Made by a program: the position numbers and the translations under genes. The notes beneath the pieces are model-generated. The model saw only the letters and a list, made by a program, of their open reading frames with translations. It did not search any database and was not told the origin of the DNA. Shown here in pieces: positions 1-64,000 of a stretch of 64,000 nt of DNA. How positions within the stretch are numbered: position 1 is the first letter of the stretch; every line of letters begins with the position of its first letter. Origin of the DNA: an uncultured Desulfobacterales bacterium (GTDB taxonomy: Bacteria; Desulfobacterota; Desulfobacteria; Desulfobacterales; JAHEIW01). The stretch lies in contig CAMYLV010000013.1 of assembly GCA_947259495.1 (NCBI GenBank), positions 144,078-208,077 on the forward strand, written 5' to 3'.

Positions 1-463
1 CGATAAATTTCGGGGGCAGCGGTGGATCGGCTGCAATTGCTTTGCCGGGTAAAATAATCACCGTCGATGTCCCATGTGCCAGAACCTTGCCCTGCTGATC
101 TGTAACCTGCGCTTCAGCATAGCCGAGGGTCCGGCCGACTTTAATCTGGTGTCCGCTGGCAATTAATTTGCCGGATACGGCCGGCGCAAGATAGTTTAGT
201 TTCAAATCAACGGTTGTAATGCCGGCATCCGGATCCTTTATCCCGTAATAAACCGACCAAAAAGCGGCCGCATCGATGATCGATGCAAAGACACCGCCGT
301 GCACCACGCCGAATGGCTGTAAATGCTTTTGGGCAAGTTCGATTTCAAGCGATGAATACCCGATTCCAACATCCATCAACTTCATCGAAAGTAAATCAAA
401 GTACGGGCAGATGTTTACGATTTCATTAATTCGCTTTATGTATTCAGGATTGGGTTTTTTCAT
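1..463 (-). CDS. PaaI-type hotdog thioesterase, 3' end beyond window
   Basis: The frame starts at the ATG whose complement lies at 461-463 and runs leftward off the window, giving at least 154 residues (MKKPNPEYIKRINEI...). The segment QPFGVVHGGVFASIIDAA is the typical PaaI/YbgC-like hotdog signature, in which the HGG turn and the following helix contribute to the acyl-CoA thioesterase active site. The later part (TTVDLKLNYLAPAV, then GRTLGYAEAQVTDQQGKVLAHGT split around the strand turns) also matches the PaaI family. It probably hydrolyses an aromatic or medium-chain acyl-CoA in the cytoplasm; the substrate cannot be told. Six bases separate its start from the stop of folA, so the two are likely co-transcribed with folA first. 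The C terminus is missing only because of the window edge. Confidence 0.85.
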   Translation of the reverse strand, partial: MKKPNPEYIKRINEIVNICPYFDLLSMKLMDVGIGYSSLEIELAQKHLQPFGVVHGGVFASIIDAAAFWSVYYGIKDPDAGITTVDLKLNYLAPAVSGKLIASGHQIKVGRTLGYAEAQVTDQQGKVLAHGTSTVIILPGKAIAADPPLPPKFI

Positions 464-469
464 ATAATC

Positions 470-955
470 TCATTTGATTCGTTTATAAATGTAAAAATCG
501 TAGGGTTCAATGCCCGCGACCGCAATAGTTTCAGATTTGATCACCCGAAATTCAGTTGCTGGAATTTCCGGAAAATAGGTATCTCCCGCTATGTCCCTGG
601 GTATCACCGTCAAATAAATGCGATCCGCCATTGCAAATGCAGCCTGATACAACTGCCCGCCCCCGCAAATAAAAGCTTCATCTTCATTTTGCGGACAGCT
701 TTTTAAGGCTTGCAAAAGATCGTGAACGACGATGCATCCGTCGGCAACATAATCCTTTTGGCGCGTAACGATGATATTCGTTCTATCCGGAAGAGAGCGT
801 TTAAGAGATTCGAAGGTTTTTCTTCCCATGATCACCGCATGACCGAGCGTGATTTTCTTGAACAGCTTCTGCTCTCCCGGTATTTTCCAGGGAATATCGC
901 CTTGCCGCCCGATTACCCGGTTTTTTGCCATAGCCGCAATCAACGATATTTTCAT
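470..955 (-). CDS. folA: Dihydrofolate reductase
   Basis: 161 residues, the normal size for chromosomal DHFR. The N terminus MKISLIAAMAKNRVIG, the following GDIPW and KLFKKIT, and the NADPH-binding MGRKTFES with IIVTRQ and ICGGGQLY are all family hallmarks. The catalytic acid position is a glutamate (IPGEQKLF) rather than the aspartate of E. coli DHFR, a common variant. The enzyme reduces dihydrofolate to tetrahydrofolate with NADPH in the cytoplasm and so feeds the folate pool used by the T-protein/SHMT fusion at 41-43.6 kb. No thymidylate synthase gene lies beside it. The thioesterase follows closely downstream on the same strand. Confidence 0.95.
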   Translation of the reverse strand: MKISLIAAMAKNRVIGRQGDIPWKIPGEQKLFKKITLGHAVIMGRKTFESLKRSLPDRTNIIVTRQKDYVADGCIVVHDLLQALKSCPQNEDEAFICGGGQLYQAAFAMADRIYLTVIPRDIAGDTYFPEIPATEFRVIKSETIAVAGIEPYDFYIYKRIK

Positions 956-1085
956 TCCCTGAAATCTCCTAAAACCAGTATCATTTGGCTAAACTGTCAT
1001 TATCGACTTCAGATCATGGAGCCCGGCATTGTCCTCAGCGTGAAAACCAACCCGATTAGAATAAAATGCCGACAAAATAAATGTT

Positions 1086-1232
1086 GTTTCCATTTCAGAG
1101 ATGAGAGATTTTTTTCGATGAGCTAGACCGCACAAGGATTTTGGATTTTGGCGTACTGGGTCGTACGTCAAAATCCAGAAATCCGCGGAGAACACAGCTC
1201 ATCGGAAAAAGATCCATTTCTGAAATGGAAAC
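1086..1232. repeat. 147-bp near-perfect nested inverted repeat
   Basis: Outer arms 1086-1124 and 1196-1232 are complementary with few mismatches (GTTTCCATTTCAG on the left against CTGAAATGGAAAC on the right), and inner arms 1136-1156 and 1163-1184 pair around a six-base loop at 1157-1162. Only about eleven bases on each side fail to pair. The element therefore folds into one long hairpin. It fills the space between folA and the short-chain dehydrogenase, and its right end touches the stop codon of the latter (1232-1234). It resembles a miniature inverted-repeat element or a long bidirectional terminator; the reading frames across it are unconvincing. Confidence 0.75.
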
Positions 1233-1978
1233 TAGACGTAGCCGCCGTTAACATGGATCGACTGCCCCGTAATCCATCTGGCTGCTTCACTTGCCAGAAA
1301 CGCCACGGCGTCCGCTATATCCTGCACCTGCCCGATGCGGCCCAGAGCGGCCATTTGAGCCATCTGTTGAATCTGTTCTTCTGATTTGCCATCACGGAAA
1401 AGATCGGTATCCACCGGCCCCGGAGAAACTGCGTTAACGGTGATATTCCGCCCGCCCAGTTCCTTTGCCAGCGCCCGGGTGATCTGATCGACGGCTCCTT
1501 TGCTGGCGGCATAAATGGAATAGCCGGGCAACATCATGCGCGTCACGGCTGATGAAACATTGATGATCTTTCCACCATCGGAAAGCCGGCGGGCTGCTTG
1601 TTGACAGGCAAAAAATGTTCCCTTCACATTGATGGCAAACAGCCGGTCAAATTCTGCTTCTTTGATGTCGGCAACATTTTTGCTGATGCGGATACCGGCG
1701 TTGTTTATTAAAACATCAAGCCGGCCAAAGTGTTCGATTGTCTGATCGAAAAGCCCTTGAATGTCTTCAAGCTTTGAGACATCCCCTTGCAGGGCGATGG
1801 CCGCACCGCCGGCGGTCTCAATGCCCGCAACAACTTCTCGAGCGCTATTTGAGTTGTTGACATAGTTGATTGCAACGGAAGCACCCTCGCGGCTCAATCG
1901 TTCGGCCATCGCGCGCCCGATTCCCCGGGATGATCCGGTCACCAGCGCAATTTTGCCGGACAGATTTTTGGGGCTCAT
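1232..1978 (-). CDS. Short-chain dehydrogenase/reductase, FabG-like
   Basis: 248 residues, classical SDR. The cofactor loop TGSSRGIGRAMAERL is at residues 15-29, the structural NNAG motif near residue 92, and the catalytic YSIYAASKGA (Tyr-x3-Lys) near residue 155, preceded by the serine pair NVSSA. The C terminus WITGQSIHVNGGYV is typical of FabG and glucose-1-dehydrogenase-like members. It should catalyse NAD(P)-dependent interconversion of a ketone and an alcohol; the substrate is not predictable. It lies 71 bp downstream of the iron-dependent alcohol dehydrogenase on the same strand, so the pair may form an operon for alcohol oxidation. Another use, 3-oxoacyl-ACP reduction, is less likely without other fab genes nearby. 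Confidence 0.9.
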   Translation of the reverse strand: MSPKNLSGKIALVTGSSRGIGRAMAERLSREGASVAINYVNNSNSAREVVAGIETAGGAAIALQGDVSKLEDIQGLFDQTIEHFGRLDVLINNAGIRISKNVADIKEAEFDRLFAINVKGTFFACQQAARRLSDGGKIINVSSAVTRMMLPGYSIYAASKGAVDQITRALAKELGGRNITVNAVSPGPVDTDLFRDGKSEEQIQQMAQMAALGRIGQVQDIADAVAFLASEAARWITGQSIHVNGGYV

Positions 1979-2049
1979 TTGGTTCTCCTTTTGGACACTT
2001 AAATTCAGTTTAAAGTTTACGATTAAAGATGGGCGGCTTGAATCCCGGA

Positions 2050-3204
2050 CTAGCCGGTTAACTGTCTAAACAGATTCAAGTAATCATTTTTTTTCATGGG
2101 TCGCGGATTATCGATATTGCTGCCGTTTTTAAAGGAATTAGCCGCCAGTTCTTCCAGGTCATTTTCCTGAACCCCCAGGGAGCCAAACGCAGGAAGCTGG
2201 ACATCAGAAGCCAGTTGTTGTACGGCCGTAACTGCCTGGCGGGCACCATCGTCCACATTTTCATAGGTCAGCCCCATGGCGACGGCAATTCGAGCATATC
2301 TTTCTTTGCAGTATTCCATATTGTATTGCATTACCGCCGGCAAAACCACCGCATTGCAAACACCGTGGGCTGCGTCATATTTTCCGCCGAGCGCTTCGGC
2401 CACGCAATGGACAGCCGCAACATCGGAGTGGCTGAAAGCAATTCCGGCCAGCACACTGCCCAGCAGCATTCCCGCCCTGGCTTCAAGATTGTGACCGTCA
2501 GATACAGCGCTTCGAAGATAGGCGGCAATCAATTCGATCGCATAAAGAGCGGCTGCATCCGCTAGTGGTTCTGAGGCATTGGCGGTAAAGGCCTCAATGG
2601 CATGCGTTAAGGCATCCATGCCGGTGGATGCGGTTAAATCCGGTGGCATGGTCAGGGTCATCTCAGGATCGACCAGCGCAACCCTTGGCGCAATTTTGGG
2701 ATCTTTAATACTAAATTTGAATTTTTCGGTGGAATCCGTGATCACCGAGCTGAAGGTCACCTCGCTGCCGGTCCCGGCGGTCGTCGGGATGGCCATCAAC
2801 GGCAACACATCAGGACCGATCTTATGCGGACCTTCATAATCGCGGACGGCGCCTCCCTGGCGGGCCACCACCGCGATGGCTTTGGCACAATCGATCGGGC
2901 TGCCGCCACCGATGGCCACCAGGCAGTCCGTGCCGAACCGACCGGCAATTCCAGTGCCTTCCTGAACGTTATAATCCTTCGGATTGGGCTCAACACGATC
3001 AAATACCTTCCATTTCAGTTGATGGGCATCCAGCGCATCGGTAACCCGCTTTAGCAGGCCTGAACGCACAACGCCCTCATCGGTGACCAGAAGCAGGCTT
3101 TTAAAATTTTCATTTTTGATCACATCAACCAGGCTTTTGGTGGCGCCGACGCCGTATTCTATTTTGGTCGGCAACGCGAAACTGAAACTATTCAATAGAT
3201 TCAT
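2050..3204 (-). CDS. Iron-containing alcohol dehydrogenase
   Basis: 384 residues, the family norm. The NAD-binding GGGSPIDCAKAIAV is near residue 98, and the iron ligands lie in the conserved segments around TASTGMDALTHAIEAF and AAHGVCNAVVLPAVMQYN. It belongs to the group III (Fe-dependent) alcohol dehydrogenases, which interconvert primary alcohols and aldehydes, including butanol, ethanol and 1,3-propanediol enzymes. The cytoplasmic enzyme probably oxidises fermentation alcohols as electron donors. It is the first gene of a two-gene minus-strand unit with the SDR. The 230 bp upstream carry a spaced repeat (CAGGGTGTCA at 3257-3266, TGACACCTG at 3290-3298) that could be an operator, and diverge from the cation transporter. 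Confidence 0.93.
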   Translation of the reverse strand: MNLLNSFSFALPTKIEYGVGATKSLVDVIKNENFKSLLLVTDEGVVRSGLLKRVTDALDAHQLKWKVFDRVEPNPKDYNVQEGTGIAGRFGTDCLVAIGGGSPIDCAKAIAVVARQGGAVRDYEGPHKIGPDVLPLMAIPTTAGTGSEVTFSSVITDSTEKFKFSIKDPKIAPRVALVDPEMTLTMPPDLTASTGMDALTHAIEAFTANASEPLADAAALYAIELIAAYLRSAVSDGHNLEARAGMLLGSVLAGIAFSHSDVAAVHCVAEALGGKYDAAHGVCNAVVLPAVMQYNMEYCKERYARIAVAMGLTYENVDDGARQAVTAVQQLASDVQLPAFGSLGVQENDLEELAANSFKNGSNIDNPRPMKKNDYLNLFRQLTG

Positions 3205-3437
3205 GTCGTGGATTCCTTCTCGGGCATTATTAAATTTAATGCTGATAGGTACGGTTCAGGGTGTCACGTTCCAGAAGACAGAGTTCAGATGACACCTGAA
3301 TCCTTCTCTGCCAGTTGCTGCCTCCCACAAAAGAAAACACTATTTGATTTTCACAGCAGTATTATTTTATAAGCCAAAATGATATAGATGGCAACAGGGC
3401 GGAGATTTTACTTGAACCTTACATGGAAGGATCAGCA

Positions 3438-4379
3438 TTGACAGAAAAGCAACCGGGTCTGCAAGCCGGAGTGCCGCATAGTGCTGCAAGAGAGCAGGTT
3501 GTCCGCAAGGTCACCTGGGTCGGACTTTTCGCAAATTTATTTCTTGCAGGATTTAAATTCACTGCCGGCATTTTAGGAAGAAGTCAGGCGCTGGTGGCCG
3601 ATGCCATCCACAGCCTTACGGATTTGACAACGGATATTGCCGTCATTGCGGGCTCTCATTACTGGTCCCGACCGCCGGATGAGTCCCATCCGTATGGACA
3701 TCAGCGCATGGAAACGCTTGTGACGGTATTTATCGGTATCGTATTGGCTGCAGCGGGTATCGGCGTCGGATGGAAAGCCATTTCAACCCTGCATGCAAAA
3801 CACGCATCATCTCCGGGTTGGATCGCGGTTATGGCGGCATTGCTTTCCATCATTTGTAAAGAAGCGATTTACCGCTGGACGGCCATCATCGGCAGAAGGG
3901 TTAAAAGCTCGGCTCTGGCTGCCAACGCCTGGCATCATCGCGCGGATGCAATCAGCTCGGTGCCGGTTTTAATTGCGGTGGCCGGTGCCCGTATTTTCCC
4001 ATCCTGGTCCTTCTTAGATCACGTGGGAGCCGCGGTCGTCTCAATCTTTATTTTGTATTCGTCAATTAAAATAATGTGGCCCGGACTCAGCGAACTGATC
4101 GATGTCGGAGCACCGACCGAAATACGAAAAAAAATCCGAACCAGTGCGCTTAAAAACGAAGGTGTCCTGCAGGTTCATGATATCAGAACCCGCTATGTCA
4201 GCTCCAGCATCCAGGTTGATTTGCATATTGTGGTCGAAGGCTCCCTAACCGTGCGTGAAGGCCATGATATTGCCGATGACGTAAAGCATCGCATCATCAC
4301 TGAAATTCAGGAGGTTCTGGACGTCATTGTTCACGTCGATCCACCCGAAAGAGCGCTCACGGAAGGAGATATGCGATAA
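3438..4379 (+). CDS. Cation diffusion facilitator family transporter
   Basis: About 313 residues. The segments ADAIHSLTDLTTD and HPYGHQRMETLV at the end of helices 2 and loop 2, then WHHRADAISS in helix 5, are the metal-binding motifs of CDF transporters (FieF/MamM group), and a cytoplasmic C-terminal domain ends in VIVHVDPPE. Six membrane helices are expected. It exports a divalent metal such as Zn, Fe or Mn in exchange for protons across the inner membrane. I chose the TTG at 3438 because GGAAGGA lies six bases before it; the in-frame ATG at 3423 has no ribosome-binding site. The gene stands alone, divergent from the alcohol dehydrogenase. Confidence 0.88.
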   Translation: MTEKQPGLQAGVPHSAAREQVVRKVTWVGLFANLFLAGFKFTAGILGRSQALVADAIHSLTDLTTDIAVIAGSHYWSRPPDESHPYGHQRMETLVTVFIGIVLAAAGIGVGWKAISTLHAKHASSPGWIAVMAALLSIICKEAIYRWTAIIGRRVKSSALAANAWHHRADAISSVPVLIAVAGARIFPSWSFLDHVGAAVVSIFILYSSIKIMWPGLSELIDVGAPTEIRKKIRTSALKNEGVLQVHDIRTRYVSSSIQVDLHIVVEGSLTVREGHDIADDVKHRIITEIQEVLDVIVHVDPPERALTEGDMR

Positions 4380-4470
4380 ATATCAGACGCACCGAGCCCA
4401 GCCATGCAGACCCCATCTGGTGGCTTTAAGTTGATCTATTGCTATTTTAAGCCAGCTTTAAAAATGTTGG

Positions 4471-4499
4471 TTGAAAATAGACGCATAACATCATATTCT
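4471..4499 (+). promoter_or_regulatory. Candidate sigma-70 promoter of the gsp operon
   Basis: TTGAAA at 4471-4476 and TATTCT at 4494-4499 are separated by 17 bases. Transcription would begin near 4506, leaving a leader of about 64 bases before gspF. Read from consensus similarity only. Confidence 0.45.
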
Positions 4500-4569
4500 T
4501 AACATGTTATGTTTTAGCTGCCGCCGATATCCTTGCGGACAATATGATAAATTACGGAGCAACCACGCA

Positions 4570-5802
4570 ATGCCGGTTTATGAATACACAGCCCTGGATG
4601 CCAAAGGCAAAATGACGTCCGGTATCATCGATGCGGACGGTGCCCGTGCCGCTCGACAGAAATTAAGAGGGAGCGGCATCTTTCCGGTTGATGTCAAAGA
4701 AACTCAGGAGAAGGAGACTCCGGAAAAAAAGACGACCCGGGTCGCTGATATAGCTCGCTATCTAAGGCGGGTTAAGCCTGCTGAAATTGCCATAATGACG
4801 CGACAGCTATCAACTTTGATCAGTGCGGGTTTTCCGCTGGTTTCTGCAATAGACGCCCTGGTACCCCAGACTAAATCCCATCGACTTAAGACTGTATTGG
4901 CCCAGTTAAAGGATGCCATCGTTGAAGGTCAGAGTTTTGCGCAAGCGTTATCGCAATATCCGGGGATTTTTACGCCGCTGTTTGTTAACATGGTCCGCGC
5001 CGGGGAGACTTCCGGCACACTCGAAATCGTTCTCGAGCGACTGGCCGATATTACGGAAAAACAGCAGGATTTGACCAACCGGATTCAAACCGCCCTGGCG
5101 TATCCGCTGTTTATGTGTGTCATCGGAACACTGGTATTGTTCGTGCTTTTGACCTACATTGTTCCGAGTATCACCGCCATTTTTTTGGACATGAACCAGG
5201 TATTGCCGGCACCAACTCGCTTGCTGATTTTTTTAAGTGGTTTTTTCAAATCGTTTTGGTGGGTTATTCTTATTGGGCTGATCGGCGCCGCTATAGCTTT
5301 GCATCGAGCCAAAAAAACCGACAAAGGGCGCTACGCGTTTGATAAAACCATGCTTGCAATACCAGCTTTTGGTGTTTTAGCAAAAAAACTGGCCGTGGCC
5401 CGTTTTACGCGCACGCTGGGCTCTTTGCTTGAAAACGGCGTTTCGATGTTAATTGCACTTGACATTGTCAAAAATATCGCCGGCAATGTGCTGATTTCCA
5501 ATGCTGTGGAAAAAGCATCCCGAGAGGTCGGTAAGGGGCAGGCCTTGTGGGCGGCCTTGAACGAAGGTCAAGTCTTTCCGCAATTGTCCATTCAAATGAT
5601 TCAGGTGGGCGAGCAAAGCGGTGAATTGGAAGCGATGCTCAATAAAATTGCTGATATATTTGAAAAAGAAGTCGAAAACAGTATCATGCGCCTGACGTCT
5701 TATCTGGAGCCGGTCATGATACTGGTAATGGGCTGTGTTGTCGGGTTTATTGTACTGTCAATTTGTCTTCCTATTTTTGAAATGAACCAGCTGATCAAAT
5801 AA
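4570..5802 (+). CDS. gspF: Type II secretion inner-membrane platform protein GspF
   Basis: 410 residues from the ATG at 4570, preceded by GGAG ten bases upstream; an upstream in-frame ATG at 4504 has no ribosome site and would add a non-homologous extension. The start MPVYEYTALDAKGK is the near-invariant N terminus of GspF. Two repeated cytoplasmic GspF domains (LSTLISAGFPLVSAI and LGSLLENGVSMLIAL are the equivalent helices) and three membrane helices can be seen. The protein is the polytopic platform that couples the ATPase GspE to pseudopilus growth. It opens a 12-gene operon, which is unusual because gspC or gspD normally comes first. Confidence 0.95.
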   Translation: MPVYEYTALDAKGKMTSGIIDADGARAARQKLRGSGIFPVDVKETQEKETPEKKTTRVADIARYLRRVKPAEIAIMTRQLSTLISAGFPLVSAIDALVPQTKSHRLKTVLAQLKDAIVEGQSFAQALSQYPGIFTPLFVNMVRAGETSGTLEIVLERLADITEKQQDLTNRIQTALAYPLFMCVIGTLVLFVLLTYIVPSITAIFLDMNQVLPAPTRLLIFLSGFFKSFWWVILIGLIGAAIALHRAKKTDKGRYAFDKTMLAIPAFGVLAKKLAVARFTRTLGSLLENGVSMLIALDIVKNIAGNVLISNAVEKASREVGKGQALWAALNEGQVFPQLSIQMIQVGEQSGELEAMLNKIADIFEKEVENSIMRLTSYLEPVMILVMGCVVGFIVLSICLPIFEMNQLIK

Positions 5803-5845
5803 TTGCGGTTATATTTTCCAACAGGCATGAGAAGGGAAACGTTAT

Positions 5846-6295
5846 ATGGGGACCACACTTAAAAATGACAACCGGGGATTTACGCTAATTGAGTTAATGG
5901 TTGTTGTGATTATATTGGGCATCCTGGCGCTATATGTTGGCCCAAAAATAATGGGAGAACCGGATAAAGCAAAGCGCGTAAAAGCTCAGATGGATATTGC
6001 CACCTTTGAGACCGCTTTAAAAATATACAAACTCGACAATGGTATATACCCGACAACCGAGCAGGGGCTTGTGGCGCTGGTTGAAAAACCCGAAACCGGT
6101 GCGATCCCAAAAAAATGGCGCGATGGGGGTTATCTTGAGAAACGCAAAGTGCCCAAAGATCCCTGGGGAAATGAATTCGTTTACATTTCGCCGGGCGTGA
6201 ATAGTGACTTTGATTTGATTTCCTATGGGAAAGACGGCGTTCCCGGCGGCGAAGGTGAGGATAATAAGGATATTAATAACTGGGAAATCGAGTAG
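5846..6295 (+). CDS. gspG: Type II secretion major pseudopilin GspG
   Basis: 149 residues. The leader ends NRG followed by [16 protein letters not shown], the prepilin peptidase site with Glu at +5 and a hydrophobic N-terminal helix. The C-terminal part ([35 protein letters not shown]) is diagnostic of GspG and includes the calcium-binding loop. It polymerises into the periplasmic pseudopilus that pushes substrates through the GspD secretin. The start ATG at 5846 is preceded by GAAGGGAA. No prepilin peptidase (gspO/pilD) is encoded in the window, so processing relies on an enzyme elsewhere. Confidence 0.96.
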
Positions 6296-6610
6296 TTTGC
6301 TGTCAGCAGGCGCGCCCTTTTGCGCAATCTCTGTGTCAATCTGCGGAATTGTATGGTGCGGCGTACTTTAAAGTACGCCTCCGCGTAAAACTTTGTGCAG
6401 CCTATCAAAAAAATCTTATACGGTTATGCAGAAAGCCCAAGTTAGTTTCTTTCAACCACGAAGGGCACGAAGGACCCGAAGAGGGAATGCCAATTAATTC
6501 ATCCTGCCTTTGTGATCTTCGTGGTGAGATCACTATCGGACGTAAGCGACTAGAACTTTCCAGATAACCACGAAACATTATTTAAGAATCGAAAACTTAA
6601 AATCAGAAAA
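6296..6610. repeat. gspG-gspH spacer with palindrome and ACGAAG-type repeat
   Basis: This spacer interrupts the tightly packed operon. It holds a perfect 20-bp palindrome at 6360-6379 (GGCGTACTTT/AAAGTACGCC), and an inverted repeat with CCACGAAG at 6456-6463 and CTTCGTGG at 6517-6524, the left arm extended by further ACGAAG units. A third ACCACGAA lies near 6568. Such ACCACGAAG blocks are dispersed intergenic repeats. I see no convincing gene; translation products here are low-complexity shadows. Confidence 0.6.
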
Positions 6611-7207
6611 ATGAATCGTCTCTGGACGAGCGTTTACAATAATAGCATAATGTTTTCAAAAGTCCTGAAACAGGAATTGAACTTACGCTACGGAAGACGG
6701 ACGACATACCACAGGCACCGTAACGGTTTTACGCTGATGGAACTGATTGTGGTCATGGCATTGTTGGCCATTTTGCTCATATTTAGTGTTCCCCGCTTGC
6801 ACGAAACCTTATTTTTGGATGAAAGCAAAACCAGTTCCCGATGGATTATCGGTAAAATTCAGGCTTTGAAAGAGGCGGCTGTTCGAAATCAGAAGCATTA
6901 TACATTACATATCGATCTGGATACGGACCATTACTGGGAAACCGACGAATCTATGCCGGCAGAAGATCTTGAAGGCGCCGCCATGCAAACCAAACCGTTA
7001 CCGGACGGTTTAAAAATCGCTGATATCGAATTTGCTGTTCGCGGAAAAATCAGTTCCGGTCGGACCGATATTACGTTTTACAAAGACGGTTACTCAGACA
7101 AAGCCCTGATTCATACACGAGATGGGGAAACATATGTATCGTATCTGATCGAGCCTTTTCTTTCTGAAGTAACCCGCTATGAGACTTACGCCGGTTTTGA
7201 AAATTGA
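6611..7207 (+). CDS. gspH: Type II secretion minor pseudopilin GspH
   Basis: Up to 198 residues. After a long basic leader, the peptidase site RNG followed by FTLMELIVVMALLAILL (Glu at +5) marks a pseudopilin, and position between gspG and gspI identifies GspH. The body is beta-rich and ends YLIEPFLSEVTRYETYAGFEN. Minor pseudopilins H, I, J and K form the tip complex that initiates pseudopilus assembly. The start is uncertain: ATG at 6611 gives a 46-residue leader, ATG at 6650 a 33-residue leader, and neither has a clear ribosome-binding site. Confidence 0.85.
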   Translation: MNRLWTSVYNNSIMFSKVLKQELNLRYGRRTTYHRHRNGFTLMELIVVMALLAILLIFSVPRLHETLFLDESKTSSRWIIGKIQALKEAAVRNQKHYTLHIDLDTDHYWETDESMPAEDLEGAAMQTKPLPDGLKIADIEFAVRGKISSGRTDITFYKDGYSDKALIHTRDGETYVSYLIEPFLSEVTRYETYAGFEN

Positions 7208-7368
7208 GTTGCACGTCCGAACAAAGGGGTCTGTTTGAAACTGCTCTGACGTTTTTGCAATCCGCCTGTAAGGCCCTGTTGACCACAAAGAACGCAAACC
7301 CGCCCACCGAAAACAGCGACATCATATCCGGGTCTGTAAGAATAAGAGTTGTCGACCATAAAAAAAGA

Positions 7369-7398
7369 TTGTAAGTTGGTTGTTAATTTTTGTATAAT
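7369..7398 (+). promoter_or_regulatory. Candidate internal promoter before gspI
   Basis: TTGTAA at 7369-7374 and a perfect TATAAT at 7393-7398 are separated by 18 bases, in the 225-bp spacer after gspH. It could give gspI-K extra transcription independent of gspF. Confidence 0.45.
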
Positions 7399-7432
7399 AT
7401 AAAATTACACATGTATAAAAAAGTGCACATTA

Positions 7433-7858
7433 ATGGCTGATTTTGAACATTGCCGATATCGAAAATTGTCGGGCTTTTCGCGATTCGCAGCCGGTTTTAC
7501 ATTGCTTGAAGTCATGGTTGCCCTGGCCGTCATGGCAATAGTTTTGGTGAGCGTATATCGCATGCATTCTCAGACCTTGACCATGAACACCGCAGCCCGC
7601 TTCTATACTCAGGCGCCTTTGCTGGCCCAAAAGAAAATGGCTGAGGTGGCAACAACTTCTGCAAGTGTTTTTGCAACTGATTCAGGCGATTTCGGTGAAA
7701 ATTACCCGGGATACAGCTGGCAGGTATCGGCGACCGATGTGTCTTCCGAGATTCTGGGAGAAGTTGCTGATGATTTTAAACGCATTGATGTTAGCGTGTC
7801 GTTTAATAACGACCAATTCTCATATAACTTAACGACCTATCGGTTTCAGAGGGAATAG
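7433..7858 (+). CDS. gspI: Type II secretion minor pseudopilin GspI
   Basis: 141 residues. The cleavage site AAG followed by FTLLEVMVALAVMAIVL has Glu at +5, and the mature start with the short size and position after gspH fits GspI. GspI is the core of the H-I-J-K tip complex in the periplasm. The leader is about 21 residues with basic residues. It is followed 25 bases later by gspJ. The preceding spacer holds a good promoter-like sequence. Confidence 0.9.
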   Translation: MADFEHCRYRKLSGFSRFAAGFTLLEVMVALAVMAIVLVSVYRMHSQTLTMNTAARFYTQAPLLAQKKMAEVATTSASVFATDSGDFGENYPGYSWQVSATDVSSEILGEVADDFKRIDVSVSFNNDQFSYNLTTYRFQRE

Positions 7859-7883
7859 ACAAATCCCAGGGAACAGGCAACAG

Positions 7884-8621
7884 ATGCCAGAAAACAGCGA
7901 ACAGAACCGCGCTAAGCGTGCCCCAAAACCAGAGATCGGCGGCCGCCGGCATTCGACCGCCGGCTTTACGTTGATGGAAATTCTGATCGCCATCGCGATA
8001 TTGGCAATCGTGGTGACGACTGCTTTGGCATCATTTAATGCCGTATTTTCAACCACAGAAGTTCTCGACGACAGTGCCAATCTATATGAAATGGCCCATA
8101 ACTGTATGAAACGCATCGTGCTGGACCTGACGTCGATGCACATTTCCCAGCGGCCCTTTTACAAACCGCCGGAATTTGATCAACCACCGGACCCATATCG
8201 CCTGGTCGCGACCACTGAGGAGACTGGTGGCACGGGATTTGCACAAAATTTAAGATTCACCAGCCGGGCCCACCTGCCCTTTGAAAAAAGTTCCAGGGAA
8301 GGGATCGCTGAAATCATATATTACCTTCAGGCCACGGATAACGAATATCTTAAGTTGAAACGTGCGGATAACAATTACCCGTATCCTGTCTTTGAACAAA
8401 AAGGCAGCGATCCGATATTGTGTAAGTACGTCAAATCATTGTCGTTTAAATTTTTTGACAAAGACGGAATTGAATTCGACATCTGGGATTCAGATTCCGA
8501 TGAATTCGGTTATGCGACACCAACAGCGATTGCCGTGAAACTGGAATTGGCAAAAAAAGCCGAAGCGCACACCTTTGAAACCATGGTGCCCTTGCCCCTG
8601 TTCCGGGAGAGAGCGGAATAA
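7884..8621 (+). CDS. gspJ: Type II secretion minor pseudopilin GspJ
   Basis: 245 residues. A 27-residue basic leader precedes TAG followed by FTLMEILIAIAILAIVV (Glu at +5). The larger size than GspH/I, the beta-rich body with IIYYLQ, and the position between gspI and gspK identify GspJ. It pairs with GspI and GspK at the pseudopilus tip. It ends three bases before the start of gspK, so translation of J and K is probably coupled. Confidence 0.9.
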   Translation: MPENSEQNRAKRAPKPEIGGRRHSTAGFTLMEILIAIAILAIVVTTALASFNAVFSTTEVLDDSANLYEMAHNCMKRIVLDLTSMHISQRPFYKPPEFDQPPDPYRLVATTEETGGTGFAQNLRFTSRAHLPFEKSSREGIAEIIYYLQATDNEYLKLKRADNNYPYPVFEQKGSDPILCKYVKSLSFKFFDKDGIEFDIWDSDSDEFGYATPTAIAVKLELAKKAEAHTFETMVPLPLFRERAE

Positions 8622-8624
8622 AAC

Positions 8625-9707
8625 ATGTTTCGTATGACCAAAACGATCAACAACAATCGCGGCATTGCCCTCTTGCTGGTCATTTCCGTGACGACCATTC
8701 TGGTCGCAACGGCTCTGGAATACAATCGCCGGGCACGCTTTACGGTACTGTCAACAACGGCTGCAAGGGATCGCCTGACGCTTTCGCAGATGGCATCTTC
8801 AGGCATCCACGCCGCCATGGCACTGCTGGCAAAAGATCGTGCCGAGTCGAATATTGACTCTTTGCAGGAGGACTGGGCAAATCCGGACAAAATAAATGAA
8901 CTTTTGAGTGAAATCCCGTTTGATGAGGGCGAGCTTACCGTCTCCATCACCGATGAAATGGGACGAATTCAAATCAATGCTCTGGTAACGTTTCCCGATA
9001 GCCGAAATTTTAATGATTCCCAGCGCCTGCTGCTCGAGCGGTATTTAAATTTTTTCAAGGATGCCACTGAAGAAACGCCGGAAGATAGCCAGCCGCCGGC
9101 AATTATCAATTCGCTCAAGGACTGGCTGGATTCCGGCGACGACGACGCTATTACCGGGCTAAGCGGTGCTGAGTCCGCATATTATCAGGATTTGAGCCCA
9201 TCTTACAGCAGTCGCAATGGTCCCATAGCGGACATCCATGATTTATTAATGATCAAAGGCATCACACCCGAATTGTTTTACGGCAGCTCTGAAAAGCCTG
9301 GAATCGCAGATGCTTTAACCGTGTATGGCATGCAACCGGGGGCCGGCACTGCATTTACATTTCCCGGCAAGATAAATGTCAACACCGCTGAACTTCCGGT
9401 CTTGGTCGCCCTGTTGCCGACTGAAAACCCAGATCTGGCCCAGACCTTATATGATTTGCGCCAGCAGGTTGCCACTGATAAAAATGCCCCTGACTTGTCA
9501 GACCCAGGTTGGTATAAGAATCTCGCCGGACTCAGCGGCTTAAATCTGGATACAAAATTGATCACCACCGCAAGTGACATATTCAGGATTGTATCTGGGG
9601 CCAAAGTAAACGATGCCGTGTTGATCGCTAACGCTGTGGTTCAACGGCAAAAAAATGAAAAAAACGGTAAATGGTTCTGCAAGATACTGAGCTGGAACAT
9701 AAAATAG
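8625..9707 (+). CDS. gspK: Type II secretion minor pseudopilin GspK
   Basis: 360 residues, the large size expected of GspK. The N-terminal NNNRGIALLLVISVTTIL has a prepilin-type site but lacks the Glu at +5, the hallmark of GspK and the reason it can only cap the pseudopilus. Helix-hairpin-helix-like GKINVNTAELPVL with the segment SLKDWLDSGDD matches the family's saddle domain. It sits at the tip and controls pseudopilus length. The next gene, gspL, follows after a 147-bp spacer whose first 17 bases (9707-9723) recur after another stop codon at 29371-29387. Confidence 0.93.
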   Translation: MFRMTKTINNNRGIALLLVISVTTILVATALEYNRRARFTVLSTTAARDRLTLSQMASSGIHAAMALLAKDRAESNIDSLQEDWANPDKINELLSEIPFDEGELTVSITDEMGRIQINALVTFPDSRNFNDSQRLLLERYLNFFKDATEETPEDSQPPAIINSLKDWLDSGDDDAITGLSGAESAYYQDLSPSYSSRNGPIADIHDLLMIKGITPELFYGSSEKPGIADALTVYGMQPGAGTAFTFPGKINVNTAELPVLVALLPTENPDLAQTLYDLRQQVATDKNAPDLSDPGWYKNLAGLSGLNLDTKLITTASDIFRIVSGAKVNDAVLIANAVVQRQKNEKNGKWFCKILSWNIK

Positions 9708-9854
9708 AAGCTGTCTCAAAAATGCATCTAAATTAATACCCATTTTTCCGGTATTTTGGTATTTTATAATTCAAGGCTATAAATGTTGAGTTCAGAGTTA
9801 TAAATTGTTAACCTATGAGCCTATGGTTCATTCGGGTAAGAAATTAAAGATTCT

Positions 9855-11306
9855 ATGAGCAGAAAAGTTCTCGGCATAGACATTCGAAATCAATCACTAA
9901 CCGCCGTGCTTTTAAGCAGCAGCCTGCGGGAGTACCACGTGGATGACTATATTCACCTGCCATTTTCCGGCCCTGATGACCTGGAAAGAAGCCTGTCGGC
10001 CGCTCTGGAAACCCTGACCGAGAGAATGGACTTGACCGGCAGTGACTATGTCGTTTCCGTCCCGGCCCACCAGTTTATTTTCCGGAACATGCAGATCCCC
10101 TTTCACAATTCCAAAAAAATCCGAATGGTTCTGCCCTTTGAACTCGAACCCACCCTGCCCTTTGCGGTCGAAGATCTGGCTATCGATTTTCACACATTGA
10201 ACGGCGCCCCGGCCGGCAATCAAACCGATCTCATTGCGGCGGCAATTGAAAAAAACCATTTAGCGCCATACATTGAGGCCCTTGCATCGGTGAACATCGA
10301 CCCGGAAAAACTGACGCTCAGCGGTTTACCCATCGCCCTGTGCCTGGCCCATCAGGCAGATCCCCAGGAGGACCTGTTATTTATCGAAATTGACGACGCT
10401 CATGCTACCCTCTTTGTTCTGGTGGGCGGCCGCCTGCAACTGATACGATCGTTTCCGCTGCCGGCCGCCGGACCTTCTAAGACGTCAATACTGTCTGCAC
10501 AGATACAGCAGACACTGGCGGCTTTCCAGGAATCATCGGCGTTGAATTTTGAACCCATAGAAGCGGTCTTAAATGGCATCGCAGACGTCGACGGCGAAAT
10601 GACGGCCGCTATTGCCAAAGTATTGGAAATACCGGTTAAAGTCGCATCAGTTGCGGAACGACTGAACATCCCGCTGGAAACAGATACGGAAAGTCAGTGG
10701 ATTCCGGCCCGAATGGACAATGCCCTGGCACTGGCGTTGATGGAGGTCGAAGGCTATGAAGCGCTCAATTTCCACAAGGGCCAGTTTGCCGCCCAGAAGT
10801 TTATAGCCAAGCATAAAAACGCCTTGATAAAAACCGGCATCCTGGCTGCAGCCGTATTGGTATTGATGTTTTTTAACCTGATGATGAAAACCCATACGTT
10901 AAACAAACGCATCGACGCCATCAACAACCAGATGACCCAGATTTTTAAAGAGACCTTTCCGGAGGTACAAACGGTTCGTTATCCCTTTCAGGAGATGCAG
11001 GCCAAGATGCGCGAAACCAAAGGTAATGCAGCCTTGCAGGCCGAAGCCGGCCCCCATGTCCGCAGTATTGACATCATAAACAACATCAGCGAAAAAATAC
11101 CCGCAAATATTACGGTAAATCTGAACCGGTTGGTCATTCAGCCTGAAAATGTGTTAATCTCGGGCACAACCGACACCTACGACGCGGTGGACGCGATTAA
11201 AAGCCGCCTGGAACAGATTCAGCCATTTAAAAAAGTTTCCATCAGTTCGGCCAACATCGATCGCTCGGGCAAAGAAGTACAGTTTATGCTGAAGGTTGAT
11301 CTATAA
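9855..11306 (+). CDS. gspL: Type II secretion inner-membrane protein GspL
   Basis: 483 residues. The start MSRKVLGIDIRNQSLTAVLL is an actin-like (ASKHA, PilM/GspL) fold, and the cytoplasmic domain extends to about residue 315. One membrane helix follows (ALIKTGILAAAVLVLMFFNL, near 318-337), then a periplasmic ferredoxin-like domain (INNISEKIPANITVNLNRL). GspL links the ATPase GspE to GspM and the rest of the inner-membrane platform. Its stop overlaps a possible TTG start of gspM. Confidence 0.92.
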   Translation: MSRKVLGIDIRNQSLTAVLLSSSLREYHVDDYIHLPFSGPDDLERSLSAALETLTERMDLTGSDYVVSVPAHQFIFRNMQIPFHNSKKIRMVLPFELEPTLPFAVEDLAIDFHTLNGAPAGNQTDLIAAAIEKNHLAPYIEALASVNIDPEKLTLSGLPIALCLAHQADPQEDLLFIEIDDAHATLFVLVGGRLQLIRSFPLPAAGPSKTSILSAQIQQTLAAFQESSALNFEPIEAVLNGIADVDGEMTAAIAKVLEIPVKVASVAERLNIPLETDTESQWIPARMDNALALALMEVEGYEALNFHKGQFAAQKFIAKHKNALIKTGILAAAVLVLMFFNLMMKTHTLNKRIDAINNQMTQIFKETFPEVQTVRYPFQEMQAKMRETKGNAALQAEAGPHVRSIDIINNISEKIPANITVNLNRLVIQPENVLISGTTDTYDAVDAIKSRLEQIQPFKKVSISSANIDRSGKEVQFMLKVDL

Positions 11307-11328
11307 AACATCCGCAACAACGTTTGAT

Positions 11329-11880
11329 ATGGAATTTATTCATAAATACCTGAATCTAAAGAAACTCAATCGCCGCGAAAAATATATTGTGTACGGCGTC
11401 GGATGCCTTTTGGGGTTGCTGATTATCGTGCAGTTTGTCATTTGGCCTTTTTTTGAAAACAAAAATCAGCTGGCGCGCAACCTGCAGACCAAAAAAGTGG
11501 AGCTTGGGCAAATGCGCGACCTTCAGGCGCAATATAAAGCCCTGGAGGGGAAAATGCAGCAGTCCGAACTAGGCGTCAAAAAAAGGCAAAAAGGGTTTAC
11601 GCTTTTTTCGTTTTTGGACCAGCTGGCCGGCCAGGTGGGAATCAAGGACCGCATCAGCTCTATGAAGCCGTCAAAAACCGTCCAGAAAAACAGCAACTAT
11701 AAAATTTCGCGGGTTGAAATGAAATTGGATGCCATCACACTGGAACAGCTGACCGCATATCTGTACGGTGTTGAAACATCAACAAACATGGTCATGGTCA
11801 AGAAACTATCGATCTCAAAAAAAGACCAAAAAGAGGGTCTCATAAACGTGATTTTGCAGGTCGAAACGGTTGAGGCCTGA
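11329..11880 (+). CDS. gspM: Type II secretion inner-membrane protein GspM
   Basis: 183 residues from the ATG at 11329; a TTG at 11296 that overlaps the gspL stop would add 11 residues. After a short basic N terminus (LNRREKYIVYG) comes one membrane helix (near residues 19-38), a coiled-coil (NLQTKKVELGQMRDLQAQY) and a periplasmic ferredoxin-like domain. This is the GspM layout, and it partners GspL. Sequence identity in this family is low, so position in the operon is important evidence. Confidence 0.85.
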   Translation: MEFIHKYLNLKKLNRREKYIVYGVGCLLGLLIIVQFVIWPFFENKNQLARNLQTKKVELGQMRDLQAQYKALEGKMQQSELGVKKRQKGFTLFSFLDQLAGQVGIKDRISSMKPSKTVQKNSNYKISRVEMKLDAITLEQLTAYLYGVETSTNMVMVKKLSISKKDQKEGLINVILQVETVEA

Positions 11881-11913
11881 GATAGTTCCTGATTGCGGTA
11901 AAACTCAATGGGG

Positions 11914-11978
11914 CGTTATTTGTTACAGGTTAATCGGTAGAGCCGATTAAAATCCGTTTCTACTGATAACAAATAACG
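11914..11978. repeat. Nested inverted repeat between gspM and gspN
   Basis: CGTTATTTGTTA (11914-11925) and TAACAAATAACG (11967-11978) are perfect 12-bp arms, and within them TAATCGG (11931-11937) pairs with CCGATTA (11943-11949). It would form a cruciform or stable RNA hairpin in the operon spacer. Confidence 0.7.
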
Positions 11979-12001
11979 GTTAACAAAAAACACCAACTAG
12001 G

Positions 12002-12865
12002 ATGAATTTTTTTAAATCGCGAATTGCCTGGGCAGTTTACATCATCGGCGCAGCCCTGTTATTTTTATATGTCCTTTTTCCGTCCGATCCGGTAAAAGAA
12101 TACCTGACGGATTTGATCCGCCAAACGCACCCGAATGTGACGCTGGAAATTGGCCAGCTTAAGCCTGGATTTCCACCGGGTTTAAAATTGTATGATATTC
12201 GTGTGTATCATTCGGGCCGAGCCGTCGCCGATTTAGAAAATCTGAAAATATCGCCGGATATTTTGTCCTTATTTTTAGCGACAACCCATATAGCGTTCAA
12301 GGGCAACGGCTACGGTGGCAATGTCAAAGGCGTTGCAGACATTATTAAAAAAGCTGAGAGCCGGGAGATCGTCATCGATGCTGATCTTGTAGGCATACAG
12401 GTCAATCAACTGGAAGCATTGAACGCTTTAACAACCCACAAAATCTCTGGCAACCTGGACGGAACATTGACATTTACGTTAGACGCGCCCCGGCAGGCAC
12501 TCCAGGGAGAGCTGGCCCTTACAGACGGAAAGATTGAATTATCACCCCCGGTTCTCGCGCTGAAGGTGTTGTTGTTCGACAGTATTGAAGCCGAGCTGAC
12601 GTTCAACGGCCGTTCCCTGACCATTGAACGCTGTGAACTGGAAGGCAACCAGCTCGATGGCGAGGTGGCGGGTTCGATTAAATTTAGCAATCAACCATCA
12701 GGCAACATCTTAGATTTAGCCGGTACCATAAGGCCGCATGAGGCGTTGCTGGCCCAGTTGGGGAATCAAGTCCCGAAATTGCTGGCAAACAAAAATTTGC
12801 AGACTCAGGGCCTTCCATTTAAGATAAAAGGATCCGTGGATTCGCTCACATATTCTTTTTATTGA
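12002..12865 (+). CDS. gspN: Type II secretion protein GspN
   Basis: 287 residues with one N-terminal membrane helix (AWAVYIIGAALLFLYVLF) and a long periplasmic beta-repeat body of the AsmA/GspN kind (GLKLYDIRVYHSGRAVADL, ISGNLDGTLTFTLDAP, KGSVDSLTY). The GspN of Desulfobacterota and relatives is placed between gspM and gspC as here. Its role is not well settled; it is an accessory inner-membrane component absent from many systems. The assignment rests on architecture and position. Confidence 0.8.
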   Translation: MNFFKSRIAWAVYIIGAALLFLYVLFPSDPVKEYLTDLIRQTHPNVTLEIGQLKPGFPPGLKLYDIRVYHSGRAVADLENLKISPDILSLFLATTHIAFKGNGYGGNVKGVADIIKKAESREIVIDADLVGIQVNQLEALNALTTHKISGNLDGTLTFTLDAPRQALQGELALTDGKIELSPPVLALKVLLFDSIEAELTFNGRSLTIERCELEGNQLDGEVAGSIKFSNQPSGNILDLAGTIRPHEALLAQLGNQVPKLLANKNLQTQGLPFKIKGSVDSLTYSFY

Positions 12866-12886
12866 TCCGTCGCTTTACAGCGGCTG

Positions 12887-13861
12887 ATGCTTGAAGCTCA
12901 AAAGGCGCAAAAAACATATCCGGATCGTTTAAGGCCGAATAGTCGGAGCCGAGCGATCCGCGACCGGATGAAGCTGATGATAATGACGCCAAAAAAATAC
13001 TTCATGATTATCAACGTGCTGCTGATTACAACAGGCCTGTATTTTGGCGTCAGCGCCTTTTATACGGTCGGCACCGCCTGGCTCGGAGGTCCCGTTGAAA
13101 AGCCGGTGACCCATTCGTCCAAAGTGGCTGTTAAGCCTCAGGCGGAAAACCGGCCCCTGTCGGCCTATGGCGCCATTGCAAAACGGAATTTGTTCAATAC
13201 CAACCCGGATACCGCGGCGCCGGTTCAAGCCATTAATGTCGACAATCTGAGAGAAACTGATTTGAAATTAAAACTCTGGGGTACGGTAGCCGGCAGAGAA
13301 CGCCGGGCGTATGCCGTTATTGAGGATACCAAAACCAGAGAGCAGAACCTGTATCGCATCGGGGAAACCATCCAGGATGCAACTGTAAAAATGATTTTAA
13401 GGCAAAAAGTGGTTCTGAGCGTCAACGGCCGCGATGAAATTTTGGGAATGGAAGAGATCGGCTCCACCAGCAGAGGCGGCCCAAGTCCGCGTGTTGCCAG
13501 ACAGGGCACCGCACCGCCTAAAATGCCTGTATCATCTTATCCGCGCCAGCTGACATTGAAAAGCGATCAGATTGAAAATGCGCTGGAAAACCTGGATCAG
13601 CTCATGGAACAGGCCCGCATCCGGCCGCACATTGAAGAAGGCAGGCCGTCCGGAATTTCCATTACCGGGATCAAGCCCAACACGGTTTTCAGAAAAATGC
13701 GATTGCGCAATGGCGATATCATTACCGGCGTCAACGGCGCCCCCATCGAATCGGTGGAGGATGCGATGAGAATTTTTGGCGACCTGTCATCGGCTTCAGA
13801 AGTACAGCTGGAGATAAAGCGCCGCGGCCGGAAACGGGTTCTGAATTATAAAATAGAATAA
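12887..13861 (+). CDS. gspC: Type II secretion inner-membrane protein GspC with PDZ domain
   Basis: Up to 324 residues. One membrane helix (YFMIINVLLITTGLYFGVSA, near 43-62) is followed by the homology-region domain (RNLFNT, LKLWGTVAG, AYAVIEDTKTREQNLYRIGE) that contacts the GspD N0 domain, and a C-terminal PDZ domain (ISGIKPNTVFRKMRLRNGDI without the first S/T swap; then VNGAPIESVEDAM). GspC connects the inner-membrane platform to the secretin and may select substrates. The start could be the ATG at 12968, which leaves a more usual short cytoplasmic tail. It is only 13 bases from gspD. Confidence 0.9.
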   Translation: MLEAQKAQKTYPDRLRPNSRSRAIRDRMKLMIMTPKKYFMIINVLLITTGLYFGVSAFYTVGTAWLGGPVEKPVTHSSKVAVKPQAENRPLSAYGAIAKRNLFNTNPDTAAPVQAINVDNLRETDLKLKLWGTVAGRERRAYAVIEDTKTREQNLYRIGETIQDATVKMILRQKVVLSVNGRDEILGMEEIGSTSRGGPSPRVARQGTAPPKMPVSSYPRQLTLKSDQIENALENLDQLMEQARIRPHIEEGRPSGISITGIKPNTVFRKMRLRNGDIITGVNGAPIESVEDAMRIFGDLSSASEVQLEIKRRGRKRVLNYKIE

Positions 13862-13873
13862 TATACACGGTTA

Positions 13874-15844
13874 ATGAAAATGAAGACAAATTTTAATACC
13901 ATTTTGACACGGATTATCGCAGCATTAGCGATAATTTTAATAATGCACCCCTTATGGGTAGCATCCGGCAGTGCTCAGGAGGCCAAACCGGCAGCGGCAC
14001 AGCCACGGGGCTCGGAACAGTTTGTCTCGATTGATTTCAATAACGTGGATATCAATGTTTTTATCAAGTTTATGAGTGAACTGACCGGGACCAATTTTGT
14101 CGTTGATCAGCGCGTCAAAGGCAAGGTGACGATTATATCCCCTTCCAAGATATCGCTTAAAGAAGCTTACCAGGTGTTTGAATCGGTCCTGGAAGTTCAT
14201 GGCTACACCACCGTCAAATCAGGAGAGGTCGTTAAAATTGTCCCGTCACCGGACGCCCGTTCAAAAAGCATTGAAACCCGCCTGCGCGAAGAAGCAACCG
14301 ATCCCGGTGATCGGGTCGTCACGCAACTGATACCGCTGAAATACGCCGATCCGGATGCAATCAAACGGCTGTTTACCCCCATGGTCTCCAAAAGCAGCGT
14401 TATTTTGGCCTATCAGCCAACCCAAATGATGATCATCACCGATGTGCTTTCCAATATTCAACGGCTGCTCAAGATTCTCAAAAAAATCGATGTGCCCGGT
14501 ATCGGCCAGCAAATTACGGTGATTCCCGTCGAGTATGCCGATGCCGCCAAAATGGTCAACCTGCTGAGCACGGTCTTCAAACCCACTCGCAAGCGCACTA
14601 AAGGCGCCCAGCCTGAAACAGTTACCATGGTGGCCGATGAGCGTACCAATGTCATTGTTATGCTGGCCAACACAGTGGATACCCTGCGCATCAAAAAGCT
14701 GATTACGATGATTGACAAGGAAACCCCCCGGGGCAAAGGCAAAATCCATGTTTATTATTGTGAAAACGCAAACGCTGAAGACCTGGCCAAAGTCCTGCAG
14801 GAGGTGCCCACCCAGCAGGCAGGGGCGGCCAAGGGCAAAGCGCCTGCCCCGGTGGTCGCCGGCAAAGTCAGGATCTCTGCCGACAAAGCCACCAACAGTC
14901 TGATTATCATGGCGGACCAGGAAGATTTTCTGGTTTTGGAAGAAGTCATCAAAAAGCTGGATATCCCGCGCTCCATGGTCTTTATCGAATCTTTGATCAT
15001 GGAAGTTAACATGGACGCCAGCCTGGATATCGGGATTGACTGGCAGGCGTTTGGGGAGATAAGGGATGCAAATGTGGGTGCCGCCTTTAGCGATAGAGTC
15101 CAGCCGAGTTTTGATCCGGGTACCGGAATTCCCATAAATCCGTTTCAAGGAGGGTTTGCGGTTGGTTTGATCAGCGGCACAGTCGACATTGCCGGTATTA
15201 CGGTCTCAAACATCTCGGCTATCATCAGGGCCGTTAAAACCGATGATGAATTCCGCATTTTATCCACACCCCAGATATTAACTACGGACAATGAAGAGGC
15301 CCGCATAACGGTCGGTGAAAACAGGCCTTATCAGACGCGTTCGACCACCGATCCCTCGGGTGGGACATTTGAATCTTTTGAATATCGGGATGTGGGCAAA
15401 ATTTTAAAAATTACGCCAAGCGTGACCGAAGGCCGTCTGGTACGTATGAAAATTTCGCTGGAGGTCACCAACATCGACCTGGCCTCGACCCTGACGACCT
15501 CATCGACCCTGCCGGTCACCCAGAAACGTACGGTCGATACCACCGTTATCGTCAAAGACAACCAGACGGTGGTCATCGGCGGTCTGATAGATGATTCGAG
15601 CACACGCAATGACACCAAAGTCCCGGTCCTGGGTGACATTCCTTTACTGGGGTGGCTGTTTCGCAAACGAGACGAAAGAAATGAAAAAACCAATCTCTAT
15701 ATTTTTCTGACCCCGCGGGTCATCAAAAATCCGCTGGAGGCCCAGGAAATTTTTAAAGATAAGAAAGTGCAGATGGGCACCATCGAAGAGGGCGGCATCA
15801 AACTGTATGAAGAAAAGGCACCCTCACCCGATAAAAGCGAATAA
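13874..15844 (+). CDS. gspD: Type II secretion outer-membrane secretin GspD
   Basis: 656 residues. A signal peptide (IIAALAIILIMHPLWVASGS, ending near residue 35) precedes the N0 domain (ISLKEAYQVFESVLEVHGYT), N1-N3 repeats with the usual I/V-IPLKYADP and VIPVEYADA segments, and the C-terminal secretin domain with VPVLGDIPLLGWLFR and LYIFLTPRVI. It forms the 15-fold outer-membrane pore. The mature N terminus lacks an obvious pilotin-binding S-domain beyond about 30 residues after the last beta strand. The start ATG at 13874 is followed by an alternative at 13880. Confidence 0.96.
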   Translation: MKMKTNFNTILTRIIAALAIILIMHPLWVASGSAQEAKPAAAQPRGSEQFVSIDFNNVDINVFIKFMSELTGTNFVVDQRVKGKVTIISPSKISLKEAYQVFESVLEVHGYTTVKSGEVVKIVPSPDARSKSIETRLREEATDPGDRVVTQLIPLKYADPDAIKRLFTPMVSKSSVILAYQPTQMMIITDVLSNIQRLLKILKKIDVPGIGQQITVIPVEYADAAKMVNLLSTVFKPTRKRTKGAQPETVTMVADERTNVIVMLANTVDTLRIKKLITMIDKETPRGKGKIHVYYCENANAEDLAKVLQEVPTQQAGAAKGKAPAPVVAGKVRISADKATNSLIIMADQEDFLVLEEVIKKLDIPRSMVFIESLIMEVNMDASLDIGIDWQAFGEIRDANVGAAFSDRVQPSFDPGTGIPINPFQGGFAVGLISGTVDIAGITVSNISAIIRAVKTDDEFRILSTPQILTTDNEEARITVGENRPYQTRSTTDPSGGTFESFEYRDVGKILKITPSVTEGRLVRMKISLEVTNIDLASTLTTSSTLPVTQKRTVDTTVIVKDNQTVVIGGLIDDSSTRNDTKVPVLGDIPLLGWLFRKRDERNEKTNLYIFLTPRVIKNPLEAQEIFKDKKVQMGTIEEGGIKLYEEKAPSPDKSE

Positions 15845-15862
15845 CGTGCCGGCGTGCGGGCA

Positions 15863-15943
15863 TACTGGAGCATTGGCGCACTGAAGCAATATTTAGAGAG
15901 TGGGTATCTTTTTAAAACACTCCCATACTCCATTTCTCCAGTA
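15863..15943. repeat. Inverted repeat between gspD and gspE
   Basis: TACTGGAG at 15863-15870 pairs with CTCCAGTA at 15936-15943, and the interior contains a second weaker hairpin around an AT-rich centre near 15910. It occupies most of the 158-bp gap and may attenuate or stabilise the operon transcript. Confidence 0.5.
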
Positions 15944-16002
15944 CGCCACGATCACAAAACTTAAGGGTTTTACCTTTTTATGGATTATCGCAACCTATAA
16001 TT

Positions 16003-17763
16003 ATGATCACGCGTTTAACCGATATACTCAAAGACAAATTCGGCCTCAATGAAGACCATCTGACTGAAGCCCGGCGCCTGCGCACCGAATCCGGCGATAA
16101 TATTGGTCAGATTCTAATCGATCAAAAAAATTTATCAGAGGCCCAACTGCTGGAAGCTTTAAGCATTCAATACGGGATGCCCTTTTGGTCCCGATTGCCG
16201 TTTGAGAGCACTGAATCGGATTTGACCGATAAAGTTTCCATCCAATTTTTGAAAAAATACCACCTGGTCCCCCTGGAATACACCGAACCCATCTCCGCCA
16301 AAGATTGCGGTCGGCCACCTCAAAATGAATCACAAAACGAGACAACCCAATTTCAACCGGGCTGCGTTATCGCCATCAATGATCCGCTCAATTTTCAACC
16401 GCTAGATGATCTCGTAAAAACCATCGGTATCACCGATTATCGAGTCGTTCTGTCGACCCGTGAAGCGATCGTTTCGGCCATCAACCTGCAATATGATTTA
16501 CGCCGGGATTCAGCTGAACAGCTGGTGCAGGACATGGAGGAAAACGGCAGCAACATTATCAGCGAAATTGAAGAAACCGCTGATTTGCTGGATGACACCA
16601 GCGATGCGCCAATCATTAAACTGGTCAATCACATCATCTCGCAGTCCATAAAAGCGCGAGCCAGTGATATTCACTTTGAGCCCTACCAGAACAGTTTTAC
16701 GGTTCGTTATCGGGTAGACGGGATCCTGTATGACCTGCTAACGCCGCCCAAATGGATTCAGCCGGCTTTAATCTCACGGGTTAAAGTCATGGCAAAAATG
16801 AACATCGCTGAAAAACGATTGCCCCAGGACGGGCGCTTTGAAGTCAAGATCGGCGATCAGGATATAGATGTGAGGGTGTCCACCATCCCGACCGCTTTTG
16901 GTGAACGGCTGGTTTTGCGGCTGCTCAACAAATCCGGCTCTTTGCTTGAACTGGAGGATCTGGGCCTTGACCCCGGCCGCTTGAAATTGCTGAAACGGCT
17001 GGTGTCAAGCCCCAATGGAATTATCCTCAACACCGGCCCCACCGGTAGCGGTAAAACCACAACCCTGTATGCGGTTTTATCGTCTATCAACGAGCCCAAC
17101 ATCAATATTATTACCATCGAGGACCCCATTGAATATCAGATTAAAGGCATCAGCCAGATTCAGGTCAACCCCAAAATCGAGCTGACTTTTGCCCGCGGTC
17201 TCAGATCTATTGTGCGCCAGGACCCGGATGTCATCCTGGTCGGCGAAGTCCGCGACAAGGAAACCGCCGATATAGCGGTCCAATCCGCCCTGACCGGACA
17301 TCTGGTCTTTTCGACCCTGCACACCAACGATTCCGCCAGTGCCATTACCCGCCTGGTGGACATGGGGGTCGAGCCCTTCTTAATTTCATCAGCCATTATA
17401 GCGGTGGTCGCTCAGCGCCTGGTGCGCGTCCTCTGTAAAGACTGCCGCAAAACCTATGAGCCGAACCCGATTTATTTAAAAAGCATCGGTTTTTTGCCGG
17501 AACTTTTCAGCGAATACACGGTTTACAAAGCGTTGGGGTGTGAAAATTGTTTTAGCACCGGCTACAGGGGGCGGCTGGGCATATTTGAAATCATGGTTTT
17601 AAGCGAGCGCTTAAAGAGCCTCATACTTAAAACCTTTGATTCGAACCGCATCAAAAGTGAAGCCGTGCGGCAAAAGATGAGAACCTTGCGCCAGGACGGC
17701 ATGGCAAAGGTTTTAAAAGGGTTGACCACGGTTGAGGAAGTACTGCGCGTAACACAAAAGTAG
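16003..17763 (+). CDS. gspE: Type II secretion ATPase GspE
   Basis: 586 residues. An N-terminal N1E domain (about 1-150) binds GspL. The ATPase core has Walker A GPTGSGKTTTLYAV near residue 345, the Asp box ITIEDPIEYQ, Walker B PDVILVGEVRD and the His box TGHLVFSTLHTNDS. A four-cysteine zinc site (CKDCRK near 478, CENC near 514) is present, as in GspE and PilB. It hydrolyses ATP at the inner membrane to drive pseudopilus assembly. The tetracysteine and operon context favour GspE over PilB. It closes the operon, followed by a terminator. Confidence 0.94.
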   Translation: MITRLTDILKDKFGLNEDHLTEARRLRTESGDNIGQILIDQKNLSEAQLLEALSIQYGMPFWSRLPFESTESDLTDKVSIQFLKKYHLVPLEYTEPISAKDCGRPPQNESQNETTQFQPGCVIAINDPLNFQPLDDLVKTIGITDYRVVLSTREAIVSAINLQYDLRRDSAEQLVQDMEENGSNIISEIEETADLLDDTSDAPIIKLVNHIISQSIKARASDIHFEPYQNSFTVRYRVDGILYDLLTPPKWIQPALISRVKVMAKMNIAEKRLPQDGRFEVKIGDQDIDVRVSTIPTAFGERLVLRLLNKSGSLLELEDLGLDPGRLKLLKRLVSSPNGIILNTGPTGSGKTTTLYAVLSSINEPNINIITIEDPIEYQIKGISQIQVNPKIELTFARGLRSIVRQDPDVILVGEVRDKETADIAVQSALTGHLVFSTLHTNDSASAITRLVDMGVEPFLISSAIIAVVAQRLVRVLCKDCRKTYEPNPIYLKSIGFLPELFSEYTVYKALGCENCFSTGYRGRLGIFEIMVLSERLKSLILKTFDSNRIKSEAVRQKMRTLRQDGMAKVLKGLTTVEEVLRVTQK

Positions 17764-17785
17764 CTAGTGGCATCTGGAGTAAATT

Positions 17786-17824
17786 AAAAAAATCTACCGG
17801 TAAAAGCAGGTAGATTTTTTTTTG
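17786..17824 (+). terminator. Intrinsic terminator after gspE
   Basis: AAATCTACC (17790-17798) pairs with GGTAGATTT (17809-17817) around a ten-base loop, followed by a run of ten or more T. It ends the gsp transcript. Confidence 0.85.
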
Positions 17825-17906
17825 TAGTTAATTTGCTGTTGGCTTATTGAACCGCAGAACAAACAACCGCAGAATATCGAAGTAATAAATCGCAACTTTC
17901 TCTTCG

Positions 17907-17970
17907 AACTTCTGCCCTCTGACTTCTGTCCTCTGCCCTCTGTCTTCTGTCCTCTGACTTCTGTCTTCTG
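17907..17970. repeat. Degenerate CTTCTGTCCTCTG microsatellite
   Basis: About ten tandem six- to seven-base units of the form (C/A)TTCTG and (T/C)CCTCTG run up to the stop codon of the DUF1566 gene. Related stretches occur at 22668-22703 and, on the other strand, 34717-34747. Confidence 0.7.
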
Positions 17971-18465
17971 TTACTTTACATTCCTGACCGGCAGTGCGCG
18001 GTAGCCGCGCTTGTGCGCCTTGCGCACCGTGTAGTGATAGACGTTGTCAAAATTAAAAATCCGCGCGGTGGGGGCAATCGGGTCGGTCTCGGATGTCCAG
18101 ACCCAGCCGCAACTTAATTTTATCTCGGGCACCGTCTTTACCCACTGGCCACATTCCGTTTCATATCCTTTGTTATTCTTATCCTCCACGAGCAGGCTTT
18201 GCAATTCCGCCAGCGTCGGCAGCCGCCAGTTGTCATATCGCTTTGGAATGGTATCGGGAAAGGTAAATTGCACCCACTTTTCGGCCTGTATCCAGTTGAT
18301 ATCTCCCTGATTGTCCGTTTTCGACCACATCAGATTCAATTTGCGGTCTGTAACGGTTCCATCGCCATTATCGGTAAAACGATCACCGGCCATTACCGGG
18401 GCCCAACCGATCAAGATCCCGGCGACCAGGATAATGAGCGTCACACAAAGGTACCTGAACATCAT
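17971..18465 (-). CDS. DUF1566 (Lcl-type) exported protein
   Basis: 164 residues. A signal peptide (CVTLIILVAGILIGWAPVMA) precedes FTDNGDGTVTDRKLNLMW, the classical start of DUF1566/Lcl C-terminal-like domains, followed by WRLPTLAELQSLL and the terminal RALPVRNV. The domain is found in surface or periplasmic proteins of many anaerobes and has no known activity. A strong ribosome site (GGAAGGAGGGC) sits before the start. It lies 28 bases after the UspA gene and may belong to the TRAP operon transcript, although no functional link is evident. Confidence 0.85.
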   Translation of the reverse strand: MMFRYLCVTLIILVAGILIGWAPVMAGDRFTDNGDGTVTDRKLNLMWSKTDNQGDINWIQAEKWVQFTFPDTIPKRYDNWRLPTLAELQSLLVEDKNNKGYETECGQWVKTVPEIKLSCGWVWTSETDPIAPTARIFNFDNVYHYTVRKAHKRGYRALPVRNVK

Positions 18466-18493
18466 GCCCTCCTTCCAGGGTGGCGGCCCCCAA

Positions 18494-18988
18494 TTATGCT
18501 AAATGGATATGTTTTTTCAGACGTTCAGCAATGTGTTCATCCCGATAGGATAGTATCGGAATCGGGGAGCGGCGGAAAACTTTTTCCGCTACAGATCCGA
18601 TCAGGGCATATTCGAAATCCGTGCGGCTCTTAATGCCCATGATGATTAAATCGACTTTTTCCTTAACGGCAATTTTCATCAATTCCTCGCCGGGATTACC
18701 GACTTTGAGAACCATGCGGATCTTTTCAGGCGGATGACCGATTTTTTTTAAAATATTAACAAATTCCTGTTGTCGCTCAGCTTTGATGCCTGTCACGTAA
18801 TTATCGCCGTCGACCTCATACCCCATGTCCGCAATCGTCCCCACGGCTTCGACATCACGCGTATTGATGATGCTGGCACAGATCAGCTCGGCACGCATGG
18901 TGTCGGCAATATCCGTTGCATATTTCAGCAGGCCTTCCGTATAACGATTCATTCCAACCGCCACCATAATTTTTTTTACTGCACCCAT
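18494..18988 (-). CDS. Universal stress protein, UspA family
   Basis: 164 residues from the second in-frame ATG (18986-18988), which has AAAGGAA at a proper distance; the ATG at 18994 is too close to it. The N terminus KKIMVAVGMNRYTEGLLKYA and DLIIMGIKSRTDFEYALIGS are UspA-like. In the nucleotide motif G-x2-G-x9-G-(S/T) the middle glycine is a serine, so ATP binding may be weak. It follows the TRAP permease by 12 bases. In Halomonas the UspA protein TeaD regulates the adjacent TRAP transporter TeaABC, and a similar role is likely here. Confidence 0.88.
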   Translation of the reverse strand: MGAVKKIMVAVGMNRYTEGLLKYATDIADTMRAELICASIINTRDVEAVGTIADMGYEVDGDNYVTGIKAERQQEFVNILKKIGHPPEKIRMVLKVGNPGEELMKIAVKEKVDLIIMGIKSRTDFEYALIGSVAEKVFRRSPIPILSYRDEHIAERLKKHIHLA

Positions 18989-19000
18989 AATCATTTCCTT

Positions 19001-21076
19001 TCATGCGGTAACCGGTTCTGCGACTGTTTTCGGTGTCCGCGGTCGCTGCATCAGATAGAGCACGCCATAAAGGCCCAAACCCATCAGATAGGTCCAATAG
19101 CGCTGGTCGTGCGGAATGCTCAACCAACGGGCAATTAAATCCGGGCGCATCAGCGTCAGGGTGACACATAAAAACAGCGGGATCTCATAAAATCTATTTT
19201 TGGCCACAAACCATCCCTGGGTGGCCGATGCAAAAGCGAAGTTGCCGACACAGGCCATGGCAAAAATAAGCAGGCCCTGAGGCCAGCTGCTGATATTGTG
19301 CAGGATCAGGTCGGAGTTGAAGATGAACATGAACGGCAGGATGGCGGTGCGAATATCGTACATAAATCCCTGCAACCCGGTCGGAATCGGCGGTGATTTG
19401 GCAATTGCCGCGGCCGCGTAAGCCGCCAAACCCACCGGCGGCGTATCATCGGCCAGAATGCCGAAATAAAAGCAGAAAAGATGCGCCGCCATCAGGGGCA
19501 CGATGAAGCCCTGCATCCCGCCGATGGTCACGATGGCCGGGGCGGTCAGCGATGCCATGACGATGTAGGTGGCTGTCGTGGGCAATCCCATCCCGATGAC
19601 CAGACTGGCCACAGCAGTTATGACCAGCATCAGAAAAATGTTGCCGCCCGAAAGAGTATCGATGATCTGGGTGATCAACTGGCCCAGTCCCAGGGCCACC
19701 ACCCCGACAATGATACCGGCGGCCGCAGTGGCCAGGGCCACCGACACCATGTTGCGCCCGCCGGCCGCCAGGGCCGAAAATATGTCGAAAACACTCTTTT
19801 TAAATGCCGGCCCTAGTGGTTCCTTGTTCAGGTAGGCCTTTACCGGATTCTGCAAAAACATGACCAGCGCCATGGCCCAGATCGCATGAAAGGCTGCCAG
19901 CTCCGGAGAGTGCCGCACGACGATCAGCTCGTACAAAAGAAGAAAAAGCGGTATGAGAAAATGGGAACCACTCAATAAAGTTTTAAAAAAAGGCGGCAGC
20001 TCGGACCGCGCCATGCCCCTGAGTCCCAATTTGGAGGCTTCGATATGGGTAATGAAAAACAAGGCAGCGTATGATGCAAAAGCCGGAATGGCAGCGGCCT
20101 TGATCACATCGATATAAGGTACGTTAACGTATTCGGCAATAATAAAGGCGGCCGCCCCCATAATCGGCGGCGCCAGCTGGCCGTCGGTGCTGGCGGCCAC
20201 CTCAACGGCGGCGGCTTTGGTGGCCGGGTAGCCGACTTTTTTCATCAGCGGTATGGTAAAGGTGCCGGTGGTGACGATATTGGCAATACTGGAGCCGGAT
20301 ACCAGACCGGTCAGTCCGCTGCCCATGACCGCGGCCTTGGCCGGACCGCCTTTAAAACCGCCCAGCAGGGCCAGCGCCAATTTGATAAAATACTGGCCCG
20401 CGCCGGCCTTATCCAGCATGGAGCCGAACAGGACGAACAGAAACACAATGGTGGCCGACACATCCAGCGGAATGCCGTAAATTCCCTCGGTCGACATGGT
20501 CATCTGCCCCATCAACCGGTTGAGCGATGTACCTTTAAAGGCAATTAAATCGGGCATGTAAGGGCCTAAAAGCGAATAGATCAAAAACAGTGTTGCAATG
20601 GCCGGAAGCGCTGGCCCGATAACGCGGCGCGTGGCTTCCAGCAAAAGAACGATCAGGATAACCCCGACGACGATATCCCGCGTAATCGGGGCCCCGTAGC
20701 GGGTTGTCAGCCCGGCGTAATCGATGACAATATAAACCGCCGCAAAGGTGGCAATGATGCCAACGACATAATCAAGGATGGGGATGCGGTCTTTGGCGGA
20801 AAAATACTTCAGGCCGAAGCGTGTTTTCTTGAAAAGGGGATAATTCAAGTATACGATGAGAAGGGCAAAACCCAGATGAATGGCACGAATGAAAGTTGAA
20901 TCGAGGATCAGCCAGCTGGCAATGGACAGCTGAAAAAAACACCATATAACTGCAACGGTGGGAACCACATATTTCGCAGGGCCATGCGGTCTTCTACCGA
21001 TGCCCTCTTCTTCTTCGGCCATCCGCCTTGCGATTTCAATGCCCCCGTCCTTTTCTTCGATTTCGTGGTTACTCAT
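19001..21076 (-). CDS. TRAP transporter fused permease (DctQ-DctM type, TAXI associated)
   Basis: 691 residues starting at the ATG complementary to 21074-21076, which has AGGTGA before it. The protein has four N-terminal helices equivalent to DctQ and about 12-14 helices of DctM type (GSGLTGLVSGSSIANIVTTG, AAFIIAEYVNVPY, LVIGMGLPTTATYIVMASL, FYFGILADDTPPVGLAAYA split by loops). Fused permeases of this kind pair with TAXI binding proteins. The transporter uses a sodium or proton gradient to import a substrate delivered by the binding protein; the substrate, perhaps a carboxylate or amino acid, is unknown. It lies between the binding protein gene and uspA. Confidence 0.93.
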   Translation of the reverse strand: MSNHEIEEKDGGIEIARRMAEEEEGIGRRPHGPAKYVVPTVAVIWCFFQLSIASWLILDSTFIRAIHLGFALLIVYLNYPLFKKTRFGLKYFSAKDRIPILDYVVGIIATFAAVYIVIDYAGLTTRYGAPITRDIVVGVILIVLLLEATRRVIGPALPAIATLFLIYSLLGPYMPDLIAFKGTSLNRLMGQMTMSTEGIYGIPLDVSATIVFLFVLFGSMLDKAGAGQYFIKLALALLGGFKGGPAKAAVMGSGLTGLVSGSSIANIVTTGTFTIPLMKKVGYPATKAAAVEVAASTDGQLAPPIMGAAAFIIAEYVNVPYIDVIKAAAIPAFASYAALFFITHIEASKLGLRGMARSELPPFFKTLLSGSHFLIPLFLLLYELIVVRHSPELAAFHAIWAMALVMFLQNPVKAYLNKEPLGPAFKKSVFDIFSALAAGGRNMVSVALATAAAGIIVGVVALGLGQLITQIIDTLSGGNIFLMLVITAVASLVIGMGLPTTATYIVMASLTAPAIVTIGGMQGFIVPLMAAHLFCFYFGILADDTPPVGLAAYAAAAIAKSPPIPTGLQGFMYDIRTAILPFMFIFNSDLILHNISSWPQGLLIFAMACVGNFAFASATQGWFVAKNRFYEIPLFLCVTLTLMRPDLIARWLSIPHDQRYWTYLMGLGLYGVLYLMQRPRTPKTVAEPVTA

Positions 21077-21269
21077 AATAATCACCTAATCTGTAAAAAA
21101 AGTTTGACGGCAAAACCCCGCTACCCGGAGCGGTATCCCAATATAACGGGCACGCAGATTCAAACGGCGGTTACGATCGGATAAAACTCAGCACAGTGGC
21201 AGCAAAGACAAGATGCGCCCGATCAGCGTGATAAAACCGTTTAGCTGACAAGGATTTTCAAAGCATTTG

Positions 21270-21298
21270 GGAGGCGGCGGCTGTCCACCGCCGCCTCC
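21270..21298 (-). promoter_or_regulatory. GC-rich hairpin between binding protein and permease genes
   Basis: GGAGGCGGCGG (21270-21280) and CCGCCGCCTCC (21288-21298) form a perfect 11-bp stem with a 7-base loop and no T run. Placed just after the binding-protein gene, such hairpins often protect the upstream message and lower expression of the permease. That role is inferred. Confidence 0.65.
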
Positions 21299-21332
21299 GC
21301 AGGCAGGTAACGCAATGTAATATGGGTATCGC

Positions 21333-22352
21333 TTACTTTAATCCGGCTTCTTTGTAATATTTTTCAGCCCCCGCATGAATCGGTGCAGATTGCCCTTCGA
21401 GCATGTTCGCTTTGGTCAAAACGATATAGGCCGGATGAAGCTTTTTGAAATCTTCAAAATTATCAAAAACTTCCTTTGTAATGGCATAAACAACATTTTC
21501 CGGCACCTTGGCAGAGGTGACAAAGGTGGCTTTGACGCCAAAGGTTTCGACATCGGCGTCATTTGCGGCCCCCGGATAAAGTGAGGCCGGAATTGTTGCT
21601 TTGGCATAGTAAGGATTTTCGGCAATGAGTTTATCAATACCCGGGCCGGTAATTGGAACAATGCGCACTTTTCTGGCGCCGGCGGTCGCCTCCTTGATAT
21701 TGCCGGCAGGGTGCCCAACAGTATAGAAGAAGGCATCGATACGACCATCCTGCAGCAGACCGGGGGCTTCGGCGGCCTTGACGCTTTCGGCCGTGATATC
21801 GGTCTCATAATTAATTCCCGCGGCCGTCAGGGCGTCAATCGAATTCTGGCGCTGGCCTGAGCCGGGGTTACCGATGTTGACCCGCTTGCCTTTCAGATCC
21901 TGAATGGTTTCAATACCGGCATCAACCGCTGCCACCAGGGTAATAGATTCCGGGTGAATCGTGAAAACCGCGCGCAAATCTTCCTGTTTGCCTTTGTCCT
22001 TCCACTCAGCCATTCCATTGATGGCCTGGAATTGCCGGTCGGACTGGACCACACCGAACTCCAGGTCACCGGCCATGACGGCATTGACGTTAAACACCGA
22101 ACCACCGGTGGATTCGACCGTCGCCCGGATACCGTACTGATCTTTTTTCTTATTCATGATTTTGGCAATTGCACCACCGGTGGGATAATAAACACCGGTG
22201 ATCCCACCGGTACCGATGGTCACAAAGATTGTCTTCGCCGGCGCCTCGGCGGCGGCTTTTTCTTCAGTTTTGGCCTTTTCTTCGGGTCCGCAGCCCATCA
22301 CAAGGGCAAAACCAAAGATCACGGCTAAACTAAAAATAAGTACTTTTTTCAT
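21333..22352 (-). CDS. TAXI family TRAP transporter solute-binding lipoprotein
   Basis: 339 residues. A lipoprotein signal ends in LVMGC (Cys21), followed by a low-complexity Ala/Glu/Lys linker. The segments IGTGGITGVYYPTGGAIAKI, ATVESTGGSVFNVNAV, GVVQSDRQFQA and KRVNIGNPGSGQR are hallmarks of the TAXI family. It captures substrate at the outer face of the inner membrane and passes it to the fused permease encoded next. It is the first gene of the operon binding protein - permease - uspA (- DUF1566). Confidence 0.95.
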   Translation of the reverse strand: MKKVLIFSLAVIFGFALVMGCGPEEKAKTEEKAAAEAPAKTIFVTIGTGGITGVYYPTGGAIAKIMNKKKDQYGIRATVESTGGSVFNVNAVMAGDLEFGVVQSDRQFQAINGMAEWKDKGKQEDLRAVFTIHPESITLVAAVDAGIETIQDLKGKRVNIGNPGSGQRQNSIDALTAAGINYETDITAESVKAAEAPGLLQDGRIDAFFYTVGHPAGNIKEATAGARKVRIVPITGPGIDKLIAENPYYAKATIPASLYPGAANDADVETFGVKATFVTSAKVPENVVYAITKEVFDNFEDFKKLHPAYIVLTKANMLEGQSAPIHAGAEKYYKEAGLK

Positions 22353-22681
22353 CAGAACCTCCTTATTCGTTGTTCGTTAATGATGAGGTTGACCACAAAA
22401 AGTCGCGTGTGGCTTTGTTCTATTCTTTAAGCCTTTAAATAAGCGGCATAATGCATAATTCAATAGTGGGTTGCGTGTTGAAGATCTAACAAATCTGAAA
22501 TGCGAATGCAAGAAATTTGTAGCAATTTCAAATCCAATGGCTTAATGACCGCAGGCGCTACAGCAATAAATAGAGTGTCGCTGTTGCGCTTGAACGCCCA
22601 CTGACGCAAACCAGGATTTTCAAAAAGAACAAATAGCTACCAAACAGATGCCGGCAACACCCTTTTGCTTTCTGTCTTCTG
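22353..22681. other. Intergenic region with pyrimidine microsatellite
   Basis: This 329-bp stretch upstream of the TAXI gene must hold its promoter, but I see no clear one. Its right part (22668-22703) is a TTCTGTCTTCTG repeat on the plus strand that continues into the last codons of the glycosyltransferase. Confidence 0.5.
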
Positions 22682-23539
22682 TTATCTGTCTTCTGACTTC
22701 TGTTTATCGTATTTTACGGCCAGCTGAGAAAAGTATTTGGCTTCTTCTTCCCGTCCTCGCTTGCGGCAACCGCCGGCATAAACGGCACATTTTTCTTTTA
22801 ACGTGGTAATCACAGCCTGCTTTTGTTGCGGTGCCAAAAGGTTGCCTTCCAGTAATTTCATTAAAGACCGGATACGATATTTGTCCAGACCCGCGGCCTT
22901 GGAAAGCTGGTCCTCATGTCCACCCCGTTTGATGATCAACGGAGTATCAATCAGATGGACCGGATGCCGGCAGCTGATCCGCAGCCACAGATCATAGTCT
23001 TCGCAAGCGGGCAAATGCTCATCAAAAACACCCACGCTGTCGAAAAGCTCTTTTTTCATCATGACAGCCGAGGGACTTACCAGACAAAGGGTCAGTGAGC
23101 GTTCAAATATCATTCCTGCAAATTTGAGGTGCCTCTTTTTGGGATTGACCCGCACGCCGTTTCGGATCCAGCGTTCTTCGGTCTGATTGATGACGGCATC
23201 CGGATTTTCAGCAAAAAATTTCACCTGGGTGAAAAGCTTCCGGGGCAGCCAGAGGTCATCTGAATCCAGAAATGCGATCAGGCGGCCCGCTGCCGCGGTA
23301 ATACCGTAATTTCTGGCCGCACTGACGCCCCTGTTGGATTGGCGCAAAACCGTAATTTTGTTTCCGTATGCCGCCAGAATTGCCGAAGTGTTGTCTTCGG
23401 ACCCGTCATCGACCACAATCAGTTCATAATCACGAAAGTCTTGATCCAATACCGAATCAATGGCCTCCCCAACGATCCATCCCCGATTGAAGGTCGGGAT
23501 GATGACACTCACCTGGGGTTTGTTTGAATGCTGAGTCAT
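22682..23539 (-). CDS. Family 2 glycosyltransferase
   Basis: About 285 residues from the ATG at 23539 (a TTG at 23551 is also in frame). The GT-A fold start VSVIIPTFNRGWIVGEAIDS, VVDDGSEDNT and the nucleotide-sugar/metal-binding AFLDSDDLW are clear, and CEDYDLWLRIS is the usual second acid motif. It transfers a sugar from a nucleotide donor, probably to a surface glycan; no polysaccharide genes lie nearby. No membrane helix is evident. The last seven residues, KQKSEDR, are encoded by the purine/pyrimidine microsatellite, which suggests that the repeat has overwritten the original 3' end. Confidence 0.9.
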   Translation of the reverse strand: MTQHSNKPQVSVIIPTFNRGWIVGEAIDSVLDQDFRDYELIVVDDGSEDNTSAILAAYGNKITVLRQSNRGVSAARNYGITAAAGRLIAFLDSDDLWLPRKLFTQVKFFAENPDAVINQTEERWIRNGVRVNPKKRHLKFAGMIFERSLTLCLVSPSAVMMKKELFDSVGVFDEHLPACEDYDLWLRISCRHPVHLIDTPLIIKRGGHEDQLSKAAGLDKYRIRSLMKLLEGNLLAPQQKQAVITTLKEKCAVYAGGCRKRGREEEAKYFSQLAVKYDKQKSEDR

Positions 23540-23623
23540 TTCGAAATTCAACTATACATTTGGAATATCACCTGGATTTACCCACAGCTGCTGGTCACTG
23601 GCTGCCAGTGGGCAGAAGCAAAA

Positions 23624-27661
<4,038 letters not shown>

Positions 27662-27905
27662 TCTCGAACCGACAAATTTTCTTTCTGCATCTCGGATGCA
27701 TATTTATGATTGTAAACAAACGGATAAATACGCTACATAATTATCAGATTAGTGCTAAAAATCAAGCGCTCAATCATCGTCTTTTAACCTAAGTCCTTAA
27801 AAATATATGTTTTTTATGACTGGCACCGTTCCCGCCCTGCAAAAACCGAAAATGGGCCTGTGGGAACGGCTGCGACTGGGCTTAATACCCATAAGGAGGC
27901 TCATA

Positions 27906-28322
<417 letters not shown>

Positions 28323-28366
28323 CAATCGGCATTCGCAACCATAAATCAGCCAGGGAGGTACGCATT

Positions 28367-29344
28367 ATGTCAAAAGCTATTAGAATATATGAGACCGGAG
28401 GACCCGAGGTGATGCGCTGGGAAGATGACGATCCCGGCCAGCCGGCAGCAGGTGAAGCCCTGGTGCGGCATGAGGCCGTGGGATTAAATTTTATCGATGT
28501 CTATCATCGTACCGGCATTTATCCGTTGCCCGACCTGCCGGCTGTTCCCGGAATGGAAGGGGCAGGCATCGTGGAGGCCGTCGGCGAGGGGGTGTCTGAG
28601 GTTGCCGCCGGGGACCGAGTGGCATATGCCGGAATGCCGCCGGGTGCCTACGCTGAAGTTCGACGGATACCGGCCGATCGTCTGGTTCAGCTGCCGGATG
28701 CGATTTCCACCCAACAGGGTGCGGCCATGATGCTGCAGGGCATGACCGCGCGCTATCTTCTGCGCGGCTGTTATGCCGTCAAGGCCGGCGATACCCTTCT
28801 AATTCATGCGGCGGCCGGCGGGGTCGGGTTAATCGTGTGTCAGTGGGCCCGCCATCTGGGCGCCACAGTCATCGGTACCGTCGGGTCTCAGGATAAAGCC
28901 GAACTGGCAAGCGCCCATGGCTGCCACCATCCGATACTTTACAATCAGGAGGATTTTGCCGAACGCACCCGCGAAATCACTGCGGGTAAAGGGGTGGATG
29001 TGGTTTACGATTCTGTTGGGCGGGCCACCTTCATGAAATCACTGGATTGCCTGCGGCCCATGGGCATGATGGTCAGTTTCGGCCAGGCCTCAGGACTGGT
29101 GCCACCTTTTGATCCCGGGCTTTTATCGGCCAAAGGATCGTTATTTCTGACCCGGCCTACCCTGATGACCTACACGGCCAAACGCGACGCGCTATTGGAA
29201 CATGCGCGGGATTTGTTTGATGTGGTTCAGAGCGGCGCGGTTAAGATCGAAGTCCGGCAGACCTACCCGCTGGCTGAAGCCGCCCGGGCCCATCAGGATC
29301 TGGAAGCCCGTAAAACCACGGGATCGACGGTTTTATTGCCCTAA
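28367..29344 (+). CDS. qor: Zinc-free quinone oxidoreductase (MDR superfamily)
   Basis: 325 residues. VGLNFIDVYHRTGIYPLPDLPAVPGMEGAG is covered in pieces by the family motifs NFIDVY and PGMEGAG, and the NADPH site AAAGGVGLIVCQWA is near residue 145. Structural and catalytic zinc ligands of alcohol dehydrogenases are absent, which points to the quinone oxidoreductase (zeta-crystallin) group. It reduces quinones or reactive enones with NADPH. The start has AGGGAGGT before it. It lies 44 bases after the yjbQ homologue, likely in one transcript. Confidence 0.92.
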   Translation: MSKAIRIYETGGPEVMRWEDDDPGQPAAGEALVRHEAVGLNFIDVYHRTGIYPLPDLPAVPGMEGAGIVEAVGEGVSEVAAGDRVAYAGMPPGAYAEVRRIPADRLVQLPDAISTQQGAAMMLQGMTARYLLRGCYAVKAGDTLLIHAAAGGVGLIVCQWARHLGATVIGTVGSQDKAELASAHGCHHPILYNQEDFAERTREITAGKGVDVVYDSVGRATFMKSLDCLRPMGMMVSFGQASGLVPPFDPGLLSAKGSLFLTRPTLMTYTAKRDALLEHARDLFDVVQSGAVKIEVRQTYPLAEAARAHQDLEARKTTGSTVLLP

Positions 29345-29640
29345 GATATTAAAATGATTTTAATAAACGTGAAGCTATCTCAAAAATAGTAGATCACGTC
29401 CCCCGCTTGAAAGCGGGATTTCACATCTGATCCTAATACATTAAGGTGTTCAACAAAGCGCGACGAAAACCGATTCAAAACACATGACCCTTGACAGATT
29501 CTTAATTTTCTGGCAAGTTGGCGCTTTGTTCAAATTTTAGACCTTAAGATTTTGGATTTTATTTTTTAACGTGAAACATATACGCACAAGTAAATAATTC
29601 ATTTTTGCGCAGGCAAAAATGACACGGAGGATTTTAAAGC
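29345..29640. other. Spacer before the selenoprotein gene
   Basis: Holds a hairpin CCCGCT/AGCGGG at 29402-29417, an inverted repeat ACAAAGCGC (29453-29461) with GCGCTTTGT (29521-29529), and at 29371-29387 a copy of the 17-base string found after gspK at 9707-9723 (one mismatch). No gene is visible. A promoter for the downstream gene is expected near 29560-29600 but is not clear. Confidence 0.5.
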
Positions 29641-30963
29641 ATGGCTGAAGAGGCAATCAAACTCGGCGGAAAGAAAAAGAGTAAATTTATCGACCAGGTT
29701 AAAGCGCTTTTACCGGAAGGCGGCAATCTGAATCTTTGTCTGACCTGCGGCGCCTGCTCTTCCGGATGCCCGGCCACGGGCCTGGAAGACATGGACCCGC
29801 GAAAATTTCTGCGGATGGCCGCCCTGGGAATGGATGAAGAACTTCTGAACTCCGAGTGGGCCTGGTGCTGTACGTTGTGCATGCGCTGCATCTATGTCTG
29901 CCCCATGAAAATCGACATTCCCCAGCTGGTGTTCAACGTCCGAAAGAGCCGGCCCAGAGAAGATCGGCCCAAAGGCATTTTAGGTTCCTGTGATATGGCA
30001 CTGCGCAACGATACCTGCAGCGCCATGGGCGCCACCGAGGAAGATTTTCAATTCGTGGTCGAAGACGTTCTGGAAGAAATTCAACAAACCCAGGAAGGAT
30101 TTGCGGATCTGAAGGCACCCGTCAACAAGCAAGGCGCTTACTACTTTCTAAATCAGAACTCCCGCGAGCCGGTCACCGAGCCCGATGAAATGGTGCCCCT
30201 GTGGAAAATCCTGCACATCGCCGGTGCGGACTGGACCTACGGCACCAAAGGCTGGGCGGCCGAAAACTACTGCATGTTTATGGCGGACCTTGAAAACTGG
30301 GAAAAAATCGTCAGGACGAAAGCCAAAGCCGTCGATGACCTGGGCTGCAAGGTCTGGCTCAATACCGAGTGAGGGCACGAACTGTTCGCAGTCCGGGTCG
30401 GACTGCAAAAATTCAACATCGAGCACAAGTTTGAAATCGAAAGCATTATCCGATTGTATGCCCTGTGGATCCGGGAAGGCAAGCTGAAGGTCAGCTCCGA
30501 ATGGAACAAGGACCGTCAGATTAAATTTACCTGCCAGGACCCGTGCCAGCTGGTTCGTAAAACATTAGGCGACCCTGTCGCCGAAGATATGCGCTATGTG
30601 GTCAAAGCCGTGGTGGGGGAGGAAAACTTTATTGACATGACCCCCAACCGCTCCAACAATTATTGCTGCGGCGGGGGCGGCGGCTTTTTGCAAAATGGCA
30701 TGCCCGACCAACGCCGCGCCTTCGGCAAGGTCAAATTCGACCAGATCATGGCTACCGGCGCCACTTACTGCATTACCCCGTGCCACAACTGCCATGCACA
30801 GATTCATGATATCAGCGAACATTTCGAGGGCGGTTATCATTCGGTGCATCTGTGGACCCTGATCTGCCTGTCCATGGGCATCCTGGGTGAAAATGAGCGC
30901 GAATATCTGGGGCCGGATCTGGCGGATGTGGATGTGCTGCCGTCCAAAGAACTGGAGGAATAA
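29641..30963 (+). CDS. HdrD/DsrK-like iron-sulfur protein, predicted selenoprotein (Sec244)
   Basis: 440 residues if the in-frame TGA at 30370-30372 is read as selenocysteine; both halves are in the same frame. Two ferredoxin-type [4Fe-4S] sites are present: CLTCGACSSGCP (Cys33, 36, 39, 43) and CCTLCMRCIYVCP (Cys77, 80, 83, 87). The C-terminal CCG domain has CQDPC (298, 302), CCGGGGG (342-343) and CHNC (381, 384). The TGA stands in the context NTE-U-GHE, where homologues carry a conserved Cys-Gly-His, so Sec replaces a probable cluster or thiol-redox cysteine of the first, degenerate CCG domain. A SECIS-like hairpin follows at 30388-30406. Relatives (HdrD, DsrK, HmcF, TmcB) pass electrons to disulfides or thiols in anaerobic respiration. 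No membrane or HdrA partner is adjacent. The alternative, a nonsense pseudogene, is disfavoured by the hairpin and intact second half. Confidence 0.85.
30370..30372 (+). other. In-frame TGA, predicted selenocysteine codon
   Basis: The codon lies between GAG (Glu243) and GGG (Gly245). The reading frame is open for 243 codons before and 196 codons after it. The expected family residue is Cys (TGC/TGT), one base from TGA. Confidence 0.85.
30388..30406 (+). promoter_or_regulatory. Bacterial SECIS-like hairpin of the HdrD-like gene
   Basis: A perfect 7-bp stem GCAGTCC/GGACTGC encloses the loop GGGTC. The loop begins 22 bases after the TGA and starts with two G, as required for SelB binding by bacterial SECIS elements. 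Confidence 0.8.
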
Positions 30964-30997
30964 GCGTAACAGCATCACGACAATTTAAAAACAAACA

Positions 30998-31029
30998 AAA
31001 ACCCGGCCATCAAAAGGCCGGGTTTTTTT
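30998..31029. terminator. Intrinsic terminator, probably bidirectional
   Basis: AACCCGGCC (31000-31008) pairs with GGCCGGGTT (31016-31024) around a seven-base loop, followed by seven T and preceded by an A run. It ends the selenoprotein gene and may also stop the convergent fdhA transcript. Confidence 0.88.
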
Positions 31030-31110
31030 ATGACATTGAAGTGCGTCTGTAAAATTAAAATTCGTGCATACAAATTTGGGAACAGGTAGTAAACCGGCCT
31101 TTTGTTATTC

Positions 31111-31180
31111 GTTATTGGTTATTGGTTATCGGTGTGTCAGACAATATCAGACACTCACTAAAAACGAATAAACCAATAAC
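31111..31180. repeat. GTTATTGGTT inverted repeat
   Basis: GTTATTGGTT at 31111-31120 pairs with AACCAATAAC at 31171-31180; a smaller GTGTC/GACAC pair lies inside. It sits between the terminator and the fdhA stop. Confidence 0.5.
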
Positions 31181-31186
31181 AGGCAG

Positions 31187-33955
31187 CTATGCTGCCTTAG
31201 AGACCTTGACCGCACAGACTTTGTATTCCGGGATACCCGAAATCGGATCCAGGGCTGCGTTGGTCAGCCGGTTGGCAGCAGCCGTCGCAAAATGAAAAGG
31301 AATAAAGACGGTCCCGGTAACAGCCTTACGCGATATTTTGATCCGCGCCTGAATCGTCCCCCGGCGGGAATCAATGTTGACCAGGGTTCCTTCTTCCACT
31401 TCAAATTTACGGGCATCCTGTGGTGAAATTTCCACAAAAGCCTCCGGCGCAATTTGATTTAATCCGCCGGTTCGCATGGACATCGTGCCGGTATGGTACT
31501 GGTAGAGCAGCCGCCCGGTGGTCAGATACAGCGGGTATTCAGCATCGGTCATTTCAGCCGGCTCGATGTAATCAATCGCATGGAAAAGGCCCTTGCCGCG
31601 GGTAAATTGTTCGCCGTGCAAAATCGGGGTGCCGGGGTGTTCGGCCGTCGGACAGGGCCAGTGCAGGCCCTCATGTTCGATGCGCTCGTAGCTGATACCG
31701 GCATAAGACGGTGTCACCTTTGATATTTCTTCCATGATTTGCTGGCTGCTGTCGTAAGCCATCGGATGCCCCATCCGCGTGGCAATTTCACACAGTATTT
31801 TCCAATCGTCCCAGGCCTCTCCCGGTGCATCCACGGCTTTGCGCACCCGTTGCACGCGACGCTCGGTATTGGAAAAGGTGCCGTCTTTTTCGGCATAACA
31901 GGCTGTGGGCAACACGACATCGGCCCGCTGGGCGGTTTCCGTCAAAAAGATATCCTGCACCACCATAAAATCCAAATTATCCATGCATTTTTCGGCGTGG
32001 TTGACATCCGGATCGGAGACCACCGGATTTTCACCAATGATATACAGTGCTTTGAACGTGCCGTCATGGGCCGCCGGCATCATTTGGGTAGCTTTCATTC
32101 CGGGCTGGTCGGGCAGCTCGGCCACACCCCAGGCCTCGGCCATGCGCTTGCGCGCTTCAGCATCAATGACTTTCTGGTAGCCGGAATACACATCCGGCAG
32201 TCCGCCCATGTCACAGGCGCCCTGAACGTTGTTTTGGCCGCGCAGCGGATTGACCCCGCCGCCCGCGAGGCCCATGTTGCCGCACAGCATGGCCAGGTTG
32301 GCCAAAGATTTGACATTATCGGTCCCGGTGGTGTGCTGGGTAATGCCCATACAGTATAAAATGCAGCCGCGTTCAGCTTTGGCATAAAGCCGGGCGGCGT
32401 CAATAATTTCCTGCGTCGGAATACCGGTGATTTGCTCCACAACATCGGGGGTAAATTTTTCAACCATTTTTTGCAAATCGTCAAAACCCTCGGTCCGGCT
32501 TTCAATAAATTGCTTGGCGTGCAGACCCTCTTTAATGATCACGTGCATCAGGCCGTTAATCCAGGCCACATCGGTCCCCAGATTCTGACGCAACCATTTA
32601 TCCGCATAGCGGGTGATTCGGATGCGCCGGGGATCGACAACAATGAGCTTGGTTCCCTTAAGGGTTACGGCCCGCTTGACCCCGCTGGATATTACCGGAT
32701 GGTTTTCGGTGGTATTGGATCCGGTGATTAAAATCACATCCGCATCTTCGATATCGGCGATGGTGTTGGTCATTGCCCCGCTTCCAAATGCCGCGGCCAG
32801 ACCGGCCACAGTGGAGGAATGTCAGAGGCGGGCGCAGTGGTCGACATTGTTGGTCTGCACAACCGCGCGTGCAAACTTCTGGGCAATATAATTCTCTTCA
32901 TTGGTAATTCGCGCAGACGTCAAGAACCCGATGGTGTCGGCGCCGTGCTCGGATTTGATGTCGCCCAGTTTGCGGGCCACCAGTTCCAGGGCCTCATCCC
33001 AGGATGCTTCGCGAAACGCGCCGTTTTCTTTGATCAGCGGGGTTTTCAAACGATCGGGTGAGTGGATAAAATCAAATCCGAAACGGCCTTTGACGCACAG
33101 GCTGCCATAATTCGGCGCCACCGCTTCCACCCCGCTGACTTTGACCACCCGGTTTTCTTTGACATGCAGATTGAGCTGACAGCCCACCCCACAGTAGCTG
33201 CAGGTGGTACGTACCTTGCGTGTTTCCCAGGGCCGGGCCTCGTAGCGCGAGTCTTTTTCAACCAGGGCGCCCACGGGGCAGGCCTGAACACATTCGCCAC
33301 AAAAGACACAATCCGAGTTGATGTAGGGTCGATCGCCGGCAGCAATAATTTTGGAGGCAGCGCCGCGATATCCGAAATGAATGGCCTGGTTTACCTGCAC
33401 TTCGTTGCAGGCCTGGACACATCGGCCGCACTGAATGCAGCGCGAAAAATCACGTAAAATGAACGGATTGGCCGTTTCCATCGGATAGGTGGTCTCGGTG
33501 GGCTCAAATTGCTCGCCGGTGACTTGATAGCGAAAGGCCAGATCCTGCAGGCGGCAGTCCCCCCAGACCGGGCAAAGTTTCGTATCTTCCTCGGCTTTGA
33601 TCACGTTCAGTTGGAATTCGGTCCAGTTGTCGGCGGTGCTTCCGCTAACCGCGCAGTTGTGATTCCCGGAAGACAGCAGCAGCTGGAGGACCATGCGGCG
33701 AGCTTCAATAATTTTAGGCGTCTCCGTTTGAACTTCCATATTGGGTGCGACAGGCGCTGAACAGGCGCTTACCAGGCTGCGCGCACCTTTAACCTCCACC
33801 ACGCACATGCGGCAGGCACCGGTCGGGGTCGTTCCTTTCAGCCAACACAGAGTTGGAATATCAATACTGTTTCGACGGGCCACCTCCAGGATGGTTTCTC
33901 CCGCTTCAAATGGAAATTCGTTACCATTGATGAGAACACTATTTTCGGAAGGCAT
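31187..33955 (-). CDS. fdhA: Selenocysteine formate dehydrogenase alpha subunit, NuoG-like N terminus
   Basis: 922 residues when TGA (complement of 32822-32824) is decoded as Sec378, in DHCARLU-HSSTVAGLA, the usual Sec site of formate dehydrogenases. Domains in order: [2Fe-2S] (Cys37, 48, 51, 65), a NuoG-like His/Cys region, two [4Fe-4S] ferredoxin sites (CIQCGRCVQAC and CVFCGECVQACP), the [4Fe-4S] of the molybdopterin domain (CSYCGVGC ... SLCVKGRFGFD), then the Mo/W-bis-PGD catalytic and dinucleotide-binding domains. No Tat signal, so it is cytoplasmic. It interconverts formate and CO2 with NAD(P) or ferredoxin. No NuoE/NuoF-like partner, maturation or sel gene is next to it. It converges with the HdrD-like selenoprotein gene. 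Confidence 0.95.
32791..32811 (-). promoter_or_regulatory. Bacterial SECIS hairpin of fdhA
   Basis: On the minus strand GTGGCC pairs with GGCCGC (one G-U pair, extendable by two pairs) around the loop GGTCT. The loop starts 18 bases after the TGA and begins with GG, very like the E. coli fdhF element. Confidence 0.85.
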
Positions 33956-34288
33956 CCGGTTTCACTCCTTTAATCGGTTTTTATGGCAGGGGTTGAAGCA
34001 ATTCGAATAATCGCAAGAATCAGCATCTTCTGACCCTTCAAAATCCATTTATAGTGGTTGTCAAAAAAACGTTCCGATTGCGGGACGTTTTTTTGCTACA
34101 ACACTTATGCCGCCATCCTTTTTTCCGGAACATTATGATGACAAGCGGTATAAGCTTTCTTTTTTACCGAAATTCACGGATCTTGTCAATCCGCAGGGCA
34201 GTCGAATATGCATTTTCAGCGTCACGCGCGGCAAGCATGCTTCCTCGCAGGGCTTGTTGCAATAAGCTCCGACCCGGCGGCGACGTTT
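33956..34288. other. Spacer upstream of fdhA
   Basis: Contains a full copy of the 105-bp hairpin repeat (34050-34154). No convincing gene in the rest. It must hold the fdhA promoter near 33970-34040, but no strong -10/-35 pair or sigma-54 site is evident. Confidence 0.5.
34050..34154 (+). repeat. 105-bp hairpin repeat, copy A
   Basis: Starts ATAGTGGTTGTCAAAAAAAC, forms a hairpin with GTTTTTTTGCTACAACACTT, and ends with CCGGAACATTAT and AGCGGTATAAG. Other copies: 46106-46212 (minus), 51138-51242, 52692-52796, and right-half copies at 48601-48645 and 57461-57510. Confidence 0.85.
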
Positions 34289-34708
34289 TCAGCACGCTGG
34301 ATTGCCAGGCGACCGCGATGTTTTCCGAACTTTCCACCGATAATAGAGGTATACCCCGCAAATGCTGCCGGCTGCGTTGGCTACCCCATCCAGGATATCA
34401 GCATGCCTGAACGGAATAAAATACTGATGGATTTCATCGCTGATGCCGTAAAGGGTTGCCGAAGCGATACTTATAAAAACCAGCAGTTTCTGGTTGTCTT
34501 TGAGCGGTAGGGTTTCATAGGCTCTGAAAAACAGGATGCCCAGAAGACCGTAGGCCCCAAAATGCAGGAGTTTATCTAAAAACCGCACATCCGGCATGCG
34601 CTCGGGGCCAGGATGGCTGGACTGGATGAATATGGCCAGACAGTAGACAATAGGCGGCAGCCAGCAGAGGAGGAAGATTTTGAGTTTTGATTGATCGGCA
34701 GCAGGCAT
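34289..34708 (-). CDS. VanZ-like membrane protein
   Basis: 139 residues. Four hydrophobic segments and the motif FLDKLLHFGAYGLLGILF, then GISDEIHQYFIPFR and DILDGVANAAGSICG, match VanZ-like proteins. VanZ gives low-level teicoplanin resistance in enterococci; in Gram-negative bacteria the family is of unknown function. Cytoplasmic membrane. It is upstream of fdhA on the same strand but separated by 333 bp with a repeat, so a functional link is unlikely. Confidence 0.85.
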   Translation of the reverse strand: MPAADQSKLKIFLLCWLPPIVYCLAIFIQSSHPGPERMPDVRFLDKLLHFGAYGLLGILFFRAYETLPLKDNQKLLVFISIASATLYGISDEIHQYFIPFRHADILDGVANAAGSICGVYLYYRWKVRKTSRSPGNPAC

Positions 34709-34716
34709 AAAATAAG

Positions 34717-34856
34717 TCCAGAGGACAGAAGGCAGATGACAGGTGTCAGATTTGATAAAATAATAGACGTATAGCTGCGCGCAGAGGTATGGGGTTTTTC
34801 AAATACACTGAGAATCATTTTTTTTTACGCTATGCGCTTTGCCCCATGCCCCTTGC
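34717..34856. repeat. Two short low-complexity repeats upstream of VanZ-like gene
   Basis: 34717-34747 is a CAGAGGACAGAAGGCAGATG purine stretch related to the microsatellites at 17907 and 22668. 34827-34856 is the CGCTATGCGCTTTGC block whose relative is translated inside hrpA. Confidence 0.55.
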
Positions 34857-34923
34857 TAAGATCCTGTTTAATCCATGAGCAGAACGTATAAGCTCCTATG
34901 TCTAACCGGTACCAAGCGAGAGC

Positions 34924-35130
34924 CTAAAACCGGGTGGTCGGGCGGCGTCGGCCGAACTGCCTTTCACAGGGTGCATTTTTGGTGACATGCTTCTTGAGCT
35001 TTTTGCACCACAGGGATTGAAAGGTATGGCAACTGCCATCCAAGGCTTCGAGTTTGGCGGCATCCGCCCATATACAGCGCAAATCACACCACTGGATTTT
35101 ATGGGTCGTTACGCCTGGGTTATTATTCAT
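34924..35130 (-). CDS. Small Cys-rich protein
   Basis: 68 residues. It has six cysteines arranged as WCDLRC, DGSCHTFQSLWC and KNAPC, with Lys/Arg-rich flanks. The regular Cys spacing and the phrase SCHTF...LWC suggest a small zinc- or cluster-binding protein, a class common in sulfate-reducing bacteria. No signal peptide. A weak AGGTAG lies before the start. I do not recognise a named family. It lies between thrS and the VanZ-like gene on the same strand. Confidence 0.6.
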   Translation of the reverse strand: MNNNPGVTTHKIQWCDLRCIWADAAKLEALDGSCHTFQSLWCKKLKKHVTKNAPCERQFGRRRPTTRF

Positions 35131-35308
35131 ATTATCAGCTACCTATGTTATCGCTAAACTGCTATAGAAGTCCAAAAATAGACCTTACAAGTGTCTAAAA
35201 TGACTAAAGTGGGCTAAAGTGCCTAAAGTTTGGGTGTCGCTGCGCTCCGCCTTTTTAAAATAATAGCATACATTAACTTTAGTCACTTAAATTATTTTAG
35301 TTCACTTC

Positions 35309-37222
35309 TCACTTAAATATGTCCAGCGCCAACTCCCGCTTGCGAATATGCTCCCGCACCGTATTGAGAAATATCTCATGGGAAAGGCCGTATTTGACGT
35401 GGCCGTCCAAGGTGCGCACCGATAGGGTAGCGGCTTCTTTTTCCTTGGCCCCCACGGTTAGAATCAGAGGTATTTGATTTAATTGGGCTTCACGAACTTT
35501 TTTATTCAGGCTTTCCGTTCGATCGTCAATTTCCACCCGCAAGTCGGCTTTTTCAAGCTCGGATTTGACCGCTTGGGCATGGGATATCAAATCGTCATTG
35601 ATCGGCAAAATCGTGGCCTGAACCGGAGCCAGCCACAGTGGAAACTTGCCGGCGAAATGCTCAATTAGGATGCCTAAAAACCGCTCAATGGAGCCGAAAA
35701 CGGTGCGATGAATCATTATCGGCCGGTGCCGTTCATTGTCTTTGCCGATAAAGGTCAGGTTAAACCGCTCCGGCAACGCCATATCCAGCTGGATTGTGCC
35801 GCATTGCCATGTCCGGCCAAGGGCATCTTTGATATGCAGATCGATTTTGGGCCCGTAAAAGGCGCCGTCGCCTTCATTGCGCGTATAGTCATGGCCGTAA
35901 GCCTCCAGACCCGATTCTAAACCGGTGGTGGCCTCTTCCCATTGTGTGTCGGTACCGATGGATTTCTCAGGCCGGGTCGACAACTCCAGATGAAACCCCA
36001 GTCCAAAGGTGCGGTACATCCGCTCGGATAAACGCAACACCCCCAGAATTTCATCTTTTATGTGCCCCGGCATCATGTACAGATGGGCATCATCCTGATG
36101 AAAGGCTCTGACCCGAAACAGACCCTGCAAAACCCCGCTGAGTTCATGCCGGTGGACCAGGCCGACCTCAGCCGCCCGCAGCGGCAAATCCTTGTATGAA
36201 TGTGGTTTGCGGCCGTAAATGAGCATGCCGCCGGGACAATTCATCGGTTTGATGGCATAATCATTTTCATCAATTGCGGAAGTATACATGTTTTCGCGAT
36301 AATTTTCCCAGTGTCCGCTTTTTTCCCACAACGCGCGGTTGAGCATGATGGGCGTTTTCGTTTCCACATAGCCGGCAACGCGGTGCTCGGCGCGCCAGTA
36401 GTCCAGCAACGTATTCCAGACCACCATTCCTTTGGGGTGAAAAAACGGCATCCCCGGTGCTTCTTCGTGGAAGCTGAACAGATCCAGCGCCTGTCCGATT
36501 TTGCGGTGATTTCTTTTTTTGGCCTCTTCCAAAAAATTCAGGTGGGCTTTCAACTCTTTTTTGGAAAAGAAAGCCGTTCCATAAATTCGCTGGAGCTGGG
36601 CTTTGGTCGGATCCGCCCGCCAGTAGGCGCCCGATACTTTGATAAGCTTAAGGGCTTTTACATGGCCGGTATGCGGAACATGGGGGCCGCGGCACAAATC
36701 GGTGAATTCACCCTGTTGATAGATCGAAATGGTGCCATCTTCCAGCTCGGATATCATTTCCTGTTTGTAGGGCTCGTCTTTGTAAAAGGCCAGCGCTTTG
36801 TCTTTGGAGACCTCTTTGCGGTAAATGGGCAACTTGGCTTTAATTATTTTTTTGATTTCGGCTTCAATTTTCGGGAAATCATCTTCCGATACCGGTTCCA
36901 TATCGATGTCGTAATAAAAGCCGTCTTCGATTGCCGGACCGATGGTCAGTTTGGCATCTTTGTAAACCCGCAATATAGCCTGGGCCATCACGTGGGCTGC
37001 ACTGTGCCGCAAAATATGCAGCCCTTCCGGATCTTTTTCAGTGATCAGGCGGACACGGGCATCGGCCGTAATCGGAGTGCTCAAATCTACCAGCTGATCG
37101 TCTAATTCCATGGCCACACACCGGCGCGCAAAGTCCGCTGAAATGCCTTCGGCCAACTCCATCCCCGTTGGAGAATTTTCAAAAGCCTTTTGGCTGCCGT
37201 CTGGAAGTGTTATATTTACCAT
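35309..37222 (-). CDS. thrS: Threonyl-tRNA synthetase
   Basis: 637 residues, the usual size. Domains: TGS (residues 1-60, MVNITLPDGSQKAFENSPTG), the N2 editing domain with HSAAHVMAQAIL and the CRGPHVPHTG site, the class II core (MNCPGGMLIY, LHRHELSGVLQGLFRVR read across motif 2 as VHRHELSGV, GAFYGPKIDLH), and the anticodon-binding domain. It charges tRNA-Thr and clears mischarged serine. The usual neighbours infC-rpmI-rplT are absent. Its upstream 140 bp diverge from the RNase D gene; its downstream spacer has AGTGNCTAAAGT-type short repeats (35196-35232). Confidence 0.97.
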   Translation of the reverse strand: MVNITLPDGSQKAFENSPTGMELAEGISADFARRCVAMELDDQLVDLSTPITADARVRLITEKDPEGLHILRHSAAHVMAQAILRVYKDAKLTIGPAIEDGFYYDIDMEPVSEDDFPKIEAEIKKIIKAKLPIYRKEVSKDKALAFYKDEPYKQEMISELEDGTISIYQQGEFTDLCRGPHVPHTGHVKALKLIKVSGAYWRADPTKAQLQRIYGTAFFSKKELKAHLNFLEEAKKRNHRKIGQALDLFSFHEEAPGMPFFHPKGMVVWNTLLDYWRAEHRVAGYVETKTPIMLNRALWEKSGHWENYRENMYTSAIDENDYAIKPMNCPGGMLIYGRKPHSYKDLPLRAAEVGLVHRHELSGVLQGLFRVRAFHQDDAHLYMMPGHIKDEILGVLRLSERMYRTFGLGFHLELSTRPEKSIGTDTQWEEATTGLESGLEAYGHDYTRNEGDGAFYGPKIDLHIKDALGRTWQCGTIQLDMALPERFNLTFIGKDNERHRPIMIHRTVFGSIERFLGILIEHFAGKFPLWLAPVQATILPINDDLISHAQAVKSELEKADLRVEIDDRTESLNKKVREAQLNQIPLILTVGAKEKEAATLSVRTLDGHVKYGLSHEIFLNTVREHIRKRELALDIFK

Positions 37223-37364
37223 TGTTTTTTCACCATGATTAAAATTGAACGATTGATAAAATGGTTAAAACCAGTATAAAATAAAAGATTAGCATCCCTG
37301 AGAGGCCAAGCAAAGACTAAAATAACACCGATAAGCGAAACGCTCAGAAGGGTCAAGAAAAAAA

Positions 37365-38513
37365 ATGCGAAGGCGCGGCGCTCAACGTCATCTGAATATC
37401 GCTACCCACTCCGAACTCGACCGGTTTGCAGCGCAGCTGGCAAAACAACGAATCATCGGTGTCGATCTGGAAGCAGACTCTATGTATCATTTCCGGGAGA
37501 AGGTCTGTTTGATCCAGATTGCCACCCAACGTACAACTGCCGTCATTGATCCCCTGCAAATAAACAATTTGGCCGTTTTGAAACCGGTTTTCAAACGCGC
37601 CGATATTTTAAAAGTCTTTCATGGGGCCGATTATGATGTTCGGTCCCTTTATCGAGATTTCAAGATCAACATCGACAATCTTTTTGACACCGAGCTTGCA
37701 TGCCGGTTTCTGGGATTTAAAGAAACCGGCTTGGAGGCCGTGCTTAAAAAACGGTACGATGTCCGCCTTGACAAAAAATATCAGCGCAAAGATTGGTCAA
37801 AACGTCCGCTGCCGCAGGAAATGATTGCTTACGCAGCCAAGGATGTGCGCTACCTGATTCCCCTGGCAAAAAGCCTGCATCAGGAGCTTAAACACAAAAG
37901 GCGCCTGTCCTGGGTCGAGGAAGAATGTCGGTATCTAAGCAAGGTCAGGACGGCAAACTCCGACTCAGGCCCTTTGTTCGTCGGCTTTAAAGGTGCAGGC
38001 AAACTGGGCCCCAGGGGCCTTGCGGTTCTGGAAGAACTGCTGCAAATGCGAAAAAAGATTGCGCAGCACCAAGACAAGCCCCTTTTCCGAATAATTGGAA
38101 ACAAATCCCTGCTGAGGCTGGCCGAAACACGCCCCCAAAATCTAAATAAACTCAAAAAAACTGAACTTTTAGGATCAAAACAAGCTGACCGCTACGGCCA
38201 AAGCGTTGTAGCGGCCGTGTCAAAGGCCCTGCAGGTGCCCGCAAATAATTTGCCGAAATATCCGCGTAAAACCGCCCCGATGGTTCCCGCGATTGTGGCC
38301 AAACGCGTCAAAGAACTCCGCGTCTGGCGAGACCGGAGGGCGCAAAAATTGAAAATGGATCCGGCGATTATCTGCACCAAAGCACTGATCAGTGCCCTCG
38401 CGGTGCAACACCCCCTTACAATGAGCAGTCTGTCAAAGATGAAAGAACTGAAAACCTGGCAGGCATCGGAATTTGGCCGCGACATAATCCATATTTTAAA
38501 AACAGTCGGCTGA
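37365..38513 (+). CDS. rnd: Ribonuclease D
   Basis: 382 residues. The DEDDy exonuclease motifs are VDLEADSMYH (Exo I), VFHGADYDVRSLYRDF (Exo II) and YAAKDVRYLIPL (Exo III, Tyr-x3-Asp). An HRDC domain follows (near 215-290) and a second HRDC-like region at the C terminus, giving the standard RNase D length. It trims 3' ends of tRNA precursors and other stable RNAs. It is divergent from thrS. Confidence 0.92.
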   Translation: MRRRGAQRHLNIATHSELDRFAAQLAKQRIIGVDLEADSMYHFREKVCLIQIATQRTTAVIDPLQINNLAVLKPVFKRADILKVFHGADYDVRSLYRDFKINIDNLFDTELACRFLGFKETGLEAVLKKRYDVRLDKKYQRKDWSKRPLPQEMIAYAAKDVRYLIPLAKSLHQELKHKRRLSWVEEECRYLSKVRTANSDSGPLFVGFKGAGKLGPRGLAVLEELLQMRKKIAQHQDKPLFRIIGNKSLLRLAETRPQNLNKLKKTELLGSKQADRYGQSVVAAVSKALQVPANNLPKYPRKTAPMVPAIVAKRVKELRVWRDRRAQKLKMDPAIICTKALISALAVQHPLTMSSLSKMKELKTWQASEFGRDIIHILKTVG

Positions 38514-38518
38514 GCTGT

Positions 38519-38715
38519 CTTAAACTGGTGGTCACCGGCAGCCGGGATGACATCGCACCTGCAGCTCAAATCCGCGATCTGTTGCCGGCCTGGAACCCCC
38601 GGACACCCGTTTTAAAATTATCGACGGCTGTGATCACTTTTACGGCGGCTACCTGGACAAACTGCAGTCGATTCTAAATCAATATTTGAAATCAGCAAAA
38701 CCGGACCCTACCTAA
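38519..38715 (+). pseudogene. Decayed C-terminal fragment of an alpha/beta hydrolase
   Basis: Frame 1 reads LKLVVTGSRDDIAPAAQIRD and then LLPAWNP (38519 to about 38605); after a shift near 38610 another frame reads FKIIDGCDHFYGGYLDKL and ends QYLKSAKPDPT at the stop 38713-38715. The pair GSRDD...AP and DGCDHFY matches the Asp- and His-containing C terminus of alpha/beta hydrolases of the COG2945 type. No N-terminal part exists, since rnd ends at 38513. I read it as a truncated and frameshifted relic. Confidence 0.6.
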
Positions 38716-38739
38716 AAAAAGCGCTCGGAATTTTTTATT

Positions 38740-38813
38740 CTCACGCAAATCTCGCAAGGGCGATAATAATAATTTAGACAAAAAATCTTGGCGTCTTTGC
38801 GCCTTTGCGTGAG
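38740..38813. repeat. CTCACGCAAAG inverted repeat
   Basis: CTCACGCAAA (38740-38749) pairs with TTTGCGTGAG (38804-38813); the right arm extends as a CTTGGCGTCTTTGCGCC block. A relative stands at 52660-52687 before copy C of the 105-bp repeat. Confidence 0.6.
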
Positions 38814-38822
38814 CCCATTTAT

Positions 38823-39746
38823 TCATTTGTTGGATCCAGCTTCAAAATACCGAATGACGACTTTTTTCCTCCCCGTTAGCCCCTGATATTCTTCATCCGG
38901 GTAGCCGATGGCGATGACGCTGCAGACGGTTTCTTCGGCCGGAATGGTTAGAAATTGCTGGATAGTGGAATCATTTTTGATGGCCTCCACGGCAAAGCCG
39001 ATCAGACAGGTGCCCAGCCCCATGCTGTGGGCGGCCAGCAACATATTTTGAGTGGCCAGCATGGCATCCTCTCTTGGGCAGCTGCCGCCGGGTTTGGTGG
39101 CCACAACAATAACCGCCGGGGCCCCGTAAAACAGGCGGTCGCGACCGTAAAGCTCCCATTCCTTTAAGCCGTCTTTTACCGACTGGTAAAAGTCGTGGTA
39201 ATAATTGTCCAGGGTGGGTTTGCCGATCATTTTGAGCGCTTTACGCATCAAGCGTTTTTCGGCCAGACGATTTAAATTCGTGAAAAACGAGCCGATGCGC
39301 TGTCTGAATTCATTCACCGCAGCACGATCGGGTAAAACCGTAAAGGTCCAGTTCTGACAGTTGGTGCCCGAAGGCGCCGTGGTTCCAACTTTTATCAGAT
39401 CTTGCAGTACGGATCGATCAACGGCTCGATCGGTATAATTGCGGCATGATCGCCGCGATGCCATCAATTGAACCAGATGGGCCGTATCAAAATCGCCCGG
39501 AGGCAGCCAGTGATTTTTGAGATTAAAACTGTTGAACGACAGACCTTGGGCGTCGATTGCATCCACCTGCACCGCATCAACCGGGCACACGGCCACGCAG
39601 TGACCGCATTGTAGCGAACGATCGCCGGTTACCCAGGCCTTGTCGTCTTGCATGCTGATGGTATCAGATGGGCATACCTTCACGCATAGTCCGCACCCGA
39701 TACATTTTTGCGGATCGATGACCGTGGTAACTTTTCTATCAATCAT
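38823..39746 (-). CDS. Nitroreductase-family protein with N-terminal ferredoxin domain
   Basis: 307 residues. Two [4Fe-4S] motifs (CIGCGLCVKVCPSD and CGHCVAVCPVDAV) fill residues 15-60, then an FMN nitroreductase fold (RRSCRNYTDRAVDRSVLQDL, GTTAPSGTNCQNW, LAAHSMGLGTCLIGF, AIGYPDEEY). Such fused proteins are frequent in strict anaerobes and probably reduce flavin-accepting substrates with electrons from low-potential ferredoxin. The substrate is unknown. Cytoplasmic. It stands alone on the minus strand, with a 255-bp repeat beyond its start. Confidence 0.92.
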   Translation of the reverse strand: MIDRKVTTVIDPQKCIGCGLCVKVCPSDTISMQDDKAWVTGDRSLQCGHCVAVCPVDAVQVDAIDAQGLSFNSFNLKNHWLPPGDFDTAHLVQLMASRRSCRNYTDRAVDRSVLQDLIKVGTTAPSGTNCQNWTFTVLPDRAAVNEFRQRIGSFFTNLNRLAEKRLMRKALKMIGKPTLDNYYHDFYQSVKDGLKEWELYGRDRLFYGAPAVIVVATKPGGSCPREDAMLATQNMLLAAHSMGLGTCLIGFAVEAIKNDSTIQQFLTIPAEETVCSVIAIGYPDEEYQGLTGRKKVVIRYFEAGSNK

Positions 39747-39909
39747 AGGAACCTCTTGGCGTTTATAAATTTACCAAACAGGGTTGGCCGGTTCGCTTGC
39801 TGAGCCGGTTGGGCTTGTTCAATTAAAAGTCAACAAAAAATTGACACGGATTTCCGATGGTCTTAAATTTTGGATATCCCAATTTGCATAAGCCATGTCT
39901 TCAATCTAA

Positions 39910-40163
39910 AACCTAAGTTGAGCGATTATCGAGATTTGAAACGCTCAACTTCGGACCTAAATTGAGCGCTTGTCGAGGTTGCCGCAGCTACAAGGAAGAT
40001 GGCGTTTCGCTATAGTTGACTATGCGGAACGACTTCTGACACCGTAGATGCGGTAAGATCGGCAAGCCTGGAGGGTTTCAAATTTTAAAAACAAAAACGA
40101 CAGAATTCAACTAAAATAGAATATCTTACCCATTTTTAAAATTTGAAACGCTCAATATAGGTT
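39910..40163 (+). repeat. 235-255-bp palindromic repeat (family 2), copy a
   Basis: Begins AACCTAAGTTGAGCG, ends CGCTCAATATAGGTT, so the ends are inverted copies. The core holds GCGTTTCGCTATAGTTGACT then ATGCGGAACGACTTC, itself an inverted repeat. A second copy lies in the opposite direction at 50873-51105 with high identity over the whole length. No reading frame. Its right end abuts the ribosome site of the kinase-like gene. Confidence 0.85.
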
Positions 40164-40179
40164 AAAGAAAGGAGGTCCT

Positions 40180-40860
40180 ATGAAAACAATACCCCGAATC
40201 ATTGAAGAGCAGGTGCATCGCTGGCAAATTACCCAGAAAAAAAAGGTGCCCGAACAAGAGGGCGTCTCCATCGTCACCCTGTCCAGAGAGCCCGGCAGCG
40301 GGGGGCGTATCGTAGCGAGCCGCCTGGCTGAAAAACTCGGCATTGATATTTTCCACCAGGAAGTCATCCATGAGATCGCCAGAAGTGCTGATGTCAGCGC
40401 AACAGTACTTGAGACCCTGGATGAGCGCGGCCTATCGACTTTGGAGCACTGGATATCTTCTCTGGTCCATGAGCGGCACCTGTGGCCGGACCGCTACATG
40501 CAGCATCTGATGAAAGTTATCGGTACGATCGGAAAACACGGTCGGGCCGTCATTGTGGGCAGAGGCGCCAACTTTGTTTTGCCGGCTGAAAAAAGATTTG
40601 CGGTTCGCATCGTGGCCCCGCAGGCATGGCGCATTGAAAATGTCTCCAAGGAATTCGACATTTCCAGAGAAGATGCGAAAAGGCGGGTTATGCAAACCGA
40701 GTCAGACCGCCGGGCGTTCATCCGCAAGTACTTTAACGCTGATATTGCCGATCCCAAGAATTATGATCTTGTCATCAATACCGCCACGCTGAACCTTGAT
40801 GATACTGTCAATGTGATATCCGCCGCCCTGGGCATGGTGGAATGTGTTTTGGTGGAATAA
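40180..40860 (+). CDS. Cytidylate kinase-like protein
   Basis: 226 residues. VSIVTLSREPGSGGRIVASRLAEKL carries a P-loop-like GSGG, and AVIVGRGANFVL with VAPQAWRIENVSKEF is typical of the cytidylate-kinase-like family Cytidylate_kin_2. Members differ from Cmk and are often of unknown substrate, some linked to stress or metabolism in Desulfobacterota. A strong AAAGGAGG precedes the start. The promoter may lie within or before the repeat at 39910-40163; a TTGACA with TTAAAT 16 bases on is at about 39841-39868. Confidence 0.85.
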   Translation: MKTIPRIIEEQVHRWQITQKKKVPEQEGVSIVTLSREPGSGGRIVASRLAEKLGIDIFHQEVIHEIARSADVSATVLETLDERGLSTLEHWISSLVHERHLWPDRYMQHLMKVIGTIGKHGRAVIVGRGANFVLPAEKRFAVRIVAPQAWRIENVSKEFDISREDAKRRVMQTESDRRAFIRKYFNADIADPKNYDLVINTATLNLDDTVNVISAALGMVECVLVE

Positions 40861-40994
40861 ACGCGTCAAACTGCCGGTCAACCGCTTTTTTATCGTGCCC
40901 GGCCAGAACCGCCATCATCACAAAGCCCGTTAAAATGAGGAGCCCCTGCATCTGGTATGGCAAAAGATCATGTTTTATTCTGAGACGGCACACA

Positions 40995-43646
40995 CTAGAG
41001 AAATTTGTGGAGCCTCTGCTCCAGCTCATCAAACTCGTCCCCTGTAAAGCAATACTGCATATCCACAAATCGTTGGCGCAAATCCATCACGTCTTTTTTA
41101 ACATTTTTATCTTTCAGGATAACATCCGCCATGAGCTGGGCCAGCTCCGCAAAATCCGCAGCTGCCATGCCGAAGCGCGTCATTTCCTGCACGCCGGTCC
41201 GCAGCGATCCAGACGCCGAAAAACTTTCCTCATCCGGGGCCGCCTGGTAGTTGAGAATGATATGGTTGTCCTCCAAACGCCGGGCGATTTCAGGCGCACG
41301 GGCATATCCCACGTTAATAATCACCTGATGGGTTTCGGTAAAAGAAATCTCGGGGTCTCCGGCGATATCAAGGCCGCAGTCTTTTAAGGCCAGGGCAAAT
41401 GCTTTGGCGTTGGCCACCACATTTTTCTGATATTCTTCTTTAAAAGCGTTCATCTCATAGGCCGCCAGCAGCAGGCCCAGCAAGGTACCCAGGTGGTGGT
41501 TGCTGGTGCTGCCGGGAAAAGCCCGCCGCTGAATGGCTTCCCAGAACTCATACTGCAGATCGTCTTCGGTATAATTTACGGCAGCAATGCCACGCTGGGT
41601 GCCGTAAAATGTTTTATGGGTCGAGCCGGTGACAATATCCGCCCCTTCTTTAAAGGGCTGCTGGAAATAAGGGCCCACCAGTCCCAGCACATGCGCCATG
41701 TCATACATCAGCACACAATCCAACTCGAGCTCATCAATGATGGCGCGCATCTCCTGTACCGGCTCTTTATGGATGATCATGCTTTTGCCCAGGATCATCA
41801 GCTCCGGGCGGTGTTCGGCGATAAGTTCCCGGGTGGCTTCAACATCGATCTTGTAAGGATTGTCTTCCAGGACCGGAAAGTTGACCACTGCCGGCTTTTC
41901 CCATTTGGGCTCCCGCATCACAAAATCCCGCAAGGCCCCCATAGGCTGGGCGCTGAGATGCCCGCCCTTGATGATGTGATTGTTCATTATTTTGCGGATG
42001 CGGCGCTGCTCACTTTTGCGGTCGGCGCGGTTCAAATAATCCACCAGGGCACTGAAAACGGCCATGTTGGCCATCTGGCCCGATATGACCCGGGTTTCAA
42101 CTTCGCTGCACGCCAAAAAACGTTGAAACTCACAGGTCAGCAGATTTTCAACCTCGGCAATAAAATCGGTGCCCTGGTAGTAGAACACATTGGCTTCCTT
42201 GAATGCCTTAACCTGTTTATGCTCGGCATACCGTCCGGCCGGGTCCGTGATGGAAAGCATGTGTGCCAGGCTCGAGGCGGTCTGTTCGGATGGTATCAAA
42301 TTCACACATTGCTGCTGCCGCCAGGTGTGATTGTCGATGGCTTTGCCGATCAGCGTTTTGGCATTTTGCGCCATTTCGTCGGCCGCACAGACCGCTTCGC
42401 GGTCTTTGCGCAGCTGATCGTAATAGATCGGCCAACAATGGGGCGGCGCTTCAGCCCTCATATGATAGGGGACGATTACGGCGCGGAGGCGTTTGCCCCG
42501 AATTTCGATGTCTATTTCATCGCCTACCACCAGATCGCTGTCCAGCAGTGCCAGGCCGATGGCGCGCCGGCCTTTGTCGTCACTTTGCCGGGTGGACAGC
42601 CCCATCCCCTCGCTGTGCCACAGCGGCACCATGGTCCCGCTGGTCACATACCCCACCTGTTTGTCGTTGCGAAACACCCGGGCTTCGGCCCGGGCAACGC
42701 CCTTGTCGATCAGCGCGATGGGCTGAATGATGCGCGGCAGGTCGGCCATCAAGGAATAGTCTCTGTCGACGATACGCCTGAAGGCTTCATACTGTTTGGT
42801 CAGCGCCGACCGACCGATAAAGTCACCTTTAAGCGGCGAAAGACTGACGCTGAGGCGCGCCAGCATACTGGCATAGGCCGGTATTTCCCTGCCCTCGGGG
42901 TCAAGCCCCAGCTCATGCCCGTAAAGCGGCAGAACGGCCTCCAGTCGCAAGGTGTCTCTGGCACCCAGGCCGATGGGCTGTGCGCCTTTATCCAGCAGTG
43001 CGTTCCAGATCGCAGCAACATCCGGGCGGGCGATGAAAAGCTCAAAGCAAATCGGCTCACCGGTGTAGCCGGTGCGGGAAATCAGCACCTGGCTGCCGTT
43101 GATTTGGGCTGTGCTCAGGCAGTTGCGCAGCGGTTCGGGCAATCGACCGCCAGAAATCAGATCCAGCATGATGTCTTTGGCCGCAGGCCCCTGCAAACTG
43201 AGCATGGCCAGCTCAGCAGTTCGATCGATGAACTCGACCTGGCCGAATGTTGAACGGATTTTCTCCAGATGGACAAAATCTTTTTCGCGGTTGGCCGCAT
43301 TGACCACTAGAATGAATTCATCGCGAGAAAAACGGTAAAGATAAGCATCATCGATGACGCCCCCGTTTTCATTGGAAATCATCGTGTAATGGCCCTCTTC
43401 TTCCTCCAGCGCGGCGGCATTGTTAGTGAGCACGTGCTGCAAGAATTCAAGGGCATCTTTACCGCGCACTGTAAAGCGGCCCATGTGTGAAATATCAAAA
43501 AGACCGGCTGCTTTGCGGGTGATCAGGTGCTCCTGAACGATACCGGTTTGATAATGCAGCGGCATTTCCCAGCCCGCAAATTCCACCATGTTGGCGCCCA
43601 GTTTGACATGGCAATCGTTTAACGCGGTTTTGTTTAATTTTTCCAT
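40995..43646 (-). CDS. Fusion of glycine-cleavage T protein and serine hydroxymethyltransferase
   Basis: 883 residues from the ATG at 43644-43646, which has AGGA nine bases before it. Residues 1 to about 395 are a complete aminomethyltransferase (GcvT): VEFAGWEMPLHYQTGI, DISHMGRFTVRG, GVIDDAYLYR, SRTGYTGEPICFELF and LGARDTLRLEA. After a linker of about 50 residues, residues 450-883 are a serine hydroxymethyltransferase: NLIPSEQTAS, RYAEHK, VLMYDMAHVLGLVG, and GSTHKTFYGTQRG with the pyridoxal-phosphate lysine at 678. The T domain exchanges a methylene group between H-protein-bound aminomethyl and tetrahydrofolate; the SHMT domain joins it to glycine to make serine. The fusion would channel methylene-tetrahydrofolate or glycine between them. 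There is no gcvH or gcvP beside it. Preceded by a strong promoter. Confidence 0.93.
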   Translation of the reverse strand: MEKLNKTALNDCHVKLGANMVEFAGWEMPLHYQTGIVQEHLITRKAAGLFDISHMGRFTVRGKDALEFLQHVLTNNAAALEEEEGHYTMISNENGGVIDDAYLYRFSRDEFILVVNAANREKDFVHLEKIRSTFGQVEFIDRTAELAMLSLQGPAAKDIMLDLISGGRLPEPLRNCLSTAQINGSQVLISRTGYTGEPICFELFIARPDVAAIWNALLDKGAQPIGLGARDTLRLEAVLPLYGHELGLDPEGREIPAYASMLARLSVSLSPLKGDFIGRSALTKQYEAFRRIVDRDYSLMADLPRIIQPIALIDKGVARAEARVFRNDKQVGYVTSGTMVPLWHSEGMGLSTRQSDDKGRRAIGLALLDSDLVVGDEIDIEIRGKRLRAVIVPYHMRAEAPPHCWPIYYDQLRKDREAVCAADEMAQNAKTLIGKAIDNHTWRQQQCVNLIPSEQTASSLAHMLSITDPAGRYAEHKQVKAFKEANVFYYQGTDFIAEVENLLTCEFQRFLACSEVETRVISGQMANMAVFSALVDYLNRADRKSEQRRIRKIMNNHIIKGGHLSAQPMGALRDFVMREPKWEKPAVVNFPVLEDNPYKIDVEATRELIAEHRPELMILGKSMIIHKEPVQEMRAIIDELELDCVLMYDMAHVLGLVGPYFQQPFKEGADIVTGSTHKTFYGTQRGIAAVNYTEDDLQYEFWEAIQRRAFPGSTSNHHLGTLLGLLLAAYEMNAFKEEYQKNVVANAKAFALALKDCGLDIAGDPEISFTETHQVIINVGYARAPEIARRLEDNHIILNYQAAPDEESFSASGSLRTGVQEMTRFGMAAADFAELAQLMADVILKDKNVKKDVMDLRQRFVDMQYCFTGDEFDELEQRLHKFL

Positions 43647-43704
43647 TGCTGATGATCCTTTTTTGGCAGAAGTTAAAAATTCTGTTGCGCTTTTATCGTA
43701 GAAA

Positions 43705-43733
43705 ATAATAGATAAAACCATTCTGAGTGTCAA
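43705..43733 (-). promoter_or_regulatory. Strong sigma-70 promoter of the T protein/SHMT fusion
   Basis: On the minus strand TTGACA (43733-43728) and TATTAT (43710-43705) are separated by 17 bases. Transcription would start near 43698, giving a leader of about 50 bases. That leader is too short for a glycine riboswitch. Confidence 0.75.
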
Positions 43734-43790
43734 ACGGATAACGCGGAAGCGATGCGATCTCTTCACCCCAGAATTTGTGAAGGTGACAAC

Positions 43791-45500
43791 ATGAATGCAA
43801 CAACGAGCGGTTCACAGGATACCCGGCGAGCTCTGTTTCGATCAGGCGGCCGCACGGTCGGATGGTGGCAGCTAGGTGCCAACCTTATCGGAGCCTTTAC
43901 CGTTACATCCTATTTTGTATTTTTTGACCGGGTGTTTCCGGCCATGCGGATTCAAAATACCTTTTATGTTGTTGGCATCATGTTTCCGTTCCTGGCCGCC
44001 ATCGCCTTCTTCTTTTTCAATTTCTGGCAAAAAGACTTGGGCCGCTTTTTACGGTTAACGGCGCAAAATAGACTCATTGAGGCGGATCTACGCAAAAAGG
44101 CCCAGCGTAAAATCCTTCATCTGCCGTTCATATCTGCTCTGGTTAGTTTTTTTAACTGGTTTTTAGCCGCCATCACCATGACAACCTACAGCATCATAGC
44201 CGATTCCGGCGGCGCCGAATCATTGGTAGTTGAGCTGATCGAAGGGCTAAGGGTTTTTGTGGGCTGCATTATCGGCGGCATTATCACCGCTGCGATTATT
44301 TTTTTCATTACTGAAGCCAAATGCCGCCAGATCTGGCCCGACTTTTTTCCCGAAGGCGGCCTGGCCAAAACCCCGGGGGTGTTTCGCCTGAAACTGCGCA
44401 CCCGCATGTTCGTCATCTTTGTGTTGGCCAGCATTTTACCGCTGATCTTAATGGCCGTTTTATCGTACAACAAAGCCAGTATGATGCTGGAGATGGATCC
44501 AGGCCAGGTCATCCAGAGCCTGCTTTATTTAACCGCCTTTTTGCTGGTCGTCACGCTGGCCGTGGCCATCATCTTGTCCCGCTCATTTTCAACCGGCATC
44601 ATCGATCCGGTCCGGCAGATGGAAAATGCCATGGCCAAAGTCGAAAAAGGGGATCTGACGGCAACCGTAATGGTTAACAGCAATGATGAGCTGGGCACGC
44701 TGGGCGAAAATTTCAATCAGATGACCGAAGGCCTCAAAGACCGCTATCGCCTGCGCCAATCACTGGATCTGGCCAAAGAAGTGCAGCAGAACCTGCTGCC
44801 CGCAAAAGACCCCCAGTTCCCCGGTTTAGACATTGCCGGCAAAAGCATCTATTGTGATGAGACCGGTGGTGATTATTTTGACTTTTTTGATGACGCCGGT
44901 GCGGATACCAAAAAATATGGGGTGGTTATCGGCGATGTGTCCGACCACGGCATCCCATCAGCCCTGCTGATGGCCTCGGCCCGCGCTTTTTTGCGGCAGC
45001 GCACGGCCCTGTCCGGCAACATTGCCGACATCGTCGGCGACGTCAACCGCCAGTTGACGCAAGACGTGGAAGATACCGGCCGGTTCATTACCCTTTTTTA
45101 TCTTCAGATCGATATGCACACCCGCAGCCTGAGCTGGGTGCGGGCCGGGCATGAACCCGCATTGCTCTACGACCCCGCAACCGATCGCTTTGAGGAGTTG
45201 ACTGGCGAAGGTATTGCCCTGGGTGTTGATCGCCACTGGCAGTATGTTGCCAAAAAACGCAGCGATCTACTCGCCGGTCAGATTATTTTATTAAGCACCG
45301 ACGGCATCTGGGAGGCACGCAATCCGCAGGATCAGATGTTCGGCCGGCAGGCCATTTCCAATATCATTCGCCAGCATGCGCACACCACCGCAGCCAAAAT
45401 TCAGGATGCCATTCTGGCCGAATTAAACCAATTTCAACAGGGGGTTGCACCGGCCGATGACACAACCCTGGTGATCATTAAAATCAACGACGGTATTTGA
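43791..45500 (+). CDS. Membrane-bound SpoIIE/RsbU-type serine phosphatase with HAMP domain
   Basis: 569 residues from the ATG at 43791 (GAAGGTGA before it). About six hydrophobic segments fill the first 270 residues, followed by HAMP (PVRQMENAMAKVEKGDLTAT, NDELGTLGENFNQM) and a PP2C-type SpoIIE domain (SLDLAKEVQQNLLPA, ETGGDYFDFF, GVVIGDVSDHGIPSALLMA, TLFYLQID, GHEPALLYD, LLSTDGIWEARN). It dephosphorylates a serine on a partner such as an anti-sigma antagonist, and so controls a stress or secretion switch. No RsbV/RsbW homologue is adjacent. It is divergent from the fusion enzyme. Confidence 0.92.
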   Translation: MNATTSGSQDTRRALFRSGGRTVGWWQLGANLIGAFTVTSYFVFFDRVFPAMRIQNTFYVVGIMFPFLAAIAFFFFNFWQKDLGRFLRLTAQNRLIEADLRKKAQRKILHLPFISALVSFFNWFLAAITMTTYSIIADSGGAESLVVELIEGLRVFVGCIIGGIITAAIIFFITEAKCRQIWPDFFPEGGLAKTPGVFRLKLRTRMFVIFVLASILPLILMAVLSYNKASMMLEMDPGQVIQSLLYLTAFLLVVTLAVAIILSRSFSTGIIDPVRQMENAMAKVEKGDLTATVMVNSNDELGTLGENFNQMTEGLKDRYRLRQSLDLAKEVQQNLLPAKDPQFPGLDIAGKSIYCDETGGDYFDFFDDAGADTKKYGVVIGDVSDHGIPSALLMASARAFLRQRTALSGNIADIVGDVNRQLTQDVEDTGRFITLFYLQIDMHTRSLSWVRAGHEPALLYDPATDRFEELTGEGIALGVDRHWQYVAKKRSDLLAGQIILLSTDGIWEARNPQDQMFGRQAISNIIRQHAHTTAAKIQDAILAELNQFQQGVAPADDTTLVIIKINDGI

Positions 45501-45590
45501 TGGTTACAACCTGAGGGGGCATAGCCGGAATTTCTCACCCCAAACACGGAACACGCGACGTATAACGCGCAAAAAATTGGAGAAGCGACA

Positions 45591-45998
45591 ATGGCAACAA
45601 TAACGGTTCGCTGGGTAAATGAAAGCAACTTTGTGGGAGTGGATGCAACCGGCCACTCGGTTGTATTATCCGGCCAGAAAAACGGGATCGGGGTCAGTCC
45701 CTCCCAGATGTTGCTGGTGGCACTGGCCGCCTGTTCATCGGTGGATGTCGTTGGAATTTTAGAAAAAAAGCGCAAGAAATTAACGCTGCTCGAAGTCACT
45801 GCCAGCGGCGAACAGGATCCGGAGCCGCCCTGGACCTATCGTAAAATCCATGTCAAATATCGGCTGGGCGGAAAAAACTTGACCGAAAAAGCTGTTGAGC
45901 AGGCGATTGGTCTTTCCCAGGATAAATACTGTTCGGTGGCCGCCACCATCAGGGGTGTGGCGCAAATCACCACCGAATATGAAATCGTTGCCGCTTAA
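45591..45998 (+). CDS. OsmC/Ohr-family protein
   Basis: 135 residues. SPSQMLLVALAACSSVDVVGIL carries the first redox cysteine and DKYCSVAATIRGVAQI the second, both in the positions used by OsmC/Ohr peroxidases. The family reduces organic hydroperoxides with thiols; this subgroup (YhfA-like) may have a different substrate. Cytoplasmic. It is 90 bases downstream of the phosphatase gene and may be co-transcribed. Confidence 0.9.
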   Translation: MATITVRWVNESNFVGVDATGHSVVLSGQKNGIGVSPSQMLLVALAACSSVDVVGILEKKRKKLTLLEVTASGEQDPEPPWTYRKIHVKYRLGGKNLTEKAVEQAIGLSQDKYCSVAATIRGVAQITTEYEIVAA

Positions 45999-46105
45999 TC
46001 CGCCTCATAACACCTTGCCATAGTGGTTTTTCCGCACCTGCACAGTTGGAGTATAATAACGGCAGCGGATAAAATTGTTCCCCCTTCAGGGGCGCAGCCC
46101 TGGTC

Positions 46106-46212
46106 TAATTTAACCGCCTTCCAGAATAATATTCAAAAATACGGAATTGCGGCATAAGTGGTTGTAGAAAAAAAGTTTGAATACCACAACGTTTTTTTGA
46201 CAACCATTATAT
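46106..46212 (-). repeat. 105-bp hairpin repeat, copy D (inverted)
   Basis: On the minus strand it reads ATAATGGTTGTCAAAAAAAC, hairpin arm, CTACAACCACTTATGCCGCA, and ends GGCGGTTAAA. It occupies the centre of the 317-bp gap between osmC and the PilZ gene; nothing else is visible to the left of it. Confidence 0.8.
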
Positions 46213-46242
46213 AACCTAACCGTCTAAAATTTAAATTAAATA

Positions 46243-46271
46243 TTGACACTCGACCGGTTAACCAATAAGAT
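46243..46271 (+). promoter_or_regulatory. Candidate promoter of the PilZ gene
   Basis: TTGACA at 46243-46248 and TAAGAT at 46266-46271 with a 17-base spacer, 45 bases before the start codon. Confidence 0.5.
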
Positions 46272-46315
46272 TTTAAGCGATTGGACCCTATAAATAGTCA
46301 AAAAGGAGCAACACA

Positions 46316-46867
46316 ATGCTGGATATGGATCCGCAGTTAGGCAGGTACGGTGTTACCGCCCGCCTGTTCAAGCTGATCAATGACTTGCCCAAAGACAAAA
46401 AATTGATCCTTTTAAAGCAACTCATCGGTGAAGATGTAACCTCCCAGTTGTGTAAATTGATCGTGGAAATGTCTGAAGATCAACAGGTCATTTTGCTCGA
46501 GCAGTTGGAAGCCATGCCGATGGTGGAGATGCCCGAAAGAACGGTCAGTCTGGAGGGAAACGAATCTTCGATGCGGGAAAATCCCCGCAAACCGTGCTTG
46601 GTAAACGCCAATTACCGTATCCAAAACAAAGACTATAAAAGCTACATCCTGGATATCAGCGTCGGCGGGGTGTTTATCGAAACCGCTGAAACATTTACCA
46701 TCGGTCAAAAAATTGGCCTGAATTTCACGTTGCCCAACTACCCCGAGCCGTTTAAGCTCATTGGAACGATTTCATGGGGTAGCCCGCGCGGATTCGGCGT
46801 GAAATTTGATAATGTGTCCGCGCCCCAGGGAGAATTTTTAAAATCTTTTATCGAGCAGGAAAAATAA
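46316..46867 (+). CDS. PilZ-domain protein
   Basis: 183 residues. The N-terminal 90 residues are helical (LPKDKKLILLKQLIGEDV, SEDQQVILLEQLEAM). The PilZ domain follows with RENPR and DISVGGVFIET, the two c-di-GMP-binding motifs RxxxR and (D/N)xSxxG. It should bind cyclic di-GMP in the cytoplasm; the helical part may be its output or dimer module. AAGGAG precedes the start. The GGDEF-like protein at 55.2 kb is the only other c-di-GMP-related gene in the window. Confidence 0.88.
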   Translation: MLDMDPQLGRYGVTARLFKLINDLPKDKKLILLKQLIGEDVTSQLCKLIVEMSEDQQVILLEQLEAMPMVEMPERTVSLEGNESSMRENPRKPCLVNANYRIQNKDYKSYILDISVGGVFIETAETFTIGQKIGLNFTLPNYPEPFKLIGTISWGSPRGFGVKFDNVSAPQGEFLKSFIEQEK

Positions 46868-47030
46868 GGGCGCAACGGCCCGGTTCAATTGACAGCGAAT
46901 TTTTTCAGCGTTATTATGTCCCTGAGGAAAAACCGCACGGAAATCGTAAACCGCAACCCGCCCTTAACCGCAAGCTTCCCGGCAAAAAGCACCCCTTCTA
47001 TTTGCCGATCGCTTCAAAAATAGGTGAATC

Positions 47031-47549
47031 ATGAAACACATAGCCGTCATAATTTTTCTGATCGGAATTCTGCTGTGGGTTCCGCCTCTGCATGCGGATG
47101 TATATTCCTGGACCGATGAAAACGGTGTCAAATATTTCGGCAACCAGCCGCCCGACAATGCCGCCAATGTGAGAGTTGTATTCAAAGAAGAGCCCTACAA
47201 TGCGGCTGCCGATAATCAAAGCAAGGCTGCCCAGAGCAAAGAGATCACCGAACTCATTAAGAATCTCGAGAAAGAAGAAGAGCGGCAGGCAGCCGAAGCC
47301 AGAAGAAAAGCTGAAGCAGCCGAGAAAAACCGACAGCCAACCCAACAAGAGCGCATCGCAGAGGAAAAGCAACGGCTGCAAGAAAAAATCACCGAACTTG
47401 AAGAAAAACCACTGAGTTATTACGGTTCGCAAAAAAACAAACGGGTTCGGATCGGGTATTATCGGTATCGACTGGAAACCCTGATGCGGGATCCGGCAGA
47501 ATACTTCAACCGACCGTCAGGCTTTGAAGGCAATGTTAAAGAACAGTGA
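47031..47549 (+). CDS. DUF4124 exported coiled-coil protein
   Basis: 172 residues. A signal peptide ends near LHA (residue 22). DVYSWTDENGVKYFGNQPP is the DUF4124 domain, a small beta motif of periplasmic proteins with unknown function. A long Glu/Lys/Arg-rich coiled coil follows (about residues 65-125), then YRYRLETLMRDP. No enzymatic motif. It lies 163 bp after the PilZ gene. Confidence 0.85.
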   Translation: MKHIAVIIFLIGILLWVPPLHADVYSWTDENGVKYFGNQPPDNAANVRVVFKEEPYNAAADNQSKAAQSKEITELIKNLEKEEERQAAEARRKAEAAEKNRQPTQQERIAEEKQRLQEKITELEEKPLSYYGSQKNKRVRIGYYRYRLETLMRDPAEYFNRPSGFEGNVKEQ

Positions 47550-47933
47550 TCATACGTTTTAATCGCTCAATCTCTGGCAGCCGGATCCATATTCGTCCTT
47601 ATTAAATATCTTCACATCACCATCGCCCTGCGATCGGTGCGTTCTGCCACATATTATCTTATTCTACAATGACCAACATTCAAACACCCAAACAATGTTT
47701 GGGTATTTGAAAAATAGAGCACCACAATAACCCCGTAAATCCATCCGATCAGCCGGCGCAACCTTTTGAAGCGGCTGCCGCTGCCATGTGAAATAATGCT
47801 AAAGTTTATGTTCATTTATGCCGATATGGAGTTTCGTAATATTTATCGCACCGAATCAAATCAGGGTGCCTCAATTGCGTGCACCACCAATTGAGAATTT
47901 CTCGATCACTTTGGCTTTAAGGAGGACAGTTTG
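47550..47933. other. 384-bp spacer with two inverted repeats
   Basis: CAAACACCCAAACA (47681-47694) pairs imperfectly with the following TGTTTGGGTATTTG (47696-47709), a terminator-like hairpin for the DUF4124 gene. CTCAATTG (47870-47877) and CAATTGAG (47888-47895) form a perfect 8-bp inverted repeat 40 bases before the DUF2914 start, a possible operator or leader hairpin. No gene seen. Confidence 0.5.
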
Positions 47934-48347
47934 ATGAAAATCAAGGTTTCTTTTTCCAGTGTTGTCATTTGGCTTATTTGCGCGTGCTTATTAATTCCGG
48001 CTGCCGGAGCCCAGCAAACGGATAAACTTGACGTTGTGGCGGCCGCCATCTGTGAGAACGTCGAAGGTCGGGAAGCGGTTAACGTTGGAACCCGTTTTGC
48101 CAATTCAACTCCCCGGCTGTATTGCTTTACCAAAATTGTGGGCGCCGGGTCGCCCACCGAAGTCGTCCATGTCTGGAGCTACGGCGATGTCGAACGGGCC
48201 CGGGTTTCCCTGGCAGTTAATGCGAACACCTGGCGCACCTACAGTTCAAAGGCCATTCAGGCTCATGAAATCGGTTCATGGCGCGTGGATGTGCTGGACA
48301 CGTCGGGCAACCTGCTGGAAACGGTCAATTTTGAAATTACCCAGTAA
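47934..48347 (+). CDS. DUF2914 exported protein
   Basis: 137 residues from the ATG at 47934, which follows AAGGAGGA. A signal peptide ends AAGA-Q near residue 26. The body (AAICENVEGREAVNVG, LYCFTKIVGA, HVWSYGDVERARVSL, RTYSSKAI, GSWRVDVLDTSGNLL) matches DUF2914, a beta-sandwich domain of periplasmic proteins with unknown role. It stands alone and ends at an intrinsic terminator. Confidence 0.88.
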   Translation: MKIKVSFSSVVIWLICACLLIPAAGAQQTDKLDVVAAAICENVEGREAVNVGTRFANSTPRLYCFTKIVGAGSPTEVVHVWSYGDVERARVSLAVNANTWRTYSSKAIQAHEIGSWRVDVLDTSGNLLETVNFEITQ

Positions 48348-48381
48348 GCAACGAACAATCGTAAACTGACGCATCTTAGCA

Positions 48382-48413
48382 GAAAGCCACACCCGAGGGT
48401 GTGGCTTTCGTTT
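48382..48413 (+). terminator. Intrinsic terminator after the DUF2914 gene
   Basis: GAAAGCCACACC (48382-48393) pairs with GGTGTGGCTTTC (48398-48409) with a four-base loop, then GTTT. The T tail is short, but the stem is very stable. Confidence 0.75.
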
Positions 48414-48662
48414 AGCCTGCGAACAGCAAAATTTGCCGGCAACAGCAGGGGAAAAATTGAATTATCCAAAAATCGAGGGCCTCTAAAAATTGATATTGAA
48501 CCTGTTTTTTGATAAGCTGATACAATACATATCAATTCCGAAAACTGCCGTCCGACGACCACGTGCATATTTGAACCGATCACGTTGCCCTCATTATTTG
48601 CCGCACTTCCGTATTGCGGAAAATTATTATGGAAAGCGGTATAAACCAAAATGGAGGGTTTT
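48414..48662. repeat. Spacer with inverted repeat and right-half copy E of the 105-bp repeat
   Basis: AATTGATAT (48488-48496) and ATATCAATT (48529-48537) form a perfect inverted repeat. 48601-48645 matches the right half of the hairpin repeat family (CTTCCGTATTGCGGAA then TATGGAAAGCGGTATAAA). It ends 18 bases before the next start codon. Confidence 0.65.
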
Positions 48663-50156
48663 ATGACATTTGCCAATATGCTGAACATCACCAACAGCCC
48701 GGCACTATCCATTTTAATATGGATTGTATTGTTTCTGCTGGCGCTTTATTTTGCCCGCCGGCCGTTTCACCAAGCGGTCATGTCGTTTAGCAAAATTATT
48801 CGCAACGCCCTGCGCCTTGGTGCCGCCTCCGTGCTGTCGGCGGAGAAACGCCTGCTGGTGCGCAATCGGGAAGTTCTGATGGCAGCCGGCCTGGAAAATG
48901 CCGAAAGAATCGTTGAACGGGAATTTGACCGGATCGCAGCTGCGGTGACCCGGGATCTTGAAAGTTATCCCAATGTTCACCGTCAGTTATCGGAAGTCAT
49001 CGTCAAATTGGATGAAGACTACACCAACAGCGCCGATGTGCCGCCGTCCTTGCCCAACTGGATGCCGATTATCGAGTCCATTGCTAAGATCGAGCATGGC
49101 GGCGACTCGATGGTGGCCAATATGCTGGCCGAGATCAACCGCTCGCTAACCGAGCAAAACAAAAAAGCCATCGAAGACTATCGCAACTCCACAGCCGCGC
49201 GTCATGCAATTTTAAACAAGATGATGCCATTCTGGCGCAAAGTGGAAAGATCCTTAGACGGCATCGCCAGTTCCATGAGCAACATCAAAAAGCGCGCCAA
49301 AACGGTTGATCGTTGCATGGACCAATACGAGAAAATCCGTGCCGGCTCCGATTCAGCGGCGCGTGCCCTGTCCACCTCGGCGCTGACGCAGTTTGCCATC
49401 GCCGCACTGGTGCTGCTGATTGCCATCGGGGGGGCCATCATTAATTTTAACCTGATTGCCCTGCCGATGTCAGAAATGGTTGGTGGCGCCAGTTATATCG
49501 GCCCCTTCAAAACCTCAGATGTCGCCGGCCTAGTGATTATTCTTGTTGAATTGACCATGGGACTGTTTCTGATGGAATCGCTGCGAATCACGCGGCTGTT
49601 TCCGATCATCGGCGCCATGGACGACAAAATGCGCCACCGCATGATTATCATCACCTTCACCCTGCTGGCCATTCTGGCAGGCGTGGAATCGGCGCTGGCC
49701 TTCATGCGGGATCGCATCGCGCACGACATGGAAGTGTTGCGGCAAACCCTGGCCGGAGCGGAACAAATGGGATTGTCCCCCAGCATCATCCCCACCGTGG
49801 GGCAGATGGTTTTAGGCTTTATCTTGCCCTTTGCGCTGGCCTTTGTCGCCATTCCGCTCGAAATGTTTGTGGCCTCTTCCCGCACCGTGCTGGGCGCAGG
49901 AATGGCATGGCTGCTAAGGCTGCTCGCCTTTTTTCTGCGGCTGTTGGGCAACATCGGTTTCTACACCGGAAGGTTCATTGTCAATATATATGACCTGGCC
50001 ATTTTCCCGGCAATCTGGCTGGAGGGCATCATCCTGACATCCAAAGGCAAAAAAATGGCTCTGCCGGAAGCGGAGATCCCAGAAGATTCGAAGCTGGTCG
50101 AAGAAGCCGTCGACAGTTATGAAGAAACTATTAAAATAAAGGAACCGCAGGAATGA
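48663..50156 (+). CDS. Polytopic membrane protein of unknown family, paired with vWA lipoprotein
   Basis: 497 residues from the ATG at 48663 (GGAGGG before it). An N-terminal helix (SILIWIVLFLLALYFA) is followed by a long cytoplasmic or periplasmic helical region to about residue 235, including a FARRPFHQAVMSF and a coiled part. Then come about five membrane helices (FAIAALVLLIAIGGAIINF, VAGLVIILVELTMGLFL, IITFTLLAILAGVESALA, QMVLGFILPFALAFVAIPL, LLRLLAFFLRLLGNIGFY) and an acidic tail. I do not recognise a family. Its stop overlaps the start of the vWA lipoprotein (ATGA), so the two work together. A structural or gating role with a tethered vWA sensor is a guess. Confidence 0.8.
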   Translation: MTFANMLNITNSPALSILIWIVLFLLALYFARRPFHQAVMSFSKIIRNALRLGAASVLSAEKRLLVRNREVLMAAGLENAERIVEREFDRIAAAVTRDLESYPNVHRQLSEVIVKLDEDYTNSADVPPSLPNWMPIIESIAKIEHGGDSMVANMLAEINRSLTEQNKKAIEDYRNSTAARHAILNKMMPFWRKVERSLDGIASSMSNIKKRAKTVDRCMDQYEKIRAGSDSAARALSTSALTQFAIAALVLLIAIGGAIINFNLIALPMSEMVGGASYIGPFKTSDVAGLVIILVELTMGLFLMESLRITRLFPIIGAMDDKMRHRMIIITFTLLAILAGVESALAFMRDRIAHDMEVLRQTLAGAEQMGLSPSIIPTVGQMVLGFILPFALAFVAIPLEMFVASSRTVLGAGMAWLLRLLAFFLRLLGNIGFYTGRFIVNIYDLAIFPAIWLEGIILTSKGKKMALPEAEIPEDSKLVEEAVDSYEETIKIKEPQE

Positions 50157-50800
50157 AAAAACTATTCGCAATAGCCGTTGTCCTTTGCCTTCTGATTGCG
50201 GGTTGCACCGATACCAAAAGTCGCTCCACAGGGGTTTATATGTTATTGGACACTTCCGGCACCTATGCCGTGGAGCTGAAAAAAGCCCAGAAAATTCTCA
50301 ATTACCTGTTGGGTATTCTGGCGCCCGGCGATACATTGGCAGTGGCCCGCATCGATACCGGAAGCTTTAGTGAAAAAGATATTGTATCAAAAGTTACATT
50401 TGACGAACGGCCGTCGGTGGCCAACAACCAGAAAAGGGCCTTTATGCAGCAGGTTGAAGCCTTTGTGACGAAGGTCAAAGGCAGTCCTTACACCGACATT
50501 TCGGGTGGTATCTTACAGGCCATTGAATACCTGAACGAGGCCGAATCCGGCAAAAAATACATCCTCATTTTTTCAGACCTGAAAGAAGAGCTGGCCAAGG
50601 GGTATAAGCGCGACATTCCCTTCCAGCTGCCTGATTATAACGTCATCGCCTTAAATGTCACTAAGCTGCGCGGTGATAATATCGACCCGAAAGAATATAT
50701 GGCGCGCGTAGAGGATTGGCGTGCCAAGGTGGAAAAAGGCGGCGGCGATTGGGGCATGGTAAATGACCTTGAGCGCCTGGATAACATTTTCGCCAATTAA
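50153..50800 (+). CDS. vWA-domain lipoprotein
   Basis: 215 residues. A lipobox LIAGC places a lipid on Cys18. The von Willebrand factor A domain has a metal-ion (MIDAS) site: Asp33-x-Ser35-x-Thr37 in LLDTSGT, Thr114/Asp115 in SPYTDISGG, and Asp142 in IFSDLKEE. vWA domains bind protein partners through Mg. It starts four bases before the end of the membrane protein gene, with GGA in AAAGGAACCGCAGGA as ribosome site, so translation is coupled. Found in the envelope, it likely binds the membrane protein. A strong terminator follows. Confidence 0.88.
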   Translation: MKKLFAIAVVLCLLIAGCTDTKSRSTGVYMLLDTSGTYAVELKKAQKILNYLLGILAPGDTLAVARIDTGSFSEKDIVSKVTFDERPSVANNQKRAFMQQVEAFVTKVKGSPYTDISGGILQAIEYLNEAESGKKYILIFSDLKEELAKGYKRDIPFQLPDYNVIALNVTKLRGDNIDPKEYMARVEDWRAKVEKGGGDWGMVNDLERLDNIFAN

Positions 50801-50841
50801 AATTAAGACAGATACGGAAAACCTATCTGCTAATGGTAAAA

Positions 50842-50872
50842 GGGGGTCACTTTCAGTGACCCCCTTTTTTTC
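50842..50872 (+). terminator. Intrinsic terminator after the vWA gene
   Basis: GGGGGTCACT (50842-50851) and AGTGACCCCC (50855-50864) form a perfect 10-bp stem with loop TTC, followed by eight T. Confidence 0.95.
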
Positions 50873-51105
50873 CCTAAGTTGAGCGTTTTAAATTCTAAAA
50901 ATGGAAAACTAATTTTATTTTAGAGGAATTCTACCTTTTTTTAATTATTAGAATTTAAAACCCCACGGGGGATTGCCGATCTTACCACATCTACGGTGTC
51001 AGATGTCGTTCCGCATAGTCAACTATAGCGGAACGCCATCTTCCGTGTAGCTGCGGCAAGCTCGACAATCGCTCAACATAGGTTTTCCTAAGTTGAGCGT
51101 TTTAA
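50873..51105 (-). repeat. 235-255-bp palindromic repeat (family 2), copy b
   Basis: Reverse-complement relative of 39910-40163. On the minus strand it contains CCTATGTTGAGCGATTGTCG, the core GGCGTTCCGCTATAGTTGAC and TATGCGGAACGACATCTGAC, and ends AAAACGCTCAACTTAGG. It begins directly at the terminator T run of the vWA gene. The stretch 50801-51673 has no gene: it is filled by this repeat, by copy B of the 105-bp repeat, and by a 310-bp element. Confidence 0.85.
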
Positions 51106-51137
51106 ATTAGGCTATTATTTCGCCCCACCTGCAGAAT

Positions 51138-51242
51138 TATAGTGGTTGTCAAAAAAACGTTCCGATATCAAAACGTTTTTTTCTACAACCACTTATGCCC
51201 CAATTCCATATATCGGAACATTAATATGAAAATCGGTATAAA
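51138..51242 (+). repeat. 105-bp hairpin repeat, copy B
   Basis: The clearest copy. AGTGGTTGTCAAAAAAACGT pairs with ACGTTTTTTTCTACAACCAC across CCGATATCAA; the right half has AATTCCATATATCGGAACAT and ends CGGTATAAA. Both hairpin arms carry long A and T runs, like a bidirectional terminator. Confidence 0.88.
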
Positions 51243-51276
51243 TCTTGTTTTTTGCCCCGCAGCACGGTGCGTGTTA

Positions 51277-51586
51277 TTACCTGAATATAGCACGAGTCGG
51301 AGGTTTTCATATGCAAGGAGGCGCACCTTAGTATTGAAAAATCAGATGCGTCATCCAACGGAACGGGACAATTAAGGGCGAGGCGATAGTGTACTATGCC
51401 TCGGCCTTAACCCGCCCGCCTCGCCTGAGTCCGCCTCAGGCGGACGATGGCGGGCAGGTAACGCAGCAGATGGAAGCCTCCGGCTCGCCCGTAGGGTGAA
51501 AATAGATGAGAAATAAAAAAAGATTATTATCCAATTTACACATTAAATAAAATATTCTTATCTATTTTCATGCCATATTCAGGTAA
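51277..51586. repeat. 310-bp element with 15-bp terminal inverted repeats
   Basis: TTACCTGAATATAGC (51277-51291) and GCCATATTCAGGTAA (51572-51586) are inverted with one mismatch. Inside, TGAAAATAGAT (51497-51507) and ATCTATTTTCA (51560-51570) pair perfectly, and CCTGAG/CTCAGG with outer CCCGCC/GGCGGG forms a nested GC-rich hairpin near 51405-51455. No credible gene; a short ATG frame MQGGAP after GGAGG is present. Confidence 0.65.
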
Positions 51587-51590
51587 CAGC

Positions 51591-51620
51591 TTGACATTCC
51601 AAACAGCCGGGAATTAAAAT
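51591..51620 (+). promoter_or_regulatory. Candidate promoter of the beta-propeller lipoprotein gene
   Basis: TTGACA at 51591-51596 and TAAAAT at 51615-51620 are separated by 18 bases, 54 bases before the ATG at 51674. It lies just outside the right end of the 310-bp element. Confidence 0.55.
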
Positions 51621-51673
51621 CAGCGCTGTACATCAACCTTAACATCACCCAAACCAGAGCATTGCGGCCATCA

Positions 51674-52618
51674 ATGGTGAAACCGACAGTCTTAAAAAAG
51701 CAGCCCCAGAATAAGCGTAGCGTAGCGCATAAATTTGCGCCGCTGGTGTTGCTCGCAGGGATCATGACCATCGCTGGCTGTGCCGCTGATCAGCTGAAAT
51801 TCGGTGCGGCTTCCGAGATTGTGGGTGAACCGAAACGGTTGGGCAATCTGGCAAATCCGCAACTGAAGGAGGTCAGCGGGCTGGCTGCATCCAGCCTTTA
51901 CCCGGGTCTGCTGTGGGCGATCAATGACGGCGGCGACGACCCGCTGCTGTATGCCATTGGCAGCGATGGGGCTGATCTGGGCACCTTCCGAGTCGAAGGG
52001 GCTAAAAACGTCGATTGGGAGGCGCTGGCCTCATTTCGGCTGCAGGATGGCGCCTACCTTTTGATCGGGGATGTCGGCGATAACTGGGAACAGCGCCAGG
52101 CCGCCACACTCTATGTGGTCAAAGAGCCGGCCATCACCGCAACCGGGCTAAACAGTGACAGAGCGGTAACCATCGCCTGGCAAATCCATTTTACCTATGA
52201 AGATGGCCCGCAGGATTGTGAAGCGGCCACCGTGGACCCGGTCAATCAAAGCGTGCTGTTGCTCACCAAACGTGGCCTGTCGCCGCTGCTTTATGAATTG
52301 CCGCTGCAGCCCGCTGATCTGGACACGCCGGCGGTGGCCCGCCGCTTAGCCGCTGTGCCGCATTTTAATTGGCCGACGGACATGGACCTTTCACCCGATG
52401 GTCTGGCTGCGGTCGTGCTGACATACAACCACGCTTATCTTTTTAAACGCAGGCCAAAAGAAGACTGGCCAACGGCCTTCCAGAAAAAGCCCCGGCGCCT
52501 GCGTTTTGATACCTTGTTGCAGCAAGAAGCCATCTGTTTTGGATATTATGGAAAATCGGTCTGGGTAACTTCCGAACGGCGACCGGCACCGTTGGTGCGG
52601 ATCGATCTGGAAGAATAA
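51674..52618 (+). CDS. Beta-propeller-like lipoprotein
   Basis: 314 residues from the ATG at 51674. A lipoprotein signal ends TIAGC. The mature part has EVSGLAASSLYPGLLWAIND, then GADLGTFRV, NVDWEALASF, LLIGDVGDN, DCEAATVDP and WPTDMDLSPDGLAAVVLTYN, repeats of the kind found in beta-propeller proteins whose blades carry ND-G-D and DWE motifs. The fold is predicted, the ligand unknown; a calcium- or sugar-binding surface protein is possible. The gene is isolated after the repeat cluster. Confidence 0.75.
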   Translation: MVKPTVLKKQPQNKRSVAHKFAPLVLLAGIMTIAGCAADQLKFGAASEIVGEPKRLGNLANPQLKEVSGLAASSLYPGLLWAINDGGDDPLLYAIGSDGADLGTFRVEGAKNVDWEALASFRLQDGAYLLIGDVGDNWEQRQAATLYVVKEPAITATGLNSDRAVTIAWQIHFTYEDGPQDCEAATVDPVNQSVLLLTKRGLSPLLYELPLQPADLDTPAVARRLAAVPHFNWPTDMDLSPDGLAAVVLTYNHAYLFKRRPKEDWPTAFQKKPRRLRFDTLLQQEAICFGYYGKSVWVTSERRPAPLVRIDLEE

Positions 52619-52659
52619 GAGAAAAACCCTGAGCCAGTTGAAATGAAGCGCTGAATGGC

Positions 52660-52796
52660 CTCACGCAAAGTCGCCAAGACGCAAAGGTTATATATAGTGA
52701 TTGTCAAAAAAACGTTCCGTTATGCCAACGTTTTTTCTACAACCACTTATACCCCAATTCCATAATCCGGAACATTATAATGAAATGCGGTAGAAT
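52660..52796 (+). repeat. CTCACGCAAAG block plus 105-bp hairpin repeat, copy C
   Basis: 52660-52687 is a CTCACGCAAAGTCGCCAAGA block related to 38788-38813. 52692-52796 is a full copy of the hairpin repeat (ATAGTGATTGTCAAAAAAAC, CTACAACCACTTATACCCCA, ATGCGGTAGAAT). It ends 31 bases before the MFS start codon. Confidence 0.8.
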
Positions 52797-52827
52797 ATAT
52801 TAATCAGCGATCTTAATAATTAACATA

Positions 52828-54201
52828 TTGGAAAATCCACGAACTACATCACCGTTTAAAATTCGCAATGTTCGCCTGTTTATTGCCTTCCGGGTTTTCT
52901 TTAACTGCCGCTTTTATTATCCGGTATTTACCATTTTATTTTTGGACTACGGCCTGACCCTGGAGCAGTTTGCCCTGCTGAATGCCGCCTGGGCGGCGAC
53001 CATTGTGTTGCTGGAGGTGCCTTCCGGTGCCCTGGCCGATACGGTGGGCCGCCGGAATTTGCTGGTTTTTACCGGTACCCTGATGGTCATTGAAATGGTC
53101 CTGCTGTGTTTTGCACCCCGGGGTAACGCGCAGCTTTTGTTTCCCATATTTCTGCTCAATCGGATACTCAGCGGGGCGGCCGAGGCATCGGCTTCCGGTG
53201 CGGATGAAGCCATTGCCTATGACAGCCTCCAGGCGGAAGGCGATATCCGGGATTGGCCACGGGTTCTCGAAAAACAAATGTGGGCGCGATCCAGTGCCTT
53301 TATCATCGCCATGAGCCTGGGGGCAGCCGTTTACGATCCCGATCTGATGCAACGCGTTGCCGATGCGGTGGGAATCAACGTGCAGTTAAATCAGAGCATT
53401 ACCTTGCGTATCCCTCCCCTGCTGACGCTGCTGATGGCGATCTTAACCCTCATCACCGCATTGCGGATGCGCGAAAGCGGAAATCGCAACCATCAGACAA
53501 AGGCCGGCCGGGGCCCTTCCATCGCAGAAGCCTTTAAACTGACCCTTGCCGCCGGCGGCTGGATCCTGCGAACGCCCTTTGCGCTAGTCATTATTCTGGC
53601 CGGGGTGGTCTTTGACAACTGCATTCGCATGATCATCACGCTCAACAGCCAGTATTACCGCATGATTGACCTGCCGGAGGCAACCTTCGGCTTGATCGGA
53701 TCCGGCCTGGCGATTCTGGGATTGGTGATGCCGCGGGTGGCCCGGGGCATGGTGCAGAAGCATTCTCCAGTATTTAATCTGGGCGTCATGGGCGGACTGA
53801 CCCTGATCGGGCTGTTCGGCATGACCCTTTTCTGGCCGATTATCGGATTGCTGCCGCTCATCATCCTGGTTGCTGTAATGTACCTGGAAAATTTTTTTCA
53901 AAGCCATTACTTGAATCGCATCACCGACTCCCACCAGCGGGCCACGGTCTTGAGCTTTAAAGGACTGTCATTTAATCTGGCTTACGGCCTGATCGGGGTG
54001 TTGTATTCCCTGCTGCTGGCATACCTGAGTTTGGAGGTCACCGGCGGCAGGCCTGACATCAGCGGTGTTCAACTGGAAAACCTGGTGTTTGTCAAATCCA
54101 TCGCCTGGTTTCCGGGATATTTTCTACTGACGCTGCTGGCTGTGCTGGTATTTGCCCGTTGGCTGCTGAAAAATACCGATGAGCACAAAAAACCTGGATA
54201 A
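52828..54201 (+). CDS. Major facilitator superfamily transporter
   Basis: 457 residues with about 12 membrane helices. GALADTVGRRNLLVFTG is the loop 2-3 signature (G-x3-D-x2-G-R-R), and RILSGAAEASASGADEAIAYD is typical of the MFS subgroup near bacterial multidrug/unknown exporters. It exports or imports a small molecule with proton coupling; the substrate is unknown. The start is a TTG with no clear ribosome site; no better in-frame start is nearby. It is preceded by a copy of the 105-bp repeat. Confidence 0.85.
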   Translation: MENPRTTSPFKIRNVRLFIAFRVFFNCRFYYPVFTILFLDYGLTLEQFALLNAAWAATIVLLEVPSGALADTVGRRNLLVFTGTLMVIEMVLLCFAPRGNAQLLFPIFLLNRILSGAAEASASGADEAIAYDSLQAEGDIRDWPRVLEKQMWARSSAFIIAMSLGAAVYDPDLMQRVADAVGINVQLNQSITLRIPPLLTLLMAILTLITALRMRESGNRNHQTKAGRGPSIAEAFKLTLAAGGWILRTPFALVIILAGVVFDNCIRMIITLNSQYYRMIDLPEATFGLIGSGLAILGLVMPRVARGMVQKHSPVFNLGVMGGLTLIGLFGMTLFWPIIGLLPLIILVAVMYLENFFQSHYLNRITDSHQRATVLSFKGLSFNLAYGLIGVLYSLLLAYLSLEVTGGRPDISGVQLENLVFVKSIAWFPGYFLLTLLAVLVFARWLLKNTDEHKKPG

Positions 54202-54317
54202 CATCCAAGTATTCATAATTTTTTTGTTGCCTTTTAATTTAAATAAAATTAATTATGCAAGGAGGGCTAAAGCCGCCCAAATTCCTATTAACTCTTTCTA
54301 AAAAAATTGGACAAAAA

Positions 54318-54977
54318 ATGGCACAATCCGAAAATGGTCGAGACAAGGATTTTGTATTGAACAGCAGTTACCGGGAAAGCGACGCCATGGAACCCCGCGA
54401 AGAAGGTTATTATGGATCCGGCGGCACTTCCGGCGGACAGCCCTTTAAGCACATTTACATTGCTATCGCCGGCTTCCTGGTATTAATCATTTTGACCGTG
54501 GTGGTTATCGCCAGAACCTATAGTCTGGCCGAAAAATCGCAGCTGCTGGCGCTGCAATCCAGGCTCGAGCAATTGGAAAGTCGCCTGGGATCGATGGCAG
54601 GCGAAGGCGGGTTAGCCCAGACCGGCGGCTCGGGAAACCAACTGATTCTGTTGACCGAACGCCTCGACCAGTTGGAAGCCAATATGACCTCCCGGATCAA
54701 CAACCTGGCCACCCAGCTCAATACAGCCGCGCTTAAACCGTCCCGGGAAGCCGTAAAAAAGGCTCAAACCGCTTCAAAAGCCGAACCCGCCACAGCCGCC
54801 CCGGCGGCTAAAAAAGAGGCCTCGGCTAAAATTCACACCGTCAAACAGGGCGAAACCCTTTATCGTATAAGTCGCCGCTATAATCTTTCCGTTGACCAAT
54901 TGAAACAGTATAACCAGCTGGATTCAAAAACAGCCATTTATCCCGGACAAAAATTAAAGGTCTCCTCACCCAAATAG
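54318..54977 (+). CDS. Membrane-anchored LysM-domain protein
   Basis: 219 residues from the ATG at 54318; an upstream ATG at 54255 has no homologous extension and overlaps AAGGAGGG. One membrane helix (YIAIAGFLVLIILTVVVIA, near residues 51-69), a coiled coil (ALQSRLEQLESRLGSMAG), an Ala/Lys linker and a C-terminal LysM domain (HTVKQGETLYRISRRYNLSV, LDSKTAIYPGQKL) are visible. LysM binds peptidoglycan, so the protein tethers the inner membrane to the wall. It follows the MFS gene by 117 bp. Confidence 0.88.
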   Translation: MAQSENGRDKDFVLNSSYRESDAMEPREEGYYGSGGTSGGQPFKHIYIAIAGFLVLIILTVVVIARTYSLAEKSQLLALQSRLEQLESRLGSMAGEGGLAQTGGSGNQLILLTERLDQLEANMTSRINNLATQLNTAALKPSREAVKKAQTASKAEPATAAPAAKKEASAKIHTVKQGETLYRISRRYNLSVDQLKQYNQLDSKTAIYPGQKLKVSSPK

Positions 54978-55191
54978 GGCTCCGTCGCCCTGCCGCCAGC
55001 CGCTGATGGCAAGCAGCCACCGGGGAGCGGGCGGACTTGCCCTGCGCTTATCCGATGCCTGGCTCATCTATTTTAAAGACACCCTCTTTTTTTCTTAAGT
55101 CCACCCGTCACTAAGCCGATAACAACCCCAGGTAAGTGTATGCAAAAACAGAAATTTTGCAGCCTACCGAAATAAATAACCGGGAGTGCCC

Positions 55192-56658
55192 GTGGCTAAC
55201 CGAAAAAAAACGGAACATCGGAAGCGCAAAATCATCGACTTGCTGATTGAGTTTGTTGTTACCCCCTTTTACCGCCTGAATATCGCCAAAAAGCTCATGC
55301 TGGGCTACAGTGTCTTGCTGCTTCTGCTGGTGGGAATCTCCGTCATTGCGCTGTATAATCTGAACCGGCTCAATGAAATTAACAGCAGTATCCAGGAGAC
55401 CGATCTGCCGATCGTCAACATATCGGGAAAAATGATCGATGTCATCCTGACCCAGGAATTTTATGTCCAGCGCTACCTTATTTTAAAAAGCCCGGATGTT
55501 TTTAAGGATTTCTGGCATAAGGAAAAAGAATTTAATCAGCTAATCGAGCAATTGAAGGCCTTACCCGGTCAAAAGGCCTATCCCATCTATAAAATCGTCA
55601 ACCTGCAAACGGAATATAAATACATCCTTTCAGAAGCCATCGGTTGGATCGAGGACCCTGAATCCCCAATATCAAAAGCTTTTGAGAAAAATATCAAAAC
55701 TCAGCAGGAAAAAATCATTGCTGTTATCAAAAAAATGCAGGCCCGCGCGCTGCAGGAGCAAAATAAAAAAACCGCGAAGACGGCAACCATCGGCCGCAGC
55801 GCATTTGAAGCCGCAGCTATCTTATGCGGCCTGGGACTACTGTTCTCGCTCATAGCGGCTTTTGTGATCACCCATAATATTGCCGGGGCCATTAAAAAAT
55901 TAAAGTACGCCACCGGCAAGATCGCAGAGGGCAAATTTGATTATCGGCCCAACATCCGCAACAGAGATGAACTGGGCGATTTGTCCCGGTCCTTTGTCTC
56001 CATGGCGCAACGCTTGAAGCGGCTCGAGGAAATGTATCTGGATACCAGTCCCCTGACGCGGCTGCCAGGCGGAATCGCAATTGAAAATGTATTGAACAAG
56101 CGCATTGCGGCTGGAACCCCTATTGCTTTTTGCCTGATGGATATCGACAATTTTAAAGCTTACAACGATAATTACGGATACGCCAAGGGCAACGATGTCA
56201 TCCAGGCTACGGCCGCCATGATCAGTGAGGCGGTTGCCAAATATGGAACCGAAGATGATTTTATCGGCCACATCGGTGGAGATGATTATGTGCTGATCAC
56301 AACTCCGGATCTTTATCCGCGCATTTGCCAGGCGGTGATAGATAATTTTGATAAGACGATTTCCGGCTTTTACGATAAGCAGGACCGCAACCGCGGCCAT
56401 ATTGTCGGTGAAAACCGCCAAGGTCAGGAAGTCAAATTCCCGCTGGCATCACTGTCCATTGCAGTGGTAACCAACGTGAAACGCAAATTCAAAAACCACA
56501 TCCAGTACGGAGAGGTGGCCGCTGAGATGAAGGAGCATGCCAAGACGGTTGCCGGCAGCACGTTCATGGTGGATCAGCGCGGCGATGATTCGCACAAAGG
56601 CAAAAAAAACCGCAAACTCATCAGCCTGCAGGATGTCAAGCGAGGCTCAAAAGGATAG
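55192..56658 (+). CDS. HAMP-GGDEF-like protein with degenerate active site
   Basis: 488 residues from the GTG at 55192, five bases after GGGAG. Two membrane helices (near residues 34-54 and 205-227) flank a four-helix sensor domain; HAMP follows (IAEGKFDYRPNIRNRDELGD), then a GGDEF domain (TRLPGGIAIE, FCLMDIDNFKAYNDNYGYAK, and GGDDY at about 362-366). The signature is GGDDY rather than GG(D/E)EF, so cyclase activity is doubtful; it may bind GTP or act as a sensor only. Its stop is three bases before the next lipoprotein start, so the two form an operon. Confidence 0.88.
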   Translation: MANRKKTEHRKRKIIDLLIEFVVTPFYRLNIAKKLMLGYSVLLLLLVGISVIALYNLNRLNEINSSIQETDLPIVNISGKMIDVILTQEFYVQRYLILKSPDVFKDFWHKEKEFNQLIEQLKALPGQKAYPIYKIVNLQTEYKYILSEAIGWIEDPESPISKAFEKNIKTQQEKIIAVIKKMQARALQEQNKKTAKTATIGRSAFEAAAILCGLGLLFSLIAAFVITHNIAGAIKKLKYATGKIAEGKFDYRPNIRNRDELGDLSRSFVSMAQRLKRLEEMYLDTSPLTRLPGGIAIENVLNKRIAAGTPIAFCLMDIDNFKAYNDNYGYAKGNDVIQATAAMISEAVAKYGTEDDFIGHIGGDDYVLITTPDLYPRICQAVIDNFDKTISGFYDKQDRNRGHIVGENRQGQEVKFPLASLSIAVVTNVKRKFKNHIQYGEVAAEMKEHAKTVAGSTFMVDQRGDDSHKGKKNRKLISLQDVKRGSKG

Positions 56659-56661
56659 TAA

Positions 56662-57267
56662 ATGCAAACGTTGACGACCAAAACATATGTCACGCTATTG
56701 TCGGTGCTGGCATTTTGGGTGGGCGGTTGTTTCCATACGACGAATTCCGTTACAAATACTTCAGGATCACCAAACCGGCCGTCTGCAGACAAAAAATACA
56801 GTCGGGAAATTGTGCAACTCAATCAGCTTATTCAACAAAAATCAAAATCCTCGACGACAAAAGAGGCCCACCTGAAGCTGGCACGACTTTACGCGGATCA
56901 CAACAACCACAACCGCAATTATCAAAAAGCCCTAAAGCACCTGCAAGCCTATATCCGGCTGGACAAATCAAAAGTCGACGGCGATACCCTCAACTGGCTG
57001 GCGTCACTAAAAGAAATCGACCGCCTTTCAAAAGAGATTAACACGCAGAATCGTCAGCTCGGCAAGATGCATAAGAAACTTAATCAATCAAAAAATGAAA
57101 CATCAGCCCTTACCCGAACCAACCGCAAATTAAGGCGCGAAGAAATCAATCTGCGTGACAAAACCCGCAAACTTGAAGAATCCAACCTGAAACTGCAAAA
57201 AACCATTGAAATGCTCAAAAAACTCGACCAGCGCCTGGAGGAAAAAAGACGTAATTTTAACAATTAA
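56662..57267 (+). CDS. Coiled-coil lipoprotein with TPR-like helices
   Basis: 201 residues. The N-terminal signal ends FWVGGC, a lipobox with Cys23. A helical repeat region (KEAHLKLARLYADHNNHNRN, YQKALKHLQAYIRL) of TPR type follows, then a long basic coiled coil to the C terminus. No catalytic motif. It is co-transcribed with the HAMP-GGDEF-like gene, so it may bind that sensor's periplasmic part. Related lipoproteins accompany sensor kinases in Gram-negative bacteria (inference). Confidence 0.8.
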   Translation: MQTLTTKTYVTLLSVLAFWVGGCFHTTNSVTNTSGSPNRPSADKKYSREIVQLNQLIQQKSKSSTTKEAHLKLARLYADHNNHNRNYQKALKHLQAYIRLDKSKVDGDTLNWLASLKEIDRLSKEINTQNRQLGKMHKKLNQSKNETSALTRTNRKLRREEINLRDKTRKLEESNLKLQKTIEMLKKLDQRLEEKRRNFNN

Positions 57268-57282
57268 AATAGAAATAAAGTA

Positions 57283-57314
57283 AAGTAGTTAAATTGTTAA
57301 GTAGTTAAATTGTT
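57283..57314 (+). repeat. 16-bp tandem duplication
   Basis: AAGTAGTTAAATTGTT occurs twice in direct, gapless repeat. It lies in the 243-bp spacer before the DUF1295 gene and resembles the AGTGNCTAAAGT units before thrS. Confidence 0.8.
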
Positions 57315-57460
57315 TATCGGCTTTCTGTGTAAAATTTCTATAATCCCCCCAATCTAAAAGCAACAGTCAATCCACCGAACGGTTCCGCCTCCGGTGATTT
57401 CAAGCGTGATATTGCACCCAAGCTTAGTATGGGATAACATGAAATTTGGACTTCACAAAT

Positions 57461-57510
57461 TTTATACCGCTTTCCATAATAGTGTTCCGATATATGGAAT
57501 TGGAGCATAA
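57461..57510 (-). repeat. Right-half copy F of the 105-bp repeat
   Basis: On the minus strand TATGCTCCAATTCCATATAT, then CGGAACACTATTATGGAAAG and CGGTATAAA. On the plus strand this supplies TTGGAG, the ribosome site of the DUF1295 gene that starts at 57511. Confidence 0.8.
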
Positions 57511-58197
57511 ATGATCTTCATTGATCAATATGACAGCTCGTTTTGGAATAAATTTGTATTCAGTGGCTGCATTCTGATTGCCCTTTTTACAAGTTTGGGG
57601 CTGATGTTTGCCGACTATGCACCATCGAACATGTGGTTGAAGCAGTACCAGCTGACCGGCGATTCGGCAAGACGGATACTCCTGGCCGTTTGTTTGATCG
57701 TTTATTTCGTGAGACTCCAGATTACGGTCTGGGTTTTCCAAAAACGCAGATGGACATGGCCGGAAACGATCGCCATCACGGTCCTGATGTCTTTTGTTCT
57801 TTATACCTTTGCCAGGGTCGGGGGAAACAACAAACAGGTTGTGAGTGTTGTTGAGGTCATCGGTATTTTGCTGTATCTGGCTGGCTCCTATATCAACACG
57901 CATTCTGAATATTCGAGGCATGTCTGGAAGTCAAAAGCGGAAAACAGAGGACGACTTTACACTTCAGGATTATTTAGCCTGTCGATGCATATCAATTATT
58001 TCGGAGATATTGTTCTGTTCACCGGACTTGCCGTGGTAACGCATCGCATCAGTATGTTGGTTATACCATTGCTAATGGCGGCAAATTTCATCTTCAATAT
58101 CATTCCGTCTCTCGATCGATATCTTGAAAAAAAGTATGCGGATGAATTTAGAGATTACGCCAGGCGGACAAAAAAGCTTGTCCCGCTGATATATTAG
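57511..58197 (+). CDS. DUF1295-type membrane protein (steroid reductase/ICMT fold)
   Basis: 228 residues, six to seven hydrophobic helices. The segment LYTSGLFSLSMHINYFGDIV and the terminal YADEFRDYARRTKKLVPLIY are the C-terminal signature of the DUF1295 and isoprenylcysteine methyltransferase-like family, where the last helices bind a cofactor. It may reduce or methylate a lipid; function is unknown. Ribosome site TTGGAG is inside repeat copy F. The next gene, an SDR, follows 33 bases later, so a two-gene lipid-modification unit is possible. Confidence 0.87.
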   Translation: MIFIDQYDSSFWNKFVFSGCILIALFTSLGLMFADYAPSNMWLKQYQLTGDSARRILLAVCLIVYFVRLQITVWVFQKRRWTWPETIAITVLMSFVLYTFARVGGNNKQVVSVVEVIGILLYLAGSYINTHSEYSRHVWKSKAENRGRLYTSGLFSLSMHINYFGDIVLFTGLAVVTHRISMLVIPLLMAANFIFNIIPSLDRYLEKKYADEFRDYARRTKKLVPLIY

Positions 58198-58230
58198 CGG
58201 CGCTGGCAGAAAATCCTGGAGGTGCAGAAA

Positions 58231-58827
58231 ATGAGAATTATAGTCATCGGGGCAAGCGGCACATTGGGCAAAGCCGCCGTTAATGCCTTTCAGCAAAACC
58301 ATGAAATTATTCAGGCATCCAGAAACGGAGAGGTCCAGGTCGACCTTGGCAACCCCGATTCCATAAAAGCAATGTATAACTGCGTAACCAGTATCGACGC
58401 TGTTGTCTGTGCCGCAGGCAATGCAAAGTTCGGTTCACTGGATGCCTTCACAGATGCCGATTTTGACTTCAGTTTGGGAAACAAACTGATGGGGCAAATA
58501 AATCTGGTTCGCTTTGGTAGAGAACATCTAAATGAAATGGGAGTTTTTACACTGACAACCGGCATGCTTGCGCATATGCCAGACGCGGCAACCGTGATGC
58601 TGACCATGATCAATCGGGGTCTCGAGGCTTTCGTGGAAGCCGCAGCGCTTGATATGCCGAAAAATCAACGCCTGAACGCCGTCTGTTCCCCCATGGCCAA
58701 AGAGACAGCGGAAAAAATGGGCTGGGGGCCGGGTGGTGTGCCCGCAGGGGAAATAGCGAAGTATTATGTTCAGTCGGTGGAAGGCAACCTGAACGGGGCG
58801 CTTATCGGCCCGGCACATTCCGATTAA
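58231..58827 (+). CDS. Atypical short-chain dehydrogenase lacking catalytic tyrosine
   Basis: 198 residues from the ATG at 58231 (TGGAGGTGC before it). The nucleotide loop IIVIGASGTLGKAAVNAF and the segment VVCAAGNAKFGSLDAF, NKLMGQINLVR are SDR-like, and RLNAVCSPMAKETA ends the fold. Where the catalytic Tyr-x3-Lys is expected the protein reads MINRGLEAFVEAAAL. This small group of SDRs with a missing Tyr exists in other bacteria; activity is uncertain. It follows the DUF1295 gene. Confidence 0.83.
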   Translation: MRIIVIGASGTLGKAAVNAFQQNHEIIQASRNGEVQVDLGNPDSIKAMYNCVTSIDAVVCAAGNAKFGSLDAFTDADFDFSLGNKLMGQINLVRFGREHLNEMGVFTLTTGMLAHMPDAATVMLTMINRGLEAFVEAAALDMPKNQRLNAVCSPMAKETAEKMGWGPGGVPAGEIAKYYVQSVEGNLNGALIGPAHSD

Positions 58828-58889
58828 ATCTTGGATGTTTATACATACGTACACGAAGCGATCTGTGAAAAAAAAGCCTCGAATTAAAT

Positions 58890-59114
58890 TTGTTCATCTC
58901 TTTGTTTAGCGGCATTGGATTAAGTTTCTATTTTCTGTTAAAATCTCATAGCGCTTATAACCTGTGGCGCTATTACAAAATACGCGATCTGTCAGCAGCT
59001 GAAATTTATGAGATTGATTTTTGGCTTTTTGTCCTGATGGCCACAGTTGCTTTGCTAATTCCTGTAGTCGTTTATTTAATGACGCGCAAAAGGAATAAAC
59101 ATAGAAATAAATGA
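58890..59114 (+). CDS. Possible small two-helix membrane protein
   Basis: 74 residues from a TTG start. Two hydrophobic segments (LFSGIGLSFYFLLK and FWLFVLMATVALLIPVVVYL) are separated by a charged stretch, and the tail is basic (TRKRNKHRNK). No ribosome site and no recognisable family, so it may not be a gene. Confidence 0.4.
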   Translation: MFISLFSGIGLSFYFLLKSHSAYNLWRYYKIRDLSAAEIYEIDFWLFVLMATVALLIPVVVYLMTRKRNKHRNK

Positions 59115-59260
59115 TGCCGCAAGACGATACGTATCGGCAACAAAATCTTGAGAAAGTCTATCAACTGGGTCGGAACCTGTGAAGCAGGCATTTCCTTGCA
59201 GAAACGTAAAGATGAGGGGATATAGTAGGTCTCGCTGAAAACGCAGTCGCCTTAAATATT

Positions 59261-59515
59261 ATGTTTAAATTCGGCAGTGAGGAAAAGACCCTTAAAATTT
59301 TGTTCTGGTGCATAACGCCGTTTTTGTTTCTCACTTTCTTTCGCCTGTTCTGGTTGGTCTTCGGTTTTATTTACGGTGGATTGCTTTCACTGATCCTTGG
59401 GTCGCGATTTAAGGGAATGATCACAATCGTCTCAATCGCAACCGCATTGGCTTTCACGGGTCTGACGTTTAGATATGTGTATCGACAATTTAATAAGCAT
59501 ATCATTGGAAAATGA
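59261..59515 (+). CDS. Possible small membrane protein
   Basis: 84 residues from an ATG. Hydrophobic segments (ILFWCITPFLFLTFFRLFWL and MITIVSIATALAFTGLTF) suggest two to three membrane helices, with charged ends. No family recognised. The 146 bp before it contain a hairpin-rich string (CCTGTGAAGCAGG near 59177-59189). Two similar tiny membrane proteins flank it. Confidence 0.45.
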   Translation: MFKFGSEEKTLKILFWCITPFLFLTFFRLFWLVFGFIYGGLLSLILGSRFKGMITIVSIATALAFTGLTFRYVYRQFNKHIIGK

Positions 59516-59614
59516 GTTATTTTGTATACGGCCTTTACAGGCAATGATGATTTTTTCTCAATGGAATTTGGAATTTAGCATTTGGACGGCCAACGGATGG
59601 GAAAGGATATTAAC

Positions 59615-59803
59615 GTGAATCTGGAAGGTTTGATACCGTTACTCGGCGGGCTCTACGCTAATCTGCTGGCCCGCGGCGTTGTGCGCGCCAGCAAAGATCC
59701 GGTCAAAAATGACGCCTGGCTTCGCAAATGGGGCCCAACGCTCAAATGGCTGGCGCCGCTTGTCATGCTGTTTGGCCTCCTGTTGCTCACAGGCGTCCTT
59801 TAA
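59615..59803 (+). CDS. Small membrane protein
   Basis: 62 residues from the GTG at 59615, preceded by GAAAGGA at seven bases; ATG at 59597 has no ribosome site. The mature shape is LEGLIPLLGGLYANLLARGV, a polar middle with KDPVKNDAWLRKWG, and the helix LKWLAPLVMLFGLLLLTG. The family is unknown, but composition and the ribosome site support a real gene. Confidence 0.55.
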   Translation: MNLEGLIPLLGGLYANLLARGVVRASKDPVKNDAWLRKWGPTLKWLAPLVMLFGLLLLTGVL

Positions 59804-60026
59804 ATTAAAACGAATTGTACACCGAACGACAAACTGTAATTATCCTGCCGCTATGGTCGGATATTAGAGCCGCAAATAGGTGGAGCCCGTTATCCGCTTG
59901 CAGGACCCTGGCGGGTTTGCCTGTTTGCCGGTTAAAAATTAGAACTAGAAGCCATTTCAAAACCTCTTTGGAGCTAATTTTGCGGGCTTTTGTTAAAAAG
60001 CGCTTAGCGCAGTGGAGCGTAAAATC

Positions 60027-60425
60027 TTGAACTGTTTGAGGGCCCCATCAAAGAAAAAACCTATAGACGCCAAAGAAATGGACCGGGTTGTCGCTGAGGC
60101 CCGCAGCAGCCGGCAGCAGCGGCTGCAGGGGTATCGGGAACAGGCGCTCAAGATTTTCCCCAGGGTCTGTGCCCGTTGCGGACGTGAATTTCAGGGCAAG
60201 AAACTTCGCGAACTCACGGTTCACCACAAGGACCACAATCATGACAATAATCCGCCCGACGGGAGCAACTGGGAGCTATTGTGTATCTACTGTCACGACA
60301 ACGAGCATTCGCGTCACTTGGATGCGGAGGGGTATGCCGGTGAGACACCGGGCGCTGAACCGGAGCCGGCCGGCACGTATAAGCCTTTTGCCGACCTCGA
60401 CAAATTGCTCAAAAATAAAAGGTAA
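60027..60425 (+). CDS. HNH nuclease, YajD-like
   Basis: About 132 residues from the TTG at 60027, which has GGAG nine bases before it; a GTG at 60012 is also possible. The core is CARCGREF, VHHKDHNHDNNPPDGSNWEL, and LCIYCHDNEHSRH, the zinc finger-flanked HNH motif of YajD family proteins. It cleaves DNA or RNA in the presence of a divalent metal; targets are unknown. It stands alone, followed by a possible exported protein. Confidence 0.85.
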   Translation: MNCLRAPSKKKPIDAKEMDRVVAEARSSRQQRLQGYREQALKIFPRVCARCGREFQGKKLRELTVHHKDHNHDNNPPDGSNWELLCIYCHDNEHSRHLDAEGYAGETPGAEPEPAGTYKPFADLDKLLKNKR

Positions 60426-60446
60426 CGCATCGAAAGAACCCTTCAC

Positions 60447-60845
60447 ATGAAAAACATGCGATTCTTCATATGGATGATTTTCTTAACCGTTCTGGTGGTT
60501 GTAAATTGTACGGAAGTGAGCTCAGATGATGTGCCGGATTGCAGCCGTTCTTTTTGCGGTTGCTGGCAAGATATGGTCCTGAAATTTAGTACCAAAATTT
60601 TGAGCAAACAGAACCAACCTTTGACCGATATTGAGGTCTATTGCGCCGGTGAGAAAACGCCCCGATCCATAAGTGATCAAGCCGGTATGGCTGCATTTAA
60701 CGTATCCACCCAATACAGCCCGGGCTGTCATTATGCAATCTGCAGTAATTTGATATTCAAAGATAAAAGCCAGACCTATAAAGAACAGCAATTTACCGTT
60801 TATCAGGCCAACGGCCAGAGCATTCATTTGACGCGCGCGAAATGA
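60447..60845 (+). CDS. Exported protein with carboxypeptidase-regulatory-like region
   Basis: 132 residues. A hydrophobic N terminus (FFIWMIFLTVLVVVNC) looks like a signal peptide; the Cys after VVN does not fit a clean lipobox. Six cysteines follow in pairs (CSRSFCGC, YCAGEK, GCHYAIC). SKQNQPLTDIEVYCAGEKTP and SDQAGMAAFNVS resemble the beta-sandwich CarboxypepD_reg-like repeats of envelope proteins. No catalytic residues. Confidence 0.65.
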   Translation: MKNMRFFIWMIFLTVLVVVNCTEVSSDDVPDCSRSFCGCWQDMVLKFSTKILSKQNQPLTDIEVYCAGEKTPRSISDQAGMAAFNVSTQYSPGCHYAICSNLIFKDKSQTYKEQQFTVYQANGQSIHLTRAK

Positions 60846-61258
60846 TCCCGCGTAGCATTTACTGAGAGGTCTTTCTGAATGAACTTACGCCAACGCTTTA
60901 TCAACACGGCCAAAATTGAAATCAGCTGGTATAAAGGCGAGATGGATGCCATTGTCGGTTATTCCGGTGAAACTGTTATCCTGTGGCCTTATAAATCGAG
61001 AATTTTTTCTCTGTCGGAGATTGCTTAGTATCTGGATTCCGTGCGTTGCAGGGCTCACCGCGTTTTCCGAACTATATCACACAGGAAAATGACATCGCTA
61101 CGGCCATTGGGTATGGGTCTCAAATATTAAAAAAATATGGTCCTGACATACTCCACAGCGATATCACCGTATTGGAAGGCAGTGCGATAAAGCGAAGTTG
61201 AAATCAAACACCCTTTCAGATAAGGTGTTGCCTGTCGATCTGTAAATAAAGGAGTTGA
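60846..61258. pseudogene. Remnant region between exported protein and QueG-like gene
   Basis: Two short frames are open. 60879-61028 reads MNLRQRFINTAKIEISWYKG and on, 49 residues with no ribosome site. About 61032-61201 reads GFRALQGSPRFPNYITQEND, then IATAIGYGSQILKKYGPDIL and SAIKRS with no start codon. The second looks like the end of a real protein whose N terminus has gone, in a different frame from the first. I do not recognise it. A good ribosome site (AAAGGAG 61248-61254) follows for the next gene. Confidence 0.35.
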
Positions 61259-61261
61259 TTG

Positions 61262-61975
61262 TTGAGCACCCCCCACCCTTCCACACCGGCCTGGCTGGAT
61301 CAATGGATGTCAATCCATGTCATTGAGCTATGGGGAGCGGCGGACCTGCGCGATTTTGCCACTCCGGAAGATGCAGGCGGGCAGCGGTTGCCGTTCGCAC
61401 TTTCCTGGGCAATTCCCATGAATCCGCGCATTATGGCCAGCATCCAAAAGGGCCCGAATCAGGCCTATGCCGATGAGTACGCCCGGGTAAATGATCGTTT
61501 GAACGAAGTTGCCCGGGTGCTGGCGGAAACCATCGAAAGCCGGGGATTTCGAGTCCGCGCCCTGGCCGCCTCGGAGCGCACCGATACAGTCAACATCAAA
61601 GGCGATTTCCCCCACAAAACCGCTGCCACCCGGGCGGGGTTGGGCTGGATCGGACGGCACTGCCAGCTGATTAGCCGCAAATTCGGCTCGTGGATGCGGC
61701 TGGGAACCGTATTCACCGATATGGCACTGTCATTCGGGAAACCGATTGAGCGCAGCTTTTGCGGTCGCTGCATGCGTTGTGTTGAGGCCTGTCCTGCAAA
61801 AGCGTTGCAGGGCAACGCATGGCATCCGGGACTTGAGCGCGAAAAAATTTTGGACGTATCGGCCTGTGATCGCTGGAAAAAGAAAAACTATTTTAAATAC
61901 CATCAGGGTCACAACTGCGGCATCTGCTCGTCGGTATGTCCTTACGGACGAAAAGTTTTAAAAAGGCAGCGCTGA
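61262..61975 (+). CDS. Short QueG-like iron-sulfur protein
   Basis: 237 residues from a TTG, seven bases after AAGGAG (61262; 61259 is also possible). DFPHKTAATRAGLGWIGRH and SWMRLGTVFTDM are typical of epoxyqueuosine reductase QueG, and two [4Fe-4S] sites follow (CGRCMRCVEACPAKAL and CGICSSVCPYGRK). It is about 100 residues shorter than QueG and lacks its N-terminal cobalamin part and C-terminal HEAT repeats, so it belongs to the QueG-like/reductive-dehalogenase-related group rather than being true QueG. The substrate is unknown. Confidence 0.8.
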   Translation: MSTPHPSTPAWLDQWMSIHVIELWGAADLRDFATPEDAGGQRLPFALSWAIPMNPRIMASIQKGPNQAYADEYARVNDRLNEVARVLAETIESRGFRVRALAASERTDTVNIKGDFPHKTAATRAGLGWIGRHCQLISRKFGSWMRLGTVFTDMALSFGKPIERSFCGRCMRCVEACPAKALQGNAWHPGLEREKILDVSACDRWKKKNYFKYHQGHNCGICSSVCPYGRKVLKRQR

Positions 61976-62071
61976 CCGCATCACCGTCTAATGATATCCA
62001 AAAATCCAAACAAGAGACGGCAGACCATACAGCTGTCGCCTATTCGAATGCTTTAATTTCTTTGCCAATTG

Positions 62072-62503
62072 ATGAAAATCAGCCTGATCATATCCGTGCT
62101 CATCAGCCTGAGCATTGTAGCTTGCGCCACGCAACAAATTGATTCGGTTACCATTTTTTCAATCGAAGGCCGCGTCCTGGATCAGGCGTCAAACTTCCCA
62201 CTTCAAGATGTAAATGTTTACTTTATCGATACCGGTTATGATGATACCCTTTCTAAAAAACAGACGCCGGTTAAGATTGCCCGGAGTAATGCAAGAGGAA
62301 AAATTGCGGCACGCTTTAATTACTGGTGGGGCAAAAAAATGTCCGTTCTCGATAATCGGCCGAAAGCAACATTTGACATCGTTTTATCCAGAGAGGCCTA
62401 TGCGGAAAAGCGCTTTCATTTTAAAGAGTCAGAACTTCAAACCGACGGTGTCACATTTTTGGTTAACTTAGAAGATGTTTACCTGGTTCGCGAAAATGAA
62501 TGA
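62072..62503 (+). CDS. Lipoprotein with carboxypeptidase-regulatory-like domain
   Basis: 143 residues from the ATG at 62072. A lipobox IVAC at Cys18 is preceded by a hydrophobic signal. The segment FSIEGRVLDQASNFPLQDVN and ARSNARGKIAARFNYWWG is a beta-sandwich repeat (CarboxypepD_reg-like), ending VTFLVNLEDVYLVRE. No catalytic motif. It resembles the protein at 60447 in fold. No ribosome site, and the function is unknown. Confidence 0.7.
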   Translation: MKISLIISVLISLSIVACATQQIDSVTIFSIEGRVLDQASNFPLQDVNVYFIDTGYDDTLSKKQTPVKIARSNARGKIAARFNYWWGKKMSVLDNRPKATFDIVLSREAYAEKRFHFKESELQTDGVTFLVNLEDVYLVRENE

Positions 62504-62594
62504 AAAGCCCCCGATCGGGGACAGCGAATAACGGCAGCGCGCAACTATTATCACAATAAACAGAAACGAATCGCCAAGACCGGGAGCCATAAGC

Positions 62595-63221
62595 TTGCAA
62601 CCCAAAAGCCATTTGACATCAACAGCCGTGTATGCGGTCGCAATCCTATGTTTGGTGCTGAACAATCTTTTCTGTTCATCTTGCACTCAAACCGGCGCGC
62701 AAGCGCCCGAACCGTCAACGGCTGGTAAGACAAATGATGCGACGGCTGCAATTTGGGACGAACTGCTCCAAAAATCACCATATCCGCATGCAGCCCCCCT
62801 GCCGCCTGCGGAGCGCACGCCGCTGGACGGAACCTATGTTAAGATCGACCCCAAAAAAACACCGCTGGTGCCCTGCCGACGGTGTCCGGATTATGCGCCG
62901 CAGGGCGGGATCTGGAAACTGAACCTGGACAGGGGTGTTTTTCGCATTTTTCACGAATTTACCGGCTGGCGAAGCATCGGATCTTTTCGGGTTGACGGCG
63001 CTCGGGTAATTTTTTTTAATGACCCCTATTGTATGGCGGTGTTCGGCACATACGACTGGACATTGACCGGGGAACAATTGCAGTTTCATGTTGTTAAGGA
63101 CGAATGCGCTATTAGATTACGGGCAAAAACTTTGGTTAACATTCCATGGCTTGCATGCGGGGTGTTTTCAATGGAAACCGGCGGCGGTAAGGGCCGTCTA
63201 AAACCACCCGGCTGCGATTGA
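62595..63221 (+). CDS. Exported Cys-rich protein of unknown family
   Basis: 208 residues from the TTG at 62595, seven bases after GGGAG. A signal peptide runs to LFCSSC, possibly a lipobox. VPCRRCPDYAPQGGIWKLNL, then FRIFHEFTGWRSIGSFRVDG and AVFGTYDWTLTGEQLQFHVV suggest a lipocalin-like beta barrel with a short CxxC; ACGV near the end may pair with it. I cannot assign a ligand. Envelope protein. Confidence 0.65.
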   Translation: MQPKSHLTSTAVYAVAILCLVLNNLFCSSCTQTGAQAPEPSTAGKTNDATAAIWDELLQKSPYPHAAPLPPAERTPLDGTYVKIDPKKTPLVPCRRCPDYAPQGGIWKLNLDRGVFRIFHEFTGWRSIGSFRVDGARVIFFNDPYCMAVFGTYDWTLTGEQLQFHVVKDECAIRLRAKTLVNIPWLACGVFSMETGGGKGRLKPPGCD

Positions 63222-63287
63222 TGCGATACGTTCCACAGACACACAGAGCGCAACAACAGATAGATGGCCTGCGGGAAAGGATGAATG

Positions 63288-63782
63288 ATGCTCGATATCA
63301 AATTGGCCCAAAATGATGGCTTTGAAGCGATCTGGCCGGTTGTGCACGAAGTATTGCGCACGGGTGATACCTATCCGTTTGCGCCGGAAACGACCCGGGA
63401 AGAGGCTTTTCAAATCTGGATGAAAAAACCGCAAGCTACCTATGTTGCCTACCTTGATGACGAAATCGTGGGGACCTATTACATCAAAGCCAATCAGCCG
63501 GGACTGGGGTCTCACGTCTGCAACGCCGGCTACATGGTTCGCGCCGGCGCTCGCGGAAAAGGTATCGGCAAAGCCATGTGCAAGCACTCGCTGGGTGAAG
63601 CCCGCAAGCTTGGATTTAAGGCCATGCAATACAACCTGGTGGTCAGCACCAATACCGGTGCGGTTAAGCTATGGCAGGATATGGGGTTTGAAATAATCGG
63701 CACCCTTTCAAAAGCGTTCAATCATCGTGAAAAGGGGTTTGTCGATGCTTTTGTGATGTATCAATGGCTGGATGAGATATGA
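63288..63782 (+). CDS. GNAT-family acetyltransferase
   Basis: 164 residues from the ATG at 63288 (63285 also in frame, GGGAAAGGATG before it). YVAYLDDEIVGTYYIKAN, then GYMVRAGARGKGIGKAMCKH (the acetyl-CoA P-loop R/Q-x2-G-x-G/A) and NTGAVKLWQDMGFEIIGTLS are GNAT signatures. It acetylates a small molecule or protein N terminus. The stop overlaps the start of the following HAD gene (ATGA), so the pair is probably an operon. Confidence 0.9.
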   Translation: MLDIKLAQNDGFEAIWPVVHEVLRTGDTYPFAPETTREEAFQIWMKKPQATYVAYLDDEIVGTYYIKANQPGLGSHVCNAGYMVRAGARGKGIGKAMCKHSLGEARKLGFKAMQYNLVVSTNTGAVKLWQDMGFEIIGTLSKAFNHREKGFVDAFVMYQWLDEI

Positions 63783-64000
63783 GCATACAGGGAGTTTTCT
63801 TTGATCTTTACGGTACCTTGCTGGTCTACGGCGATATGAATCAGGCCTGGTCTGACTGGCTTGCGGCATTTTATGACCTGTTAAAAACACAGGGGTTAAA
63901 TATATCCAAAGCCTCCTTTTCACAGAAATGCGACGGCTTTTTCAGCGCGTCGGCGCCGGCCGGGGAAAACGATAATTTAACCGTTCTCGAGCGCCGTATT
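63779..64000 (+). CDS. HAD-superfamily hydrolase, 3' end beyond window
   Basis: Starts at the ATG overlapping the GNAT stop and runs off the window after 74 residues. MSIQGVFFDLYGTLLVYGDM carries HAD motif I, DxDGT-like with Tyr in place of the second Asp-Gly (DLYGTL), as in some HAD phosphatases. The rest of the fold is not in the window, so the substrate cannot be predicted. Confidence 0.85.
   Translation, partial: MSIQGVFFDLYGTLLVYGDMNQAWSDWLAAFYDLLKTQGLNISKASFSQKCDGFFSASAPAGENDNLTVLERRI

Follow-up and report, generated by a model that had tools for sequence, protein, structure and literature searches.

A selenoprotein named Fe-S oxidoreductase (GlpC) was predicted in print by 2006, with a glpC-hdrA-frhD-frhG-frhA operon in Syntrophobacter (PMC1794560), and an Fe-S oxidoreductase-like selenoprotein has been listed with the motif UGH under PTHR43551 (PMC13188914). 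A 2016 survey gives 47 sequences in 31 organisms, if its table columns are organisms and sequences (PMC5029168). Among sulfate reducers, the genome paper on Desulfobacterium autotrophicum reports a selenocysteine (Sec) hdrD4 and the HdrL type (PMC2702500), and the five Sec genes listed in the paper on Desulfococcus multivorans do not include the family treated here (PMC5109826).

Two further systems bear on function. An Hdr-type methylene-tetrahydrofolate (methylene-THF) reductase (HdrCBA, MvhD, MetV and MetF) has been described for Moorella and Sporomusa; pull-downs, including one for Sporomusa HdrB, show contacts among MetF, HdrA, HdrB and MvhD, and an additional redox partner is given as unknown in acetogens (PMC9430772). 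A marine Chloroflexi genome carries an HdrC-HdrB fusion in a MetVF cluster, in an account whose description of the fusion does not mention Sec (PMC5736913). In the structurally characterised EtfD, cluster D1 is a linear [3Fe-4S] cluster held by Cys503, 538, 581 and 584, and D2 is a noncubane [4Fe-4S] cluster held by Cys637, 672, 673, 709 and 712 together with His583 (PMC13083937).

The window, by which we mean the whole stretch of 64,000 nucleotides that was analysed, holds a gene of the HdrC-HdrB (HdrCB) fusion type with an in-frame TGA. The gene stands alone, with a quinone-reductase-type gene upstream and a convergent formate dehydrogenase gene (fdhA). The features are as follows.

29626..29630, plus strand: GGAGG, resembling a ribosome-binding site, 10 bases 5' of the ATG (read directly in the sequence)
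29641..30963, plus strand: predicted selenoprotein gene of the HdrCB fusion type, 440 residues with TGA as Sec (reading frame, Pfam and NCBIfam matches, TGA in 81 of 81 loci)
29728..29913, plus strand: HdrC-like part with two [4Fe-4S] motifs; Fer4_8 at residues 30-91; Cys 33, 36, 39, 43, 77, 80, 83 and 87 (Pfam, alignment)
30370..30372, plus strand: TGA codon 244, predicted Sec in TE-U-GHE, aligned with EtfD Cys581 (frame and alignments)
30376..30378, plus strand: codon of His246; its EtfD counterpart is His583, sixth ligand to noncubane cluster D2 (alignment)
30388..30406, plus strand: SECIS-type hairpin, 7-bp stem GCAGTCC (30388-30394) / GGACTGC (30400-30406), loop GGGTC (30395-30399), seven perfect pairs
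30529..30804, plus strand: HdrB-like second CCG domain, Pfam match at residues 297-388; Cys 302, 342, 343, 381 and 384 corresponding to the five Cys of EtfD noncubane cluster D2 (Pfam, alignment)
30997..31027, strand unassigned: terminator-like hairpin between the HdrCB gene and convergent fdhA (scored on the minus strand by the scan; on the plus strand, too, a T run follows)
31187..33955, minus strand: formate dehydrogenase alpha gene (fdhA), convergent, with in-frame TGA at 32824-32822, codon 378, in CARL-U-HSS, followed by a hairpin (frames, domain models)

The TGA at codon 244 and its hairpin

From the ATG at 29641 the frame is open for 243 codons up to the TGA at 30370-30372 and for another 196 codons up to the TAA at 30961-30963. 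Both this frame and the TGA context, given in the earlier note as NTE-U-GHE, were confirmed on re-reading, with TE-U-GHE at codon 244. TGA codons with at least 60 open codons on both sides occur at 25 places in the window, the HdrCB gene and fdhA included. Hence, a TGA flanked by open frames is in itself no rarity, and the case rests on the family match through the TGA, the conservation of the codon and the pattern of substitution.

Decoding of TGA 244 as Sec by the usual SelB/SECIS route is strongly supported from the sequence. The NCBIfam HmcF model aligns with residues 31-408 across the TGA, below its cut-off, and the TmcB and DsrK models also span it; among Pfam domains, Fer4_8 lies before the TGA and CCG after it. 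At the motif [ED]-U-GHE the codon is TGA in 81 of 81 loci, namely the window and 80 loci from genome contigs, which as the best 80 of 575 confirmed places are biased to close relatives. Between the window and one such locus (L053), differences at codon positions 1, 2 and 3 number 26, 12 and 118 upstream of the TGA and 18, 16 and 86 downstream. Substitution is thus biased to the third position on both sides, which is a coding-type pattern.

Comparison of Cys with TGA at residue 244 extends this to 101 aligned sequences, the 81 close loci and 20 more distant members of the phylum: 88 have Sec and 13 have Cys. All 13 Cys members are among the 20 distant ones, which hold 7 Sec; in place of ECGH, two Cys rows have ECAH and one has DCGG. 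Cys also occupies the position in the HmcF, HmcF-like, TmcB and DsrK-like paralogues of the own genome, in keeping with the replacement of a cysteine that had been proposed. A wider search of the phylum at 1e-60 found 116 matches, spread over 77 of 297 genomes; some of these matches have no internal stop. Within the window's class, matches at E <= 1e-40 occur in 250 of 291 genomes, a loose threshold that admits HmcF-like paralogues because that of the own genome, with Cys and without a stop, matches at 7.2e-47; strong matches (1e-120 or better) occur in 223 of the 291. Each of the best class matches listed (to 3.5e-234) contains one or more in-frame TGA codons.

Among these best matches listed, three members have a second in-frame stop (G234:C376:6988-8283, G085:C12:7257-8549 and G218:C102:9274-10581). 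One genome has TGA and TAG, possibly Sec and pyrrolysine or an error, and the other two have two TGA each.

We found selA, selB, selD and tRNA-Sec in the own genome, where the earlier note had proposed to look for sel genes; the tRNA-Sec scores 75.2 bits against a gathering score of 47, and selD itself has one TGA. Cys homologues and sel genes, whose absence would have spoken against the earlier note, are thus both present. The in-frame TGA of fdhA, which marks a second selenoprotein, is an independent sign of Sec decoding; we make no claim of a complex shared with the HdrCB protein. The gene selA is present in 35 of 35 genomes tested, Cys-only ones included, so its presence does not track the use of Sec or Cys. 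In eight selA-positive genomes the only family match at 1e-60 has no stop; hence, selA has not been lost there.

The SECIS-type hairpin had been described as starting 22 bases downstream of the TGA. Its 7-bp stem and loop GGGTC were found as described, but 15 bases separate the TGA from the stem and 22 is the distance to the loop. In two overlapping stretches the region folds better than shuffled sequences (z of -2.76 and -2.83), with 3 of 200 shuffles at least as good; an Rfam scan of the window at gathering scores gave no match. At least six of the seven pairs form in 75 of 80 different close Sec sequences. In 35 aligned Sec sequences picked by hand from close loci (32 distinct), 90.6% of the cells in stem columns pair and three pairs show change on both sides, compared with 9-34% pairing when the partners are slid by 1-3 columns. 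The covariation score was 0.173 against a shuffled mean of 0.107, with 0 of 500 shuffles as high. One covariation measure, the number of further pair types, gave no clear excess over shuffles (62 of 500 as high), and the outermost stem pair is not kept, being absent in 18 of the 32 sequences.

Farther away the hairpin is less regular. In the same register, three of the seven more distant Sec members have 7/7 pairs, L196 has five, L197 four, and L198 and L199 only two, so that any hairpin in these last two is shifted. Ten Cys homologues form 1-5 of the 7 pairs, a count that leaves out L185, L189 and L200, which the motif used did not fit. The closest Cys homologue, L181, is 72% identical and folds at the hairpin site with -2.6 kcal/mol; the Cys row L192 folds with -10.7 kcal/mol (z of -1.6). 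Since L192 still folds, loss of the hairpin is not uniform among Cys members.

Family membership and the predicted selenocysteine site

By its motif, domains and neighbours, the window protein can be placed in the predicted selenoprotein family "Fe-S oxidoreductase (GlpC)" with motif UGH, to which we judge that it belongs; the UGH motif, the ferredoxin domain and the CCG domain are all present. This is a sighting of a known predicted family, and what is new is the functional lead. The earlier note had mentioned reports of Fe-S oxidoreductase selenoproteins of this broad type, but it did not name this already listed family. Its label of HdrD/DsrK-like holds as to homology but is loose, because the NCBIfam cut-offs for DsrK, HmcF and TmcB are not reached and the family forms a separate clade on the tree. 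Membership of these three groups was rejected on scores of 111.7 against a curated cut-off of 400 for DsrK, 167.4 against 750 for HmcF and 155.9 against 735 for TmcB.

A tree built from 48 chosen rows sets the family apart from the HmcF, TmcB and DsrK-like rows (support 100/99); its rooting is unsure because long branches come together among the outgroups. The starred branches of this tree force at least six changes between Sec and Cys. For example, L181 (Cys) lies inside the Sec clade beside L117 (97/88).

A DsrK-like protein is also encoded in the own genome at C13:213328-214284 (L136), about 5 kb past the window end. It has Cys (ECGTAY) at the equivalent position and scores 262.9 against the DsrK cut-off of 400.

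We also aligned 30 sequences, including the HmcF, HmcF-like, TmcB and DsrK-like paralogues of the own genome, and found invariant, among others, the eight ferredoxin Cys, E243, C/U244, G245, C302, C342, C343, C381 and C384. A profile from this alignment matches EtfD (PDB 9ojn) with an E value of 4.5e-19 over EtfD residues 293-718. Read by eye from this gapped profile alignment, with the EtfD numbering verified, U244 corresponds to Cys581 of cluster D1, and the other three ligand positions of D1 (Cys503, Cys538 and Cys584) are taken by Gly165, Tyr200 and E247. For cluster D2, Cys 302, 342, 343, 381 and 384 correspond to Cys637, 672, 673, 709 and 712, and H246 to His583. Hence, the first cluster has lost three of its four ligands and has Sec in the place of the fourth, which agrees with the earlier proposal that the first CCG domain lacks its core and has Sec at its Cys. 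Two complete CCG motifs, for two catalytic noncubane clusters, characterise HdrB and HdrD; here the second is complete and the first keeps one position. Of the first CCG domain, Sec thus seems to be all that is left, and it lies two residues from the probable His ligand of the noncubane cluster.

Neighbouring genes and the candidate complex

Clustering of the open frames of the 81 loci revealed a recurrent group of neighbours. At one locus (L082) these were identified as HdrL (a flavoprotein of the HdrA type that also has an NAD(P)H-binding domain; it scores 826.8 bits with the HdrA2 model, less than the cut-off of 1100), MvhD (FlpD), MetV (PF12225) and MetF (PF02219). At the 81 loci, 42 of which have long flanks, we then used similarity searches to count neighbours encoded on the same strand no more than 9 kb away. 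HdrA/HdrL lies near the HdrCB gene in 37 of 81 loci, MvhD, MetV and MetF in 38 each, and all four in 34; among the 42 loci with long flanks the counts are 24 for HdrA/HdrL and for MvhD, 23 for MetV and for MetF, and 22 for all four. The 34 loci have the orders Hdr-MvhD-SEC-MetV-MetF (19), Hdr-MvhD-MetV-MetF-SEC (12) and MetV-MetF-Hdr-MvhD-SEC (3). Neither Hdr/MetV genes nor fdhA were seen in 28 of 81 loci, 11 of them among the 42 with long flanks.

Many loci of the order Hdr-MvhD-MetV-MetF-SEC have a response regulator before the Sec gene and aroE after it. In L099, L083, L084, L101 and L127 a small response-regulator receiver protein is encoded between MetF and the Sec gene, and aroE follows. 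L099 comes from Desulfonema magnum, a cultured relative, and has the Sec gene downstream of HdrL-MvhD-MetV-MetF.

The association extends beyond close relatives: 8 of 13 Cys loci and 6 of the 7 distant Sec loci fetched have HdrA/HdrL and MvhD on the strand of the family gene; five of the 13 Cys members have no HdrA/HdrL nearby, some of them on short contigs. Across 297 genomes of the phylum, 70 have both the family (1e-60) and MetV (1e-30), 7 the family only, 140 MetV only and 80 neither (Fisher p 2e-6), a weak link because MetV occurs in several enzyme types and kinship was not removed. Less than 8 kb separates a family place from a listed MetV in at least 8 of 78 places (those in genomes with a MetV row taken, out of 116 places in all), compared with about 0.56 expected for 4-Mb genomes; the 81 MetV rows were taken by hand among the matches listed, nearly all from genomes that hold the family.

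The own genome has MetV-family genes on contigs C38, C20 and C16. The C38 locus (L146, C38:36000-55900; operon at about 4200-11030) reads HdrL-MvhD-MetV-MetF, with in-frame TGA in HdrL (NDCAM-U-IISP) and in MvhD (FCCNF-U-GYTAADL), and we take each of the two to be a selenoprotein. Neither HdrB nor HdrC was found in the 19.9 kb fetched around this operon. It is therefore plausible that its HdrCB subunit is encoded apart from it, by the window gene. An alternative HdrBC for the C38 operon could come from C20 or C8, which carry HdrB-like genes as well.

On C20 (L147, C20:40000-59900) HdrA-, HdrB- and HdrC-like genes are followed further on by MetF, MetV and a 1043-residue protein. This is a second candidate Hdr/methylene-THF reductase set.

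Operons of the type HdrL-MvhD-MetV-MetF were fetched from 24 genomes after a MetV search of 40 genomes, picked mostly for having the Sec gene. The Sec gene lies inside the operon in 8 of the 24, an HdrC-HdrB pair in one, and neither was seen in 15. The pair heads the operon in G270, a member of the window's genus that also has a family match at 4.7e-234, and this weakens the subunit assignment. In two of the 15 (G010 and G047) the contig ends soon after the operon and the Sec gene may lie beyond; three others (G003, G229 and G227) have the response regulator and aroE here, but lack the Sec gene that separates the two at other loci. All 15 genomes hold a family member elsewhere, which is no test since most were chosen for holding the family.

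Our overall reading, at a probability of about 60%, is a Sec-containing HdrCB protein with a selenol beside a noncubane cluster, equivalent to HdrBC in HdrA/HdrL-MvhD complexes, with the window gene as a detached subunit of methylene-THF reductase. Once TGA 244 is decoded as Sec through SelB and SECIS, the two ordinary N-terminal [4Fe-4S] clusters would exchange electrons with one noncubane [4Fe-4S] cluster in the second CCG domain, as the motifs and the EtfD alignment suggest. The first CCG domain would have lost its cluster, with Sec at the single surviving ligand position. Because this lone position lies near the probable His ligand, Sec would most likely act as a selenol, attacking or holding a sulfur substrate or partner beside the noncubane cluster, where it may meet a disulfide, a thiol partner or a cluster iron. 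The protein would be the HdrBC-equivalent subunit of HdrA/HdrL-MvhD flavin complexes, the best candidate being the Hdr-type methylene-tetrahydrofolate reductase HdrL-MvhD-MetV-MetF. Judged from the loci of relatives, this role is likely for the family and less sure for the window copy.

A possible but rather doubtful alternative keeps the selenoprotein and lets the window copy work with the adjoining Sec formate dehydrogenase and an HdrA-MvhD module from elsewhere, as a formate-linked Hdr complex in place of methylene-THF reductase. FdhA lies within the flank in 15 of the 81 loci, the window included, so the pairing recurs, and HdrBCA-MvhD-FdhBA clusters with Sec FdhA are described from the Chloroflexi genome and likened there to Desulfobacula toluolica (PMC5736913). 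However, only 2 of these 15 loci also have Hdr genes nearby, and in the window the two genes converge on a terminator-like hairpin.

It is unlikely that the selenoprotein is instead a DsrK-like subunit of a disulfide or DsrC-trisulfide reductase, fed by a membrane or soluble donor and independent of HdrA. Such a role would fit its relationship to HmcF, TmcB and DsrK, which share the lone E-C-G position, but its clade stands apart from those paralogues (100/99, though long branches meet), and 24 of the 42 long-flank loci have HdrA/HdrL nearby, the same number as for MvhD.

A genuine stop at the TGA, or an error of sequencing or assembly, leaving a broken gene or two proteins, is very improbable: the standard code reads TGA as stop and open frames of at least 60 codons flank a TGA on each side at 25 places in the window, but the codon is TGA in 81 of 81 loci from many assemblies, with a SECIS-type hairpin, sel genes and coding-type substitution after the TGA. 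A pseudogene or assembly error was rejected on this conservation and on the codon-position pattern.

The preferred reading, a Sec HdrCB subunit of methylene-THF reductase, has an extension that we hold to be improbable as a whole: an enzyme with three Sec proteins (HdrL, MvhD and HdrCB), in which Sec would replace a whole cluster at the substrate end and oxidation of methyl-THF would be coupled to the reduction of a sulfur partner, for example the DsrC trisulfide. In acetate oxidation, the step that oxidises methyl-THF, at about -200 mV, has been named as an energetic barrier (PMC6895022). The host, judged by its relatives, probably belongs to a group of sulfate reducers; if the extension is true, the one-carbon pathway would be joined directly to sulfate respiration. 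With Sec where one expects the substrate end of the Hdr part to be, this subunit, from a family with strong matches in 223 of 291 class genomes, offers a concrete place to seek the unknown redox partner. The natural Sec/Cys pairs give a chance to ask what selenium does beside a noncubane cluster.

Comparison with known systems

We found no statement in the literature that ties a Sec HdrCB protein to MetV-MetF, in a search that covered mainly papers outside subscription. DsrK, HmcF and TmcB are homologous to the window protein and have the lone E-C-G position in common; the own-genome copies differ in carrying Cys where the window protein has Sec. EtfD of M. smegmatis (PDB 9OJN; PMC13083937) has a ferredoxin domain and then two CCG domains in the same order, and the five Cys and the His of its noncubane cluster match. 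It differs, as described, in being membrane-bound, with a linear [3Fe-4S] cluster in CCG1 and without Sec, whereas in the window protein three of the four CCG1 ligands appear to be missing and the fourth to be Sec.

The enzyme of Moorella and Sporomusa (HdrCBA-MvhD-MetVF, PMC9430772) resembles the set in the window's relatives, where HdrC and HdrB functions, HdrA, MvhD, MetV and MetF are encoded together. In contrast, HdrC and HdrB are fused in the window protein and contain Sec, and in the own genome Sec is predicted both in MvhD and in HdrL, the form of HdrA fused to an NAD(P)H domain; the complex itself is here a proposed one. HdrD4 of D. autotrophicum HRM2 is, by its description, likewise a soluble Sec protein of the HdrCB type, from a sulfate reducer whose HdrL and MvhD proteins contain Sec too, and the account of it does not tie HdrD4 to MetF (PMC2702500).

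The closest likeness by description is to the Fe-S oxidoreductase (GlpC) family, an Fe-S oxidoreductase with the U-G-H motif from Deltaproteobacteria that lies beside hdrA and frhD in Syntrophobacter (PMC1794560, PMC13188914). To those accounts, which give the family no function, the present analysis adds the link to MetV-MetF, the mapping onto EtfD and the count of Cys/Sec changes.
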